From Lepidurus packardi (lineage: Eukaryota; Arthropoda; Branchiopoda; Notostraca; Triopsidae), in assembly GCA_023053545.1 (NCBI GenBank), contig JAKZAN010000006.1, positions 5,833,001 through 5,897,000 on the forward strand: 64,000 nucleotides of DNA. Reading direction: 5' to 3'. Under the pieces are notes generated by a model. That model had not been told where the DNA came from. It saw only the letters and a list, made by a program, of their open reading frames with translations, and made no database searches. This document shows positions 1-64,000 of this stretch, piece by piece. The position numbers and the translations under genes are program-made. Numbering within the stretch: the stretch's first letter is position 1; each line of letters opens with the position of its first letter.

Positions 1-1227
1 TAACTGCAATAGATCGTTACACTGCTTCATCAACGCCTTCTCCCGAGTCTGTTTTTCCTTATCGGCTAGAATTCTGTCCTCCGCTTCCTTCAAATGCTGA
101 GAGATGAAGCTCACTAATAGGAAGATAGGGCACGACGCTGGACTTATAAACTGACCGCCAGGTGCCAGCATGAGCGGACCAGCCTCTCCCTCCACGACAA
201 GTTGCCACCTTGAGAGATCATCGTACCATTCTGGTGGGAACCTTTGTCTGCCCCTGTAATCTGCCAGGGAAGTGGTCAAAACCCTCAAATGGTACTCGTA
301 ACTGGCCGCCAATACCGTCGGCCGGTATTGCCTTTGAACGACGGCGATATTACAAAGATTTTGCGAAACGGACTTCTCTAGAATCGGAATCTTGCGCTGC
401 AAGGTGCGGTGGGACTCCAAGTTGCGAATAAAGTCCAACCAATTGTGCCTAACTTCGCCAATGTTTAACATCACGTCCCCTATCAGACTCACCCCTGTTT
501 CACGCCCAAAAATCAGCGTCTGGTCCCGGAGAACCGCCATCGTTTCAGGATGATGAGTCACCAGGTTTCGAAAACTCTGAAGACAGCCCCGGAAATGCAT
601 CATTCCCCAGCCACAATCCCAGACAATATCTCTAAGACTTAACTGCCTACAAAGCTGCTCCTGCAGCCGCGTAATTTCCTCCCTAACGGGTTGACCAGCC
701 GCCATAGCCTCTTCTGCGTCCTTCCGAACACGTGTGAGCCACGCAGTCAGCGTTTCCTCCCGCGCAGTAGTGCCATCTTGTGACGGAAAGTCATCCTCCC
801 AGTCACGTTCAGCTACTTCCATCGTGTAACGCAAGGAAGTTTTAGCTTTAACTGGCTGTGCCAGACTGTCAACATGCTGAGTGGGAAGGAAACATGCGGA
901 CAAGATACTACGAACAGTTTCTCTAATGGTAGGTTGCGGAACATTAATTTTCACTGGTTGGAGCGTTTTGTGAGGAACTTTCCGTATATAGAATGTAAGC
1001 TCGGTGGCTTTCTGGGGCTTTCTTTGAATAATAGATTCAATGTGATAGTTGAGCAATTTGAGTGAGTTTTCGTTCACTTGACGCTCCACTGGGTGCTGAC
1101 CGAACAAATCTGGATGGACAGAGAAATAGAAGGGTCGCAAGGCTGTGGATACTTCCGCGGTTGACAGGTATCGGCTGCTAGCCGCAGTACTCAACCATGC
1201 GCCAAACTTGCGTCCAACAACATACAT
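1..1227 (-). CDS. TCAIM: TCAIM-like mitochondrial protein, 5' part (runs off the left edge)
   Basis: An uninterrupted minus-strand frame of 409 codons starts at an ATG at 1227 and is still open at base 1. Near the start it reads LRPFYFSVHPDLFGQHP followed by VNENSLKLLNYHIE, which matches the J-domain-like beginning of animal T-cell activation inhibitor, mitochondrial (DUF4460/DUF4461 family). A helical, charged region follows, with VRKDAEEAMAAG, LIFGRETGVSLIGD and HNWLDFIRNLESH. The N-terminus MYVVGRKFGAWLSTAASSRYLST is basic and Ser/Thr-rich, as expected for mitochondrial import. An acceptor-like TTTTAG lies just upstream (about 1243-1248) with an open frame, so a short upstream coding exon is possible. 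The exact biochemical role of the family is poorly known. The absence of introns over 1.2 kb is unusual for this window. The family assignment is by recognition and is fairly secure. Confidence 0.85.
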   Translation of the reverse strand, partial: MYVVGRKFGAWLSTAASSRYLSTAEVSTALRPFYFSVHPDLFGQHPVERQVNENSLKLLNYHIESIIQRKPQKATELTFYIRKVPHKTLQPVKINVPQPTIRETVRSILSACFLPTQHVDSLAQPVKAKTSLRYTMEVAERDWEDDFPSQDGTTAREETLTAWLTRVRKDAEEAMAAGQPVREEITRLQEQLCRQLSLRDIVWDCGWGMMHFRGCLQSFRNLVTHHPETMAVLRDQTLIFGRETGVSLIGDVMLNIGEVRHNWLDFIRNLESHRTLQRKIPILEKSVSQNLCNIAVVQRQYRPTVLAASYEYHLRVLTTSLADYRGRQRFPPEWYDDLSRWQLVVEGEAGPLMLAPGGQFISPASCPIFLLVSFISQHLKEAEDRILADKEKQTREKALMKQCNDLLQL

Positions 1228-1976
1228 GGCGCATTGACTCTTCCTAAAAGAGACAAGAAATATATAGGTACAATGTTCCTTAATAAGCTTTGGATATTCT
1301 GGAAGAAATGAATTTTATTAGAGAAAAGGTTCCCATGCATTCATTAAAATAATGCCCCAGAAGTTTATCTTAGCCTATATTGAAGAGGAAGGGTTTTCAA
1401 TGATACGTGGAGGAGGAGGGGCTATTATCTGATTGATTTCATTGGGGAATAATTATCAGGGATTCCTCCAAGTGAGTTAGGTTTTCTAATATAAAATATT
1501 GTTTAGTATTTGAATTCTAATTGTTTAGTTTAGTGTTGCTACCCTGATCATTGTAATTTACTAGTTTTGGCAATGAATTATTGCTTATACTTACACTTAA
1601 ACGATGCTAGAGCTTTGGTCTAAGCAAAGGACGTTGTTTCGTATATCTGACAAACAGCCTTCAGAATTATTTCATAAAACAAGCGTTTCAACACGAGACA
1701 CAAAAACAATAACAAACGTTGTCAATGTTTTGCTAGCAGTCGCCATCTACCGACAGCAGCGCAAAGCTCATGGAGCATTTGGCAGTTCTTTCACAAATTA
1801 GGTAGTTTATCTTTCATTTAATGTGCTCTTATTTATAGACCAATTAATTAATTTACAAATTATTTACTAGACGTTATTTAGTAAATCTTTAAGTATACTG
1901 CGTTCTTTGGAAGAAGTGATTTAATTAGAAAGAATCACCTTGTAAGGAGGCACTACAGGGAAGATTATCTGAATCC
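1228..1976. other. Gene-free upstream region of the TCAIM-like gene
   Basis: AT-rich sequence with no convincing exon. Short open frames, for example about 1604-1801 on plus, show no recognisable domain or signal peptide. It must contain the promoter of the minus-strand TCAIM-like gene, but no TATA element stands out. Confidence 0.5.
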
Positions 1977-2343
1977 AGTTTCGACACGAGCGCCATCCCT
2001 TTTCAACAATGAACTTCAAACAGACGCGCGAATTTGAATGTCTGATCTTGAGTCGTTCGCTTTCCTTAACTAGTCTGGGAGGTTTGAGAATGTATCTTTG
2101 ACATTATGGCCTTTTTGTCTGGATCCATTCTTGGAACTGAGGATGTACCTTTACGTTGGAAGATATATCAATGGCCAACCGTATAAACCATCTTCCGGAC
2201 TTCTCGATGTATAATAGCCCTTGTTTACGGGATTATTAGGTGAGTTTAGAGCATAGCAACACGGGGGTAATAATGTTTTCAAAAGGCAATTGGACGAAGG
2301 CCGTGTTTGGAAAAATTCTGGAGTGGACTACGTAGATGAACAG
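1977..2343 (+). repeat. Dispersed/segmental repeat, copy A
   Basis: This block is colinear with 11327-11663, with substitutions and small indels. Shared runs include TTTCCTTAACTAGTCTGGGA, GGATCCATTCTTGGAACTGA and GGTGAGTTTAGAGCATAGCA in the same order and orientation. Copy A carries about 25 bp more around 2190-2225. Similarity stops abruptly near 2343. No terminal repeats or coding capacity are visible. It is either a decayed family member of an unknown dispersed repeat or a segmental duplication. Confidence 0.8.
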
Positions 2344-2853
2344 GTGTCAATCGTTTAGGGGGATTTGAGGGAGAACAACATGTATGAAACATGTTATTGT
2401 TCCCATAAAATGGAAATTAGCTACGCTATAGCGTGGGTGGCGCGTCACCGATCTGGCACAAGAGAATTTGGGAGTTTCAAGGCATGTGTTTATTATTCCA
2501 GCTAAAAAATTCCAACATTTTGGAGCATTTCTGGACAGCATAGGTTTACTGAATACCGGCTGATCCATATAGCAAAGGAAAACAAAGCAAAACAAAGGAA
2601 TCTGAAAAAACACTCTTTTGATTATTTTATTAATTATTAATAATAACCGACGTAGGCAAAACCCTTTTGTCAGTCTATTTATTGGTCACTTGATTTACAT
2701 AACAGAACTAGAATGATCCTTGATCCTTTTTTAAGTTTCTTGGAAAATGGAGAGACGCTTTAATCGATTCTAGAATTCCATGTTTTGAGAAGCGATACGC
2801 TAATGAGTGTATCCTCTATACCGTTATACTGGAAGGAGTATCAGTATCAGTCG
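2344..2853. other. Gene-free spacer between repeat copy A and the transposon
   Basis: No exon, RNA gene or clear repeat is seen. A minus-strand open frame at 2347-2613 has no recognisable content. Confidence 0.5.
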
Positions 2854-2861
2854 TATCTATT

Positions 2862-2878
2862 CAAGGGGTTCGTAACTC
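2862..2878 (+). repeat. Left terminal inverted repeat of the transposon
   Basis: CAAGGGGTTCGTAACTC, pairing with 7475-7491 at 16 of 17 positions. The preceding 8 bases TATCTATT are the left target site duplication. Confidence 0.93.
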
Positions 2879-2895
2879 CTTTGGTAGGTGTACGA

Positions 2896-3090
2896 GGGTT
2901 AAACTTTTTTTTTTAACCAAAAGTAATCTTACGGTTAAAACAGTTAAAAAATGGGTTAAACTGTTAAACTTTGTTAAACTTCGGTTTAAAAGTTAAACTT
3001 CGGTTAAAAACTTCTTGTTGAAAAGTTAAACTTCGGTTAAAAAGTTAAAACTTCGGTTAAAAAGTTTAAATTTCTGTTAAAAAGACCCAA
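2896..3090. repeat. Left subterminal GTTAAAC/GGTTAAAA array
   Basis: Irregular copies of GGTTAAAA-AGTTAAACTTC, each about 10-19 bp, occur here, many carrying the core GTTAAAC. The right end of the same element carries a cleaner version of the core. Such arrays often serve as transposase binding sites in DNA transposons; that role here is inferred. Confidence 0.85.
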
Positions 3091-3174
3091 GTTGTAAAGC
3101 GAAGTACAAAAAATTCAAAATCTGAACTGTAAAATATTAGCATAAGGAAACCCAAGTGTATTTCTGTTAAGACT

Positions 3175-5936
3175 CTAGGATATTGCACTTTCTATAAGTT
3201 GTCGTACCTGAACTACACTTTCAGACGAGTAAAATAGAGTAAAATTGTTCTCAACATTTTTCACGACAGGTACTGGAAGTGTACATAGGTAAGTTTTCAA
3301 AGGGTGATAGCCGTGTTGGTGTACATTACATTCTTTGATTTCTTCAGTGTCCATATCGAATGTATACCATGTACATAGGGCTCCCATATTACTTTCATTA
3401 ATTGGGCAACTCAAATCGATGAACTTCTTTTTTTTTTGTATCTACTTGCAAAAAGCCGAAGCCCAGAACGCGTCCTAAGAGTACCATCGATGGTTTAGTA
3501 AATCTTTTCCCTTTATGTTCTCTAAAGGCACACCATTCTCCAACTCGAATCTCATCTTCTTTCCGAGGGATTCTAGAATTATAGTTTCTTTTTCCCAGTC
3601 TGGATACCAGGCTTGCCTGAGTAACACGGGTAATTCTATCATTACTCAAGCGGACACAGTCACTCGACAAATACCAGCACAGGGTGCGCTTCTTAACGAC
3701 TTTAAAGTCATCCCCTACAGGAATCTTGAGGAAAGGAGAACGAGCGTCTATCGCGGTATTCGAAGGCTGCTCCGTTAGACTACTTCCTCCGAATTCCCGT
3801 ACTTGAATCTTACTTAGCGAAGCAAGTAACGCAAGGTCTATGTCGTCGTCATCCTCGATCGTCTCTATTGAACTGATAGCTTCACCTGCTTCGAGTCTCT
3901 CCGTTTCTTCGTCTTCAAATATGCCATAAGTGGAATCATCAGCAGGTGGCGAGGAATATTGCAGTTTCCTGTCAAAATCCACCTTCGTTTCAGGATGTTC
4001 TATGTCGAAAGAAACACCTAAGCACTCCAAATCATGCTCACTGTCACGCATGGCTTTGCAAGCTACAGCTTCGATTTCTACGTCTGTCGGCAGAATTTTA
4101 GAATTTTTTTCACTTAACTGACCGTATTTCTTCTTGTGGCGCTCAAACGTTGGGTAAGTAATGCCGTCTTTTTCACTGGTTGAATGAAGGAGCAGGGTGC
4201 AATCAATTTTTTTACAACGCGAGGTAATAAAATCCTTAAGCGAAAAATTCACCTGACTTGTACCAGTAGTTGAGCACGCCCTAGCTGACCTGAAAAACTG
4301 CTCACAAGGCTGACTGCTCATGCAATGCGGCAAAAATAGATGATGCCTCTTGGTATCACGAAGTTTCCTGATGATTAGAATCAAGCTGTGAGCATTGATT
4401 TCGGCGCACAAATAAATGTTCAATGTGACAAAATTATCCTGAAGGGAATACACTTTATCACATTGCATCCATTTGCGCCAAAGTCTCAATCCGAAAACTA
4501 CGTACCAAATTCGGTATATACGTTCGCTTGGATCTAAATCCTTTTCTAGGAAGGCGCTTGTCGAAAAATGCAAGAGCTTTAAGTAAAAGCAAGTGGCCTT
4601 GGAAGTAGCAATGTGAGTTTCTAACAAGGAAACGACATTCGGGCTGCTAATTCTCTCGACGCCGTCGTAGTTCATTTTATCGCGCTGATCAAGATCACGG
4701 TCACGAATGAGATGGACGTCTTTTCCTATTGTCTGACGAAGTTGCTCTATATCGATGGGAGTTGCAATATGATCTCCAAAAGGAAGAATTTTTTCCTTCT
4801 TTAGCAGTCGTACTCGGAATTTTGCTCCCAGGTGTGGACTATCTTGCAAAGGAATTATCTTTGCAAAGGGATTTGCATAAAACCAGCGCCAGCCATTTAA
4901 AACACCACCTGAAAATAAGTTAATGTCAAACCCTTGCAGACCAAGAAATATCTAAAGAATAATTCTTTACAATTGCCACCAAGCTGCAACTCTTGTCTCA
5001 TAAGCTTCATTTCTCGACTGTCCCCATCAGTGGCGTACGTGAGGACCTCGATTCCAGATTGGCACAGTACTTCTGAAACATAGTCTAGTCGTCGTTTGAC
5101 ATCTTCGCTCGTAAAGCGGTTGTTGCTACCAAAAGCGCAAATACAGATAGGGGATGCTCCGATTGCCAACGGCTGCGCCATCACTACGAAAACGTTTGTA
5201 GCAACGTCCAACGTTCTGTACAACAGAACTAAGTCCGCTAGGCTATTTGCTTCATTGATTCCAATTACTGGTACTCCGTTTACTCCGATGGGCAAACTAA
5301 AGCCTATCACTGTGTTTGTCTCAGAGGAGTATTCACGCTTTCCAGTTATACTGGTAGCGTCTTCGGATAACGCAACAACGCAAGGAAAACCGTTATTGTC
5401 TAAGTAGGCTTTCAATTTTTCCACTTGAACCTCTCCTTCTCCAAACGAACGCACGTGCTCATTAACTTTGGCTTCGATTGACCTTGGACTAGGTAAACAG
5501 CCTATCATATTTGTGACAAGCATCTGATAGAGTGTTCTTCCTCCAACAATCCATACGTACGATGCAAACCGTACCAAACTTTCGTCGTCGTATCGAAACC
5601 CATGACGATCTTTCTGGGAATTTCTAACAGCTGAATTTAACAGGCTAACTAGTAAGCTTTGCTGGCTGCCTTTTGCTTGGCATAAGGTAGACAATTGCTT
5701 AACTGAACCAAAGCAATTAGCTATAACGCTGATACGATCTCGCTGTTCCTTACAAAGGTCTCTTAGAAGTACGTTGTCCCGCTCCACTTTCTTTAAAACG
5801 TTTAGCACTTTGTAATATTCGGTTATCCGAGGCTGTAAGCCGTCTCTTTCATCCAGATTTCTTCGCATTTCTTGACGCCTATACACCCGACTATTCCATT
5901 TCACGGGAGCACTGTGGGTCTCAGTAGCTCCCGTTA
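3175..5936 (-). pseudogene. Transposase-like gene body, two exons, frame-broken
   Basis: Exon A ends at 4971 and exon B starts at 4908. They are joined by a 62 bp GTAAAG...TTTTCAG intron that keeps frame (LGGNC | GVLNGWRW). Exon A encodes YVWIVGGRTLYQMLVTNMIG, ALSEDATSITGKREY and YATDGDSREMKLMRQE. Exon B encodes a coil-rich region, then ERIYRIWYVVFGLRLWRKW, YLCAEINAHSL and SSQPCEQFFRSARA. The acidic residues in LSEDATS, ATDGD and CAEINAH are candidates for a DDE-type catalytic triad; this is inference. The long frame stops at 3398. Homologous-looking sequence (MGALCTWYTFD, HQHGYHPLKTYLCTLP) continues in another frame to 3175, across an A10 homopolymer at 3428-3437. The upstream end also lacks an in-frame ATG and abuts the zinc-finger ORF in another frame. 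The superfamily is not identified. Confidence 0.75.
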
Positions 5937-6878
5937 TTAAAAACCCAGCTCCGCTGTGGAGTCTCCATCCAAAATCTCTGTTTCCTCGTCAATATCTATA
6001 TTGACAACTGAGGTAACCTCGTGGTTAGCTTGTGGAGGCGCGGCAATTGCTGCAGAATTGGGTTGGTTATTGACGAAGTAGTTCTTGACAGTGTTGGCAC
6101 GACAGCCACTAATTTCGCCCATCTTTCTATCATGTTTCTGTGAAAGATGCCGCGTAACGGATCCGAAATTCCAATAAAGACCGTTCTTTATTCTTAAACA
6201 ACTGAAGTTTGTCTTACATCGCAGACACTTAATAGGTATTAACTTTTTGCCTAATGCATCTTCTTCACTTGGAAATTCAAGATCTTCCGAAGCAAATGAC
6301 AGCTCTTCTATGTGGCTTTCAATCCATGCAGTTACCTTTTTAATAAGTAAGGGAACTGTCGCAGGCTGTGACGTAAGATTAGGTGCGGTACCAGACGGAC
6401 CAGCAACTCCCGAGACTTCCGCCAAGTTTTGCATAGAAGGTTGGTAAGCTTCTGAATTTCCTGTGTTTTTCGGCACTGCTTGAAGGCGGGGCTTTTTTGC
6501 CAAAGGCTTAGCTAATATTTCAAAACCGGCACTTTTTTTCTTTCCGTATTCTATGGCACGTTTCAACTGGGCCAATTCGCCGCCTAAAATTTCAAATTCT
6601 TCTGGAGTGTCACAAAAAAAGTCTCCAAAAACTCTTTTTCGGTCTTCTTCCGACTTACTAGCCCATCGCTTTACTAGTTTTGTCCTTGCAAAAGCTTCCA
6701 TCTGTTTCAAAGCGTCAGTATCTATCTCCGCGACTGTTTCCCAGGTACAGTAACCCAAAGTTTTTAGGAGTTCAGCTATGTGTGGGCGTAGATTGCCCAA
6801 CTTAATTAATTCCTGAAGGAATCGCTGTTCGCTGGTTAACTCCGGATCATCCGCCAGTGTTTCTACGGTTTCCGACAT
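5937..6878 (-). CDS. Transposon-encoded BED-like zinc-finger ORF
   Basis: A 313-codon ORF runs from the ATG at 6878 to a TAA at 5937. The N-terminal half is helical and acidic (LTSEQRFLQELIKLGNLRP). A basic stretch GKKKSAGFEILAKPLAKKPR may be a nuclear signal. A finger follows with spacing C-x2-C-x22-H-x4-H (CLRCKTNF ... RHLSQKHD), which resembles BED/C2H2 DNA-binding fingers. It lies directly upstream of the transposase body in a different frame, with no intron of plausible size between them. It may be the N-terminus of one transposase split by a frameshift, or a separate DNA-binding ORF. Confidence 0.7.
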   Translation of the reverse strand: MSETVETLADDPELTSEQRFLQELIKLGNLRPHIAELLKTLGYCTWETVAEIDTDALKQMEAFARTKLVKRWASKSEEDRKRVFGDFFCDTPEEFEILGGELAQLKRAIEYGKKKSAGFEILAKPLAKKPRLQAVPKNTGNSEAYQPSMQNLAEVSGVAGPSGTAPNLTSQPATVPLLIKKVTAWIESHIEELSFASEDLEFPSEEDALGKKLIPIKCLRCKTNFSCLRIKNGLYWNFGSVTRHLSQKHDRKMGEISGCRANTVKNYFVNNQPNSAAIAAPPQANHEVTSVVNIDIDEETEILDGDSTAELGF

Positions 6879-7139
6879 TGCTATGTAATTCCAATCTGCA
6901 CTATGTTCTAAGACGTTCTTTCTCAGACTGAGCTCAGAATAACGCAAAGCCAAACTCAACAATTTTTCTGTGTTATGACTCGTTTTTGAAAGGGGAAGCC
7001 TCGATCTGCAAGAAGTTGGAAACTTTTTACTTCTTTACTTTCCCACGCGGTATACCGGATGTTTCAAACGAGAGCTCTCGCTGGAGCCCTCGCTCGTTGG
7101 ACCTTTTTTTACTTTTTTTCACTACAGCGAACAGGTATA

Positions 7140-7440
7140 GAGTTTCGGTTTAAACTCTAGGTTAAACTCAGTTAAACTCCGTTAAACTCTGTTGAACTCC
7201 GTTAAACTCTGTTAAACTCTGTTAAACTCTGTTAAACTCTCGGTTAAACTCAGTTAAACTCCGTTAAACTGTTAAACTCTCGGTTAAACTCAGTTAAACT
7301 CCGTTAAACTCTGCTAAACTCTGTTAAACTCTGTTAAACTCAGTTAAACACAGAGTTGCATGGTTAAAATGTTAAACTTAGTTAAACTGTTCAGTTAAAA
7401 AGCTAAAACAAGTTATACTCGTTAAAAATTTCAACATTTT
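7140..7440. repeat. Right subterminal GTTAAACTC array
   Basis: About twenty near-perfect copies of a 10 bp unit GTTAAACTCT/C occur here, some joined as CGGTTAAACTCAGTTAAACT. This is far more regular than the left array, so the two ends are not symmetrical. Probably protein-binding sites for the transposase (inferred). Confidence 0.9.
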
Positions 7441-7474
7441 TAGCTGAATGGTCAGGGTGTACGAAGTTAAACAC

Positions 7475-7491
7475 GAGTTGCGAACCCCTTG
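7475..7491 (-). repeat. Right terminal inverted repeat of the transposon
   Basis: GAGTTGCGAACCCCTTG, the complement of the left terminus with one mismatch. It is followed directly by the target duplication TATCTATT at 7492-7499. Confidence 0.93.
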
Positions 7492-7499
7492 TATCTATT

Positions 7500-9208
7500 G
7501 GTGCAACCGGTGACAGTAGGGAGACTAAAGCTCTCGTGAGATGATCATTGGACCGCGACTTCTTAGTCATAGGAACAAGATACTATACAAGTCAACTCTT
7601 TAAGTGTAAACAGACGTTTAAATGCAGACGATGATTCTTATTGGCTGGATCACGGTTTCATAATCCGTATGGCCCTTCCTGAATAGACCGTAGTTGCTCA
7701 TCTGTAGATTCGAAGCAAAATGGAAGAGGCTAAGACCGAACGAAAAATAAGAGGCGAAGTAAGGGACTAATAAAAAGTAAGGGGCTAATACTACAAGGCT
7801 CCGGATAGGGGTTCACTATTTTGTCCCATTCAGTTCGCTTTATATTGTTTAATACATAAATTCATTGTAGCGTTGATATGCTTGCTGGCATTGACAGGCC
7901 GGAGTAACGATACGGCCCCCGGCCTAACGTTAGGGGAAACGTCGGTAACTTTTTTGTAGACAAGAAACTGCGTTATTACTTCCTAAATAGTAACACTTTA
8001 ATGTGGTCGTGTTTTCTTTTCCTTGGAAGAATTAAAAGCTTTTTTCCCATCTGAAAGTCTATTTTCAGAAATAACATTTATGATTTTGGTGTACAGTTTA
8101 TTTTTTTTTTGTATTTCTTAAAATGTGCATTGATCCCACAAAACTCACTACTTTATCCATTTATCACTACGTAACGGATTCTAAAAGGATATTCAGATTA
8201 ACGTGCGTAAAAGTTTCGATCAAAGTTTGACAAGTAATAAAGAAACAGCACCCCAAAATTTCGTAAAACAACACAGAAACAGAAACAACCCTATAGAAAA
8301 TAAAACAATCCGGGTTTCCAAGCTCGGACACTTTAGAGATTCTTTAGTTGAAGCGAATTAGTCCAAAACGTAAAGAGCATTCAGCGCAATATGGCAGGCG
8401 TTAACTCCGCCGCTTGAGGTAAAAGTACCCGCCCATACCCCAGTCGGCTCCAAACCAGTCGCTGCGAAGAATCCAGACCTTGACGCCATTTTTTTTACGG
8501 TACCCAACCACCATCACGCTACTTATCAATATCAGATTTCCCGACGTTATCTAGAATTTTTTTAGTTTAAAAAAGTCAAAATTTTAGCCCTGAAAGTTGT
8601 CTCTTCCATAAATAAGCATAAACAAGCTATTCTAAATTTTATAATAACTCACACTCGAAAGATCCGTTATGCAAACTTTCTCATGGTCAAGAATTCCAGA
8701 CCTAGAAAACAGTGAGTAAAACATTTGAGTCCAATATCCCCGAAGAAACCTGTCGACTTACTTGTAGTCCATCAGATCAGTGTTCCCTGCATTAAATACA
8801 GAAAGGTACTCCGTTTTGAAGTACAAGGTAGCAATAATGGGTTGTCCTCGCTTGGCCAAGATTTTAGCCATCTTATGCTCTTTATTTTGCTTGATGGTTC
8901 TATAACCTTTTTTGAACTGGAACACTGTGACGGAATTGGAATGTTCACAACCAGTTGGTTCTGGTAAAATCGTGCCCTCTTTCTAATAGAAATGGAAAGT
9001 AAAAAAATTCTAGAACGGATTGGCTTTGAATCCAGCTTTTTCTTCCAGTTTCGATTAAAGAACAGCTTACCCCTGCTAGCAACACGTTATCCGGATTTAG
9101 TTACCAACGTACGTAATGTATCCCGGAGTTAAAAGTTTACACTAGTGTGTCACTGTCTAACAATGAATTTTTATTTTTTTCAGCTGGTGGAGTGAAAGTG
9201 CAAGTTTT
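7500..9208. other. Gene-free region right of the transposon
   Basis: AT-rich sequence with scattered homopolymers. No exon, RNA gene or internal repeat could be supported. An open frame at 8725-8967 has no recognisable content. Confidence 0.5.
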
Positions 9209-9244
9209 AACGTTTCTCATCAACTTTCGTTGATGAGAATCGTT
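9209..9244. repeat. 16 bp inverted repeat (hairpin) beside the CCTAA array
   Basis: Arms at 9209-9224 (AACGTTTCTCATCAAC) and 9229-9244 pair at 15 of 16 positions around a TTTC loop. It directly abuts the telomere-like repeat. Function unknown. Confidence 0.8.
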
Positions 9245-9353
9245 AACCTAACCTAATCTAACCTAATCTAACCTAAGCAAACCTATAACCTAACCTCTAA
9301 CCTAAGCTAACCTAACCTCAGCTAACCTAACCTATCCTAACCTAACCTAAACT
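9243..9353 (-). repeat. Interstitial telomere-like (CCTAA)n array, degenerate
   Basis: Repeated CCTAA/AACCT units with point changes (CCTAATCTAA, CCTAAGCAAA) occur for about 110 bp. CCTAA is the complement of TTAGG, the ancestral arthropod telomere unit. The degeneracy and flanking unique sequence indicate an internal remnant rather than a chromosome end. Confidence 0.85.
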
Positions 9354-9471
9354 AATTCATTTCCAATCCAACAACAATTTTCAACTCGAGTTACACCCAT
9401 TTGTCATTCTTTTCCGGAGAACGTTTTGCAACAATAATACACATTAGTGTCAATTTATCAGTGTTGCTATT

Positions 9472-9650
9472 GGTACCACCGGAGGTGCCGTAGCGTTATG
9501 AGTTTACTCCGAAAGTGTAAGGATTTTTGCCTATAATGTACGGACGCATGTCTAGTAGTATGGAAGAATTGGTGTAGTGGGCAGAGGCAACTACTGATAC
9601 AACGGTGGAGAGGGTTCGATTCCATTCATGGGCAGTTTTTTTCTTGTATT
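9472..9650 (+). mobile_element. tRNA-related SINE, copy 1
   Basis: The unit starts GGTACCACCGGAGGTGC. It contains a good polymerase III A box (TGGTGTAGTGGGC, about 9570) and B box (GGTTCGATTCC, about 9613) about 45 bp apart, then TGGGCAG and a T-run like a Pol III terminator. Related copies lie at 9701-9890 and 10046-10220. No complementary acceptor stem is seen, so it is a tRNA-derived SINE rather than a tRNA gene. Confidence 0.75.
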
Positions 9651-9700
9651 ATTTTAAATTATCCTGCATTTAAATTATTATGTGTTTTACTTGTTCTGTA

Positions 9701-9890
9701 GGTGCGGTATCGTTATGAGTTTACTCAATTAGTGCAAGGATTTTTGCTTATAATGTACGGGCGGGCGCATGTCTATTAGTATGCAATTATAATACTATTA
9801 GTCTTGCATACTAATACTTTACCATTTAACTAATGATACGATGGTGGAGAGGGTTCGATTCTCTCAGTGGGCAATTATTTTTTTCTTGTA
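9701..9890 (+). mobile_element. tRNA-related SINE, copy 2 (A box replaced)
   Basis: It shares GTGCGGTATCGTTATGAGTTTACTC-type head sequence and the tail GGAGAGGGTTCGATTCTCTC with copy 1. The T-stem GAGAG/CTCTC is perfect, and GTGGGCA and a T-run follow. The A-box part is missing and a perfect 13 bp inverted repeat (9774-9786 and 9804-9816) sits in its place, so this copy is probably transcriptionally dead. Confidence 0.7.
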
Positions 9891-10045
9891 CTATGGTACG
9901 AGACATTTTTTCTTAGCTATTTCGTTTTAAATTATTCTGTATCTTTAATTTTTTCTTATTTTAATTATTTTACATTATTCTGCACCTCAGTTATTCTGTG
10001 TTTTACTTGTTATGTTTTAAGAAGAGTTACTCGAAATGTGTAAGT

Positions 10046-10220
10046 GGTACCACCGGAGGTGCAGCAGTCCTGCTGGTTGACTCCAACTATGAAAGGATTA
10101 TTGTTTTTAATGTAACGCGCGCCTACAACGTATATCTGAAGAAGTGGTGTAGTGCGCAAACGCACATGGTTCCACCATGGAGGAGAGGGGTCAAACTCTC
10201 CGTGGGCAAATTTTTTCTTC
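10046..10220 (+). mobile_element. tRNA-related SINE, copy 3
   Basis: It starts GGTACCACCGGAGGTGC like copy 1, with A-box region TGGTGTAGTGCGC. The B-box region is GGGGTCAAACTC within a perfect GGAGAG/CTCTCC stem, then GTGGGCA and a T-run. The B box is altered (GTCAAAC for GTTCGAT). The sequence between copies (TGTGTTTTACTTGTT) is also shared, so part of the spread was by tandem duplication. Confidence 0.7.
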
Positions 10221-11050
10221 TACCATGGGATTTTCATGTTTGTCTTTCTCTCCAAACTCCCTGCGGCGCGGTGGTGCTGGTCCCAAAAACACACTTAAAC
10301 GACGAGTAGTCAGAGCTTATACCTTCTGTTTGCTGGTCCGCCATTTCTCTATCAGGGTTGGGAACGTTATGAGCTCGCAAAAAGGAGTACATAAGGCTTG
10401 AAGCGGAGCCTAGTCTTGTAGTCGACCAATATGTAACGTTTTTATTTCCCTCCGTCTCCAGCAAACTTCTACATAGGGTGAGTTTCGACAACTTTTACTC
10501 ATCTCACGGTAACACTGAGGTCCTCGCCGAGCGTCCGAGTTGTTCCTCAAAGCTCATAAATCTGAAGCGCTTATGACAGGCGAGGAGCAAACTTGGTAGA
10601 AGACCTTTTGCGTTCTATGCCGGTGTTCGTATCTCTCTGGGAGCAACAACGTTTTGACTTCCTTGACTCGTCATTTCCCATACTTTTCAGCAACGACAAC
10701 TACCACTAGTTTTTCTGTATAAGTCATGCAAAAGTTCATTTAGTTATACTTCTTTATTTCGCTAGTGTGAAAACTACGCACATAAATTCTATGGGCTGAT
10801 GAGCAAACAATCAAATAACTTTATTACGAAAAAATACAAAAATAAGACAATATAACACCCATGAATATAGATGTATATCATCGATAAATCAATTCAACTC
10901 ATTGACAAACAAATACGTTAAACAGATGCAAAACAATCAATTATTTTCATATTACGTCGTGGACAGGTTTATTCTGCTATGACGTCTCCCGGTTACTTTT
11001 CATATGACGTCATAGCGGCTTAAACAGCTGCCAAGGGGGCTTGGCCATGC
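10221..11050. other. Gene-free spacer
   Basis: No exon or RNA gene is supported. Short overlapping open frames at 10177-10491 overlap SINE copy 3 and have no recognisable domain. Confidence 0.5.
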
Positions 11051-11246
11051 CGGCTCGAGAGCCATTTTTTTCACTTTTGGAGTAAAATAATCCATTCCGG
11101 CTCGAAAGCCATTTTTAGCTGTAATATCGTGCAGCGTTTATTTTTTTCACTTTTGGAGTAAAATAATCCATTCCGGCTCGAAAGCCATTTTTAGCTGTAA
11201 TATCGTGCAGCGTTTATTTGTTTCACTTTTGGAGTAAAATAATCAG
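11051..11246. repeat. Tandem repeat, 76 bp unit, about 2.5 copies
   Basis: The segment CCATTCCGGCTCGAAAGCCA recurs 76 bp later. The unit also contains CACTTTTGGAGTAAAATAAT and AGCTGTAATATCGTGCAGCG. The first partial copy reads GGCTCGAGAGCC, a short palindrome. No function is visible. Confidence 0.9.
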
Positions 11247-11326
11247 CGCCACCAAGCGGTAAGTGGTACCAATAGCTTCATGTTCAATTTATCTCCGAGT
11301 TCCGAAACTGGAGAACCTGTTGTGCT

Positions 11327-11663
11327 GAATCCAGTTTCGCAACGAGCGCCATCTCTTTTCAGACCCTGAACTTCAAAAAGATGCGCGAATTTGAATGTTT
11401 GATCTTTGCTTGTTCCCTTTCCTTAACTAGTCTGGGAGGTTTGAGAATGTATCGTTGACATTATGGACTTTTGTCTGGATCCATTCTTGGAACTGAGAAA
11501 GTTCCTTTACATTGGAAGGTATGGCAATGGCCAACCTTATTTACTGGGTTATTAGGTGAGTTTAGAGCATAGCAACAGGGGGGTAATAAGGTTTTCAAAA
11601 GGCAATTGGATGAAGGTCGTGTTCGGAAAAATTCTGGAGAGGACTACGTACATGAACACGTAC
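11327..11663 (+). repeat. Dispersed/segmental repeat, copy B
   Basis: Colinear partner of 1977-2343. It ends about 250 bp before the orphan S23 exon. No coding capacity or terminal repeats are seen. Confidence 0.8.
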
Positions 11664-11856
11664 TATTCATTAAATATGGTAGCTCTTAATAATCACGTAT
11701 TTAAGACACTTGAAATCAGTTTTCAAAAGATCATAGAAATGCTTCACAATGTGTCGTATATGACGTAATTATTTAGTTATTACTTCAAATCAAGAGAATT
11801 GTTAGGAAACCCAAGCTAATCAATTCTAGGTAGTCTTATAGTTCAGTTCAGCTTAA

Positions 11857-12180
<324 letters not shown>

Positions 12181-12643
12181 GGGGTCAATTGGACTAATAC
12201 ATCTCTTGTCCACAAACTTAAAGTTGTCTCGATTAGACTTACTACGATTGAGTTGTCCAAATGTTCTTATTTAGCAACTAGTAATTTTTCAATAAGGGCA
12301 CGTGAAAGGATTCCAACGTATTCCTAAATGACTGATTGAGCCGGTGGATTCGACGCTAATGATAGGTTTTATTTGTTTCATTATATTCGTACCGGGCAAA
12401 CAAAGGGAACAGTATACAGTGATACGTGAACTGGGATAAGGTGTTTGTGTACATATTAATAGAGTACGTACATTGTACGCGAATTAAAACTTAGGCAGGC
12501 AATACATTGCCTTTTTAGGAATCGATGCTAATTTTTTCAACACAACAGTTCATTCACTTGAGCCCTTAGGTGGTTAGATAGAGTGAATGTGAAGGAATGC
12601 ATTAAAACTTCATCACAAGATTTAGTTACAAAGCCATTAAAGC
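12181..12643. other. Spacer and 3' flank of the SLC34 gene
   Basis: No exon is seen. It probably holds the 3' UTR of the minus-strand SLC34-like gene. Confidence 0.5.
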
Positions 12644-14963
12644 TTATTCTCTAAACACAGGGTTCTCGTTACCCGTGCTCAGATCGAACTTATCTTTCCT
12701 GCTCCGAATTGGAAGCGTTTTGCCACTGCTCCTGCTGCTTTGACTGCTTCCACTACTCCAGGAACCGTCACTTTTCTTAGCGCAACAGTGAAACCGAGTG
12801 ATGAAATTGTCGGCTGGTTGTAAAGAACGCATCCATAGCGGTAGACATTTCCACGTTTTCAAAACTGGCGGTAGAACTTTTGGCATTTTTTTCTGCAACA
12901 AGCTAATTACAACCACGACAATCACCACGATAAGAACAGGGATCCCAATAATAGCAAGTACTAAGTTTCCAGCAATGGACAACCCTAGTATAACGCCAGG
13001 GAGGACAAAGAACATACTAATTAAATAGGCTACGGAAAACCACCGGTATTTAGCCGTGGTTTCTCCCAGAAATTTGGCCATTCCGATAGGGAACCGGGTG
13101 AACGGGATTGGGTAGAAGAGCAGGATTCCCGTTAGATTGAAAAAGAAATGACAGAGTGAAATCTGCAGCGTATACTTGATGCGCGTCGGATCTGCTGCGA
13201 GCGCTGCAATAAGGCTAGTCGTTGTTGTGCCCATGTTAGAGCCTAGGGTCAAAGGGTATACACGGTCGAGCGTTATTACTCCTACTCCAACTAGTGGCGT
13301 CAATGTTGACGTGAAAACAGAGCTGGATTGCACGAGGAAAGTCATTACGGCTCCTACGATCATAGCCAGATAACCAGTTAACCAAGGAACGTAAGGAATT
13401 TTTGCGTTAATGACTCTCTTAATCATATGGGCGATCTGACCTGTAAAAAAACAAAGGAACGCATCAGCACCCATAAAAAATCTACGAATTCAAGGGCAAG
13501 TGTACCTTTCAGCATAGAATTAAGAACTTTAACAATGCTGATGAGGCACCCACAAAGCAGGAACAGTGAGATAGCTAGCAGTATAAGACCAACAGACGAA
13601 TCAGACAATCCGGTATCCGAAAAGAGGAACTTACCTACAAAAGACTATTAAAGCATACTCATATGGGTAAACGTGCTCTCCTACATCGAACGACCTGTTC
13701 CCCTTCATAACACTGTTTGATTAACGATGAATTCACGTACTGGGTGTCGTTGGGGTTGGACCAACTTTCTAAAACTTTCTTGTCGATCTAGGGTAAGCAG
13801 TAAAAGTAACTTCTTGTTTTCCCTACCCAAGATAACCGAATGATACCTGGATTATAAGCTTGATGAAAGGTTCCGTGATCACACTCAAGGTTTTAAGCTC
13901 GCCTCCTTCCGCTTGAGTCACGTTGATGCTTTTGGTAACTGCATCACTGATAAATTCCAAGTACCCCATCCCAAATGCCTCGCCTGTTATACAAAAAGAC
14001 TATAATGACGAAAGCTAATTTTTATTAGTGAAACCCAACTTGTAATTAACTCCAACGGAAAGAGCACAATGACGCTAAGCCAGTTAAACATGTCATGAAC
14101 GGTGGCCGCAGCGAAAGCTCGGCGAAATTCATTTCGGTCGCCCATTTGCGATAAGGAAACGATGGTATTCGTCACGGAAGTACCGATGTTGGACCCCATG
14201 ATGATAGGAATTGCAAGTTTGACGGTTAAAACTAGAAATTATAAAGTTAGATTTTAATAGTGCAGGAAAAAACAGCTCTTCGCTTACATCCGGCTGCGAC
14301 CATGCTGACTACAATTGACGTCGACGTGGAGGAGCTCTGTACCAACACCGTAGTTAAAATGCCAATCATGACTCCTACCACTGGGTTCGCTAGTAGCGTG
14401 CCTTGCTGAAAAATCTCTCCTACAATAAGGGTGTGAAATTATCGCACAACCGAAAAGCTAATAGGTTTACTAACCAGCCGTTCTTCCGCCCACAAGTCGA
14501 AAAGAAATTGACAACAATTCCAATGAGCACACGAATAAATAGAGGAAGCTTAATAAAGCTACACCTTTCGCAAAAGACAGCGCGACCCGGAAACATTTCC
14601 CTGTGGTATCCAAATCTATGAAAACAAATAGTCATGGTCTGGTTGTCAAGAATTTAGCACATTAGACAATACCTTTCCACTTAACAGAATCACCGACCAA
14701 CTCTGGTAGTGCCCACGGGTCGACCACTTCTACGTTACGATCGGCGTTAACTGCATGTCCTTTCTCTTCATCTTGGACGCTCGAAGGGGAAAAGGCAGTT
14801 TCGTCTGCCAACTGCAACATCGCAAATAGCAAAAAAGATTTGAACTAGCACCGAAAACTATTGATTGTTTGGCCTCGAAACTTACCTCACCATTTGCGCC
14901 ATTAGCACCGTTTACTCGATTGCTACTAAAGGTCGTCGGGGTGGGTAGAATAGCCTGTGTCAT
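12644..14963 (-). CDS. SLC34A: SLC34 family sodium-dependent phosphate cotransporter
   Basis: Nine exons (14963-14886, 14811-14673, 14615-14475, 14419-14288, 14231-14040, 13983-13847, 13787-13685, 13634-13506, 13440-12644) give 615 residues, close to the 600-690 of NaPi-II. Family marks in order: [36 protein letters not shown]; first QSSS repeat ([14 protein letters not shown], about residue 147); [15 protein letters not shown] and [26 protein letters not shown]; second repeat [12 protein letters not shown] (about 388) and [11 protein letters not shown]; then TM helices and a Ser-rich, basic cytosolic tail ending NPVFRE. The two inverted QSSS repeats form the Na+/phosphate site in this family, and both are intact. 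The variable exon 13787-13685 forms the extracellular loop (NDT and NSS glycosylation sequons). It imports inorganic phosphate across the plasma membrane. Confidence 0.95.
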
Positions 14964-16244
14964 CTCTCCGGCCTATACTCTAAACACTTAGGAGCGGAAT
15001 TATGCAACGGAGTGGTCTTCTCACTGATGTTACAGCCACTTCACTACGAGATATTATGCTCCACACACCAAATACCTACAATTGATGTGAGGAAACGTGC
15101 CACCTTTTCAGGTAGATGAAAAGACCAACCGCAGCTCCTGATTGGTTCAAAGTCCAGGACAAAAGCTTCGTCAACGTACAACACGCTACAACCATGCAGT
15201 CGCGTGGGAAGAAAAAATTCCCCGTCCGATTCAAATTCAGGTGGTTTCTCTTACTACTTTCGTGAGATAAGTTATGAGTAAAAAACAAACACAATTAGGA
15301 AATAATGCCTGCAGCTATTTTAAATAGTCGAAAAATGAACTCGTATGGTAAAAATGAACTTTGAAAAAGTACGTAAGACCCTAAATCGCCTAAACGCCTT
15401 TGAGTAGTAGAATAGGACTGAAAGTAAGCGAATGGGACTTACTTGTCCTTGTCCTGGAAAACTGTTGCGTGCCGATTTCATACGTGTGCTAGCATCCCAT
15501 ATAACGAAATCATAGCATCAATGGGACCAACCAATACAAAGGTAGAAAATAAATTTTGTCAAGGTCACAACACTAGCCATATACGCTGTCAAAACACGAA
15601 TTTCAATTAAAGTTGAAATAAAATACACAGAAAATACAAAACAAACCCAAACCGGTAGTTTAACCTTCATGCTGGTTTTAGATTATGTAATGTTGCTAGA
15701 GGTTACATACTAAAGTGGACCTTGGTTTGTGAAATATGATGCGATTTAGATATATACTTCTTGCATTCAAGGATTGAGACTTCGTGTAAGCCTCATTTAT
15801 GCTTGAACGTTTTATCAGGTGATGTTAATACCCGTAAAACTAGAGTACTATTACCGGATTTGCCGTAGGCTTACCGTTAATCTAAACGAATGGTTTCACG
15901 TGGTTTTGTAAGATTATCACGTGCTCTCTATTGTCTTCAATTTACTGGCTACTTTGAGCGTAATCACGTACGGCTTTAATTACGTGTTCATGTAAGTTAT
16001 ATATAATCCAACCGCTCTATCTAATCATACCAGACCGCTTCCGAAGAATCCTAAAATAGAGAAATGCCACTTGCATTTGGCGAGTGATTCCAATTTGGTT
16101 GAATATCTGGTGTTTTTATTAACAAATGAAAATGATGAAACTACAGAAACATATGTCGACCTTGCATCTTATTCAATGTCGTATGCTCGTATGAAATAAA
16201 ATAAAGTGAACAAAGGTATCGTGGTAAGATTATAAAGAATTTAA
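14964..16244. other. Gene-free region between SLC34 and HGSNAT
   Basis: AT-rich, with no exon or RNA gene supported. It should include the SLC34 promoter at its left end and the HGSNAT 3' UTR at its right end. Confidence 0.5.
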
Positions 16245-18852
16245 TTAAATAGACAGAAACATTTTTTTACGGTAAAGGATAAAGGAAATTATTATCCATA
16301 GCACCGTTCCTGTCGCGTTCATGAAAAGATGGGCAGCATGAGTTTCTGGGGTTGGGGACCAACTCCAAGGAAACATGTCTCGTGTTATTTCGTGACCGAC
16401 GTACAAAACAATTGGATTGGTACCTAATCAAAACCGTACATTTCTATAATTAAACGCTCTTAGTACTTTTTTTTTTTACCGGGATAGCGAATAGGAGCTC
16501 CGGACCATAACTTGCACACATCAATAATAGTGTAGAAAAGGGCCATTAAAATGAACGCAATACTGGACGTTACAAGCACGAAAGATAAGGACCACAAATT
16601 TTTGTTCACTGGAATGATTCCTTCCTCCTTGCTAAAGCCACACAAGGTTCCTCCGATCAACCCCTAATATAAGCAAACAATGTTACAAAAGATGCCTAAC
16701 TAATAATAAACAACATAAAAACTTACATAGAAGATTCCGCAAATTATCCATCTATAAATACGCTCACGATTCGACTGGTAGGTCAAAAGAATCCTACCCG
16801 CTTGGACTCCCAAATACACAACGAAGACTGAATTGAAAGACCCCAAAAAACCTAAAATAATCGAATGTTGCTGAAAATCTCAACAGCTGACATTTGGTCG
16901 TACCTTCCGGGTCATAAGGTTCGCGAGTCCCATAAACGTTACTACAAGTAGGCCTTTGGTAAATGTGGTTAGGTCCAAACAGTTGTTTGTCAATATAACC
17001 GGCTGCGCCACCAGTGCAACGGCTGTAACCAGCCTGGTCGTGCAGTCCTCCCGGTCCTAAGTATCCCCTGTCAAAAAAACAAAGATAAACGAGAAGGCTA
17101 GAAAGGGAACTCGAGAAGACATTCTTACGTTGGGCAACCAGGAATGGGGAGCAAGAAGGAGACTAACGTATGGCACGCCACCAAGAGTAGAACAATCGCC
17201 CACTGTGCCCAGGCGGCAATCAAATCACGTACGAAAGCCCATCGCTGAAATTATACATATTTAATGGAAAAAGATACAGCAAAGCATTCAGAACTTACTC
17301 TGTAGACATCTTCTGCATGAGATAACCAGGCTTCTAAGGAGCCGACTATGAAATAAGACAAAGCGAAGCGTTGCAAGACACCGGGAATGCGCAAAGTAGA
17401 CAAGTCATTCTTGCCATCCGTGTTCAGGATTACGCCAAGCGCAAATAAAATGGCTGACCTCCTGGTCACACTGCCAAGTATTTGATACCGAGGTTTTGCT
17501 CTTCTTAATTGCGATCGCATAGAGATGGCCAAACTAACTCCCATAACCCACATAAACCTATCAATGAAATTTTCCTGAAACGGTTTTAACTACAGTCTTC
17601 ATGCAGAAATACCATGGGAAGACGACATCAGCAATGGTCAATCCATTCCAAGGAGCATGCTTGAAAATCCAGTACTTTCCTCCCCCATAATCGACAAATA
17701 TCATCAGAATGACTGAAAGACTGACGTCAAGATCTAAGTAAGTAAACCTACGTTTTTAATTGTTTTTAGTGGTTCTTACCCCCGCAATGCATCTAATGAG
17801 CGGACACGTCGTACCGTCGGAGGACGCGTAGGCTGACCAACTGGCCGAACCAAAGGCGTGGTTTCCGATGGAGACGCAGACTGTATGTTGGACTACAGAG
17901 TGAAAAAACGTCTTATATTCTATAATGATAATAGCTAGAAACGCTCATTGCTAAAATCAATAACAATAATATACAGCTTTTGTGATCGTTCAAACTTACA
18001 TTTTCTATCTCGTTTGATCTTACCCATCTCCAAAAAATTCGCCGGTCCCTTAGGATGCACAAGAAACCCCACATTATCACAGTGCAAAGGAAAATTAAAC
18101 TCATCCAAAGCAGGGCTAGAAAATGGGAAAAAAGGATTTTCGTTTCATGCAGAAATACCTAGGCTGTGTGGGCTTACGGTAATATATATTGGCCGGTCGA
18201 ATCACGTTTTCGAGAACGGAGCAAGAGGTATCTGAAGCATTTATCCTGTACAAACCATACTCGCCAAAGTGATGCGAAAACCTGCAATATAAACGTAAAT
18301 ACAGACTATCTATCTAGGATCAATAATAGATAGTTTTTTGCTTTGCTGATAGTAAAAACTTATTGCTACCTGCAGACTCCTTTTCCATGAATTGTTAAGT
18401 ACAGCAGCGAGCTGTATGTGGTATTCATAACTAGACTGATAGTTTGGCCAGGGATGACCTTGGCTATTTTCCATAGGGGGCACTATGAAAAATATCATAA
18501 CTTGCTTGACCGATGTAGCGAAATTTGTAAGTAGTTTACCCCATAACACTCGGAAGACTGGCTCCAAATATCAAAGGTGGAATTTTTTCCTTCGTGTTGT
18601 AACTGCAGGCAAGCCTCATCCAACTTTAACAAAGTTGCTGACGTAGAACCATTGCACCAAATACGTTCTTCCATGTCATATGATGACATAAATTCCCAAG
18701 ACGTAGGCAAAGAGTGGAAATACAAGGGGGCTGCTCCAGCTATCAAGAGTGAACTGTATTACAAAGATAAATAACAGTTTATTTAATCAAGGTTTACCAA
18801 CTAGCACCACTAATAGAGCTACCCGAAGTCCACAAATCTCTTCACGATTCAT
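16245..18852 (-). CDS. HGSNAT: Heparan-alpha-glucosaminide N-acetyltransferase
   Basis: Thirteen exons (18852-18798, 18739-18540, 18482-18370, 18281-18178, 18115-18000, 17892-17780, 17720-17613, 17557-17299, 17244-17129, 17067-16904, 16851-16727, 16663-16480, 16423-16245) give 611 residues. Signal peptide [20 protein letters not shown]; lumenal domain with LKLDEACL and FGEYGLYRI; then [29 protein letters not shown] (the His of FKHAPWNG, about residue 255, corresponds to the acetylated catalytic His), VRIPGVLQR-like [45 protein letters not shown] and C-terminal [16 protein letters not shown]. In the family this lysosomal enzyme moves an acetyl group from cytosolic acetyl-CoA to terminal glucosamine of heparan sulfate. 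All key motifs are intact. Confidence 0.96.
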
Positions 18853-20566
18853 TTACATATAAAAACAGTATTTCGAGTTTATGAATAGCATTAAATAAGT
18901 CCGGTCCCCAGTTAAAATGCATAAGAAAACCCAGAAACGATTTCAAAACAAGGCGTTTCGAAAACCGGTCAGACGAAACAAAATAACAACAATGATTCGT
19001 CCCAAGTTCAGCATCTCCCCGAATTCGAACTAGGGCAGCCCAAGTTCGAGCTTGGGCAGCAATATTTGACAAGACCTCCATAAACTACAGGGGTTTTGCA
19101 AGCGAAAATACCAAAACAATTATTTCTTTTAGTTACCTTTACTTCGGCATCTTCATCTTCGCATCAGTTACACAATTTAAATATTTATCTTCGAAGTTTT
19201 ACATGACACGCCTTGTTCACAAGGGAGTGTAGAATACTGCAACTTGGAGGCGTTCCATGTAGGAGGAGCTGCTTTGAACTGCTTTTTCCGCCATTTCGCG
19301 ATTTTCGCTTCCATCGCTCTGGGATTTTAAAAGAACTGGCTTCTATGGGGACTGCCATGATTCGTGGTGGACGTGTGGGAGTTCGTTGGTGGCCTCCAAA
19401 CATACGAAAGATGGCTGCCGAGTCGGAAGAGTTGTAATCCAAGCTTCTTGACAAGGAACTCTAGCGTGATTCGGGCGGAGTGAGAATACTAATTTAGCCA
19501 TAATAACTTAGGTTTACGCCAGTATATTTAGAGTTTTGACAATTTCTAAGTTGGTAACCCACGCTTTTCGTGCTTTAAAGGTGTAGAACGTTGGATTTCA
19601 AATATGACCAAAACAAAATACCAACGCAGGTTCTGTCCGCGAGCGTTAAGCAACACGTTGGTAAAGATAAACACTTTGGGGCGCAAAAGCTGTTCCATTT
19701 AACGGTACAGAGCATCCGCCGACAGGCATCACAGCATATGGAGTGCACGGTACTGGATGGAACGCCTTGTGCTCACGGCCTTCGCACAAAGCAACTACTC
19801 TTGAATGGGGAAACATTGTTCGCATATAAATATGACCGGGTTACCGACCAACCACTTATGTACTACCATGTAGTCCGTTACGTTGGTAGCAGCACGACAC
19901 GATAAAAAAGAATCTGATTATTCGTACGTGACACCCATTATTACAAGCTCTATTTTAAAAGATAAACGCAAGTAACAGCGGTTAATAAGGACATGTTGTC
20001 GTAATGCAGGGATGAATGTAATACTTAAAGCGAATGAAGTCTCTATGTCGCGAACGACTGGAAGAGTATGTAATGTCTTGGACATGAATATCTTAATTGG
20101 ACGTGGTATGTCGAAAAAAAACATCTATTGTTAGAAAAGACCATGCGCGATAATATAATGCAATCAAGTGACTAAACTAAGTTAAGAAATAAGTTGCTAT
20201 TAAACACAAGAAGAAATACGTTGAATTACAGAAACATACATTTTTAAAAATAAGACATTAAAGTAATTTCTGTTGAATAAAAACACATTGTTTCGGGCAA
20301 AAGTCATGGCATGGCACAAGCTCGCTAAAATATAGCCCGATCCCCACGCTTCGTTTGAACTGAATGCCTGGTACTCTATCGCCTCAGTCGTTCAGAGTTA
20401 TCCAGTTGTACCTGTAAATTTAAATGTGCCAAAAATATCTGTAAGATATAGGGTAACAAGATATCTCCACAAATGGTACAACAATCCGACCACGAAGTAT
20501 GACTCAGCTGTGAAGCTAATAAAAAACTAGGGAACAATTACAAAAATGGTGGAAAGGTGGGTTCCT
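18853..20566. other. Mostly gene-free region with two unresolved ORFs
   Basis: A minus-strand frame at 19185-19454 (IFRMFGGHQRTPTRPPRIMA...) and a plus-strand frame at 19591-19905 (KQHVGKDKHFGAQKLFHLTV...) are open but match nothing I recognise. The second has no ATG for its first 50 codons. Either could be an exon or chance. Near 19020-19070 there are short direct repeats of AGTTCGA-CTTGGGCAGC. The HGSNAT promoter should lie at the left end. Confidence 0.4.
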
Positions 20567-22818
20567 TTAACCAGTTATTGAAAGCGTAGTATTTGCATCT
20601 CGAGGAAATTTTTTCGGGGTGTGACTTTCTCCTAGGGGAAGAATATTGCTACTATTTAGCTTTCTTTTAATATTTTCCCTGTCTATTTCTATGGAGAAAG
20701 TAGTATTCAATTTAGAAACTGAAGCTATTTGAGTGGGTATTGTCTGCGACGAAAAATCTCTATTTTTTCCAACGAATGTGCTATTGTCCTTCAGAGCACT
20801 CGTCAAGACTTCCGCTTTGGGCGTAGCCTTAATTACGCTGGGATACGCATTTGCCACAAGCGCCTTGGCAGAAGACAGCGGGTTGAACAAGGAGGATAGG
20901 TTAGTTTCCAGTGGGTGCCACTCTTGAAGACCATGTCCAATTAAAGGAGAATACCGAATTGCCTTGCCGCGCTGTGTTGTGTTGCTTGTCTGTAAAGTAG
21001 TAAGGGGTATAACTTGCTTTTGCTGCTTGGCGTACTGCACAAGAACTTCTGAATAAGAAGATGCTTGATCTGAATAGCCAGAATTCGATACAACATTGCT
21101 TGCAGTATTGGAGCTATAAATAGAAAGGGGTAGAGGTTGCTGGGCAACTCCTGAATACGTATTCTGATTGCCCCCATAATCAATAATTGAATTTTGAGCT
21201 GGTGGTGGTGCAACCGCTCCGATTGCGGGAGCAGGGATCGGCGCTAATTGGGGCTGCTGGAGGTCGCTAGCATAGGAAATAGAATTAGAACTAAGCGGGG
21301 GGTAAGCCGGGCCTGTGTTGGTTCCACTGCTGTAGGATGCGACGTCCTGGACTGGTGTGTAAACTGCTGTATCCGATTGAATTGCTGGGACAGTTTGAGA
21401 AGCGTAAGACCCACTTCCTACTACCGAACTCCCACCACTGCTATACAATGATTGGGAATCATAAACCGAACCAGTGTTAGTTTGCGAGGCGGTGTTATAG
21501 GAATTGGCTGAAGAGCCACCCGTATCTAAATACCGTATAAATGTTAGTTTAAACAAAAATAGCCAAAAGTAAAAATGGTACCAACTTACCATAGCTTGGT
21601 TGTGGTACTTGTAAACCACTATTATAGCCGCCTCCTGTGCTACCGTAATTGGAACCTGAGGAAGTCTGAGGAACACCATATGACCCAGAAGGATTTGACG
21701 GAGGTGCTCCATAGGATCCAGCTAGCGTTGATTGTGGAGTTCCATACGATCCAGACGGGCTTGAATGGGGGACTCCGTAGGATGAAGGAGGTTGACCATA
21801 GGAAGTTGAAGGTCCTTTAGATTTGGACTTAGATTTCGAAGGTGTTCCATAGCTTGAAGAGGGTTTTTTAGGCGTTCCATAACTTCCTGATGGTTTGCTA
21901 GGAGCTCCGTACGACGACGTAGGCTTCTTGCCAGCTTTTCCTTTGCCCTGGCTGGGGACTCCATACTGGGAACTTGGTCTCGGAGCTCCATAACTACTAC
22001 CTCCTCCACCCCCACCTTTTCCTTTCCCTTTGCCACCTGAAGACGGACCAGGGTAGCCTCCTGAGGGTCCAGGATAGCTACCTTCACTGCCTTTCGTATC
22101 CAACTCCCTCAGTTTTTGACCAATACTCGCTATAGCATGCCCTTTAGAAACTATCAATTGGCCAATGCCTTCCAATATTTTCCCTTTTAAGCCAAAAATA
22201 GCTCCGAAAATGGACTTGAAGTCAATCCCTCCCTAGAAAAGCGTTTGATAATAATTTCACTGTTAATGCAGGATTCGCGAAAGAGATTCGTACCTTAGAA
22301 GATGAACCTTGATTTCCATAGTCATCATAAGAGTCGTATCCATAGTCACTTCCTCCGCTCGATGAATAGCCCGAGTCGCCGGAGTAACCACTCCCGCCTC
22401 CGCCAGCCTGCGAGTTGGAATAGCCTGCTCCTCCACCTCCACCGCTATTAGTGGAATAAGATGCTCCAATTGTACCATGTCCGGCCTGAGTACCACCACC
22501 TCCTGTCTGAGTACTGGCATAGCCTGATCCTCCGCCAGTATCCGTCGAGTAACTTTGTCCGCCCGCGCCATGTACACCATGATGTCCACCTCCAGTATCT
22601 CTTTTCGTTTTTGCGCTGGCACAAGCAAACGAAATGAAGCTGATGAGCAGAATACCAGACACTATCTGGCCAATGCACTGCAATATGCATAAACTGAAAA
22701 TTAATCTTGTCAACCACGACCATATTTATGACACTTGACAATATTTCTAAGATATTAGAAAATTATCGGCGCACTGATTTAACATTTATTGAAATGGTCA
22801 CTTAAACTATACCTTCAT
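20567..22818 (-). CDS. Secreted Gly/Ser/Tyr-rich resilin-like protein
   Basis: Four exons (22818-22813, 22677-22294, 22232-21590, 21525-20567) give 663 residues. The first coding exon is only ATG AAG; splicing yields the signal peptide MKCIGQIVSGILLISFISFA. Three repeat blocks follow: residues about 30-125 rich in GGG with SGYS and QTGGG; about 175-345 with many SSYG[AV]P / SGSYGTP units interspersed with KSKSK and GKGKGGG; and about 345-560 rich in SYA, YSS and NTG, with a proline-rich stretch. The C-terminus (about 560-663) is non-repetitive and charged. SYGAP-type units are the elastic repeat of insect pro-resilin, but no Rebers-Riddiford chitin-binding domain is seen. Probably a cuticle or silk-like structural protein (inferred). 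Not a named gene to me. Confidence 0.82.
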
Positions 22819-22889
22819 ATTTTCAGCTCGGAGACTCCGTGTCACCAGGGTATAAGCAATCTAAGTAACTTGTTCTTCCTTTCGCATTG

Positions 22890-22897
22890 CTTATATA
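22890..22897 (-). promoter_or_regulatory. TATA box of the resilin-like gene
   Basis: TATATAAG on the minus strand, 72 bp upstream of the start codon at 22818. This predicts a start of transcription near 22865 and a short 5' UTR. Confidence 0.65.
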
Positions 22898-23736
22898 GCT
22901 GTCACGAAATTGCCGGGTGTACGTAGTTTCCTATTTTCTATGGTTTTATGTGTACCGTATCAGAAAGGGAGAGAAGTATAAATCCCAGCCTGTCTTCCTA
23001 TTGGTTTAAACCAAATTCAATTGAAGCTCTCCTCCGTGAAATTCAGGATGTGAAGCATTTGCTTAAGGAAGAGAAACACGAAGCTGACATTTGCTACACT
23101 TCACATCCTTTTAGGAAGACCAATTTCATTGTTGATCCTAAACATGGTAAACAGCATATCGATTCAGCAAGTAGAAATCCTCGGACTACTTACATATGAG
23201 TTTACAGAACGGATTACGAACTAAGGCATTTCATAATTCGTTGTACTTCAAGGTTATTGCAGCTTATTCATTTAACATTAGAAAAGCGTGCGTAAAAACG
23301 TGCAGATATCTTTTCCGTGTAAAATTTACTTATTTTACTTTGTAAAAGGAAAAGATATCAGCAAAGAAAGTAACTCAAGAGTTGACCTAATAAGTTGCTT
23401 ACACGTGCCGTGTTTAAAAAAAGGAAGGAAAGAGAATTGTGGGCAGAATTGTATAGCAAGGTGATGTAAAAAACTAAGGATGGTAAGCCATGTATACTTT
23501 TTATGATGGTACAACAAACTTACCCTGTTGTATGTAAAAACAAATTATCGCTGGAAAAACGCATGCTTGCTAATACGTAGAAACCATACGATTTAATATT
23601 CTAAGAAAGTTCACAACTTATAAAAAATAGCCTTTTTATCAATACTGCGAAAGACAAGGGTTCCATAAACTGTGTCGACATCTTAGAGCTATTGCACATT
23701 TCCCGGCATAAGGAAAGAGCTTAATTGCAAACTTGC
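22898..23736. other. Gene-free region with an 11 bp inverted repeat
   Basis: A plus-strand frame at 22948-23199 (MCTVSERERSINPSLSSYW...) has no signal peptide or recognised domain. Within it AGGATGTGAAG (23045-23055) and its complement (23099-23109) form an inverted repeat with a 43 bp loop. Nothing else is supported. Confidence 0.4.
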
Positions 23737-24294
23737 ATGATGAGAAAATTTGGTTTTGTATGGCAAATTGTTTGTTTTCTTGTTTCTGGTCAAGTCACAG
23801 CAAATCATCGAAGGATATCTCCACTGAGACACAGGTCATGATTAGCGATACAATGAACAAAGGAAAACATCAGTCCCGTAATTTAAGTGAAGTTCAAGTC
23901 CCAAGCTATTTATACAATTATTATTTTTGCCAGACAAACAGAAAGCAAGCCAGAATGGTGTCACAAAGCGTATCCTCGGGGATCTTTAGTTGGGTCATTG
24001 CTCAAGACATAGCATTGTGATTGGAACGTAAAGTTTCTAGTACTCTGACGTCGGATATAGTGTCCTGTGGCTTTTTGTCAGTTGTGAAGAAACTGTATTC
24101 TCAGGAGCCCCCATTATTGCGTCAGACACATGTAGCCCGATTCGCCTACGAATATCAGGTGACTGAATTCCAAAGAAACGACACGTTTGCAAAGTTGCCG
24201 CCAAGGAATACTTTACCTCCCAGATTTAGTAAGTTGATGAACAGGCTAAACCGAGAATTGTCATAAGAAACAGATGCGGATGTACGTAAGGGTT
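23737..24294 (+). CDS. Possible small secreted-protein gene (incomplete model)
   Basis: An ATG at 23737 starts MMRKFGFVWQIVCFLVSGQV followed by TANHRR, a plausible signal peptide. Further right, a frame after an acceptor at about 24102 (TATTCTCAG) reads EPPLLRQTHVARFAYEYQ and FAKLPPRNTLPPRF. It is followed by a canonical 49 bp intron (GTAAGT at 24230 to AACAG at 24278), after which it would stop at 24294. The middle exon or exons could not be fixed. The position fits the run of secreted-protein genes in this domain. Low confidence. Confidence 0.3.
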
Positions 24295-25362
24295 GAGGGT
24301 CAGACAATTCGCTTTGGGGCAAAGGATGCTGCCGAGCTTTCCCAAAGGTATGAAAAAATGTTGGTCAAGGTAAGGCTGAAAGCGGTGCATAATTATAGCA
24401 GTTTTAATGCTCCATGCTTTCAGGAACTTTCTACGCAACGTCCAAGCAAATGTGGATGTGCACTCTTGCTTCTAAACGGCAGTTTCTAATGCTGTTATGT
24501 GCAATTGACCAAAATTCCCAGAAAGAACAACAAGAGCACAGGAAAGAGTGAAAGTACTAGTTAGATCGCTCACGATGTATGTCTCCCCAAATACTATTAT
24601 TTCCACCCTAAATGCCACGTTATTGCGTTATTACATACGAAACTCAAAGAACGTCTACACGGAATAGCAGGCGACTAAACTCGCCTATGTTTGTTCATCA
24701 ATCAAGAAAATAAACAATTTACTAACTTCCTACACGGACTAAATAATGACGAGGTGCATAATTTGGACTAAACCCTGTTGCATAATTACGAAACTGACCA
24801 AATATGGAAGTCGAGTTAATCGACCAAAGTTTCCAGTAATAACAGATAGGATAATAACCACCGATCCGCATACATCTGTACAACTATGGCAAACTTACTC
24901 AAGTAATGGGCAGAACGGAGTCTTTTGGTACGCGCCAGTCAAGGTTGCTTCATCCTTTGTGCATACAGAGACGCAAATAGCGCATCCAACCGAGAGTTAT
25001 GCTTGACCTGTAATTTCGTAATCCGTAAACCCATCTCAGCAAGCCATAATGCCCATAAGCATACGCAAAAAGGTAACTCCCAACGAAGGAAGGACTGCCA
25101 AGTAAGTCAATGTGCAGAGAGGAATTCGAAGTGGAAAGTGAAAGTCTTCGTTCTCTTCTACTAAACTTGCTGAGCCCTGCTAATAGGTCTATCGAAACTT
25201 GACTTTTAAGAGTCCAGACCTTATTCACGACAAGAACCTCGACTAGTAAAGCAGACACCTTAATCCTTGCTATTTTGATAAACAACATTGTGACTGTTTT
25301 GTTTCCCGAGTGTTTCAACCACCTCTGACGAATCGAACATTGAAATTTACTGGTACTTAGAC
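24295..25362. other. Gene-free region
   Basis: No exon, RNA gene or repeat could be supported; short open frames on both strands look like chance. Confidence 0.45.
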
Positions 25363-26840
25363 ATGAAACGTTTTCTGGTAAGTTTCCTGTTTACAAAAAA
25401 ACAAAACAAGATTTTGAAGACACGATTTATGTGTTTGGTGTCGAAAAGCTTGTTGTCCAAGTCTCGCTAAATTCGTCTCTCAACGATTCTGCGACAAGGC
25501 AATTTACAATTGTTTATTTTTTAAAAAATATTTACGAAATTCTCGGACAAAGGTATCGAACAAATGTTTCGAAACACGTCACGTGGAAAGAAAGATGTGC
25601 AGGATAACAAAACTTTCCATTTTCAATTTCATATGTCGTAAAGGTCCAACTATTGAAGTTGGATACAATGAAGTGGATAAAAGAACTGGTTTTGGTAACG
25701 TGCATTTTAATAATTCCGTTCGAAGAACTGAGTCGCCAGAATCGAAGAAGTGTTTTACTTTATTGCATATCATATAAAATTGAACCTTATTATGTAAATT
25801 CTCTGTAATTTCAGTGTATTGCTATGCTGGCGCTCGGCATTATAGGAAATGCCTTCGCTCAACAATTACAATTCGGTTTCCGTCCCATCGCGGCTGGGGC
25901 TCCTCAACAATTCCAACCAAGACAAGGGTTTGCAGCACCTCAGCAGCAACAAAATCGCCCTGTAGCGCAAAACCAATTCGGTAGGCAATTCAGTTCCCAA
26001 GCGCAACAACAAAGAAGGCCAAATCAACAGCGATTCCAACAAAGGCAGCAACAAAATTTTGCCCCTAACCAAAACAACTTTCCCCAACAACGGCCTGTCC
26101 AGCAACAAAGGGCCAACAACAATCAACCCCTTTTCCGAAATAATGTGGGTCCAGCAATTCAACCTGCTCGACAAGTGCAGCAACAAGCAGTCGCTCCGCA
26201 GTTTATTCCTCAACAGAATTTCCTTAACGTAGCGCCTCCACAGCAGCAGCAACAGCCGACTCAAAATATACCCTTGCAAGCTCGAGCTCCCATACTAAAC
26301 AATGCAGCTTTCGTCCCTCTTTTAACTCAACAACCCTTTGTACAGCAACCTGTTCCCCAACAATTTCAACCTAGCCAACCTTCTATAACTCAACAGCCAG
26401 TAGTGCAGCAACCTGCTCCCCAACAATTTCAGCCTAGCCAACCTCTGCCTATTTCTCAGCCTCTCGTTATCAACAACGCATTACTGCCTACAACACCCGT
26501 ACAACAACCGGCTCCCCCCGCACCGGTAGTGGCTCCTGTACAGCAACTTGCTCCTATTAGACCGGAAGCAGCTCCATTTTCAGTGCAACTGCCCGGTCCT
26601 ATTGTACCGGTTTCTAACCAAATAGTACAAACGCCTTTGCCGACAGCGTCTACTACAACAATTGCGGCCAATAATGTCTCACCCGCACTGACCACGCGTC
26701 AGCCCATAAGACCAGTCCCACTGTTTCCCCTTGCTCTCACCGGCAACAACGTAGAAGCCAACGCAGGAGTATTGCCTTTGCAAAGCGAAACTACTGACCT
26801 AGAATTACAATTTCCCAAGTATCCGCCGTTCTTAAATTAG
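25363..26840 (+). CDS. Secreted Gln/Pro-rich protein
   Basis: Exon 1 (25363-25377, MKRFL) joins exon 2 (25815-26840) in phase 0, giving 346 residues with signal peptide MKRFLCIAMLALGIIGNAFA. The mature chain is dominated by Q, P, N and A. Residues about 20-150 are QQ-rich (PRQGFAAPQQQQNRP). The centre has near-duplicate blocks VQQPVPQQFQPSQP / VQQPAPQQFQPSQP encoded by a 63 bp tandem duplication (about 26340-26465). The end is PVP/TTI-rich and finishes KYPPFLN. No cysteine framework or domain is visible. The first-exon design matches its neighbours at 22.8, 29.6 and 32.8 kb. Probably an extracellular matrix, cuticle or silk component; the function is not known. Confidence 0.82.
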
Positions 26841-26895
26841 TCGAAGTAATTATGACGTAATATAAATGCTGTATTGTCAAACAAATATTTGCCAT

Positions 26896-26901
26896 AATAA
26901 A
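26896..26901 (+). terminator. Polyadenylation signal AATAAA
   Basis: AATAAA 56 bp after the stop codon of the Gln/Pro-rich gene. Confidence 0.6.
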
Positions 26902-29292
26902 AAGAAAATTCCCGGTAATATATTCTTAATCCGTTTAGTTTTATTTAAACCGCTAAGCATGTGTTAAATTATAACTGCACATAACTGAACGACTACGGGG
27001 GTTAAGCCAATAAAAAGCTTTTATTGCATTTTGTCTCATTTAACCTTACTACGCTTTTATTTTGCTAGCTCTATGGTGTTTGCTCAAGAAGCCGTTCGTC
27101 GTATCGCCAAAACAAGTATTTTGCGGGTCTTTTCATAATAAAAAAAAAGTGCACAGAGTAGAGGATGGACGTAGTAATCGATCATCGTAGATAGTCGAAA
27201 CAGGTCAGATGTTCAAAGGAACGGGTTTGGACGGAACCAAGACTTTCACTTGTTGTGGAGGGACGTTGGGTACCGTCCTCTTAAGCTGTCTTATCTCTTT
27301 AAGTTGCGAAAGATCCGGTAAGTGTCTGTGAAAGAGGAGTAAGGTTATTTAGAGAAAGCGTTTATGTTTAAGACACTCCATACTTTTCGAGAATACAGGA
27401 TCTATTCTCGTTTCTAGCAAAGAGTGACGCAAATGTCGAGGTTATCAGGTTTGCTTAGTTGCGGATATCCTTTGATGGCGATGTCAACAAGTTGTGTGCC
27501 AAAAACTACGTTGCTCCAGAATGCTAATTTTCTTGTCCTGATACATTTCTAATAACCGATAAATATCTTGTTCGCATGATTTCTAATAGCTGTTAAATTT
27601 CGCCTGTTAAATTCCTTAAATCTGATTGACACATTTTCCATGAACCTCTGAGGAACTAAGTTTAGACTCTTAAAGCTTTTCAGCGACCGAGCTGCTAACG
27701 TTACTAATTGTTTCCGTTAGGATAGGAAACAAAACACGTTAAATTCCTTTCTTTGCCGAAACACAAACCCGATCTCTGACAAGCGCTATATTTCGTAAGA
27801 CATTTCGTGTACACAATACCCATATATGTTTATACTGCTCTTTACGTTTGCCTACGAAAACAGTTTGGATCGGATTTAAATCAGGCCTTTCTCTAGTTTA
27901 TTCCTGTACAACGAATAAACACTGTTATGCAAACTTAAAAGTAGGGGGATTTAACGTACAAGACGTTCGTCCTCAATGCATCAAAACGTAAATCTATGAA
28001 CGACCACAGTACCCAAGAAACGTTGAAAAGCTGCAAGCAGGGCAGCTTCCATGAAACGGACTCTATAAACTTAGTTTATTCGTATCAACATGCCACTTCC
28101 AGCACAGTACTTCTATGATAAGAGTCGCAGACTCCTAAGAATTCCGGCCGGAAACAGGAAGTGGAATTGTGGTACTTTCAAACCAATCTAAATTCTCAAG
28201 ACGCTAATTAAAATATACCCAATGAGCAAGCCACTTTGTTTTATCTCGTGATTTTACGCAATGTGTCAAATGACTACTGCGTAGACCAAAAATCAACTGG
28301 CTTTTGTCTGCTAGTGTTAGACATGGCTTTCTATTGGCTTCTTAAACTAACACCAGGATGACGCTTGGATGTCGCAACGTCGAAACAAACGTCACTGATA
28401 TTGTGCCGACCTGCATCGTATCACGCTATATGTCTGGCCCATGGGAGGTAGATCGTGAATGAACTTCAAGGCATTCTTGCTGGTACGTCGCAATCTTAAT
28501 GTAAACTAGATCAATACCGCCCGGAACTGAGCGAAACGTTCCTATTCTTCTTATAGCTTATCTGAAAGCCATGGCCATAAATTTGACGAAGTATTCATGG
28601 AATTAACTAAAAAAGAAAAAAAGTATATATGCCGGCAGCAATATCAACACTGGTCTTCCCTACTAAGTAGGTAGAAGTTGGAAAGGTAGGGAAAATATCA
28701 ACGCTAGACAAGCGAAACCGAAGGGTTTCCGAGTCATTCTCCATTCGGAACATGAATGTAAGCGGAAGTTTAAATAGCGGCGGATGCGTGGGCGGAAAAT
28801 AGCGTGTATCACCTATTCTGCAGATGAGATCATGATAGGAAAGCAAATATTTTCCTCAAATCTCCTTATTCTACACCATAAATGAACTTTAGTCTGAATC
28901 TATTAACGCGGTAACCTATACGAGTCACTAGACCCTCCCACACACTCGGCAAACTAAGTCTGGCCCACGAATTTTTTTTTAAGGGGAGTTGTGTTCTCCG
29001 CTGCACCTTATCGAAGGAAAAATTTGACTGCAAAAGGCAAGTCCGGGTTCGTACATATGGCACTTGTTTCTGGCTCGCGCTTGTGGTTGCTAAGCGAGAG
29101 CTGTGGTCCGTTTTGAAATCGCGCTCGTAGTACAAAAAGGACACCGAAGGTAAAAGTGAAAAGACGGCAAGCGAGGGGTGGTTCACGTTTTGTTTAATCA
29201 AACGAGCCCTTCAGCTCAGGTATACCTTTGGGTCAGTCGAACTAGAACCCACCCTGACATTTGCATGCTGTGTGCTCTTGATCCTTTCGGCG
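26902..29292. other. Gene-free region, 2.4 kb
   Basis: No exon, RNA gene or repeat array is seen. Open frames at 28607-28846 and 28866-29201 on minus carry no recognisable domain. Confidence 0.5.
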
Positions 29293-29300
29293 CATAAAAG
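29293..29300 (+). promoter_or_regulatory. Candidate TATA box for the 29.6 kb gene
   Basis: CATAAAAG followed about 30 bp later by CCAGTTAG, an initiator-like sequence. A second AT-rich TATTTATA at 29612-29619 is only 20 bp from the start codon and is less likely. Confidence 0.4.
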
Positions 29301-29639
29301 CAGGCTCAGAACACCGGCTAAGTCCAGTTAGTTCCTTCACATTCAAATGAATGGGTAACTCGCTGATCATCTAACTTTCTGGCCTTTGCAAGTTAACGAT
29401 CAACAGTGTGATAGACAAACGTGACTGGTTGCACGTGCAAAGTCTACTATTACAGTGCATAATTGGATACAGTGACGTCTTTTTCTCAGACTTGAGCTTC
29501 ACTGTACACTGACTCTCGATCCAGACAATTAACATTGTACTCCTCAATTCAAAACGTGACTACTACCGTGTTTGACTTACTCTTGCCAAAGTTTCCGTAA
29601 TTAGGCTAGCCTATTTATAGAACGTTTATCAAACACAAC

Positions 29640-30190
29640 ATGGAACCCAGCACCAAGACTGTATTGGTAAGGCGAACTGTAAACAAATGCACCTAAATCT
29701 GAAGCTAATTTGTTTTGTTTTTTGTTTATCTTAGGTTTACGTATTGGTTACCATTGGTTTGCATGCGAGTCAAATTTCTAGTTATCCACAGCAGCAGAAG
29801 CGGCCACATATTTCTGAACAATATCCCAGGTTGCTGAGCCGTGCTTATCGCCACGCTTGGGCCTGGCCGAGTGACTTGTATAGCCGCTACCATCTCAACC
29901 GAAAGCCGATTCCAGAATTGGAATCGAATTTACGTGCAGTGGACGCCATGGGCTCTGACATGGAAGCTCTACCATCAGAAATAATCCAACTACCAGGGGA
30001 GGACGAAGGAAATATTCACTCAGGAAGATCTGCTTCGATTCCTTCAAAATATGAAGGTATCTATTTTCCGGACAAGGACACGAATTTGCCGGCTGCTTCA
30101 AACTCGAAGAAGTCGGTCTGGGTGCCAAGCAACTATAAAGATTGCGAAAAGGAACTAATGTGCGAACGCCCTGATAGTTACCCTGAGTAG
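29640..30190 (+). CDS. Small orphan secreted protein, 160 residues
   Basis: Exon 1 (29640-29666, MEPSTKTVL) joins exon 2 (29735-30190) in phase 0. The joined start MEPSTKTVLVYVLVTIGLHA is a moderate signal peptide with cleavage near HAS-QI. The mature part is non-repetitive: a W-rich stretch YRHAWAWPSDLYSRYH, an acidic middle, and a C-terminus DCEKELMCERPDSYPE with the only cysteine pair. No known family is recognised. The gene structure (tiny first coding exon, 68 bp intron) matches its secreted neighbours. Confidence 0.68.
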
Positions 30191-32656
30191 GAAGACGCTT
30201 TATTACAAACACTTTATTAAGACAGTTTATTACAAACATAACGCTCATTATTATTGTTCCATCCAATAGGCAAGCTATTAAGGATAGTGTCCTACGACTA
30301 TTGGGTCACAAAGCATTCATTATAGGAGACGAAGAAATAGTAACAATGAACATAGTACAAAATCATGCACAGGTTTTTGTTAATTGACAGGTATCTTTTT
30401 TTTCCCTTTTAGCAGCCCGTCGATACTAGGACTAGATTGCGCCAACCCAGCACAGAAGAAACTCTCTGCGAAACTACAGTAAAGACATAAAGAAATGATA
30501 TTCTTAACATATACAGTTTTACTATCTATTCCATAATAATTAGGAATCCGTCAAATATCCGCGATTAGCCAGATCGGCAAACGATAAAGCGTGGCGTTTT
30601 GTTATCAACCAGGGTAACTTTACTCAAGGTGTCAAGGTGGAAATGTGCAAGTACGTTGACATGTGACCATTTTTTAGAAAAAGCCGCTAATGTGATACGT
30701 CTTTTATTTTTAACAGAAGTCCTGATAAGGAGTGCAAGTATGCACAAAATTTTCCTTTTGGTTTTACCACAGCTTGCCGGCAAAAATACGCTGCACGTAA
30801 ACTGCTAGCTATCACGGAAAACGGAGAAACTCTCAACGACACTTTCAACATGCCTTCGTGCTGTGTTTGCTATGTTAGACCAGCTTCTGTTACCCGGCGT
30901 AATTACGGGCCTCAAACACCTAAGATAGCTTCCTTGGTAGAATCAAACCTAAATTTTAGTTAAAAAGCTCCACACATATTAGCGTGTCAATAATTTGTTT
31001 GTCCTTGTTCGGAATCTCTCAAATATACGTCATGGATTAGATCTTTATAGGTCCCCAAGCCAATTGTGGGCTGTAATCTTGGGAATTGTGCCACACCCAC
31101 CAGCGCGCCCTTTTTTTTAAAGCATTATGGTTATTATTTTCACTTCTTACGTGCCTTCGGGCTTCATTTTATTTTTGGTTGACATGGTCTAGTCGATTCA
31201 ATCTACTAACTGGTAATAATCCCGGAAGGACCACATACTTTTGTTTTGGATCCATTCTTTATTTTCCAAAGGTTTCCTTCTCTTTTGACAATGATCCCAA
31301 AACGTAACCTCTTTTGTGACTCCTGCTGTGTCTCTTGCTCTATAATTTCGCTTTTGGTAGTGTGTTTAATTTCGTGGTAGACTTGAAACCAAATGATGTG
31401 CTCCGACAACGAACAAACCAATCTTACTTTGTTCTTACTTAAATACCTTACTTATGAACAGTTGTTCCTGATGAGATTCTTACAAATAAACACCATGTTG
31501 TCGTATTGCGAAACAACCATGTACCCCCAATGAATGCGTCTATTATTACGGATACTGTTGGCAACGAAATCAGGCGTTCCCCATTGCGCATCCTAAGCAC
31601 GAGACAGACGGTTAGGTTTTTTCCCTCCAGTTATCGCTGTCCCAAGCGGAAAATCTAGTTTCTAAAGCAGAATTATTCCTATAGAAGCAGGAAAACACGA
31701 AACAATTTGAAACCTTCGAAACCAACTAGTCAAGCATAGAAACATGACATGGATTCTTACATTTCTTGTTGCTCTGAATTGAAAACAAACTCCCAGGAGC
31801 GCACTTGGAGAAAGCACGCTACTTTCGTACGCTTCACCTACTTACGGTAGAACAAAAATGGCCATGACAATTAAAACCGAAGCCGTGTGATATACCAGAA
31901 ACGTTAATGACATGTACAATTTTGCTGCGCTAAAATAGTAAGACATACCTCGTTTCAGACCCAAAATTCTTATCCTGTAAACCCGTGCAGGGAAAACATG
32001 AGTCGGCAGTGTAGATGTGTATCACCATGATAGACATGGCCTACATATTAACTCTGAGCCGAGAAAGTAGAATTCTGCTCCGCAGAGAGGACTCACAAAC
32101 CTGAAGCAGCAACGGTGCCCAAGACCTCAATCAACATATTTTAGGCACTCCTAGCATTTTATTCAACCACGATGAATTTTTTATGCATTCCTTTAAAAAT
32201 ATGCCCGCGATTTAGTATCTGTATGTGCAATTATCAAATAAAAAGAAATTCAGCTTTAGCAAATACAATACACTCGGCCGGCCGGCTTAGGAGAAAGCAA
32301 AATTTGTCCTTTCAGTCAGTCCCACATACTGCCGCGAGTATGCATTTTTGGGAAGCCCACGCCATCCTTCCACCTCCTCATCAGCTATGCAATGGACCTA
32401 CTTGCGCATTTCTTACATTGGCAAGTCTCCCGGCCGTTTACCATAGTCGGTCTCGCACACACAATTTCTCCTGGTCTGCCGGGAGGCAAAGGCAGGCTTT
32501 CTTTCTTTCTTTCACCTGAATTACTCTCACGCCAAGAACGAAAACGGGCCCGACAAAAACTTTTCCATGCTCTATGCTGCTAGCCCACTATAAGACCCGA
32601 ATCTTTACCACAGAACTCAGGCCAAGGCATGTGCACCAGGAGAAAAGCTACTCGAC
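30191..32656. other. Gene-free region, 2.5 kb
   Basis: No exon or RNA gene is supported. Open frames such as 32172-32519 lack a signal peptide or domain. Confidence 0.5.
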
Positions 32657-32664
32657 TATATAAG
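32657..32664 (+). promoter_or_regulatory. TATA box of the Tyr/Gln-rich gene
   Basis: TATATAAG 171 bp upstream of the ATG at 32828. It has the same octamer as the resilin-like gene promoter at 22.89 kb. Confidence 0.6.
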
Positions 32665-32827
32665 CAGAACACTAACAGTTTCTCCCGCTCATTCACGTAA
32701 TCCTCTTCTACTTCTCACCGTTGAGCTCAAGCAGTCTATAGGCACGGGACACAGCAGCGAATATAGGTGACTTCCACACATACTTTTGCAGACTAGAACT
32801 CAGTGACAGAATCAATTGTTGATCACC

Positions 32828-34920
32828 ATGTGGACACCAACAGGAGTAAGTATCAATTAACTTCCTTATTTAGTTACGAATTAGTAAAGATTCTTCTCTT
32901 AATAAACACTATTCTTATGCTTATTCTCGTAGGAAGCTATTAAGTTTAAACATTTTCATACCGGTCAGCTTTATATTATACATATCTTCTTTACGTTCTT
33001 GCTCCACAATTGTACAAAAGCATATGTTATTGTTAATCTAGAAATTAACACATCACGCCATCTCGGCCAACGTAGTATCAAGGCGACTGCTATAACAATT
33101 TACAAATAGATTCACTGAACAAAGTGGCACTTGAAAAGAAAATTTTCTATATCCTGATAACAGGCTTAATTTATAGTGGGCTCGGTGCAGTTTAATGGTA
33201 TCCCCCCATTCCAACCGTCGGAGCAATGAGGTCAAGCCGAGTGAAAGCGAGGAGCACGCCAAAGGAGCCTGCTTTCTCTTTGGTTTACTTCTCGTACTCC
33301 CGGCTCGTCTTGAGATAACAACTCTACCATAGGAAAGCTTTTTCACGATATAACATTTATGCCCAGGATGTCCCTCTCTGTAGTGAGAAACCGGTTTGTC
33401 TCCCAAATCAGGGCTCATGCTTCCAAACATCCAGGAAGCCAGAACTAGGAGAAAGTTGACTGACAGTTTTTAAGAAATCTCATCGTTTTCCACGTTACTA
33501 TGTATCTTTTCCTTGGTCTGATTACCAGGTCCGGCTAGCGATTTTCATCACGCTATTGATTGCTTTAGCCCACGCAGACAAAGGTGGCTCCGGCAGTTAT
33601 GGAAACACCAAGTCGAAGGGTAAAGGTAAAGGCGGTTCTCAAGCTTACTATGCACCTCAGCCTCACAAAGTAATCATCGTGCCAGCTGGGCCTAGCTACC
33701 AATATGGATGGGTAGGCTTCGGCGGTCACTCCAAAAAGGACAAGGACAAGAAGATTCCTAGACTCCCTTACGTGCCTTTCCCGGCCGTTATTCAAAAGGG
33801 GAACAAATACGGATCGATTATCCATCAAGGCGATTATTACGGAGGTCATGGATACTCAGCCCCTGCTCCTCAAGTTTACAACTATGCTCCTTCTTATTCC
33901 CCGGCAGCAATTCCGCCAACTCCATACTACCCAAAACCCGCACCCAGTCCTGTTTACAACGTTCCCGCAGCTCCGGTTTACCAACAACAACCGCCAGTAT
34001 ACCAACAGCAGCAGCCAGTATACCAACAACAACAGCCAGTATACCAACAGCAGCAGCCAGTATACCAACAACAACAGCCAGTATACCAACAACAGCCTGC
34101 TGCAAGCTATGCCGAACAACCCATCCAAAAGCCAGTGGAAGAAGCAGCAGGAAGCGGGATTACTGTCCCTCCAGTTACGGATATCGAATCTGATTACTCC
34201 CCTGAAACGGTTGATGACTATGTCCCGGTATACATTCCCGAACCCGTGAAACCTACGGGTCCTCCCTCGTACGAATATCAAGCTAATTCTGAAATCAGTG
34301 GTCAAGCAGGTAATGATTACAGTCAGCAAGGCTACGGTGAACAGATTCAACCATTCCCTGAACAGCCTCAATATTTCGAAGCAGCTGAACCAAGGCCTCT
34401 TCCCGAATCTCCTTCTTCTGGATGGTCGTCTGAAAACGGGTACCAACAAGGTCCCCAGTACCGCGACGTTCCCCTTCCAGCAGCTGAGCCTGCGTACAAC
34501 TTTGTTATTCCTGACGCGACTCCAGCCTACATTGAAAGCCCAGTCAACTTACCAGTTTACGAAGAACAAGGACCGGCTTCGTATCAGGGCAACGAGTACG
34601 GGCAACAACAAGACGGCGCAGACTGGGCTGGTGAAAATCAACAACCGCAATGGCTTCAATCTACCGCATGGGGATCAGGAGAGGCGGACTCTGCTGGCGC
34701 ATGGTCGCAGCAAACACAACAAGTCGCTAGCGCGCCCCTTGACACGACAAACCAACAAGCTCAAGCAGTCCAGCAATACGATGCTTCAGAACCGATATAC
34801 GTCGCAGCCAATTCAGACAGCTCAGCAATTATTCAAGAGCCTATCGAGCACCAGCCGGAAGTAGCTCCAGAAAACGGAAGCTACGGTGACAAAATTAACA
34901 CTAATCAAGGTGCCCGGTAA
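32828..34920 (+). CDS. Secreted Tyr/Gln/Pro-rich protein with PVYQQQQ repeats
   Basis: Exon 1 (32828-32845, MWTPTG) and exon 2 (33529-34920) join in phase 0 across a 683 bp intron, giving 469 residues with signal peptide MWTPTGVRLAIFITLLIALAHA. A basic Gly/Lys stretch (GSYGNTKSKGKGKGGSQAYY) follows, then VIIVPAGPSYQYG and KKDKDKKIPRLPYVPFPAVI, then PAP/YY-rich sequence, then five PVYQQQQ units (about residues 155-195). The rest is acidic and Y/P/Q-rich (PVTDIESDYSPETVDDYVPV; AWGSGEADSAGAWSQQTQQ). There is no cysteine framework. The VPAGPSYQYGWVGFGG segment resembles proline/tyrosine motifs of cuticular and adhesive proteins, but no named family is assigned. Confidence 0.85.
33974..34095 (+). 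repeat. 21 bp coding minisatellite with 42 bp higher-order period
   Basis: Five copies of a 21 bp unit encode PVYQQQQ. Synonymous Gln codons alternate between CAGCAGCAG and CAACAACAG forms in successive units, so the true period is 42 bp. This shows duplication in pairs. Confidence 0.88.
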
Positions 34921-35155
34921 AAAGCAAGGCAATTTAGAGACTGTACAAACACACTTTTATGACGACTTAGTAGAAACACTGAATTGCGAGGTCAAAATTT
35001 GCTCATCACATTATTATTATGTTTTTACCATGTTGGATAATAACTATTGAAGTCCGTGATATTGTAAAACGAGCGAAAAATCTTTACGTTGACGAATATC
35101 TTGCAGCTGGTTCTGTTGGTTATAATTTCGAATTTATTACCGAGTCTGAATGTTA

Positions 35156-35161
35156 AATAAA
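35156..35161 (+). terminator. Polyadenylation signal AATAAA
   Basis: AATAAA about 235 bp after the stop of the Tyr/Gln-rich gene. Confidence 0.55.
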
Positions 35162-36128
35162 TGTTGCTTAAATCTTAAGATCAATTTCGTTACTCATTTT
35201 GCTAATACGAGTACTGTTACCTAAGAAATGGAACAGGATGGTTTCACCCAAGAACTACGATATTTTCCTACGTCAATAGAAACTTATGGCACATCCATTA
35301 AGCACATTTCTTTCAAGTATTTATAAAACTCGGAAAAACAGTAAGTGAACGATATTTTTCGATTACTTTATAATAGGTGTTTTTCGCTAAAACTTGTTAA
35401 TTGGTTTCGTACAGAGGGGCCATCTATTTAAATTTATTGCCAACATTTGACTGCTTTCGTGGAAAATGTATTGCAAAAGAAAAAATGCGTATCGTGCGAA
35501 GTTCATTTCGAGAATTATTGGAAGTCCGATTGCCAACGAGAAAGCAGTAAAATGTAATTTTATTATAAGACATGAGCTTGTAGGGTTTGCAAGATCATGT
35601 GCAAGATTATTCTCGCTGATGTAGCCCGTATAACACGATGTTTAAATCGAAGCACTGATACTGTCTAATGGATACCCTGCGCAATAACACTGAAAACTGA
35701 GAACTGCTTACCTTACTCTTTCACCTGCCTTTGCCAGTCTGAATACAAAAAGGACATGACCGAGGTTTCTTACTCGAAGACCTGTTCTTGCCTGAATGTG
35801 TCGATTTCTGTCTTCTTTGGGAAAATATTTTAGAACATGGACTAATCCAACCCCAGTTTTGCACTTACACTTATTATCTTCCGTCAAAACCAGAACAAAT
35901 CCTGCAGTTTCACTGTTGTACACGAAGGACCTGTACCCTGCCTTTTGTAATTGCACACGCTTGGGAGCCAAGCAAAGACGCCACCTATAGCGCATTTGGA
36001 CATTCGAACTAAAAACAGTTTTGTTTAGAAATACTGGTTACTCGTGAAAGATTTTGGAATTGGACACTTAAAAGACAAAACCATCAGTTTTAGAGCTCTC
36101 ATTCTACTGAATCTTCACCATTTAAAAC
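35162..36128. other. Spacer upstream of NCBP3
   Basis: No exon is supported. It separates the secreted-protein domain from the dense housekeeping block. Confidence 0.5.
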
Positions 36129-37623
36129 ATGGAAGAGAGAGATGTTGACATGGAGGATGGAGAAGTTGATGATCAGGTAAATTTTATTAGTATCAAACCA
36201 ATAAACTAACATACGTGATTTTATTCATACTCCGCTATCGGTTTTAGACCGAAAATGGAAAAAAAGAAGAAAGAGTGTTTCCCAGTATAGTACCCGTAAG
36301 TTTTCTAGACATGGGTTCAACGATTTACTCGCCTGTTCCTGAAGACGACCTGCTAGCCTTATATATCAGGTAAAACTACATTATATACTCAGAGATCCTA
36401 AAATAAGATATAACAGTTTAAATAATTTTTCTTCTCAAGCCTGGAATTACCAGAAGATGAAGTCAATGAAATGGTTAAACAACCCACCACGAAAGCACCC
36501 CATTGGGTTCATAGGCTTGAAGCCATCCATTTGCGGGGAACTGAGGACATGAGCACAAATGATATATTTGATTATTTTAATAGCCATAAACCTGCCTCAG
36601 TCGAGTGGATAAACGACTTTTCTTGTAAGTGTACTCTCAAGTAAAACTTTAACGCAGGTATATCTCCCTTTAGGTAATGCCGTGTGGCTGGATGCTACAG
36701 CAGCAGCCAGGGCCATGCTTGCTTTTTCTGATGCAATCATTAAGAATACCAAGAAACCCCAAACGGAACCAGAAGAAAAGAATACCATAAAAGACGAATC
36801 ATTACCAGATATTTCCATTCCTCCTGGTGTGTGGCGCAAAGGGAAATCTTCCGCCAAAGCTAAAGGAATGTTAATGCGTTTTGCAACGAAAAACGACAAG
36901 AAAGTGCGCGGTGCAGAAAAGCAAAGTCGTTATTATCAAAAATATGGGAACCCAAATTATGGAGGTATATATTTCCTAGTAGGGAAGCCTTGTTTTTGTC
37001 ATAATTTCATTGCACCAGGTATGAAAGGGCTTATCTCCAATTCAAAGAAACGTCGACTGCGAGGTGATCACACAGACGATAAGAAAAATCCATGGGGAAA
37101 TTTGGCTGAAGAATGGGGAGATAATGAGGATTTGGAGGAACGGTTTTTAAGTGAGTTTTTGTTTTCCTCTTTTTCTACATTCGACAATAAGAAACATATG
37201 TTCGTCGCTTTAGGCAAGCAGTTATTTCCTCCGTCCTTAGCTCGATGTCTAGGGAGACAGCCACGACCATCTCCTTCGAGATCAGGTGATGACGCAAGTT
37301 CGGGAAGCCAGTCAGAAAGTGACGAATCGGACAGACACGGTGGAAAAAAGCCAAGAATGCGAATGTATGCTGACGATGAAGAGAAAAAAATCAGTCGACC
37401 AATATCCAAACATATGAAAACCGTTGACTGGGGAGATAAGCTGAATGCACTCAGGCAAGGTTCAGATATGCAAGTGCCTGAGGATTTCGAGTATGGCGAA
37501 GGTAAAACTGATGATCTGCGAACTAAACTGACCAGAAGGAAAGACACCCAGCCCATTACTGGGGCGAGTTTTGATTTACGGAGCAAGTTAAAAAACCGAT
37601 CGATGCCCATGGACGATGAATAA
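36129..37623 (+). CDS. NCBP3: Nuclear cap-binding protein subunit 3
   Basis: Six exons (36129-36176, 36248-36369, 36440-36624, 36674-36964, 37019-37150, 37214-37623) give 395 residues; the human protein is about 620. The N-terminus is acidic (MEERDVDMEDGEVDD). The RRM-like domain, about residues 60-140, contains VHRLEAIHLRGTEDMSTNDIFDYF and VEWINDFSCNAVWLD. Then come YYQKYGNPNYGGMKGLISNSKKRR, the most conserved family segment, and an acidic/serine-rich tail with RMRMYADDEEKK and repeats TDDLRTKL / SFDLRSKL. NCBP3 binds capped RNA and supports mRNA processing and export. In vertebrates the domain carries a WLDD motif needed for cap contact; here it is WIND. Introns at 36965-37018 (54 bp) and 37151-37213 (63 bp) are multiples of three without stops. 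Confidence 0.92.
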
Positions 37624-37817
37624 TATTAAGCAACAATCACCAATATGTAACGGGGACCTGGAATACATCATGGAACATGTCCGCTAAGTACTTTCTGCCT
37701 AAGCATTATTTTGTAGACTTAAAATCTTCCCATAAAGCTTAAGTACATCGCAAGCTGAAGTTGAATAGCGAAACATCACGGAAAATTATCGAATATTTGT
37801 TTCATTCCTGATTATTA

Positions 37818-38868
37818 TTAGGCTTCTGCTTTAGCTTTCCCCTTTTTAGCAAACCAGTCATCCGATTTGTCGTTGGCGATGGCTTGTTTTAAAGTTTCCT
37901 CAGCTTTTGGATCCACTTGAGATAATTCACGGAACCTCTCGTCTCCTACAAAGCAAATCTCGTGGCCATCCTAACAAGCAAATTTAGTCACTGAATTCGT
38001 TCCGTAAGGAAATGAGGAACTTACGGGATCCGCTAAGATGATAACTTGTACAGTAGCTTTCCCAGGAGTATCGAGGCTAACAAAAGGCGTTAATATCGTT
38101 TGGTTTTCGTTTTTCATTTTCGCTTCTATTTCAGGCAGCTGCTCAGAAGGGCAAGAGAACGCAATGCGACCAAATGCTTTCGCATGATCCACCGAGGTTC
38201 CTATGTCTATCAACTCTAATTTCGCTTGTTCCTCTGCATAGCCTAATATTATCCTATCTTTATCTTGCTCATAAATCTGCATCTCCAATAGTCTGACCCA
38301 ATAATCGCAAGACTTTTGAAGATCAGAACTCGCTAAGGTCACTTTCTGGACTGGATCTAATTAGAAAAGGTGTCATAATCGTTCTACATAAACTGCATAC
38401 ACTTTCTTACCACTCGTGACTGTCTGGGGTTCATCAAGTAAATAGAATTTGCATCCACCTGGGGCCTCTACGAAAGTCTTTCCATTCTTTTCATGCACAG
38501 GCCAGGTATGTTTTCTCGCATTTTCCAAAGCTTCTTTAGAACGTATGGTGAGGCCCAAAAAGTCATTGCCCAATTTATAGGTGGACAACCCATAATTATA
38601 CGTCAGTTCAACGACAAAATGATTGTCTTCGGACCCATAGCCAACCATAGTTTTGCTCCACTTGCCATCATACGGCCCATTACAAGCAGCCTTGCAGCCT
38701 TCTTCGAATTCTTCGTGTCTCAAGATCTAAATCGGGGAAGAATTGTTAACTTACGCTGAAACAGTGAATAAAGTTAACCTTCATTCCGAGTATTTCCAGG
38801 TAGAACTTTGTCGTCAAATTACGGTCGCCAACTTTGAAAACGAAATGCAAAGCTCGTCTTGAGGCCAT
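37818..38868 (-). CDS. GLOD4: Glyoxalase domain-containing protein 4
   Basis: Four exons (38868-38779, 38726-38411, 38356-38025, 37970-37818) give 296 residues, as in GLOD4 (about 298). Two vicinal-oxygen-chelate (glyoxalase/bleomycin resistance) domains: [17 protein letters not shown] with [22 protein letters not shown], and [21 protein letters not shown] with [26 protein letters not shown] and [11 protein letters not shown]. It ends in the family tail [17 protein letters not shown]. The catalytic activity of GLOD4 is uncertain; it is a conserved mitochondrial/cytosolic protein. It converges with NCBP3 (195 bp between stops) and diverges from MRM3. Confidence 0.95.
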
Positions 38869-39035
38869 TTCCGTATTTCCTCAAAGGTAAAGAAGCGCAA
38901 ACAGGTGTTCTCTCTATGCTCCCACCGGCTCTGATCCTACTAATTTTCCAGTCCGGAGGGGGCAAATATAAGCAAAACCGCTCAGCAAGCGCCATCTGCC
39001 ATGAGTTTTGTAACCGAGAAAGTAGAGAAAATAGG
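38869..39035. promoter_or_regulatory. Shared divergent promoter, GLOD4 / MRM3
   Basis: Only 167 bp separate the start codons of the two divergent genes. There is no TATA box. Both genes must be driven from here or from within their 5' ends. Confidence 0.6.
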
Positions 39036-40638
39036 ATGACGTCCATAAAACACGTGCTGTTTTGTTGTTCAAAGCAACTTAATTTTATTAGAAGCGTGTA
39101 CCTAGAAAGACGATTTTATAGTCGAGGGCATATAAGACAGCCAATTGAAGTCCTTTCAGCCCATGGATCCGAGGTGCTACACTCAGGCAAGAAATTCAAA
39201 GTTGTAAACCGTTCAGAGACGCATACAAAAGAATCGCCCTCTCAATTCCGTGAACTTCGAAAGGAACAAAGCAAAGAAGTACTAGAAAGTCAAGCAAGTC
39301 CATACGGTCAAAGTAGAGCCAAGAAGTTCACTTTCGATTCAGCCAGCCAACCAATTAATCAACGACAGCTCAAACCCAAAAAACCGGAGTCCAATGGAGA
39401 ATCTAAGGACAAGGACAAATCATTGGACAAGGAGTCCATGTCCAATGGGGAATCAAAAAATCAAGCAAACGTTCCAAAGCGTACTCTTAGTCTTGCCGAA
39501 GCAGAGAAGAAACTTAAGTATATATACGAAAATCATAACAGTTGTATGAGGCATTTCCTTGTAATTTTCTTTTCAAAGTTCTCTGCTGGTAGATGTTAAA
39601 TCGAAGAAGAGTCGAGAAAAGCAGCAAAAAATATTGTTAGAGGGTCGGCGGCTTGTCGCTGATGCAATTCAGGCAGGAGTGAAAGCTGAAGCTGTTTTTT
39701 ACAGCCGCGAAGATAATCTGGAAAATATTCCACTTCGTGGCGTCGAGATTATTAAGGTCCCTTATAAACAACTGGAGCTCTGGTCTGATCTCAAAACTAG
39801 CCCCGGGGTATTAGGTGAAATATAATAAGTGGTAGTTTCATGAACGAACATTCAACTGATTCAAGACCTCAATTTTTAAGGCATCTTCCATCTACCGAGC
39901 AGTTCGCAGTTGAAGCTGGCAAAGCCCACCATTCCGTTAACAATCATTTGTGACAATGTGCGCGAACCCGGAAACCTGGGCGCTATTTTACGCAACGCAG
40001 CAGCTGTTGGAGCTAGTTCGATGGTACTAATGAAAGGTAAGTTAACTGTTGGCCATTGCGAAAGGTGGATTAAATTGTGGAAAATTTTACTAGGGTGCAC
40101 GGACCTATGGGATAGCAAAGTCCTTAGGGCTGGAGCAGGAGCTCATTTTCGCATTAACGTTATATCGAATCTGGAATGGAGTTTGATTAATAATTACGTT
40201 CCTGAAGAATCAGTTGTGTATCTTGCTGACACTGATGCTAATCCTCCAAAGGAAATGGATGCGCGTACTGCTCGTATATTGGAAAAAGCAGAAATGCTAC
40301 GAACTTCCGAAACTGAGATCATTGATAATCAGGAGCTCGTGCGGGACAGTAGCTTCGATAATCTCGACGCGGTAGAAGTTTACAAAAAGATTCCTATGCC
40401 AGTCAAGCAGTATAGTCAAACTTTGTTTGCGAAGTATGGTCCAGTTACATTAGTAATTGGTGGTGAAACTCACGGCCTAAGTGGCTCTGCTTATAAACTT
40501 GGTCACGAGCGTAATGGCGTTAAGCTAAAAATCCCGTTAGAATGCCAAGTAGATAGCCTAAATTCAGGTGTGGCTATGGGGATCCTTGCTTATGAGATTC
40601 GACGACAACTTTTGATATCTTGTCCTGACAAAGCATAA
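39036..40638 (+). CDS. MRM3: Mitochondrial rRNA 2'-O-methyltransferase 3 (SpoU family)
   Basis: Four exons (39036-39540, 39593-39814, 39881-40036, 40094-40638) give 475 residues. The N-terminus MTSIKHVLFCCSKQLNFIRSV followed by LERRFYSRG looks like a mitochondrial targeting sequence. A long charged linker (ESKDKDKSLDKESMSNGESK) precedes the RNA-binding region (KILLEGRRLVADAIQAG). The SpoU motifs are present: DNVREPGNLGAILRNAAAVG (motif 1), VTLVIGGETHGLS (motif 2) and DSLNSGVAMGILAYE (motif 3), which form the knotted AdoMet site. MRM3 methylates a guanosine in the A-loop of mitochondrial large rRNA. The donor at 39541 (GTTGTA) is weak, but the join is in frame and matches the family. Intron 40037-40093 is 57 bp and stop-free. 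Confidence 0.93.
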
Positions 40639-40843
40639 CTAATAAATAATACACTAGTTCTCTCTTAAATAGCGACAATTATTTTTCTTGACTTGTCCAA
40701 ACATGTAGAAAGTTAGGGTATATAAACCTGGACATTCGAGTGTATATTTTGTGTAAATATGAGAATTACTAACTAAGTCATAATTAAGCCCATAATAAAG
40801 AATAAAATACGGAGCACTTTCAGGAATGCTAGCAAGATGCAAA

Positions 40844-43634
40844 TCAAAGTTTGGCCGAGATATCCGGTATCATAATAGGCCACCAACTAGGGCGTTCGAA
40901 ACAAGTTGGATCGGCTGTCATAGCCCGCTCCAAGTTCTCATATATCTGTCGATATTCGTAGTTGTATAACAATAAACAAATACTCGTATATACTTTTCCA
41001 TCCGACGCCCCCAGAGCGGAATTCAAAATGAAGTCTGTAGGTGCGAAGGTATCTACCAGCGATACAGCATCGTCTTTCAATGCCATGCATAGTTCGGTTA
41101 TATGTTGACGTAAATGCAAAGTAGAATCTCCGTCTTTCAAGAAACCACCTATCAAAACGAGAATTGGTTTGAGTTTTGAAGTAGAGACTAACATAATGTA
41201 CCTTGATATAGAGTCGCTAAGTGCTTTTCTAAAGACCACAAACCATAGAGCTGAATGATTTTAGTAAGCACAGGGCGCAGACTGCTCTCCACAGAAGGAT
41301 TTTCGGTTAAAGCTATGAATCTTTGCAAAACAATCAGCTGTGCAGTAGAATATAGTAATATCAAGTTGTGTAACAAGTTTGCGATTTTAGTCGTTTTACC
41401 TCCATGAATGCTATTGAAAGAGGTCGGGCCAGGTATATTTGAACTTGATTTCGGGCAGTAAATGTATCGACTCCTTGTCTAAGCAGCTTTTCCATTTGAG
41501 CTGAAGTTTCGTAAAGCAAGTGAACGACTAACCACTCATAGGCTTCTACGCATTCTATATGCATATATAGTTGAATCTAATATTAATGGGTTAAAGAATA
41601 TGCAATTCGTTAGTTATACTTTGCGGGTTCATCCAATAGCTGTTTTCTGTTTGTCCAACGCTTTTCTTTTTAATTAAATCAAATGATTCCAAAAATACGG
41701 CAGAACCAAAGGGAGATCTCGCTTCAATCCAGGCTCTTCGAAGATCAGGGCGTAGTTTCTTAATTCCGTAGTAAGTTGCTAATAACCAGTTGCTAGTTTG
41801 CTGCAACAAAACGTTATTGTCCCCTTCATACGTACAGTTCGCATCGTTATCATCTCGTAAAGAGCCAAAACCAGACACTAGAATTCGTAAGTAAATTTCA
41901 CGTCAGCTTAAATAAAGAAAATAAAAAGCCAACCGGACAGATAGCCATGGCCACCGCAAGCCTCTCTGCATTCCTGAATGGCATCCTGAGCTAGCCACCC
42001 AGCTAACGGTTTAGCAGCAGAGGATATTGCATGAATTTCAGCTCCCATCGCAGCCTATGGTAACGAGTTTACCAACCCACCTCAGATAAAGTGAAAACGA
42101 ACTTACAGTTGTATTAGAATTGTCTTTCCTACTGAGGCCGAGGCGGAAATCGAAGAAGTTCCTCGAGAACGTTTTCGAGAAGTACGTAAAAGTATAAGCG
42201 GCTGCGATGTAAGGAAACAAACGCCATTGCTAGACCAGCGTTTGAACCAGAGTTAAAACAATGGTTAATAACATATACAAAGATCCCATAAAGGCGTATA
42301 CCTGCAGCGAATACTCAATAACGGGTAATTCCTCGGTGGACGTTTCAGGACCGAACTGCCTCCTGGCTGCCGAATATCGGACAGCAATTACTAAGGCCTT
42401 TTGCAAATTCGCCATCGCAATTTTAACAATGCCTACTCTTCCGCTCGATAAGTTTCCAAGAGAAGCACCTTGAATATATATTTATAAGAATAGCATGCCA
42501 GTAATATAGTAGGTTTGATAACAAATTAAAAATACCAAGTCGTTTTTTAGGATCTGTAAAAGGGGACATATAACACCCATTATTATCCACGTCCCCAGTT
42601 CTATTCAGCAAAGATATCTTCGGTACCCGATACTGATTAAACAACATGAACCTAAATGAACACCTGATTTTAAAAACTTCACAAAATGCACCCAAGTCGA
42701 AAAGATTTACCCATTATCTACGCCGTTCAAGCCTAATTTAGGTCCCATATCCCCAATAAGTAGACCTGGTAAGGCCTCCAAAGTTTTCACGTGACGGATG
42801 GGGACAAAGAATCCATGCAATCCATGGCATTGACCATCTGGTGTATATAACTGTGCGAACACAGTAGCATGAGTAGACGTCTTGCCTAAAGAGGTAGAAA
42901 TCACGAAATAGCATATAATTCAAAATGGGAAACTTAAAATTACCCAAATTCCCAGCCCAACATTTGGCAGCTTCGAAGTCGGGAGTATGCAGTATAAATT
43001 CTTTTGTGCTGATATCGTACGTTGCGGTAGTGCGCATTGCTTTCGTGTTGGTTCCATGAGCAATTTCAGTAAGGCAGAAACATCCCGTAATCTCACCATT
43101 TCTAAGTTGGTTGATAAAGACTTGATGTTGGGAAGTTCCTATCCCTGCCAAACTGCGAATAATAAAGTCGCATAGCAAGACTCGTTTAATAGAAAGCGAC
43201 CAATCGTACTGACCCAGGCAATTAGTGAAAGCGTCCGCCTGTTTGTGTAATGTAATCGTACAACTTTTTTTTAAATATTGTATTGTTGTTGTTATACCTT
43301 AAAAGGATTTAAAAGCATAGCCTTTTCTGTAAGAAAATTGTACTCGTTTAAGCGTAACACACGTTTCGTTGTTATCTCTCGATGTTCCTCAACGCTCAAA
43401 GGAATAGGACTGTGAGCGAACAAAGGGTCTTTCTCCAAAGTCAAGCAGATATGTCTCTTTGAATGACTTCAAGTTAGGATAATCATAGAACAATACGCAC
43501 ATGAGTCTTACTTTGAATTGGATTATTTCTTCCCCCTCCAGCAATAAAGCCATCTTTTTCGAACAAAACGATGATTTCTTTCGGTACCGGTCAAGAGGAC
43601 CGGGGGAGAAGTCCGGGAGAAGAGTAAAAGACAT
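40844..43634 (-). CDS. ACOX3: Peroxisomal acyl-CoA oxidase, ACOX3-like, paralog A
   Basis: Thirteen exons (43634-43512, 43456-43298, 43238-42944, 42885-42711, 42651-42536, 42468-42302, 42229-42107, 42054-41934, 41877-41620, 41554-41400, 41337-41202, 41148-40994, 40945-40844) give 694 residues, the size of ACOX3. Motifs: [20 protein letters not shown] and [11 protein letters not shown] (FAD/substrate site of the acyl-CoA dehydrogenase fold), [49 protein letters not shown] (the Glu of TYEGD is the catalytic base in this family), and a C-terminal AKL, a type 1 peroxisomal targeting signal. It oxidises acyl-CoA to enoyl-CoA with H2O2 release, probably branched-chain substrates. Its paralog lies 1.35 kb away in the same orientation. 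Confidence 0.95.
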
Positions 43635-44982
43635 TTTTACTGGAAATGAATTGCGGAATATACTGTGAACAATTAAACAAGTAAGCCATTTTTTTTATCC
43701 AATTTGAAGTTCAAAATATAAGAGAATAAATAACCCAACCCCGAGATTAATATGCTTTGTCATGCAAGCAAGCGTGCATTACATCATTATTCACGTGTCC
43801 CGTGGTTTAATAACCAGCGTTTATGTATTTTTTATATTTTTCTAGAAAGTCACTCAGTCCACAAGTTAGTCGTTCTGAACTTTCTCTTTCTTTTGCATTT
43901 TTTTTACCAATTTTATATGGTGCGGCTATCGTACAAGGCCCAGACCCTCTGCCAAACGTACCCTGACATTCTCCACTTAACCCTGACAAATATCCGCATG
44001 AGTGTTTGCCTACGTTGCTACAGTATGTAGTTACATAGGTAACCAATATAAATAAGTAATATAAGAAAGTAATATAAGCAAGCAATTAAGTAGCAAATAA
44101 TAAGTCGGTTATTACGAAATAGGGCTACTGCGCAGAAGCCACGACTTCTATATCCATGAAATCTTACAAAACACTTCAAAATATCTGCATACATGCAGGT
44201 TAGATTCACTGCCAAGTAAAGTTACCTGTTGACTGTATGTATATCCTTTAATATTCAATCGAAAGCACAAAAAAATGACGGTTAGTATAGTATTACTGCT
44301 TGCACAATAATTAGACTTATTGGTAAACATCGCAACTATAACTAGCATCACAACGCTTGTTTGGCCATCGTCATTGGACTTTGGCTCGTCGCCCAGTTTG
44401 TTTCCAACAACTACGCGATAGCAAAAGACCAAGGTCAGATGCACTGACCAAGTAACGGAAAATTGACTTCAGAGAAACCCCTAAGTTACCTTATATAAAA
44501 AGTCCTTTATTAGCAGGGACACTTTGATAGTGACTGCCGCACTTGTGTACATATCCCAGCCGTACACGTACATACGGATGGTAGTGGTGAACTAAAATAG
44601 GAAATACTAATTATGATGTTTCAAAGATAAATTACGATGATAACTATGACATTACAAGGGCAAGAAAATATGAGTTAATACAGGCACTATCACAGATAAT
44701 TCTATTATATAGCGGTACAGCATTCCGGTAAATTCTCTTAGCAGAACCGCAGTGGAGCAATTAGTTTATTGTCCAGTGAAAAAACAGCAGAACTTTCTGT
44801 TACACTGTTGACGTGCAAGTCACTTCATACATGCACACTAGGACTACACGGAAGCCTAAACTATTTAAACACAGTGAACGATTGTCTTGTAACAACGACA
44901 CATACAATCAATATAGGTACAAGCAGGTAATAACCATAACATACCATAGTGATACAGGAATGCTAAATGAGAAGTGCACTTT
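43635..44982. other. Spacer between the two ACOX3 paralogs
   Basis: No exon is supported. It contains the promoter of paralog A (left end) and the 3' flank of paralog B (right end). Unlike the coding exons, it shows no obvious similarity to the region upstream of paralog B. Confidence 0.5.
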
Positions 44983-47811
44983 TCAAAGTTTGGCCGAGGG
45001 CTTTGAAACCATAATAGACCACCAGTTCGGACGCTGGAAACAGGTTGGATCAGCTTTCATAGCACGTTCCAAGTTCTCGTAGATCTGTCGATAATCATAA
45101 TGTGTATGCGAGTAAAAAAAAAAACATTCATACCTTTCCATCGGACGCCCCCAAAGCGGAATTTAACACGAAATCAGTAGGCGCGATCGCATCTACCAAA
45201 GATACAGCCTCATCTTTCAACGCGGTACATAAATCTACTACATGTTGACGTACTTGCAAAGTAGAGCTTCCGTCTTTCAAGAATCCACCTAGAAAAACGA
45301 GTGATTTACGGAAGTTTCGAAGCTATACGCAATTCACCTTGGTACAAAGTGGCCAAGTGCTTTTCCAATGCCCACAAGCCATAGAGCTGAATAATTTTAG
45401 CAAGCACGGGGCGAAGGCTGTTATCCACATCGGGACTTTGAATGAAAGCTTCGAACCTTCGTAAAACGTTTAACTATCGATAAAAATTGAAATTTTATAC
45501 AAAGCAAATTATAATTCTGAATAATTTTTTTTATATATATAAAGCAGTTCACAAGTCCTATAATTGTGTATAAAGCCTTAAGTTATAAAGCAATTATTAC
45601 CTCCATAAATGCAACAGAAAGCGTTCGGGCCAGATAGACTTGGACTTGATTGCGGGCAGTAAAAAGGTCTATACCTCGTTTTAGCAAATGTTCCAATCGC
45701 GTAGAAGTTAGGTCCAGCAAGTAAACAACTAGCCACTCGTAGGCCTCAATGAACTCTACATTAATCAAAAAGTTAATTGCTAACTGCGTGCCATTACTTT
45801 CTCTCATTTTACTTTTGGGATCCATCCAAAAATTCTGGCATGTTTTGGAAACACTTCGGTTTTTGATTATATCGTAATGTTGTAAAAAGGCAGCAGAACC
45901 AAAAGGCGATTTTTCTTCCACCCACGCTCCTCTCAAGTCAGGACGTACTTCCTTAATTCCGTTATACAAAGCTATTAACCAGTTACTAGTTTGCTGCAAC
46001 AGTACATTGTTGTCTCCTTCATATGTGCAATTCGCATCATTATCGTCTCGTAGGGAACCGAAACCAGAAACTGCAACCGAAACTTGATAAGAAAACAAGA
46101 TTCTAACGGACTGCAAACATACTGGCCAAATAACCATGTCCGCCGCAAGCTTCTCGGCATTCTTGAACAGCATCCTGTGCTAGCCAACCTGCCAACGGTT
46201 TAGCAGCAGAGGATATCGCATGAATTTCAGCACCCATTGCCGCCTAGACAAACCAAGTCACTTTTTGATTAAAAATTCAACAAGTTTGAACTTACGGTTT
46301 TATCAGGACTGTCTTTCATAATTAAACCAAGACGAAACTCCAAAAAGTTTTGAAGGAACGTGTTGGAAAAGTGCGTATACGTATACGTGGCAGCGACGTA
46401 CGGAAACAAACGCCATTGCTAAAAATGAGTACAGTCATAGGAGATAATGCACAGACACGATTTGTACTTTTTTACCTGTAACGGGTACTCGATAACAGGT
46501 AATTCCTCTTTTGAATTTTCGGGACCAAATTGCCTCCTGACCGCCGAGTATCGGACAGCGATTACTACAGCCTTTTGCAAATTAGCCAAAGCCATGGCAA
46601 TAATGCCTACTCTCCCATTGGATAGATTTCCAAGTGAAGCTCCTGCACATTATCAAACGAATAAGATAGCGCTACTTATATACTGTTTTCAGATTTAAAA
46701 AAAAAAATACCCAGCCGCTTTTTGGGATCTTTGAAAGGAGTTACATAGCGCCCATCATCCTCTACGTCCCCAGTTCTGTTCAGCAACGAAATCTTGGGTA
46801 CTCGGTAATGGTTGAAAGACAGAAACCTACACGAAAATCGTTTAAGAAAATAGGCAAACAGAGAAAGACGAATTCATCATACCCGTTATCTACACCATTC
46901 AAGCCAAGTTTTGGTCCCATGTCTCCAATAACTACACCTGGCAAGTTTTTCAGAGTTTTCTCGCTACGAACTGGGACGAAGAATGCATGCAAGCCGTGGC
47001 ATTGCCCGTCCGGGGTGTACAGCTGTGCAAATACAGTGGCATGCGTAGATGTTTTGCCTAACAGCAATGGACGTTAAATAATAGGGAAGTAGGTATATAA
47101 GGAATTACCTAAGTTCCCAGCCCAACACTTTGCAGCTTCGAAATCAGGCGTATGCAATACAAACTCTTTCATGCTAATATCATACGTGGCAATTGTACGC
47201 ATTGCTTTCGTATTGGTCCCATGACCAATTTCAGTTAGGCAAAAACAGCCGGTGATCTCATTACGCTTTAGACGCTTAATAAAGACGTGATGTTTCTCAG
47301 TGCCAAGACCGGCTACACTTCCAACAACGAAGTCGCAAAGCAAGATCCGCTTTACAGACAGGGACCAATCGTACTGGCCCAGGCAATTAATTAAGGTGCT
47401 CGCCTATTTATTTTAATTAAATACATGAATTAAAATGAAGGATTAAAAATTACAAATCCTTGCTTGCTACCTTTAACGGGTTGGAGAACAAAGCTTTGTC
47501 TGGAAGGAAATCATATTCGTTCAAGCGCAAAAGTCGTTTCACTGTAATCTCTCGATAATCCTCCATGGTCAGCGAGGTAAGACTATGAGCGAACAAAGGG
47601 TCTTTCTCCAAAGTTGACCAGACATGTCGCTTTAAATGGTAAAAATTCAATACTCTTCCACACAATGCCAATAATACGCGAAATTTACCTTGAATGCAAT
47701 TATTTCTTCACCCTCCAAAAGGAAGGCCATCTTTTTCCAGCAAAAAGATGCATTCTTTCGGTAAAGATCTAAGGGACCCGAAGCAAAGTCAGGAAGAAGA
47801 GGATTCTCCAT
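44983..47811 (-). CDS. ACOX3: Peroxisomal acyl-CoA oxidase, ACOX3-like, paralog B
   Basis: Thirteen exons (47811-47689, 47629-47471, 47403-47109, 47057-46883, 46826-46711, 46642-46476, 46418-46296, 46243-46123, 46070-45813, 45755-45601, 45473-45338, 45288-45134, 45084-44983) give 694 residues. Every exon has exactly the same length as in paralog A, while introns differ in length and sequence. The same catalytic motifs are present ([56 protein letters not shown]) and the protein also ends AKL for peroxisome import. The first exon starts [19 protein letters not shown]. Intron 45756-45812 (57 bp) is stop-free and in frame. It is a tandem duplicate, likely with a shared or subdivided role in peroxisomal beta-oxidation. 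Confidence 0.95.
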
Positions 47812-48282
47812 GATCAATTCGACTTGAAAAATGATGTCACCGGTAAAGATACGCAACGCACTTGGCAGATCCGATCTAAGAAACACGAATCACGCGAACG
47901 GATTAGCGATGCGTTTAAAATTAAACCTTTTCAGTACATTTACTACACTCACGTGCTCTTCTTCTAGATAAGAACAAGAGATTGTCGGATCTTAATTATC
48001 TGCTGTGTTTGATTTTATCCCTTGTCGTAAAATACCAACAATACTTTTTCAAGTAGCGCGCTCTTAGCCTGGTGAGAAGAGCATACAAGGAACATAAAAA
48101 TTTCTTTTGAAGTTTACCTTTTGCGGTTTTGTGTCCTTTCGTATTCTTAAAACCAAATACAACTGAGAAAGTGAATTATACTCCACTGAAATACCCCTAT
48201 CTATTAGGAGAACGCTTGGCGGGTTTTAGTAAACAACAGCTTCGACGACTACTGTACTAGCTGAGCTTGTAGCCGATAAGAA
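47812..48282. other. Divergent intergenic region, ACOX3 paralog B / CD2BP2
   Basis: The 471 bp between two divergent start codons carry no exon. No TATA box is seen. Confidence 0.5.
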
Positions 48283-49584
48283 ATGCCGAAACGCAAAAGG
48301 GACGACGCCATTGATAACCCCCGAAGAGGCGTGACTTTTGCAGATGACATCAAAGATTCCGACGACGTCATTGGAGGGCTTGGCGGTACTCCGTCCGAAA
48401 TGCTTCGCTCGAATGAAGTTTTCATGTTTGGTCAAACGGGTGATATGGGTTCAGATGATGATGACGATGATGACGAAGATGGTAAAGGCGGAAAGAATTA
48501 CGATGTTTTAAATGAAGACGATATTGAAGGTACAGAGATTATATTAAATTTGTCGTATAATTAATTTTCTCTATTCTTTGTTTAAAGGTCAAGAGGCGGG
48601 TACGGTCGACTTCGATGGAGAAACTCGTATTACACCGTTTAATATGCGCGAAGAAATGGAAGAAGGTCACTTCGATAAGGAGGGCACATACATATGGAAA
48701 GAAAAGGATAAAGATGAAGTCAAAGATGCATGGTTGGATAACGTAGATTGGGTGAAGGTACGGATGTAACGGAGGGAATAATAATTATACCGGAAAGAGT
48801 TCATTCAACCCCTTTCCGGTTAGGTGAAGCACGTAGACAAGGATGCACAGCAAGAAGGAGACGATGAAGACGAGTCAGGTTTTGATTCGCGAACAGCATA
48901 CCAAGAAATGCTACAGTTGATGAAACCTGGCGAAACAGTTGCCAAAGCATTGCGCCGATTAGGCGGCGGTAAAATTCAGACAGCGTCTGAAAGATGGAAG
49001 AAAAAAAAGCAGGGGGAAGACATAACAAAGAATAACAATAAAGAAGAAATGCTAAGGCTGACCGGTTTGGCCGATCAGGTGTTATCCAAAATGGGCAATA
49101 TGGACGTCTATCAAGAGACATTCGAAGCCATCCAGCACAAAATGAAAAGCACTCAAAAACCCGTTGCAGCCAGTAAAGCACAAGAAGATATGGATATGTT
49201 TGGAGAAAGTTTCAAAGAACCGAAAAAGAGTCAAATAGAGGATGTTGGTGCCGCTGCTGATATGTTTGGTGATTCCTACTCGGATGGTCTAGGTAAATAT
49301 AGCCATGTATTTTCTCTTCAGTTCCATTATTTTATATCATAAAGAAAACGAGACTAATCGAAAAAGAAATTTATTTAGTTGCCAAGTTGGATTCAGACCA
49401 AGTTATGTGGTTATATAAGAAGGAGAATGAAGACAGTGCCGAAGTCCATGGTCCTTTTGATTCGATGCAAATGTTCAACTGGAGTAAAGAAGGAATGTTT
49501 GGTTCTGGGGTTTGGGTCCGGAAAGTTGGTCAAGCAGGAGATTTTTATACTTCGACCCGGATTGATTTCGAGATATACACCTAG
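48283..49584 (+). CDS. CD2BP2: CD2 antigen cytoplasmic tail-binding protein 2 (U5 snRNP 52K, GYF domain)
   Basis: Four exons (48283-48529, 48588-48757, 48824-49292, 49379-49584) give 363 residues. The basic N-terminus MPKRKRDD is followed by RRGVTFADD, an acidic run, EAGTVDFDGETRITPFNMREEMEEGHFDKEGTYIW and LDNVDWVK, all typical of the family. The middle has MKPGETVAKALRRLGG and LTGLADQVLSKMGNMDVYQET. The C-terminal GYF domain (about residues 300-363) shows WLYK, HGPFDSMQMFNWSKEGMF and DFEIYT. The signature GYF tripeptide is GMF here. In animals this protein is part of the U5 and tri-snRNP and binds proline-rich ligands. Confidence 0.94.
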
Positions 49585-49971
49585 ATTTGTCTTCTAGCTC
49601 TTATTTTTGATTCCCCATGTATGTATTTTGAAATGAATTTGATTGAGCTAATTGAATTTTGACTTTTAATTAAATTTACATTGTTTAATATGAACATTTC
49701 TTCGTCATTTATCAATTCTTCGTCATTTACAAATTCTAAAATTGACCAGGATTTGCATTCGGTGCAATATGACTCCGATTATCAGATTAGGTGAAACAGC
49801 GAGCGTTTTGTTAGTCGTGCAGGAGATATCGCTAGTGTCGTGTTTCGGTAACGAAAACAGAGAAAGCGTGGAACGGATTATCGTGTTTTGTTATGGTGAT
49901 TTAAAAAGGTAAGTAAATCTGTCAAAGGCTAACATTTTAGTATACAAAGTATTTTTATCTACTAAGACGCT
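49585..49971. other. Spacer between CD2BP2 and MTO1
   Basis: 387 bp with no exon supported. It carries the CD2BP2 3' end and the MTO1 promoter. Confidence 0.5.
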
Positions 49972-52627
49972 ATGCGGTGTAACACGTTGAGTTTTTTAAG
50001 AGGCCTAAGGTCGCATCGGGTATATCATCTACCCCGAGTCTCAAGCACAAGATCGGTAACAAATGGCGCAGATTCAAGTTGCTCCATCCCGTATGATGTT
50101 ATTGTCGTTGGTGGTGGACATGCAGGGACAGAAGCGTCGGCTGCCGCTGCAAGAATGGGCTGTCGAACATTACTCCTTACTCATAAACTGGAAACCATTG
50201 GTGAAATGTCTTGCAACCCCTCTTTTGGAGGCATTGGCAAAGGTCACTTAATGAGGGAAATTGACGCCTTGGATGGCGTGTGTGGAAGAATATGTGATTT
50301 GTCTGGTATCCAGTATAAAGTATGCAATTTAAAAGACGCTGCCATTTACGTACTTATTGATACTCATTCTTATTTCACCAGGTGCTAAATAAAAGAAAAG
50401 GGCCAGCAGTATGGGGCCCACGAGCTCAAATTGATCGCAATTTGTACAAGAAACATCTTCAAAACGAACTTTCCCAGACCCGTCACTTGGAAATTCGTGC
50501 TGTTGCTGTCGAAGACTTGTTGTTGAATTATGAATTGTCACACAATCCTGGTATTCAAGGGGTCGTCTTAAGCGATGGTAGCGTACTGCAAACGCGGACT
50601 GTGGTCATTACTACAGGCACGTTCTTAAGAGGGCAAATTAATATCGGACTCGAAACTCGCCCTGCTGGCCGATTTGGTGACGGCCCTGCTCTTGGACTAG
50701 CGCTAACACTCGAAGGGTTACAGTTTCGCTTAGGTCGTCTTAAAACAGGTAAAGCAAGTCTCATTGATTAAGACATCACTTTCCTGACATAAGTTGATCG
50801 GCGTGATAGGAACTCCGCCGAGATTAGATGGTCGTACTATTGATTATTCAAAATGCCAAAGTCAAGCGGGTGATAACCCTCCTGTTCCATTTTCTTATGT
50901 GAATGAATCTGTGTGGATCAAGGTAAGCTTACATTTTTAACTAAAACGAAAGCAAAATAATAATAACAATTATTATTATTTATACGGGCAAGTAGAATGA
51001 AGATCAGTTGCTTTGCCACATGACCTATACGACAGCTCCGGTAGAAAAAATAGTGCTGGAAAATCTACACTTAGATAGACATGTAAAAGAAGAAACGCGT
51101 GGTCCGCGTTATTGTCCATCTATTGAATCTAAAGTTTTGAGGTAAACGAACTTACACAGTTAAGGTTTTTTAGGCAAGTAAACTTTAGCGTGGCACTCTT
51201 CTGCTAGGTTTGGTGGTCGTCAGCACCAAGTATGGCTTGAACCAGAAGGATTGGATACGGACGTAGTGTACCCGAATGGTTTGTCGTGTACATTACCAGC
51301 CGATGTTCAGCACCAGATGCTGAAAACAATTCCGGGACTAGAGAACGTCAAGATGCTTCGACCGGGTACTGGTTAAGGTCTTTTGCTTTACTTTTCTTGA
51401 GTATGTATTCATTTACCAGGGTATGGAGTTGAGTATGATTTTGTCGATCCTCGCGAATTGAATAACACATTAGAGACGCTCAAAGTGAGTGGGCTTTTCT
51501 TTGCGGGCCAAATCAATGGCACAACTGGCTATGAAGAAGCAGCTGCACAAGGTCTTCTAGCTGGAATAAATGCAGCCTTGAAAGTATGTTGTGCTACCTT
51601 CATAACAGCTAAACCGAAAGTTGTTGTTGACTTCCAGGTGCAGGGCAAAGACGGATTTGTGATTAGTCGCAGTGAAGGGTATCTAGGAGTTCTTGTCGAT
51701 GACTTAACCAGTCAGGGCGCTACAGAACCGTATCGAATGTTTACGTCGCGTGCTGAGTATCGCTTAGCACTACGACCGGATAATGCCGATTTACGACTTA
51801 CAGAAAAAGGTATACTAGCTATAACTGCCATCAACATAGCTTAATGTAGACCTTTGTATAGGGTTTCGAATTGGCTGTGTGTCACAGGAGCGCTATGAAA
51901 GGTTGCTGAAATCTAAACAAAAATTGGAACAAGCTGCGTTCTTATTGCAAGACATATCCCTGACTAGCTATCAGTGGAGGAAAGTCTTACGCATGCCAGA
52001 AGGAAAATCTCCCCAATATAAAACGTAAACTTTTTTTTTGAATTAGAAATATGTACTCTAAATTTTAAGAAAAAATTATGTTTCAGAGCTTTTGAAATCC
52101 TGGCGCTGCCTTGGTATGAAGGGTTTGCTAGCGAAGGCGGCGTTACTGTTAACCACCTGAACGAAGCACTCGGAAAGGGTTTGTCACACTTGATCGAGGA
52201 CCCTATTTTATGTCAACGGCTAAAAATTGAAGCCTTATATGCATCTGCTATGCAAGATCAGCAATCGGATGTGGAAGAACTTAAGAGAGAAGAGTTACTA
52301 GAACTTCCTAGCGATCTAGACTATACAAAGTAAGCGTCATTGCAACCCTTTATCGCTAGTCTTTATCTTTAATCTGAAACGCCTACTTTCTTATTTTTCT
52401 AGTCCGAAACTTAACCTATCGAACGAAGAGCGTGGAAAATTACTGTCAGCTAAACCTTCTACTGTACGTGTCATAAAAAGTTTTAAGTGTAACATTATCA
52501 GACTTATTTTCTATAGATTGCCGCTGCATCTCGGATTCCCGGGGTAACACCGGCTGCTGTTTTGGCATTGCTTCAGTATGTAAGGCGAAAACAACCATTA
52601 ACAAATTTTGTTTCGCTTTCTCAGTGA
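49972..52627 (+). CDS. MTO1: Mitochondrial tRNA uridine-34 modification enzyme MTO1 (GidA/MnmG)
   Basis: Eleven exons (49972-50319, 50382-50748, 50810-50922, 50996-51141, 51208-51365, 51420-51583, 51638-51809, 51862-52024, 52087-52329, 52403-52463, 52517-52627) give 681 residues; human MTO1 is about 690-720. A targeting-type N-terminus ([20 protein letters not shown]) precedes the FAD site [23 protein letters not shown]. The family signatures [63 protein letters not shown] and [20 protein letters not shown] are present, as is the C-terminal [25 protein letters not shown]. With its GTPase partner it makes the C5 modification of U34 in mitochondrial tRNAs. A donor GTAAGG at 52580 with an acceptor near 52650 could give a different last 13 residues; the read-through end resembles the family better. 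Intron 51584-51637 (54 bp) is stop-free. Confidence 0.94.
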
Positions 52628-52807
52628 ATATGTATCGAATTTTATTTATAGAATGCCTTGTCATATAGCGAGTCCCATCACGACATGTATTAACAGAGTG
52701 TATGAAAAGAATTACTATAGTAATGTGAAAGAATAAAATATCGACCCCGTAAATTCATCACGAATGGAATTCCGACAATTTCGTAAACACGTATTTTGGC
52801 CTTGCAT

Positions 52808-53816
52808 TCAATAAAAGGCATACCAGAGAAGAAATACCGTGCATAAGCCAACCACAGATCCTAAAATGATAGTATCACGCCTTTTTCGAAGGTTAATACG
52901 CTGGACTAAGGAATTGATCAAGGGGAATCTGTGACTTAAATCATTCATTTTGGTTTTAATCGCCTTCAAAGATCCTCGCTGGGACACCATATGGTCTCTG
53001 GTGTCCATCGCAATATGAATCTGCTCATCAACCAATCGTTCAGAACTGTCAATAAAACATTAGCTTAATAATAAAGACAAACAAATGTAATACCTGCGCA
53101 GGTGTTCATTTTCTTTCAAATACAAATCGGTACGCCGGCTTAACCCCGAACTACTCTTATAAGCACTATTGAAAAGAAGCACATTAATTCGTAAAATCCT
53201 ATTTTCATACACAACGCAAAATACTACTCAATATCTTTCTTTATGCTGCCCAGTAAGTCTTCTCGTTCTCGCCGACTTTGCAAAGTAGCGTTGGTCTTCT
53301 GAAACTCGACACTGTAGTCGTTCAGGATTGATCTATGTCTTTGGATAGTATGCTGCACTGCGGCACTCGGCGCTTGAGTTGACGATACATCTGCCATCTT
53401 GTCATTCACTTCAGAGAGCTAAGAATTAATAAATTAATTAGATTATTTCATTAAAATTATTAAAACCCTGAGGGTTACTTTATTCAAGAGCTGCTGAATT
53501 TCTGGACACATACCATCCACGGAAAACTCTGAGCTTGTTAAGAGTGGAATAGAATCGTCGCTAAAAACGAATGTTCAAAATAAATGTTACCTAAGAATTA
53601 AGATTAAGACAAAAATACCTGGATTTTCCAGCTATTTCTTTGCTCACTGGGCCATTTGCCCCCAGTTTGCTAAATGACACAAGCTTAATGTCAATTTCAT
53701 TTTCTAGTTGACGGGCTTGTTTCCTCAATTCTTAATTCAGACAAATACATTTTGATACACATATATAGATAATGTTAGAGTAATTATTTACCTTCCCAAG
53801 TTCCTGTTTTGGACAT
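52808..53816 (-). CDS. GOSR1: Golgi SNAP receptor complex member 1 (GS28)
   Basis: Six exons (53816-53792, 53730-53619, 53560-53479, 53418-53228, 53165-53094, 53045-52808) give 239 residues; the human protein has 250. MSKTGTWEELRKQARQLENE is the highly conserved start, then LVSFSKLG, SEFSVDGMCPEIQQLL, HRSILNDYSVEFQKT, the SNARE coil SERLVDEQIHIAMDTRDHMVSQRGSLKAIKTKMNDLSHRFP with the zero-layer Gln in SQRG, and INLRKRRDTIILGSVVGLCTVFLLWYAFY as C-terminal membrane anchor. It acts in ER-Golgi and intra-Golgi vesicle fusion. It converges with MTO1 and diverges from the FABP gene. Confidence 0.96.
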
Positions 53817-53998
53817 TTTTCACGTACCCCCTACCAGAAGCAGAATGCAAACGCACAAATCTACAGCGCATGTCCAGACGTGCGAAGGAGGAGCTTCACG
53901 TTCCGACAAATTTTGTAGATGGCTCGACTGTTTCGCATTCCGATTTCTTTCTCATCGCGTGGTCGCATCCGTATGTTGTAAAAATTTAGATCGTGAAA
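53817..53998. promoter_or_regulatory. Shared divergent promoter, GOSR1 / FABP
   Basis: 182 bp between divergent start codons. There is no TATA box. This compact head-to-head arrangement implies one bidirectional control region. Confidence 0.55.
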
Positions 53999-54647
53999 AT
54001 GGTGCAAATTACGGGCAAGTACAAGAACACGCGTTGTGAAAATATTGATGAGCACTTCGCTGGCATAGGTTGTAATTAGTTTTTAGCTTCTTGCAAAATG
54101 TTTCATAGTTTTTTATTATTAACAGGTGTTCCGTGGATTGCACGCAAATTAATGAACACTACCTATCCTACCATTGAAATTCAATGCGAGAATGATCTTT
54201 GGACCATTTCTACATCTACTTTAATGTCCAGTAATACTGTCAAGTTTCGTTTTAACGAAGATTATGAGGAAACTATGTTCAATGGCTCCATTCTCAAAGT
54301 ATATGCAATTCTGAAGTTTCCGCCATCTTGAACGCATGTGCATGGCCCCCCACCATGCCTTCGGTTCAAAATGGCGGACACGCAACAGTTGAGATAGATA
54401 AGTCTCTAATTTTGATCGCACTCATAGAACGTTACAAGTAAAGACGGGGAGAACAAACTTTTTACCAAATCTGTCGGACCTCGTGGTAATTCGGAAAGAA
54501 TTATGGAATTTTCTGAAGACGGTTTAGTACTGGTAATTACTGCTTATTATTTAGTAATTCACGAGGTACTAATGTTTCATTTTTCTACAGACCATGAAGC
54601 ACGAAAAAACGACTATTGAAGCTAAGAGGTTTTTTTCGAGGGTCTGA
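53999..54647 (+). CDS. FABP: Fatty acid-binding protein (FABP/CRABP family)
   Basis: Four exons (53999-54068, 54126-54298, 54428-54532, 54591-54647) give 134 residues, the usual length. MVQITGKYKNTRCENIDEHF is the family start (strand A and first helix), then GVPWIARKLM, PTIEIQCENDLWTISTSTLMSSNTVKFRFNEDYEET, a phase-0 join to NVTSKDGENKLF, FSEDGLVLTMKHEKTTIEAKRFFSRV. The ligand carboxylate motif RxY near the C-terminus is RFF here. The classic four-exon FABP structure is kept. It is a cytosolic beta-barrel carrier of fatty acids or retinoids. The second intron-exon join (acceptor CTCATAG before 54428) was placed by frame and family similarity. Confidence 0.92.
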
Positions 54648-55216
54648 TGATACGAACGGCGTATTTCAACATTCTCAGCTGTTGCATGCTCTCTGTGGGG
54701 TTAACTATGGGCTAAACTGGAATCTCAATGTCCATTCCCGTATCAAACACGTTCCTTTCGCTTTCTAAATTCCTCGGGGAAATATTATTTTTCCCGCTGA
54801 TTCAAACTTCCCGCTTACGTATTCTTGGGGTTAGTGGCCAAGCATTGCGATATGTATATCGGAGTCGATATCGATATCGTTCCAACCAGTATCAGGAAAA
54901 TGGCGTGGTGAGAGCAGACGCTGTGTTGGCTATTCTCCTGCACGCGGCCTGTTTTCTTGTCCAAAATGCATAGTGGCGTTTATTGTGGGGTACAAACTTG
55001 GAGAACATTATTCCAAATATAGGTAAATCAAATTATTATTTACGGATTACAACTGGAGAAGCGGATATTTGCAGATGTATCTTTGAGTTGAATGCGCAGA
55101 CTTACCCTGTAAAGTCGGGCGGCTAATATGGCGGCTCCCTTTCTTTATGCAAATCATGCCATGCCCGATCGAAGCTCAGTTTCGATTTTCATTATTCATA
55201 CAACTTAGGTGGTAAA
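54648..55216. promoter_or_regulatory. Upstream region of SRCAP with DRE-like and YY1-like motifs
   Basis: No coding exon is supported. TATCGATA at 54869-54876 is the DRE core bound by DREF in Drosophila housekeeping promoters, here inside GTCGATATCGATATCG. AATATGGCGGC near 55125 resembles a YY1/Pho site. An acceptor-like ACTTAG at about 55208 right before the first ATG suggests a noncoding first exon in this interval. Confidence 0.4.
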
Positions 55217-58200
55217 ATGCCCGTGGAGAAGTTTGAAAAAAATGAGGAAACAACAACAGTTCGAATTACAGCTAAAGTGGAAGATTTGGAAGCCCAAAGG
55301 CACGAAGTGGAAGAGTACTTTGCTAAAAAGTTACTGGAAAGCAAAGAGAAATACTATGACTGCGTGGCCGAGCTGTTCTTTTTGGAAAATGGAGGCAACA
55401 TGATGGACTTTCTATCCTGGAAGAAGAAGCGGACACCTCTTTACCTTTCTTACCTGAAACAACATGAACTTGTTGAGCACGATGAGGACATTCGCGTTTC
55501 CTCCAACACCATACCTGTTGATTCAACGCCCAAACCTATAATTATTCCACAGTCTCTTGTAAAAGGTAAAGCAAATATCGAACAGCAAATTTCTTGGTCG
55601 TAATGTTTTGTATTCTTTTTTTTTTTTTAGAAACCAATCCCGCTTCACCTTCTAAATCTCAAGATGTTGCGTCTCCGTCCATTCCAAGTAGTACTCCAGT
55701 CACTCCTTTAGTTCCAAATGTGGAAACTTCAACAACTCCCATACCCTCCACTCCTGCAGCTGCTCCGCCTGGAATAGCTAGCCGCAGCTTACCTTTCCGG
55801 ACGCCTGGGCCAAATCCCGTTGGGAGGCCAGCCTCGGTACTTACACCCGAACAAATAGTGGAAAAGGCCAAACAGGTAAAAAAGAACCTAAATTATCTTA
55901 ACACTAACCTTGGCTAAGTTAGGCTAGCTATTTTTCAACTTTATCCCCATGAGGATTTCATAGATAACGAGTCTGACTTTGTTGGAGACGAAAACGAGGC
56001 ATTTGTCTGAGGGATTTTAGCTTTTGTAGAAATTTTTATTTATTTATTAGAAATATAGTGATATGTTCTTTACTAATTTTTGGTATTTACTTTTTAAGGA
56101 AGCGTTTGTTATGCAGAGAATATCCGAATTGCAGCGAGAAGGTTTATGGTCTGAAAAACGTCTACCCAAAGTTCAAGAACCTGCCAGGCCCAAGTGTCAC
56201 TGGGATTATCTGCTGGAAGAGATGGTTTGGTTGGCAGCAGACTTCGCTCAAGAACGCAAGTGGAAAAAAGCGGCTGCCAGGAAGGTAGTTGCATTTTCTC
56301 CCATGTATCATGTTCTCAAGTATTTTTTGTTTTTCTGTGTTGCAGTGTGCCCGTATGGTTCAGAAGCATTTCCAAGAGAAAGCTGCTGCTGCCCTCAAGG
56401 CTGAGAGAGAGGAAGAGTTACGTCTGAAAAAGATCGCTAACTTGATGGCGAAGGAAATCAAGAACTTCTGGAACAACGCCGAAAAAGTACGTATTTGGAA
56501 TTCTTTTCTTGTTAGGTAGTTCTGGTTCTGTAGCCCTTTGATGATTTTGATGACGAGTCAGACTTCTTTGGTGACAAATCGAGGCATTTGTCTGAGGGGA
56601 TTATTTCAACAAATTGTTTAAATTTACATGCTTTTAGTGGTTTAGACAAATTACTAATGGTGTATCTTATTATTTTTAGTTCTTGGAGTATAAACAAAAC
56701 ACTTTACTCGAGGAAAAACGTAAGCAGGCTCTGGACCAGACACTAAATTTCATTGTGTTTGAGACTGAGAAGTATTCATCGTGGTTAGCAGAAGGTATTG
56801 GTGGCAATGTGAAACAACCATCGCAGTCTATTCAAGCCTCGCAGGAACCTGAAGATCGGTTATCTGATGGTAAGTGCAATCATTAATTAAAAGTTTGCGT
56901 TCTTCGATTAGGAGAAAGGTTTTTGAGGAATGTTGCATCCCTATGATGATTTCAGATGACGAGTCAGAATTTAGTGTTGACAAACGAGGCATTTGTCTGA
57001 GGGGAATTAGCAGAAGTTGACTTGTGAAGTGGAATGTGCACTGGTATAGACTAAGGAATTTTGATTTTTCTCAGGCGAGTTTGAACCTGCCAGTTCTTCG
57101 TCAGATGATGAAGAGACCATTGCAAAAGCCGAAGAAGAAGAAGACCAAGATGGTAAAAGCGGTTCAAAAAAAAGCGAATTAGATGCGTTGCTCCGAGAAT
57201 CCGATTTGCCTTTGGAAGACCTTCTAAACGAGTTACCGCCCGGCTATTTGGATGCAATTGAAGGCAAGCCAAGTCAGAAGCAAGAACAACAAGACCCTGA
57301 AGTAGAAGACGATGAGGCGTCAGATGAAGAATTCCAGGCTGATTCTGACGATGAGCCTGACGACGAAGCTACTCTTGAGGAGGAAGAGGCGAAAGGGAGT
57401 GACCAAGATCACCAAGCTGAACTCGCCAAGTTGGAAGAAGAGGGTAATTTGCCTTTGGAAAAGCTTATGGAGAAATATCGACAAAAAGAGGGCGATGATT
57501 TCATCGAAGAAATGAGAGGCAGTTCAGGAAGTAAAAAAAAAAACTTTCCGTTTTATTCCTAGTGAAGATATCTAATCTCGGTTTGCGTTTAGGTGAAACG
57601 GACTCGGATGATGATGAGAGTATGGTGGCAGAAGAAGAGGAAGACGAGGATGAAGAAGAGGAGGATGAGGACTCGGCCAAAGAAAATTCCAAGGATATGG
57701 GTTTGGCCAGCTTGTTTGACGACAGTGCCTCCAGCGGGAATCCTGAAGCTGCGAGTTCCAATCTAAATGACGTAGCCGCTTTGGCTGAAACCTTCCAACC
57801 GAAAGGCAACACCTTGGCTTCAGCTCAGGTAAAAATTGAGAGTTTAAAGGTTTTAACTAGGCGAGGTTAGCACACCCGTTTTATCGTTTGATGAGAAAAT
57901 GGGTGCTATCAATCTCGCAAATTAAACAAACAAGTTTCAGCGTTTTTTCCTTCAAATCTGTACGATTAAATGAATACGCTGAAGCTTGTACAGTTTTGTG
58001 CAGAATGTTTCGTGCTTAGTTAATTTGAGTGAAGGAAGTGTCTTGTAACTTGTTCTTTCTCTTGGTTCAAGGTCCATACCAAAGTTCCCTTTCTCTTGAA
58101 ACTTCCTCTTCGAGAATACCAGCACGTCGGATTGGAATGGCTAGCAACTTTGTACGAAAGAAAGTTGAATGGCATCCTGGCTGATGAGATGGGCTTGGGC

Positions 58201-61200
58201 AAAACCATCCAGACAATCGCATTGCTCGCATGGTTGGCTTGTGAAAAAGGCATTTGGGGCCCGCATCTTGTCGTCGTACCCACTTCGGTCATGTTAAATT
58301 GGGAAATGGAGTTCAAAAAATGGTGCCCAGGTTTCAAGATCTTGACATACTATGGCTCCCAGAAGGACCGTAAATTAAAGCGCACAGGCTGGACCAAACC
58401 CAATGCTTTCCATGTCTGTATTACCTCCTATAAACTCGTCATCCAAGATCACCAAGCTTTTCGAAGAAAACGTTGGAAGTACTTCATTCTCGACGAAGCC
58501 CAGAATATCAAGAACTTCAAGTCGCAACGTTGGCAACTTTTGCTCAACTTCCAAAGCCAAAGGTAATTTTTTTTTTTTTTAAAGGAAGATAATTTTAAAA
58601 AACGTGTTTCAGACGGTTGCTGCTGACAGGCACTCCCTTGCAAAACAACTTGATGGAACTGTGGTCCTTGATGCATTTTCTCATGCCGGACGTGTTTGAA
58701 TCGCATCGGGATTTCCGCGAATGGTTTTCCAACCCAGTTACGGGCATGATAGAAGGTTCCTCAGATTATAACGAATCGGTCATCCGTCGGCTACACAAGG
58801 TTCTAAGGCCTTTTCTCCTTCGTCGTCTGAAAAGCGAAGTAGAGAAGCAATTGCCCCAAAAATACGAACACGTCGTCATGTGCAGGCTTTCAAAACGTCA
58901 GCGCTACTTGTATGACGACTTCATGTCCCGTGCCAAGTAAGTTATATTTTGTTTTTTTACACGTAAGAAAAATATGTCCCACTTACTGCCCCAGTCTTTT
59001 CGCTTCTGGAAATGCTGGGTTTATATTATTTGTGGGAAAAAGCAAACGCATGGAGGCTCAAAACAGCGGAAGTTACTTGTATAGGATTTTCGACACCTGG
59101 GGCATTCAACACTTACATTAAGATTTTTTTTTATACAAGTTCTATTATAAAGTTTTGCTAAAGGTGCTTTGTTTACCAAAATTATAAATTTTACCGTTAT
59201 TTTGTTATAGAACGAGAGAGACGCTATCATCTGGAAACCTGTTGAGTGTTATCAACGTTCTTATGCAATTGCGGAAAGTTTGCAACCATCCTAACCTGTT
59301 TGAAGCGCGCCCTACAATATCTCCCTTCCAGATGCAAGGATTGGTTTGTACTACTGCCTCTTGCGTTTTTGGGGCGCTGGATTATGACCCTTTCAAGGTA
59401 AGAAAGACGTCTTGAAATTCGTTGGGGAAAGCAGTGCTTTTCAGTGTTTTTGTTGTCGTTTACAGCTGAATTAATACCGTTTTCGTTTTTGTCTTAAGCA
59501 AGTGAACCTGTACACTCTCAACCTGTTACTGGCCGAATTGGAGCTGACCTTAACTGCCTTTGCGGCTCATCGTGTGCGGCGTTTCCAAGCCGCTCCTCCC
59601 TTGATCCAAGAAGTCGATTGGAGTGCTAGTCCACCTCCTCGTTGCCCGGCGGGTAAGATACGCTTACACGTCAGAGCGTCGTCGAATGTCCCGCTCATAC
59701 CGGGTGCAGCTCCGATTAACGCACCTGCTGGGATCAAACCTGGTCTATCGACAACTGTACCCGGCACACCTCCAAATACTAGCCAGCTCCAAGCGCGTCT
59801 TGGACCTAGTCCTGCGACAGGCGTTACGGGCTTGAGTGCACCTCAACAACCTCGTTTGGCTTCCCCAGCCCCGTCTTTGCCAGGATCCTCTCCTCAACCA
59901 ACAGCGGCCGCTATTGGTCAGTCTTCTCATGCCATGGGAATCTTGAGAGGTAAACATTGCATAAATTACGCTTTTGTTCTTTAAATTCTCATGATGACTA
60001 ACGAAGGCATGCACCACTCCGAAGGACAATGTAGATTATGCACACCATAAGGTTACTGAAGGACTTGTACTTTTAATCAGTTGGAAAATTTAACTTATTC
60101 CGGATACTAACCAATCCTTTTTTGTATTCTAGGTGCCGCTCCTGGAAATAACGGTGTTTCTCAGTCCTCGGTCAACCCAGGGATATTGCGAGGTAAAAAA
60201 TTTTTCTTATTTCTGAGCCTGGAAATACAATCACCAATTAGCCATAAAAATGATGATTTACAAAAGGCATGCACCACTCCGAAGCGTTGTGACGATTATG
60301 CTCACCATTAGGTTTCTGATTATTTTCACTGTTTTAATTGAAAATTCGTGTTCCTGTAGTTATAAAGAAGTTAATTAGTATTTGCTGGTTAGGTTCTGCG
60401 CCAGGAAACAATGGGATTGCTGGTACGAGTTCCAGTCCGGCAACTAATGGGACAGTCACTGGAATCCGATTAGCTTCCAATGTGAGCTCAGCTGGGTCTA
60501 TGACGTCCTTGACGGTCCAACTTCCGCAGGGTGGAACTACACGGTTAACCTTACCAACCTCCATCGCACAGTTGGTTCAGCCAGGAGGTGGAAATTTGGT
60601 AGCAAGTTTAGGAGGCAGTGGAGCTAGATCTCAGGGAGCCCAACTCAGTTTAACTTCTGGTAAGAACTACTTAATTTTTCACGAATTTTTGGATGAGGAT
60701 GTTGCGCTTTAAGTAGGCGGCGTAGTGTACTTCGGATCGCTACGCTGCTGGACATAAGCGCGAAATAAATTTTCGAGTAGGAAAATTTGACTCATGTTTT
60801 CATTAGAACTGGGTTTTTTCAATTCTTGGACATATTTTCTTATTAACGATGTTCATAGTGGTTACATAGTTCAAACAAACTAACCCTTTGTTGTTGCTTT
60901 CTGTATTAAAATAGTTATGACTTCTGCTGGGCAGCGTTTTGTATTAACTCGTAATCCAGCAGCAGCTCGCAGTACAGCGATACCTCCCACTCCAGGGACG
61001 CCCATTACGCTGCGCGGACAGCCCCCTTCAACACCATTAACAAGATTAGCTGCGACGCAGAGACCCGGAGACACTTCTGCTACTCCCATACCTATTGCCA
61101 AGCCTGAAAACGGCCCCGAGCCTACTGAAACGCTCAGAAGACGAGACAGACACGCGTGGGATAAAAGCGTGTTTAGATTGGTAAGTTGAAATTCTTTTAA

Positions 61201-64000
61201 ATAGGCGTCGCTTATAGTGATCACTGGTTATAAGAATTAGCCGCTTATAGGAATCAAATGTTAAATTACCGATTCAAAATGCTAAAATGTATAGAATTTT
61301 CATCGGTTATTAGAATCACATTTTTGGATATAAGAATCAATTTCAAAAGAATCCTCCCATATTGACTGATGACATTTCTCTTACATCGTTGACTAATCTG
61401 TCATTTCCAGTCTACTACGCCAATGGGGAAATCCCTTCTAAACTCTCCAGTCAATCAAATGAGCAGGTTATTCAATTGAATGACCAGTTCCTTTATCTGA
61501 CTGGGTACGTTAGAAGGGATATCGTGTTTAGAACCCTACCTAAGCGTAGGACTAGTCTTCAGAGTCGCAGTGTTAGTTGCGTTGTGGACAAGTGGTTCCA
61601 TAAAAATGGCGACGAACAAGAAAATTGTTGATTTAAATTTAAAAGAGAAGTTGCGGCTCATTAAAAATTACGACAAGTTAAATCAAAAAGATTTGTCACC
61701 TTTATCTACATATTTCCGATTTTGGGTACAAGCATCAAAATTGGCTAGACAAACGTGATCACTAAGCGACGCCTACTGTAGTTGTTTCAAATGAATTGAT
61801 GCGAAGACGGACTTCTTTATCTTTGGAGGGCGTGAGTCAATTCAACGGCTCTGCTCTCCGACAAAAGGGAAGGAGAGAAAGTGCAACTCTACCAACCTGA
61901 TCTGATTTCGATGTTGGATTGGGGTGCAGAGAAAGCTACATTTTTTTTATATGTTTCACGTATCTGCCGTAGCTTTGAAAGACCGAGAAGTCTTAAGTGA
62001 CTATTTGTATCTGTTACAGCCAAACCTGGAAGACAAGAGAAGGCAGGAGCGACGAGAAAAGCTGGCTTTATTGGCCCGCTTGAACAAACAACGTTGTGCT
62101 GCTTGTCCCATCTATGGTGCGGATCTCATTGAAGCGGTAGCCCACGGGACAAAGACGCCAGCAGCACAGGCCGATCCGGAGCAGTGGCAAGGCTCAGGTG
62201 CGGGCTATGTTCATTGCCTTAAAGCTTTCGAGCCCTTCCGGAGGGCAGATGTCTACCTCACTAGCAGCGATGCACTCCGGCACGCCTTGTTCACTCCAGA
62301 AGAACGCATGGATCAACTTCAGGACACTATTTCCAGGTAGAAAAAATTGTTGGCTTTAGTTTTACGTTTAAGTGCGCCGGGCACGGTATCATCATCATCC
62401 TAGCGCATACAATGCTGTGGCGTGACTTGTATTCCGTGAATAGAAAAAGCAAGCTCCAGCATTCACAAGGATTTATTGACCGTGTGTGCTCGGAGTTTGC
62501 TGACAATTTCGCTTTTGCCATAAACTGGAAATAATGAAGGACTAAATATTTGATGTTTTATAGGTTTGTTTTCTGTGTCCCGCCTGTCAATGCTCCTGTT
62601 ATCCAATTCCACGTATCTCATCCCCAACCTTCCTTATTCTGGCAACACCAGTGCCGTGAAACAGCTCTCAAGCAAGAATTGTTTCCGAAGTGTGGTTTGC
62701 TTCATCCTGTATCATCAGCCATGGTGACGCAGTTCCCAGATCCTAGGCTTATCCAGTATGATTGTGGTAAGCCGATTTGTTGAATTACTTCTCAATATTT
62801 CACACCTGTGGCGCTTTAAAAATAGACAGGATAGTTTGATCAGTCGCTATTCTGTTGAGCAAAGTCGCCAGAGTAAAAGGAATGCCATAACTCCCAGGAC
62901 GGGGCTGTTACATGGCTTGATCTGGGTTTATAGCATTTCGACAACATTAATAAGTTTTTTTTTATTAATATTGAGAAATTAGCGCATTTCTTTGTTGATT
63001 GTGTAGAAGACTAATGACCGGGTTGTTTTCCTATAGGAAAACTGCAAACTTTATCGGTACTTCTGCGGCAATTGAAAGTGGGGAAACATCGTGTGCTACT
63101 TTTCACGCAAATGACGCGCATGTTGGATGTACTGGAATCTTTCCTGGCACACGAGGGCCATCTTTACCTGCGTTTGGACGGCACCACCAAAGTCGACCAG
63201 CGGCAAGCTCTTATGGAGCGTTTTAATGCGGATACTCGTATCTTTGCCTTCATTTTATCCACTCGGTCTGGCGGTGTTGGGGTCAATTTGACTGGCGCAG
63301 ATACCGTTGTATTTTATGACTCAGATTGGAATCCCACAATGGACGCACAGGTGAATTACTTCCGTTTTTTATGTACCCTTTTTTGTTTCATGGTACACGA
63401 AGCACTGATTTTTGGATAGGCAACTTTTAAAAGTGAGATAGTTTCTGTGTTGGTTGCTAGTCAGAAGTTGATGCGCGTTTCACCCCACACTGCTTCAGAA
63501 TGGAGCAAGTGTGTTTTGATTCACGCTAAAGTATGCTGAGGACTCATCTACTGGGGAAATGGGCCCATAACTTCTCAGTCAGTCGTATCTCACACATTTG
63601 CATTAATATCAAGCAATATTTGTATATTTTCATAGTTCATTAAACCTACTGTATTATACTGATTTTTCATTCTGGAATGAGTATGACTTATTTCCTTTCA
63701 GTCCTTTCAAGTACTAGTACTTCAAAAATTTTAATACTTGTGCATTTTTTAGGCTCAAGATCGTTGTCATCGGATTGGTCAGACTCGCGATGTACATATT
63801 TACCGCCTAATTAGTGAGCGCACCGTTGAAGAGAATATCTTAAAGAAGGCCAACCAGAAACGCTTGCTGGGTGATATTGCAATCGAAGGTGGTAATTTTA
63901 CCACTGCACAGTTGAAGAATTCGACCATCCAGGACTTATTCGACGTGGATCAAGAAGAGGCAGATGCTTCCAAACGTATGGCAGAGGTGTTGGATAGACC
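55217..64000 (+). CDS. SRCAP: SRCAP/Domino, SWR1-type chromatin remodelling ATPase, 5' part (runs off the right edge)
   Basis: Eighteen exons fit in frame: 55217-55565, 55631-55875, 56099-56284, 56346-56486, 56680-56869, 57075-57530, 57593-57828, 58072-58562, 58613-58936, 59211-59397, 59499-59949, 60133-60192, 60393-60659, 60915-61180, 62020-62336, 62564-62766, 63037-63350, 63753-64000; 1,643 codons so far. Domains: HSA ([20 protein letters not shown], about residues 231-285, which binds actin-related proteins), a long acidic region (about 370-600), SNF2 ATPase lobe 1 with [24 protein letters not shown] (about 639), DEAQNIKN and [13 protein letters not shown], a Pro/Thr/Gly-rich insertion of about 500 residues, and lobe 2 with [31 protein letters not shown] and [12 protein letters not shown]. 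The split ATPase and HSA define the SWR1/SRCAP class, which exchanges H2A for H2A.Z. Several introns host small RNAs and one a transposon. Confidence 0.96.
55945..56013 (+). ncRNA. Box C/D snoRNA-like, family 1 copy 1 (SRCAP intron 2)
   Basis: Terminal stem CCCC/GGG encloses a degenerate C box ATGAGGA, D' box CTGA, a C'-like TGGAGAC and D box CTGA (56007-56010). The guide before D, ACGAGGCATTTG, is complementary to CAAATGCCTCGT of conserved large-subunit rRNA. The guide before D' (AGATAACGAG) matches the adjoining CTCGTCATCT with one mismatch. This is the weakest of the three copies because of its C box. Confidence 0.7.
56534..56599 (+). ncRNA. Box C/D snoRNA, family 1 copy 2 (SRCAP intron 4)
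   Basis: CCC/GGGG stem, C box TGATGAT (56539-56545), D'-like CAGA, C'-like TGGTGAC and D box CTGA (56592-56595). Guides: CGAGGCATTTG before D and GATGACGAG before D'. Both are complementary to adjoining parts of the same conserved LSU rRNA stretch. About 66 nt, in a 193 bp intron. Confidence 0.85.
56939..57004 (+). ncRNA. Box C/D snoRNA, family 1 copy 3 (SRCAP intron 5)
   Basis: CCCT/GGGG stem, perfect C box ATGATGA (56943-56949), D'-like CAGA, C'-like TGTTGAC and D box CTGA (56997-57000). The guide ACGAGGCATTTG (12 nt) before D and AGATGACGAG (10 nt) before D' are complementary to CAAATGCCTCGT and CTCGTCATCT, which overlap in LSU rRNA. This is the best-formed copy. Confidence 0.88.
59991..60059 (+). 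ncRNA. Box C/D snoRNA-like, family 2 copy 1 (SRCAP intron 11)
   Basis: C box ATGATGA at 59991-59997, D'-like CCGA, C'-like GTAGAT and D box CTGA at 60056-60059. The guide before D', CATGCACCAC, is complementary to GTGGTGCATG of small-subunit rRNA. The second guide (CACCATAAGGTTA) was not matched. It resembles animal U32/U33-type guides in its target. Confidence 0.7.
60250..60319 (+). ncRNA. Box C/D snoRNA-like, family 2 copy 2 (SRCAP intron 12)
   Basis: C box ATGATGA at 60250-60256 and D box CTGA at 60316-60319. It shares AAGGCATGCACCACTCCGAAG and GATTATG with copy 1 and so has the same 10 nt complementarity to SSU rRNA. Conservation of boxes and guide against diverged flanks supports a functional RNA. 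Confidence 0.72.
60702..60764 (+). ncRNA. H/ACA-like hairpin (SRCAP intron 13)
   Basis: Lower stem TTGCGCTT/AAGCGCGAA (one bulge), an internal loop of TAAGTAG facing TGGACAT, upper stem GCGGCGTAG/CTACGCTGC (9 bp with one G-T) and a 14 nt loop. Directly after the stem comes AAATAA, which fits the H box ANANNA. This is the layout of a pseudouridylation-guide hairpin. A convincing second hairpin with an ACA tail was not found, so the class is tentative. Confidence 0.5.
61204..61773 (+). mobile_element. Pogo/Tigger-like short element in SRCAP intron 14
   Basis: Termini GGCGTCGCTTATAGTGATCAC and GTGATCACTAAGCGACGCC are inverted repeats (2-base indel), flanked by TA on both sides (61202-61203 and 61774-61775), the Tc1/mariner/pogo target. 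A 50-codon ORF at 61606-61758 begins [20 protein letters not shown], like the N-terminal Psq/CENP-B-type helix-turn-helix of Tigger transposases, and then stops. It is thus a 570 bp deletion derivative and not autonomous. It lies wholly within the intron. Confidence 0.85.

Follow-up and report, generated by a model that had tools for sequence, protein, structure and literature searches.

Host gene and its introns

The window analysed here, a 64,000-nt stretch of the Lepidurus packardi genome, carries on its forward strand, from 55217 to the window's end at 64000, a gene for an SNF2-family remodeller of the SRCAP/EP400 (Domino-like) type, identified from a spliced model, Pfam domains and a PDB match. 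The model comprises 18 introns and one reading frame without internal stop, which extends from 55217 past the window to approximately 65528 on the same contig. The Pfam search covered two parts of the protein: the first 984 residues contain EP400_N, HSA and SNF2-rel_dom, and Helicase_C lies in the later part. A 737-residue part of the protein has helicase SRCAP as its best PDB match (851 bits), followed by p400 (524 bits). The HSA domain, the split SNF2 ATPase with a long insertion and SRCAP as the nearest ATPase place the protein in the SRCAP/EP400 (Domino) group, in agreement with a first-pass annotation that had put three snoRNAs in introns 2, 4 and 5 of an SRCAP-type gene; we take it to be an invertebrate Domino-like gene.

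Two further features of the gene were observed. In the 9.9 kb stretch covering the rest of the gene (L012), short exon-like stretches continue after the first stop, at approximately 66270–71000 in window coordinates, which suggests a second, longer C-terminal isoform, presumably comparable to fly Domino A and B; an Rfam scan of this stretch returned nothing up to E 1. Intron 14 contains inverted ends at 61202–61222 and 61755–61775 (TAGGCGTCGCTTA.../...TAAGCGACGCCTA) that frame a short reading frame, which to our eye resembles the start of a Tigger/pogo-type transposase, and a diverged copy of this element seems to be present downstream in L012, at approximately 68380–69150 in window coordinates.

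All 13 introns of at least 150 nt harbor a snoRNA-like element: five box C/D RNAs and eight H/ACA-shaped candidates, of which those in introns 7, 9 and 11–18 were absent from the first-pass annotation.

Three U15/snoR75-type box C/D snoRNAs

Introns 2, 4 and 5 each contain a U15/snoR75-type box C/D snoRNA on the forward strand. Copy 1 (intron 2, 55944–56015), supported by a match to Rfam family RF02539 (39.9 bits), the guide scan and the alignment, has the variant C box ATGAGGA (55949–55955), a D' box CTGA (55973–55976) and a D box CTGA (56007–56010). Copy 2 (intron 4, 56533–56600; RF02539, 40.8 bits) has a C box TTGATGA (56538–56544), a D' box CAGA (56559–56562) and a D box CTGA (56592–56595), and copy 3 (intron 5, 56938–57005; RF02539, 51.2 bits) has a C box ATGATGA (56943–56949), a D' box CAGA (56965–56968) and a D box CTGA (56997–57000). 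Against the consensus RTGATGA, the C box of copy 3 is a full match and that of copy 2 has T at the R position. The copies are 72, 68 and 68 nt long including terminal stems of 5, 4 and 5 bp (G-U allowed), so that in each a C box, in copy 1 the variant, and a CTGA D box are joined by a terminal stem.

In a three-row alignment the copies show 88% mean column identity. In the 40 bases on either side, which the first-pass annotation had described as unmatched, each of the three pairs of copies has only 8–15 of 40 positions identical; the blocks are therefore related and the introns are not.

A covariance search, named in the first-pass annotation as a check on these elements, gave a graded answer. 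RF02539 (SNOR75) matches all three copies, with E-values of 1.6e-7, 9.6e-5 and 1.7e-4 in a whole-window search, but only copy 3 passes the gathering score of 50 bits, copies 1 and 2 being significant under a looser threshold. At gathering, copy 3 is the single match of any kind to Rfam in the window. SNORD15 (RF00067) gave one partial match, over copy 2, at 19.8 bits against a gathering score of 75 (E 0.7). Matches elsewhere in the window to Ref66 (61164–61293, E 0.4) and to mir-73 (at 18652, E 2.9) were set aside as chance. Across the 108.6 Mb assembly the RF02539 search reported only the three copies (55 candidates scored, so that three is a lower bound), and a DNA search of the assembly also yielded three. 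A single match to the D guide plus D box in an IMG/VR contig (L022) was likewise attributed to chance, as no C box or D' guide was seen nearby by eye. Together, these boxes, stems and family matches, with the guides described below, provide good support for the proposal of the first-pass annotation that the three elements are real box C/D-type snoRNA genes, here recognised as new members of a known family.

A pattern search of the assembly allowing one mismatch found a fourth U15-like place, at 1451–1528 of locus L028 on a 56 kb contig, C264. It has a C box TTGATGA, a D box CTGA, a D guide TGAGGCATTTGT and a 9 bp terminal stem (by eye); its body differs from that of the three copies, and the RF02539 search did not report it. 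Contig C264 may be foreign DNA, which is a guess.

Guides and their 28S target

Guides were scanned against the rRNA of the same genome, of which the 18S is whole (L023) and the 28S is fragmentary. In copies 1, 2 and 3 the D guide forms 12, 11 and 12 bp with 28S, free of mismatch or wobble; counted upstream from the D box, base five faces the third A of CAAATG. At D', copies 2 and 3 have guides of 9 and 10 bp, in which base five faces the G of CCTCG. In copy 1 the D' guide is broken, its core reading GATAACGAG as against GATGACGAG in the other copies, and contains no run of nine pairs for the scan to list. Against a yardstick of approximately ten or more pairs directly upstream of D or D', the D guides thus lie above it in all three copies and the D' guides lie at or near it in copies 2 and 3. 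The arrangement that characterises the family, D aimed at the A and D' at the G seven nt downstream, is seen in copies 2 and 3; copy 1 has the D half only. Both nucleotides are those that the first-pass annotation had predicted, and its view that the two guides address overlapping parts of one 28S segment holds, for D' in copies 2 and 3. Its description of the elements as three double guides applies to those two copies but not to copy 1, where a mismatch lies inside the D' guide.

Seven loci of the assembly (L004–L010) contain the 18-base target. In L006 and L010 the target is covered by a match to LSU_rRNA_eukarya; the match in L009 starts 91 bases beyond the target, and the remaining four loci yielded no LSU rRNA match at gathering. 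Compared by eye with 28S, all seven loci depart from it just upstream of TAGCC, a junction that we take to be the R2 retrotransposon insertion site; three of them (L005, L007 and L008) also depart from it within approximately 80 bases downstream. The snoRNA target starts three bases inside the TAGCC junction. An inserted element was sought in 8 kb around one 28S target copy, where no open reading frame of at least 200 aa was found. The rDNA unit on contig C1 is a joined stretch of 16301 bases, in which positions 5552–10551, the expected location of 28S, are a run of 5000 N. Because this region reads N and the seven copies leave 28S near the target, an uninterrupted 28S target was not found in the assembly.

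Chance expectation and distance to the splice site

The host introns were scanned for a C box and a D box with a terminal stem of at least 3 bp and a guide of at least ten pairs at D or D'; the scan was designed with the copies in view and allows the C-box variant of copy 1. Five of the 18 introns are positive (2, 4, 5, 11 and 12), compared with a mean of 0.02 and a maximum of one in 100 dinucleotide-shuffled intron sets. The five introns shorter than 150 nt are negative. In the five C/D RNAs the D box ends 88, 84, 74, 73 and 73 nt before the end of the intron. In mammals, a spacing of 70–80 nt is important for splicing-coupled C/D processing; the narrow spacing seen here, near the mammalian range, points to ordinary intronic release.

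Other snoRNA-like elements in the host

The two additional box C/D snoRNAs, also on the forward strand, are directed to 18S rather than 28S. The RNA of intron 11 (59987–60063; RF00300, 23.6 bits, sub-threshold) has its C box at 59991–59997, a D' box CCGA at 60019–60022 and its D box at 60056–60059, and its D' guide forms 11 pairs (one GU) at G1281 of the organism's own 18S. The RNA of intron 12 (60246–60323; RF00300, 33.8 bits, and RF00533, 23.9 bits, both sub-threshold) is a paralogue whose D' guide is likewise directed to 18S G1281. For the D guides of both, no convincing target was found in the organism's own 18S and partial 28S.

H/ACA shapes, defined as two hairpins with an H box (ANANNA) between them and an ACA after, were sought in the 13 larger introns (≥150 nt) and found in eight; in each case, none of 60 shuffles of the same intron reached the score. 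Seven candidates lie in the window, all on the forward strand: in intron 7 (57859–57995, −45.9 kcal/mol; two hairpins, H box AAATTA at 57919, ACA at 57990), intron 9 (58975–59114, −33.7; H box AAAGCA, ACA at 59109), intron 13 (60702–60835, −43.4), intron 14 (61810–61943, −44.6), intron 15 (62364–62508, −44.9), intron 16 (62810–62946, −43.8) and intron 17 (63472–63599, −35.9), the last, which lies 153 nt from the 3' splice site, being the most weakly placed. The eighth, in intron 18, was found by the two-hairpin scan beyond the window. The intron 13 candidate is SNORA14-like, with a match to RF00397 at 31.6 bits (gathering 36; E 0.0074). Among control stretches, 4 of 1054 reached −33.5, one of them attaining −42.8, and one shuffle of intron 5 reached −34.4; because of that shuffle and the −42.8 control, the weaker hits in introns 9, 17 and 18 are individually not secure.

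When the pockets of these candidates were examined for complementarity to possible pseudouridylation sites in the organism's own, incomplete rRNA, one of 16 hairpins, in intron 16, exceeded the best reversed-rRNA control (13.4 against 12.2), and four of 16 found no fit. In the intron 16 candidate, 18S U104 fits the 3' pocket with 14 pairs; in the intron 14 candidate, 18S U36 fits the 5' pocket, in a search whose results were mostly no better than the reversed-rRNA control.

Proposed function and alternative readings

Given the observed sequence, boxes, stems, guides, host and intron placement, the three elements very probably represent box C/D snoRNA genes that belong to the ancient U15/snoR75 type, are encoded in introns and arose by duplication inside a single Domino/SRCAP-family gene; we infer their expression, processing and methylation activity. 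The host pre-mRNA would be spliced, the lariat debranched and the intron trimmed as far as the snoRNP. Pairing of the D guide with 28S CAAATGCCTCG(T) would then direct 2'-O-methylation of the third A, and in copies 2 and 3 pairing of the D' guide with CTCGTCATC(T) would direct methylation of the G seven nt downstream. Since the overlapping sites bar dual occupancy, the A and G marks would have to be placed one after the other or by separate particles. Copy 1 would probably be a single (D) guide or a decaying copy. More broadly, the gene may act as a general snoRNA host, with two C/D RNAs for 18S G1281 and approximately eight H/ACA-shaped RNAs filling its other large introns.

How the copies share this work can be read in more than one way. 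We see an even chance that they are redundant, with multiplication supplying dosage of a single guide and no specialisation among the copies. The D guide core is identical in all three, and multi-copy U15 is found elsewhere: a chicken U15 entry lists three copies in introns 4, 5 and 6 of RPS3 (PMC2653536), and a passage on Arabidopsis U15 mentions multiple gene variants (PMC8053127). The D' guides, however, differ among the copies, and therefore the dosage for A and for G would differ.

A somewhat less probable reading, although a plausible one, is that the working snoRNAs are limited to copies 2 and 3, or to copy 3, with copy 1 as a pseudogene that local duplication has left behind. Its variant C box and D' guide mismatch accord with this, as does the descent of the Rfam scores from copy 3 through copy 2 to copy 1; yet in copy 1 the CTGA D box is intact, the D' box has the canonical CTGA sequence, a terminal stem of 5 bp persists, the D guide still forms all 12 bp, and the distance from the splice site is suitable. 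That the blocks are instead splicing or regulatory elements of the introns, or mobile repeats of recent spread, with rRNA complementarity as a by-product, is scarcely credible and we reject it: recurrence in several introns of the same gene would suit such elements, but the C and D boxes, the terminal stem, the +5 guides, whose target sites are methylated in other eukaryotes, the restriction to three copies and one further U15-like place on C264 in the assembly, and the failure of shuffles to reproduce the blocks all argue against it. Our preferred reading remains that of duplicated, intron-encoded snoRNA genes.

Comparison with known systems

Human chromatin-remodeller genes also host snoRNAs: SNORA30 lies in SRCAP, SNORA49 in EP400 and SNORD8/9 in CHD8. 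The fly gene dom, which we take to belong to the SRCAP/p400 family, offers a parallel at the level of the host, a snoRNA cluster inside a gene that is probably orthologous. A passage of a 2026 preprint names dom among well-characterized snoRNA clusters (PMC13228274), and so the suggestion of the first-pass annotation that a remodeller host for a cluster of rRNA guides is undescribed fails; the Lepidurus gene provides new snoRNA members in a host family already reported with a cluster. In an excerpt of PMC5932544, the fly snoRNA:Me28S-G2596 is named as exonic; it may be a guide for the G. A listing in PMC6685493 places SNORA30 and SRCAP within one region of human chromosome 16. A literature search conducted mostly at surface level found no further statement on SRCAP, EP400 or domino as host, and the words dom and domino are absent from the main text of PMC4430873. 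A bolder proposal, which we consider unlikely but worth stating, is that Domino/SRCAP has been a standing snoRNA nest since early arthropod (or animal) history, its guest families being replaced and multiplied, with an H2A.Z-remodelling ATPase and guides for rRNA modification coupled in one transcript across lineages.

The U15 family, its two-site design and its multiplication in neighbouring introns are already published. In the section of PMC8053127 that treats Arabidopsis U15, the D guide is directed to 25S A2282 and the D' guide to G2289, and one particle serves only one site at a time. The Lepidurus copies share with plant U15 and RF02539 this combination of a D guide for the A with a D' guide for the G seven nt downstream, on an overlapping target, and with the RF02539 alignment the C, D' and D boxes and a short terminal stem; they differ from the RF02539 consensus in being approximately 16 nt shorter after the D' box, and from plant U15 in sitting in introns of a protein-coding animal gene. 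Entries in a table of PMC8817022 assign yeast Am2281 to snR13, yeast Gm2288 to snR75 and human Am3764 to U15, and give no human entry for the G; a table of PMC3511168 makes the same assignments, numbers the yeast sites Am2279 and Gm2286 and gives Arabidopsis U15 for both sites. Vertebrate U15A/B (SNORD15, RF00067) thus guides the equivalent A and, as in the chicken entry, occurs as several copies in neighbouring introns of one host, but it is a longer RNA (146 positions in the Rfam model) hosted by RPS3, and those two tables list no human equivalent of the G mark. In yeast the same two nucleotides are served, but by two separate snoRNAs.

A plant-type, two-site U15 design is thus found in an animal intron, where the tables of PMC8817022 and PMC3511168 give one site for human and two snoRNAs for yeast. 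With five C/D and approximately eight H/ACA candidate snoRNAs annotated precisely in one gene, the locus adds a good new case to a known arrangement and is not a new kind; its value lies in the clean annotation and in the question of an old nest shared with fly. The match with the dom cluster makes the age of this host–guest pairing checkable across arthropod genomes.
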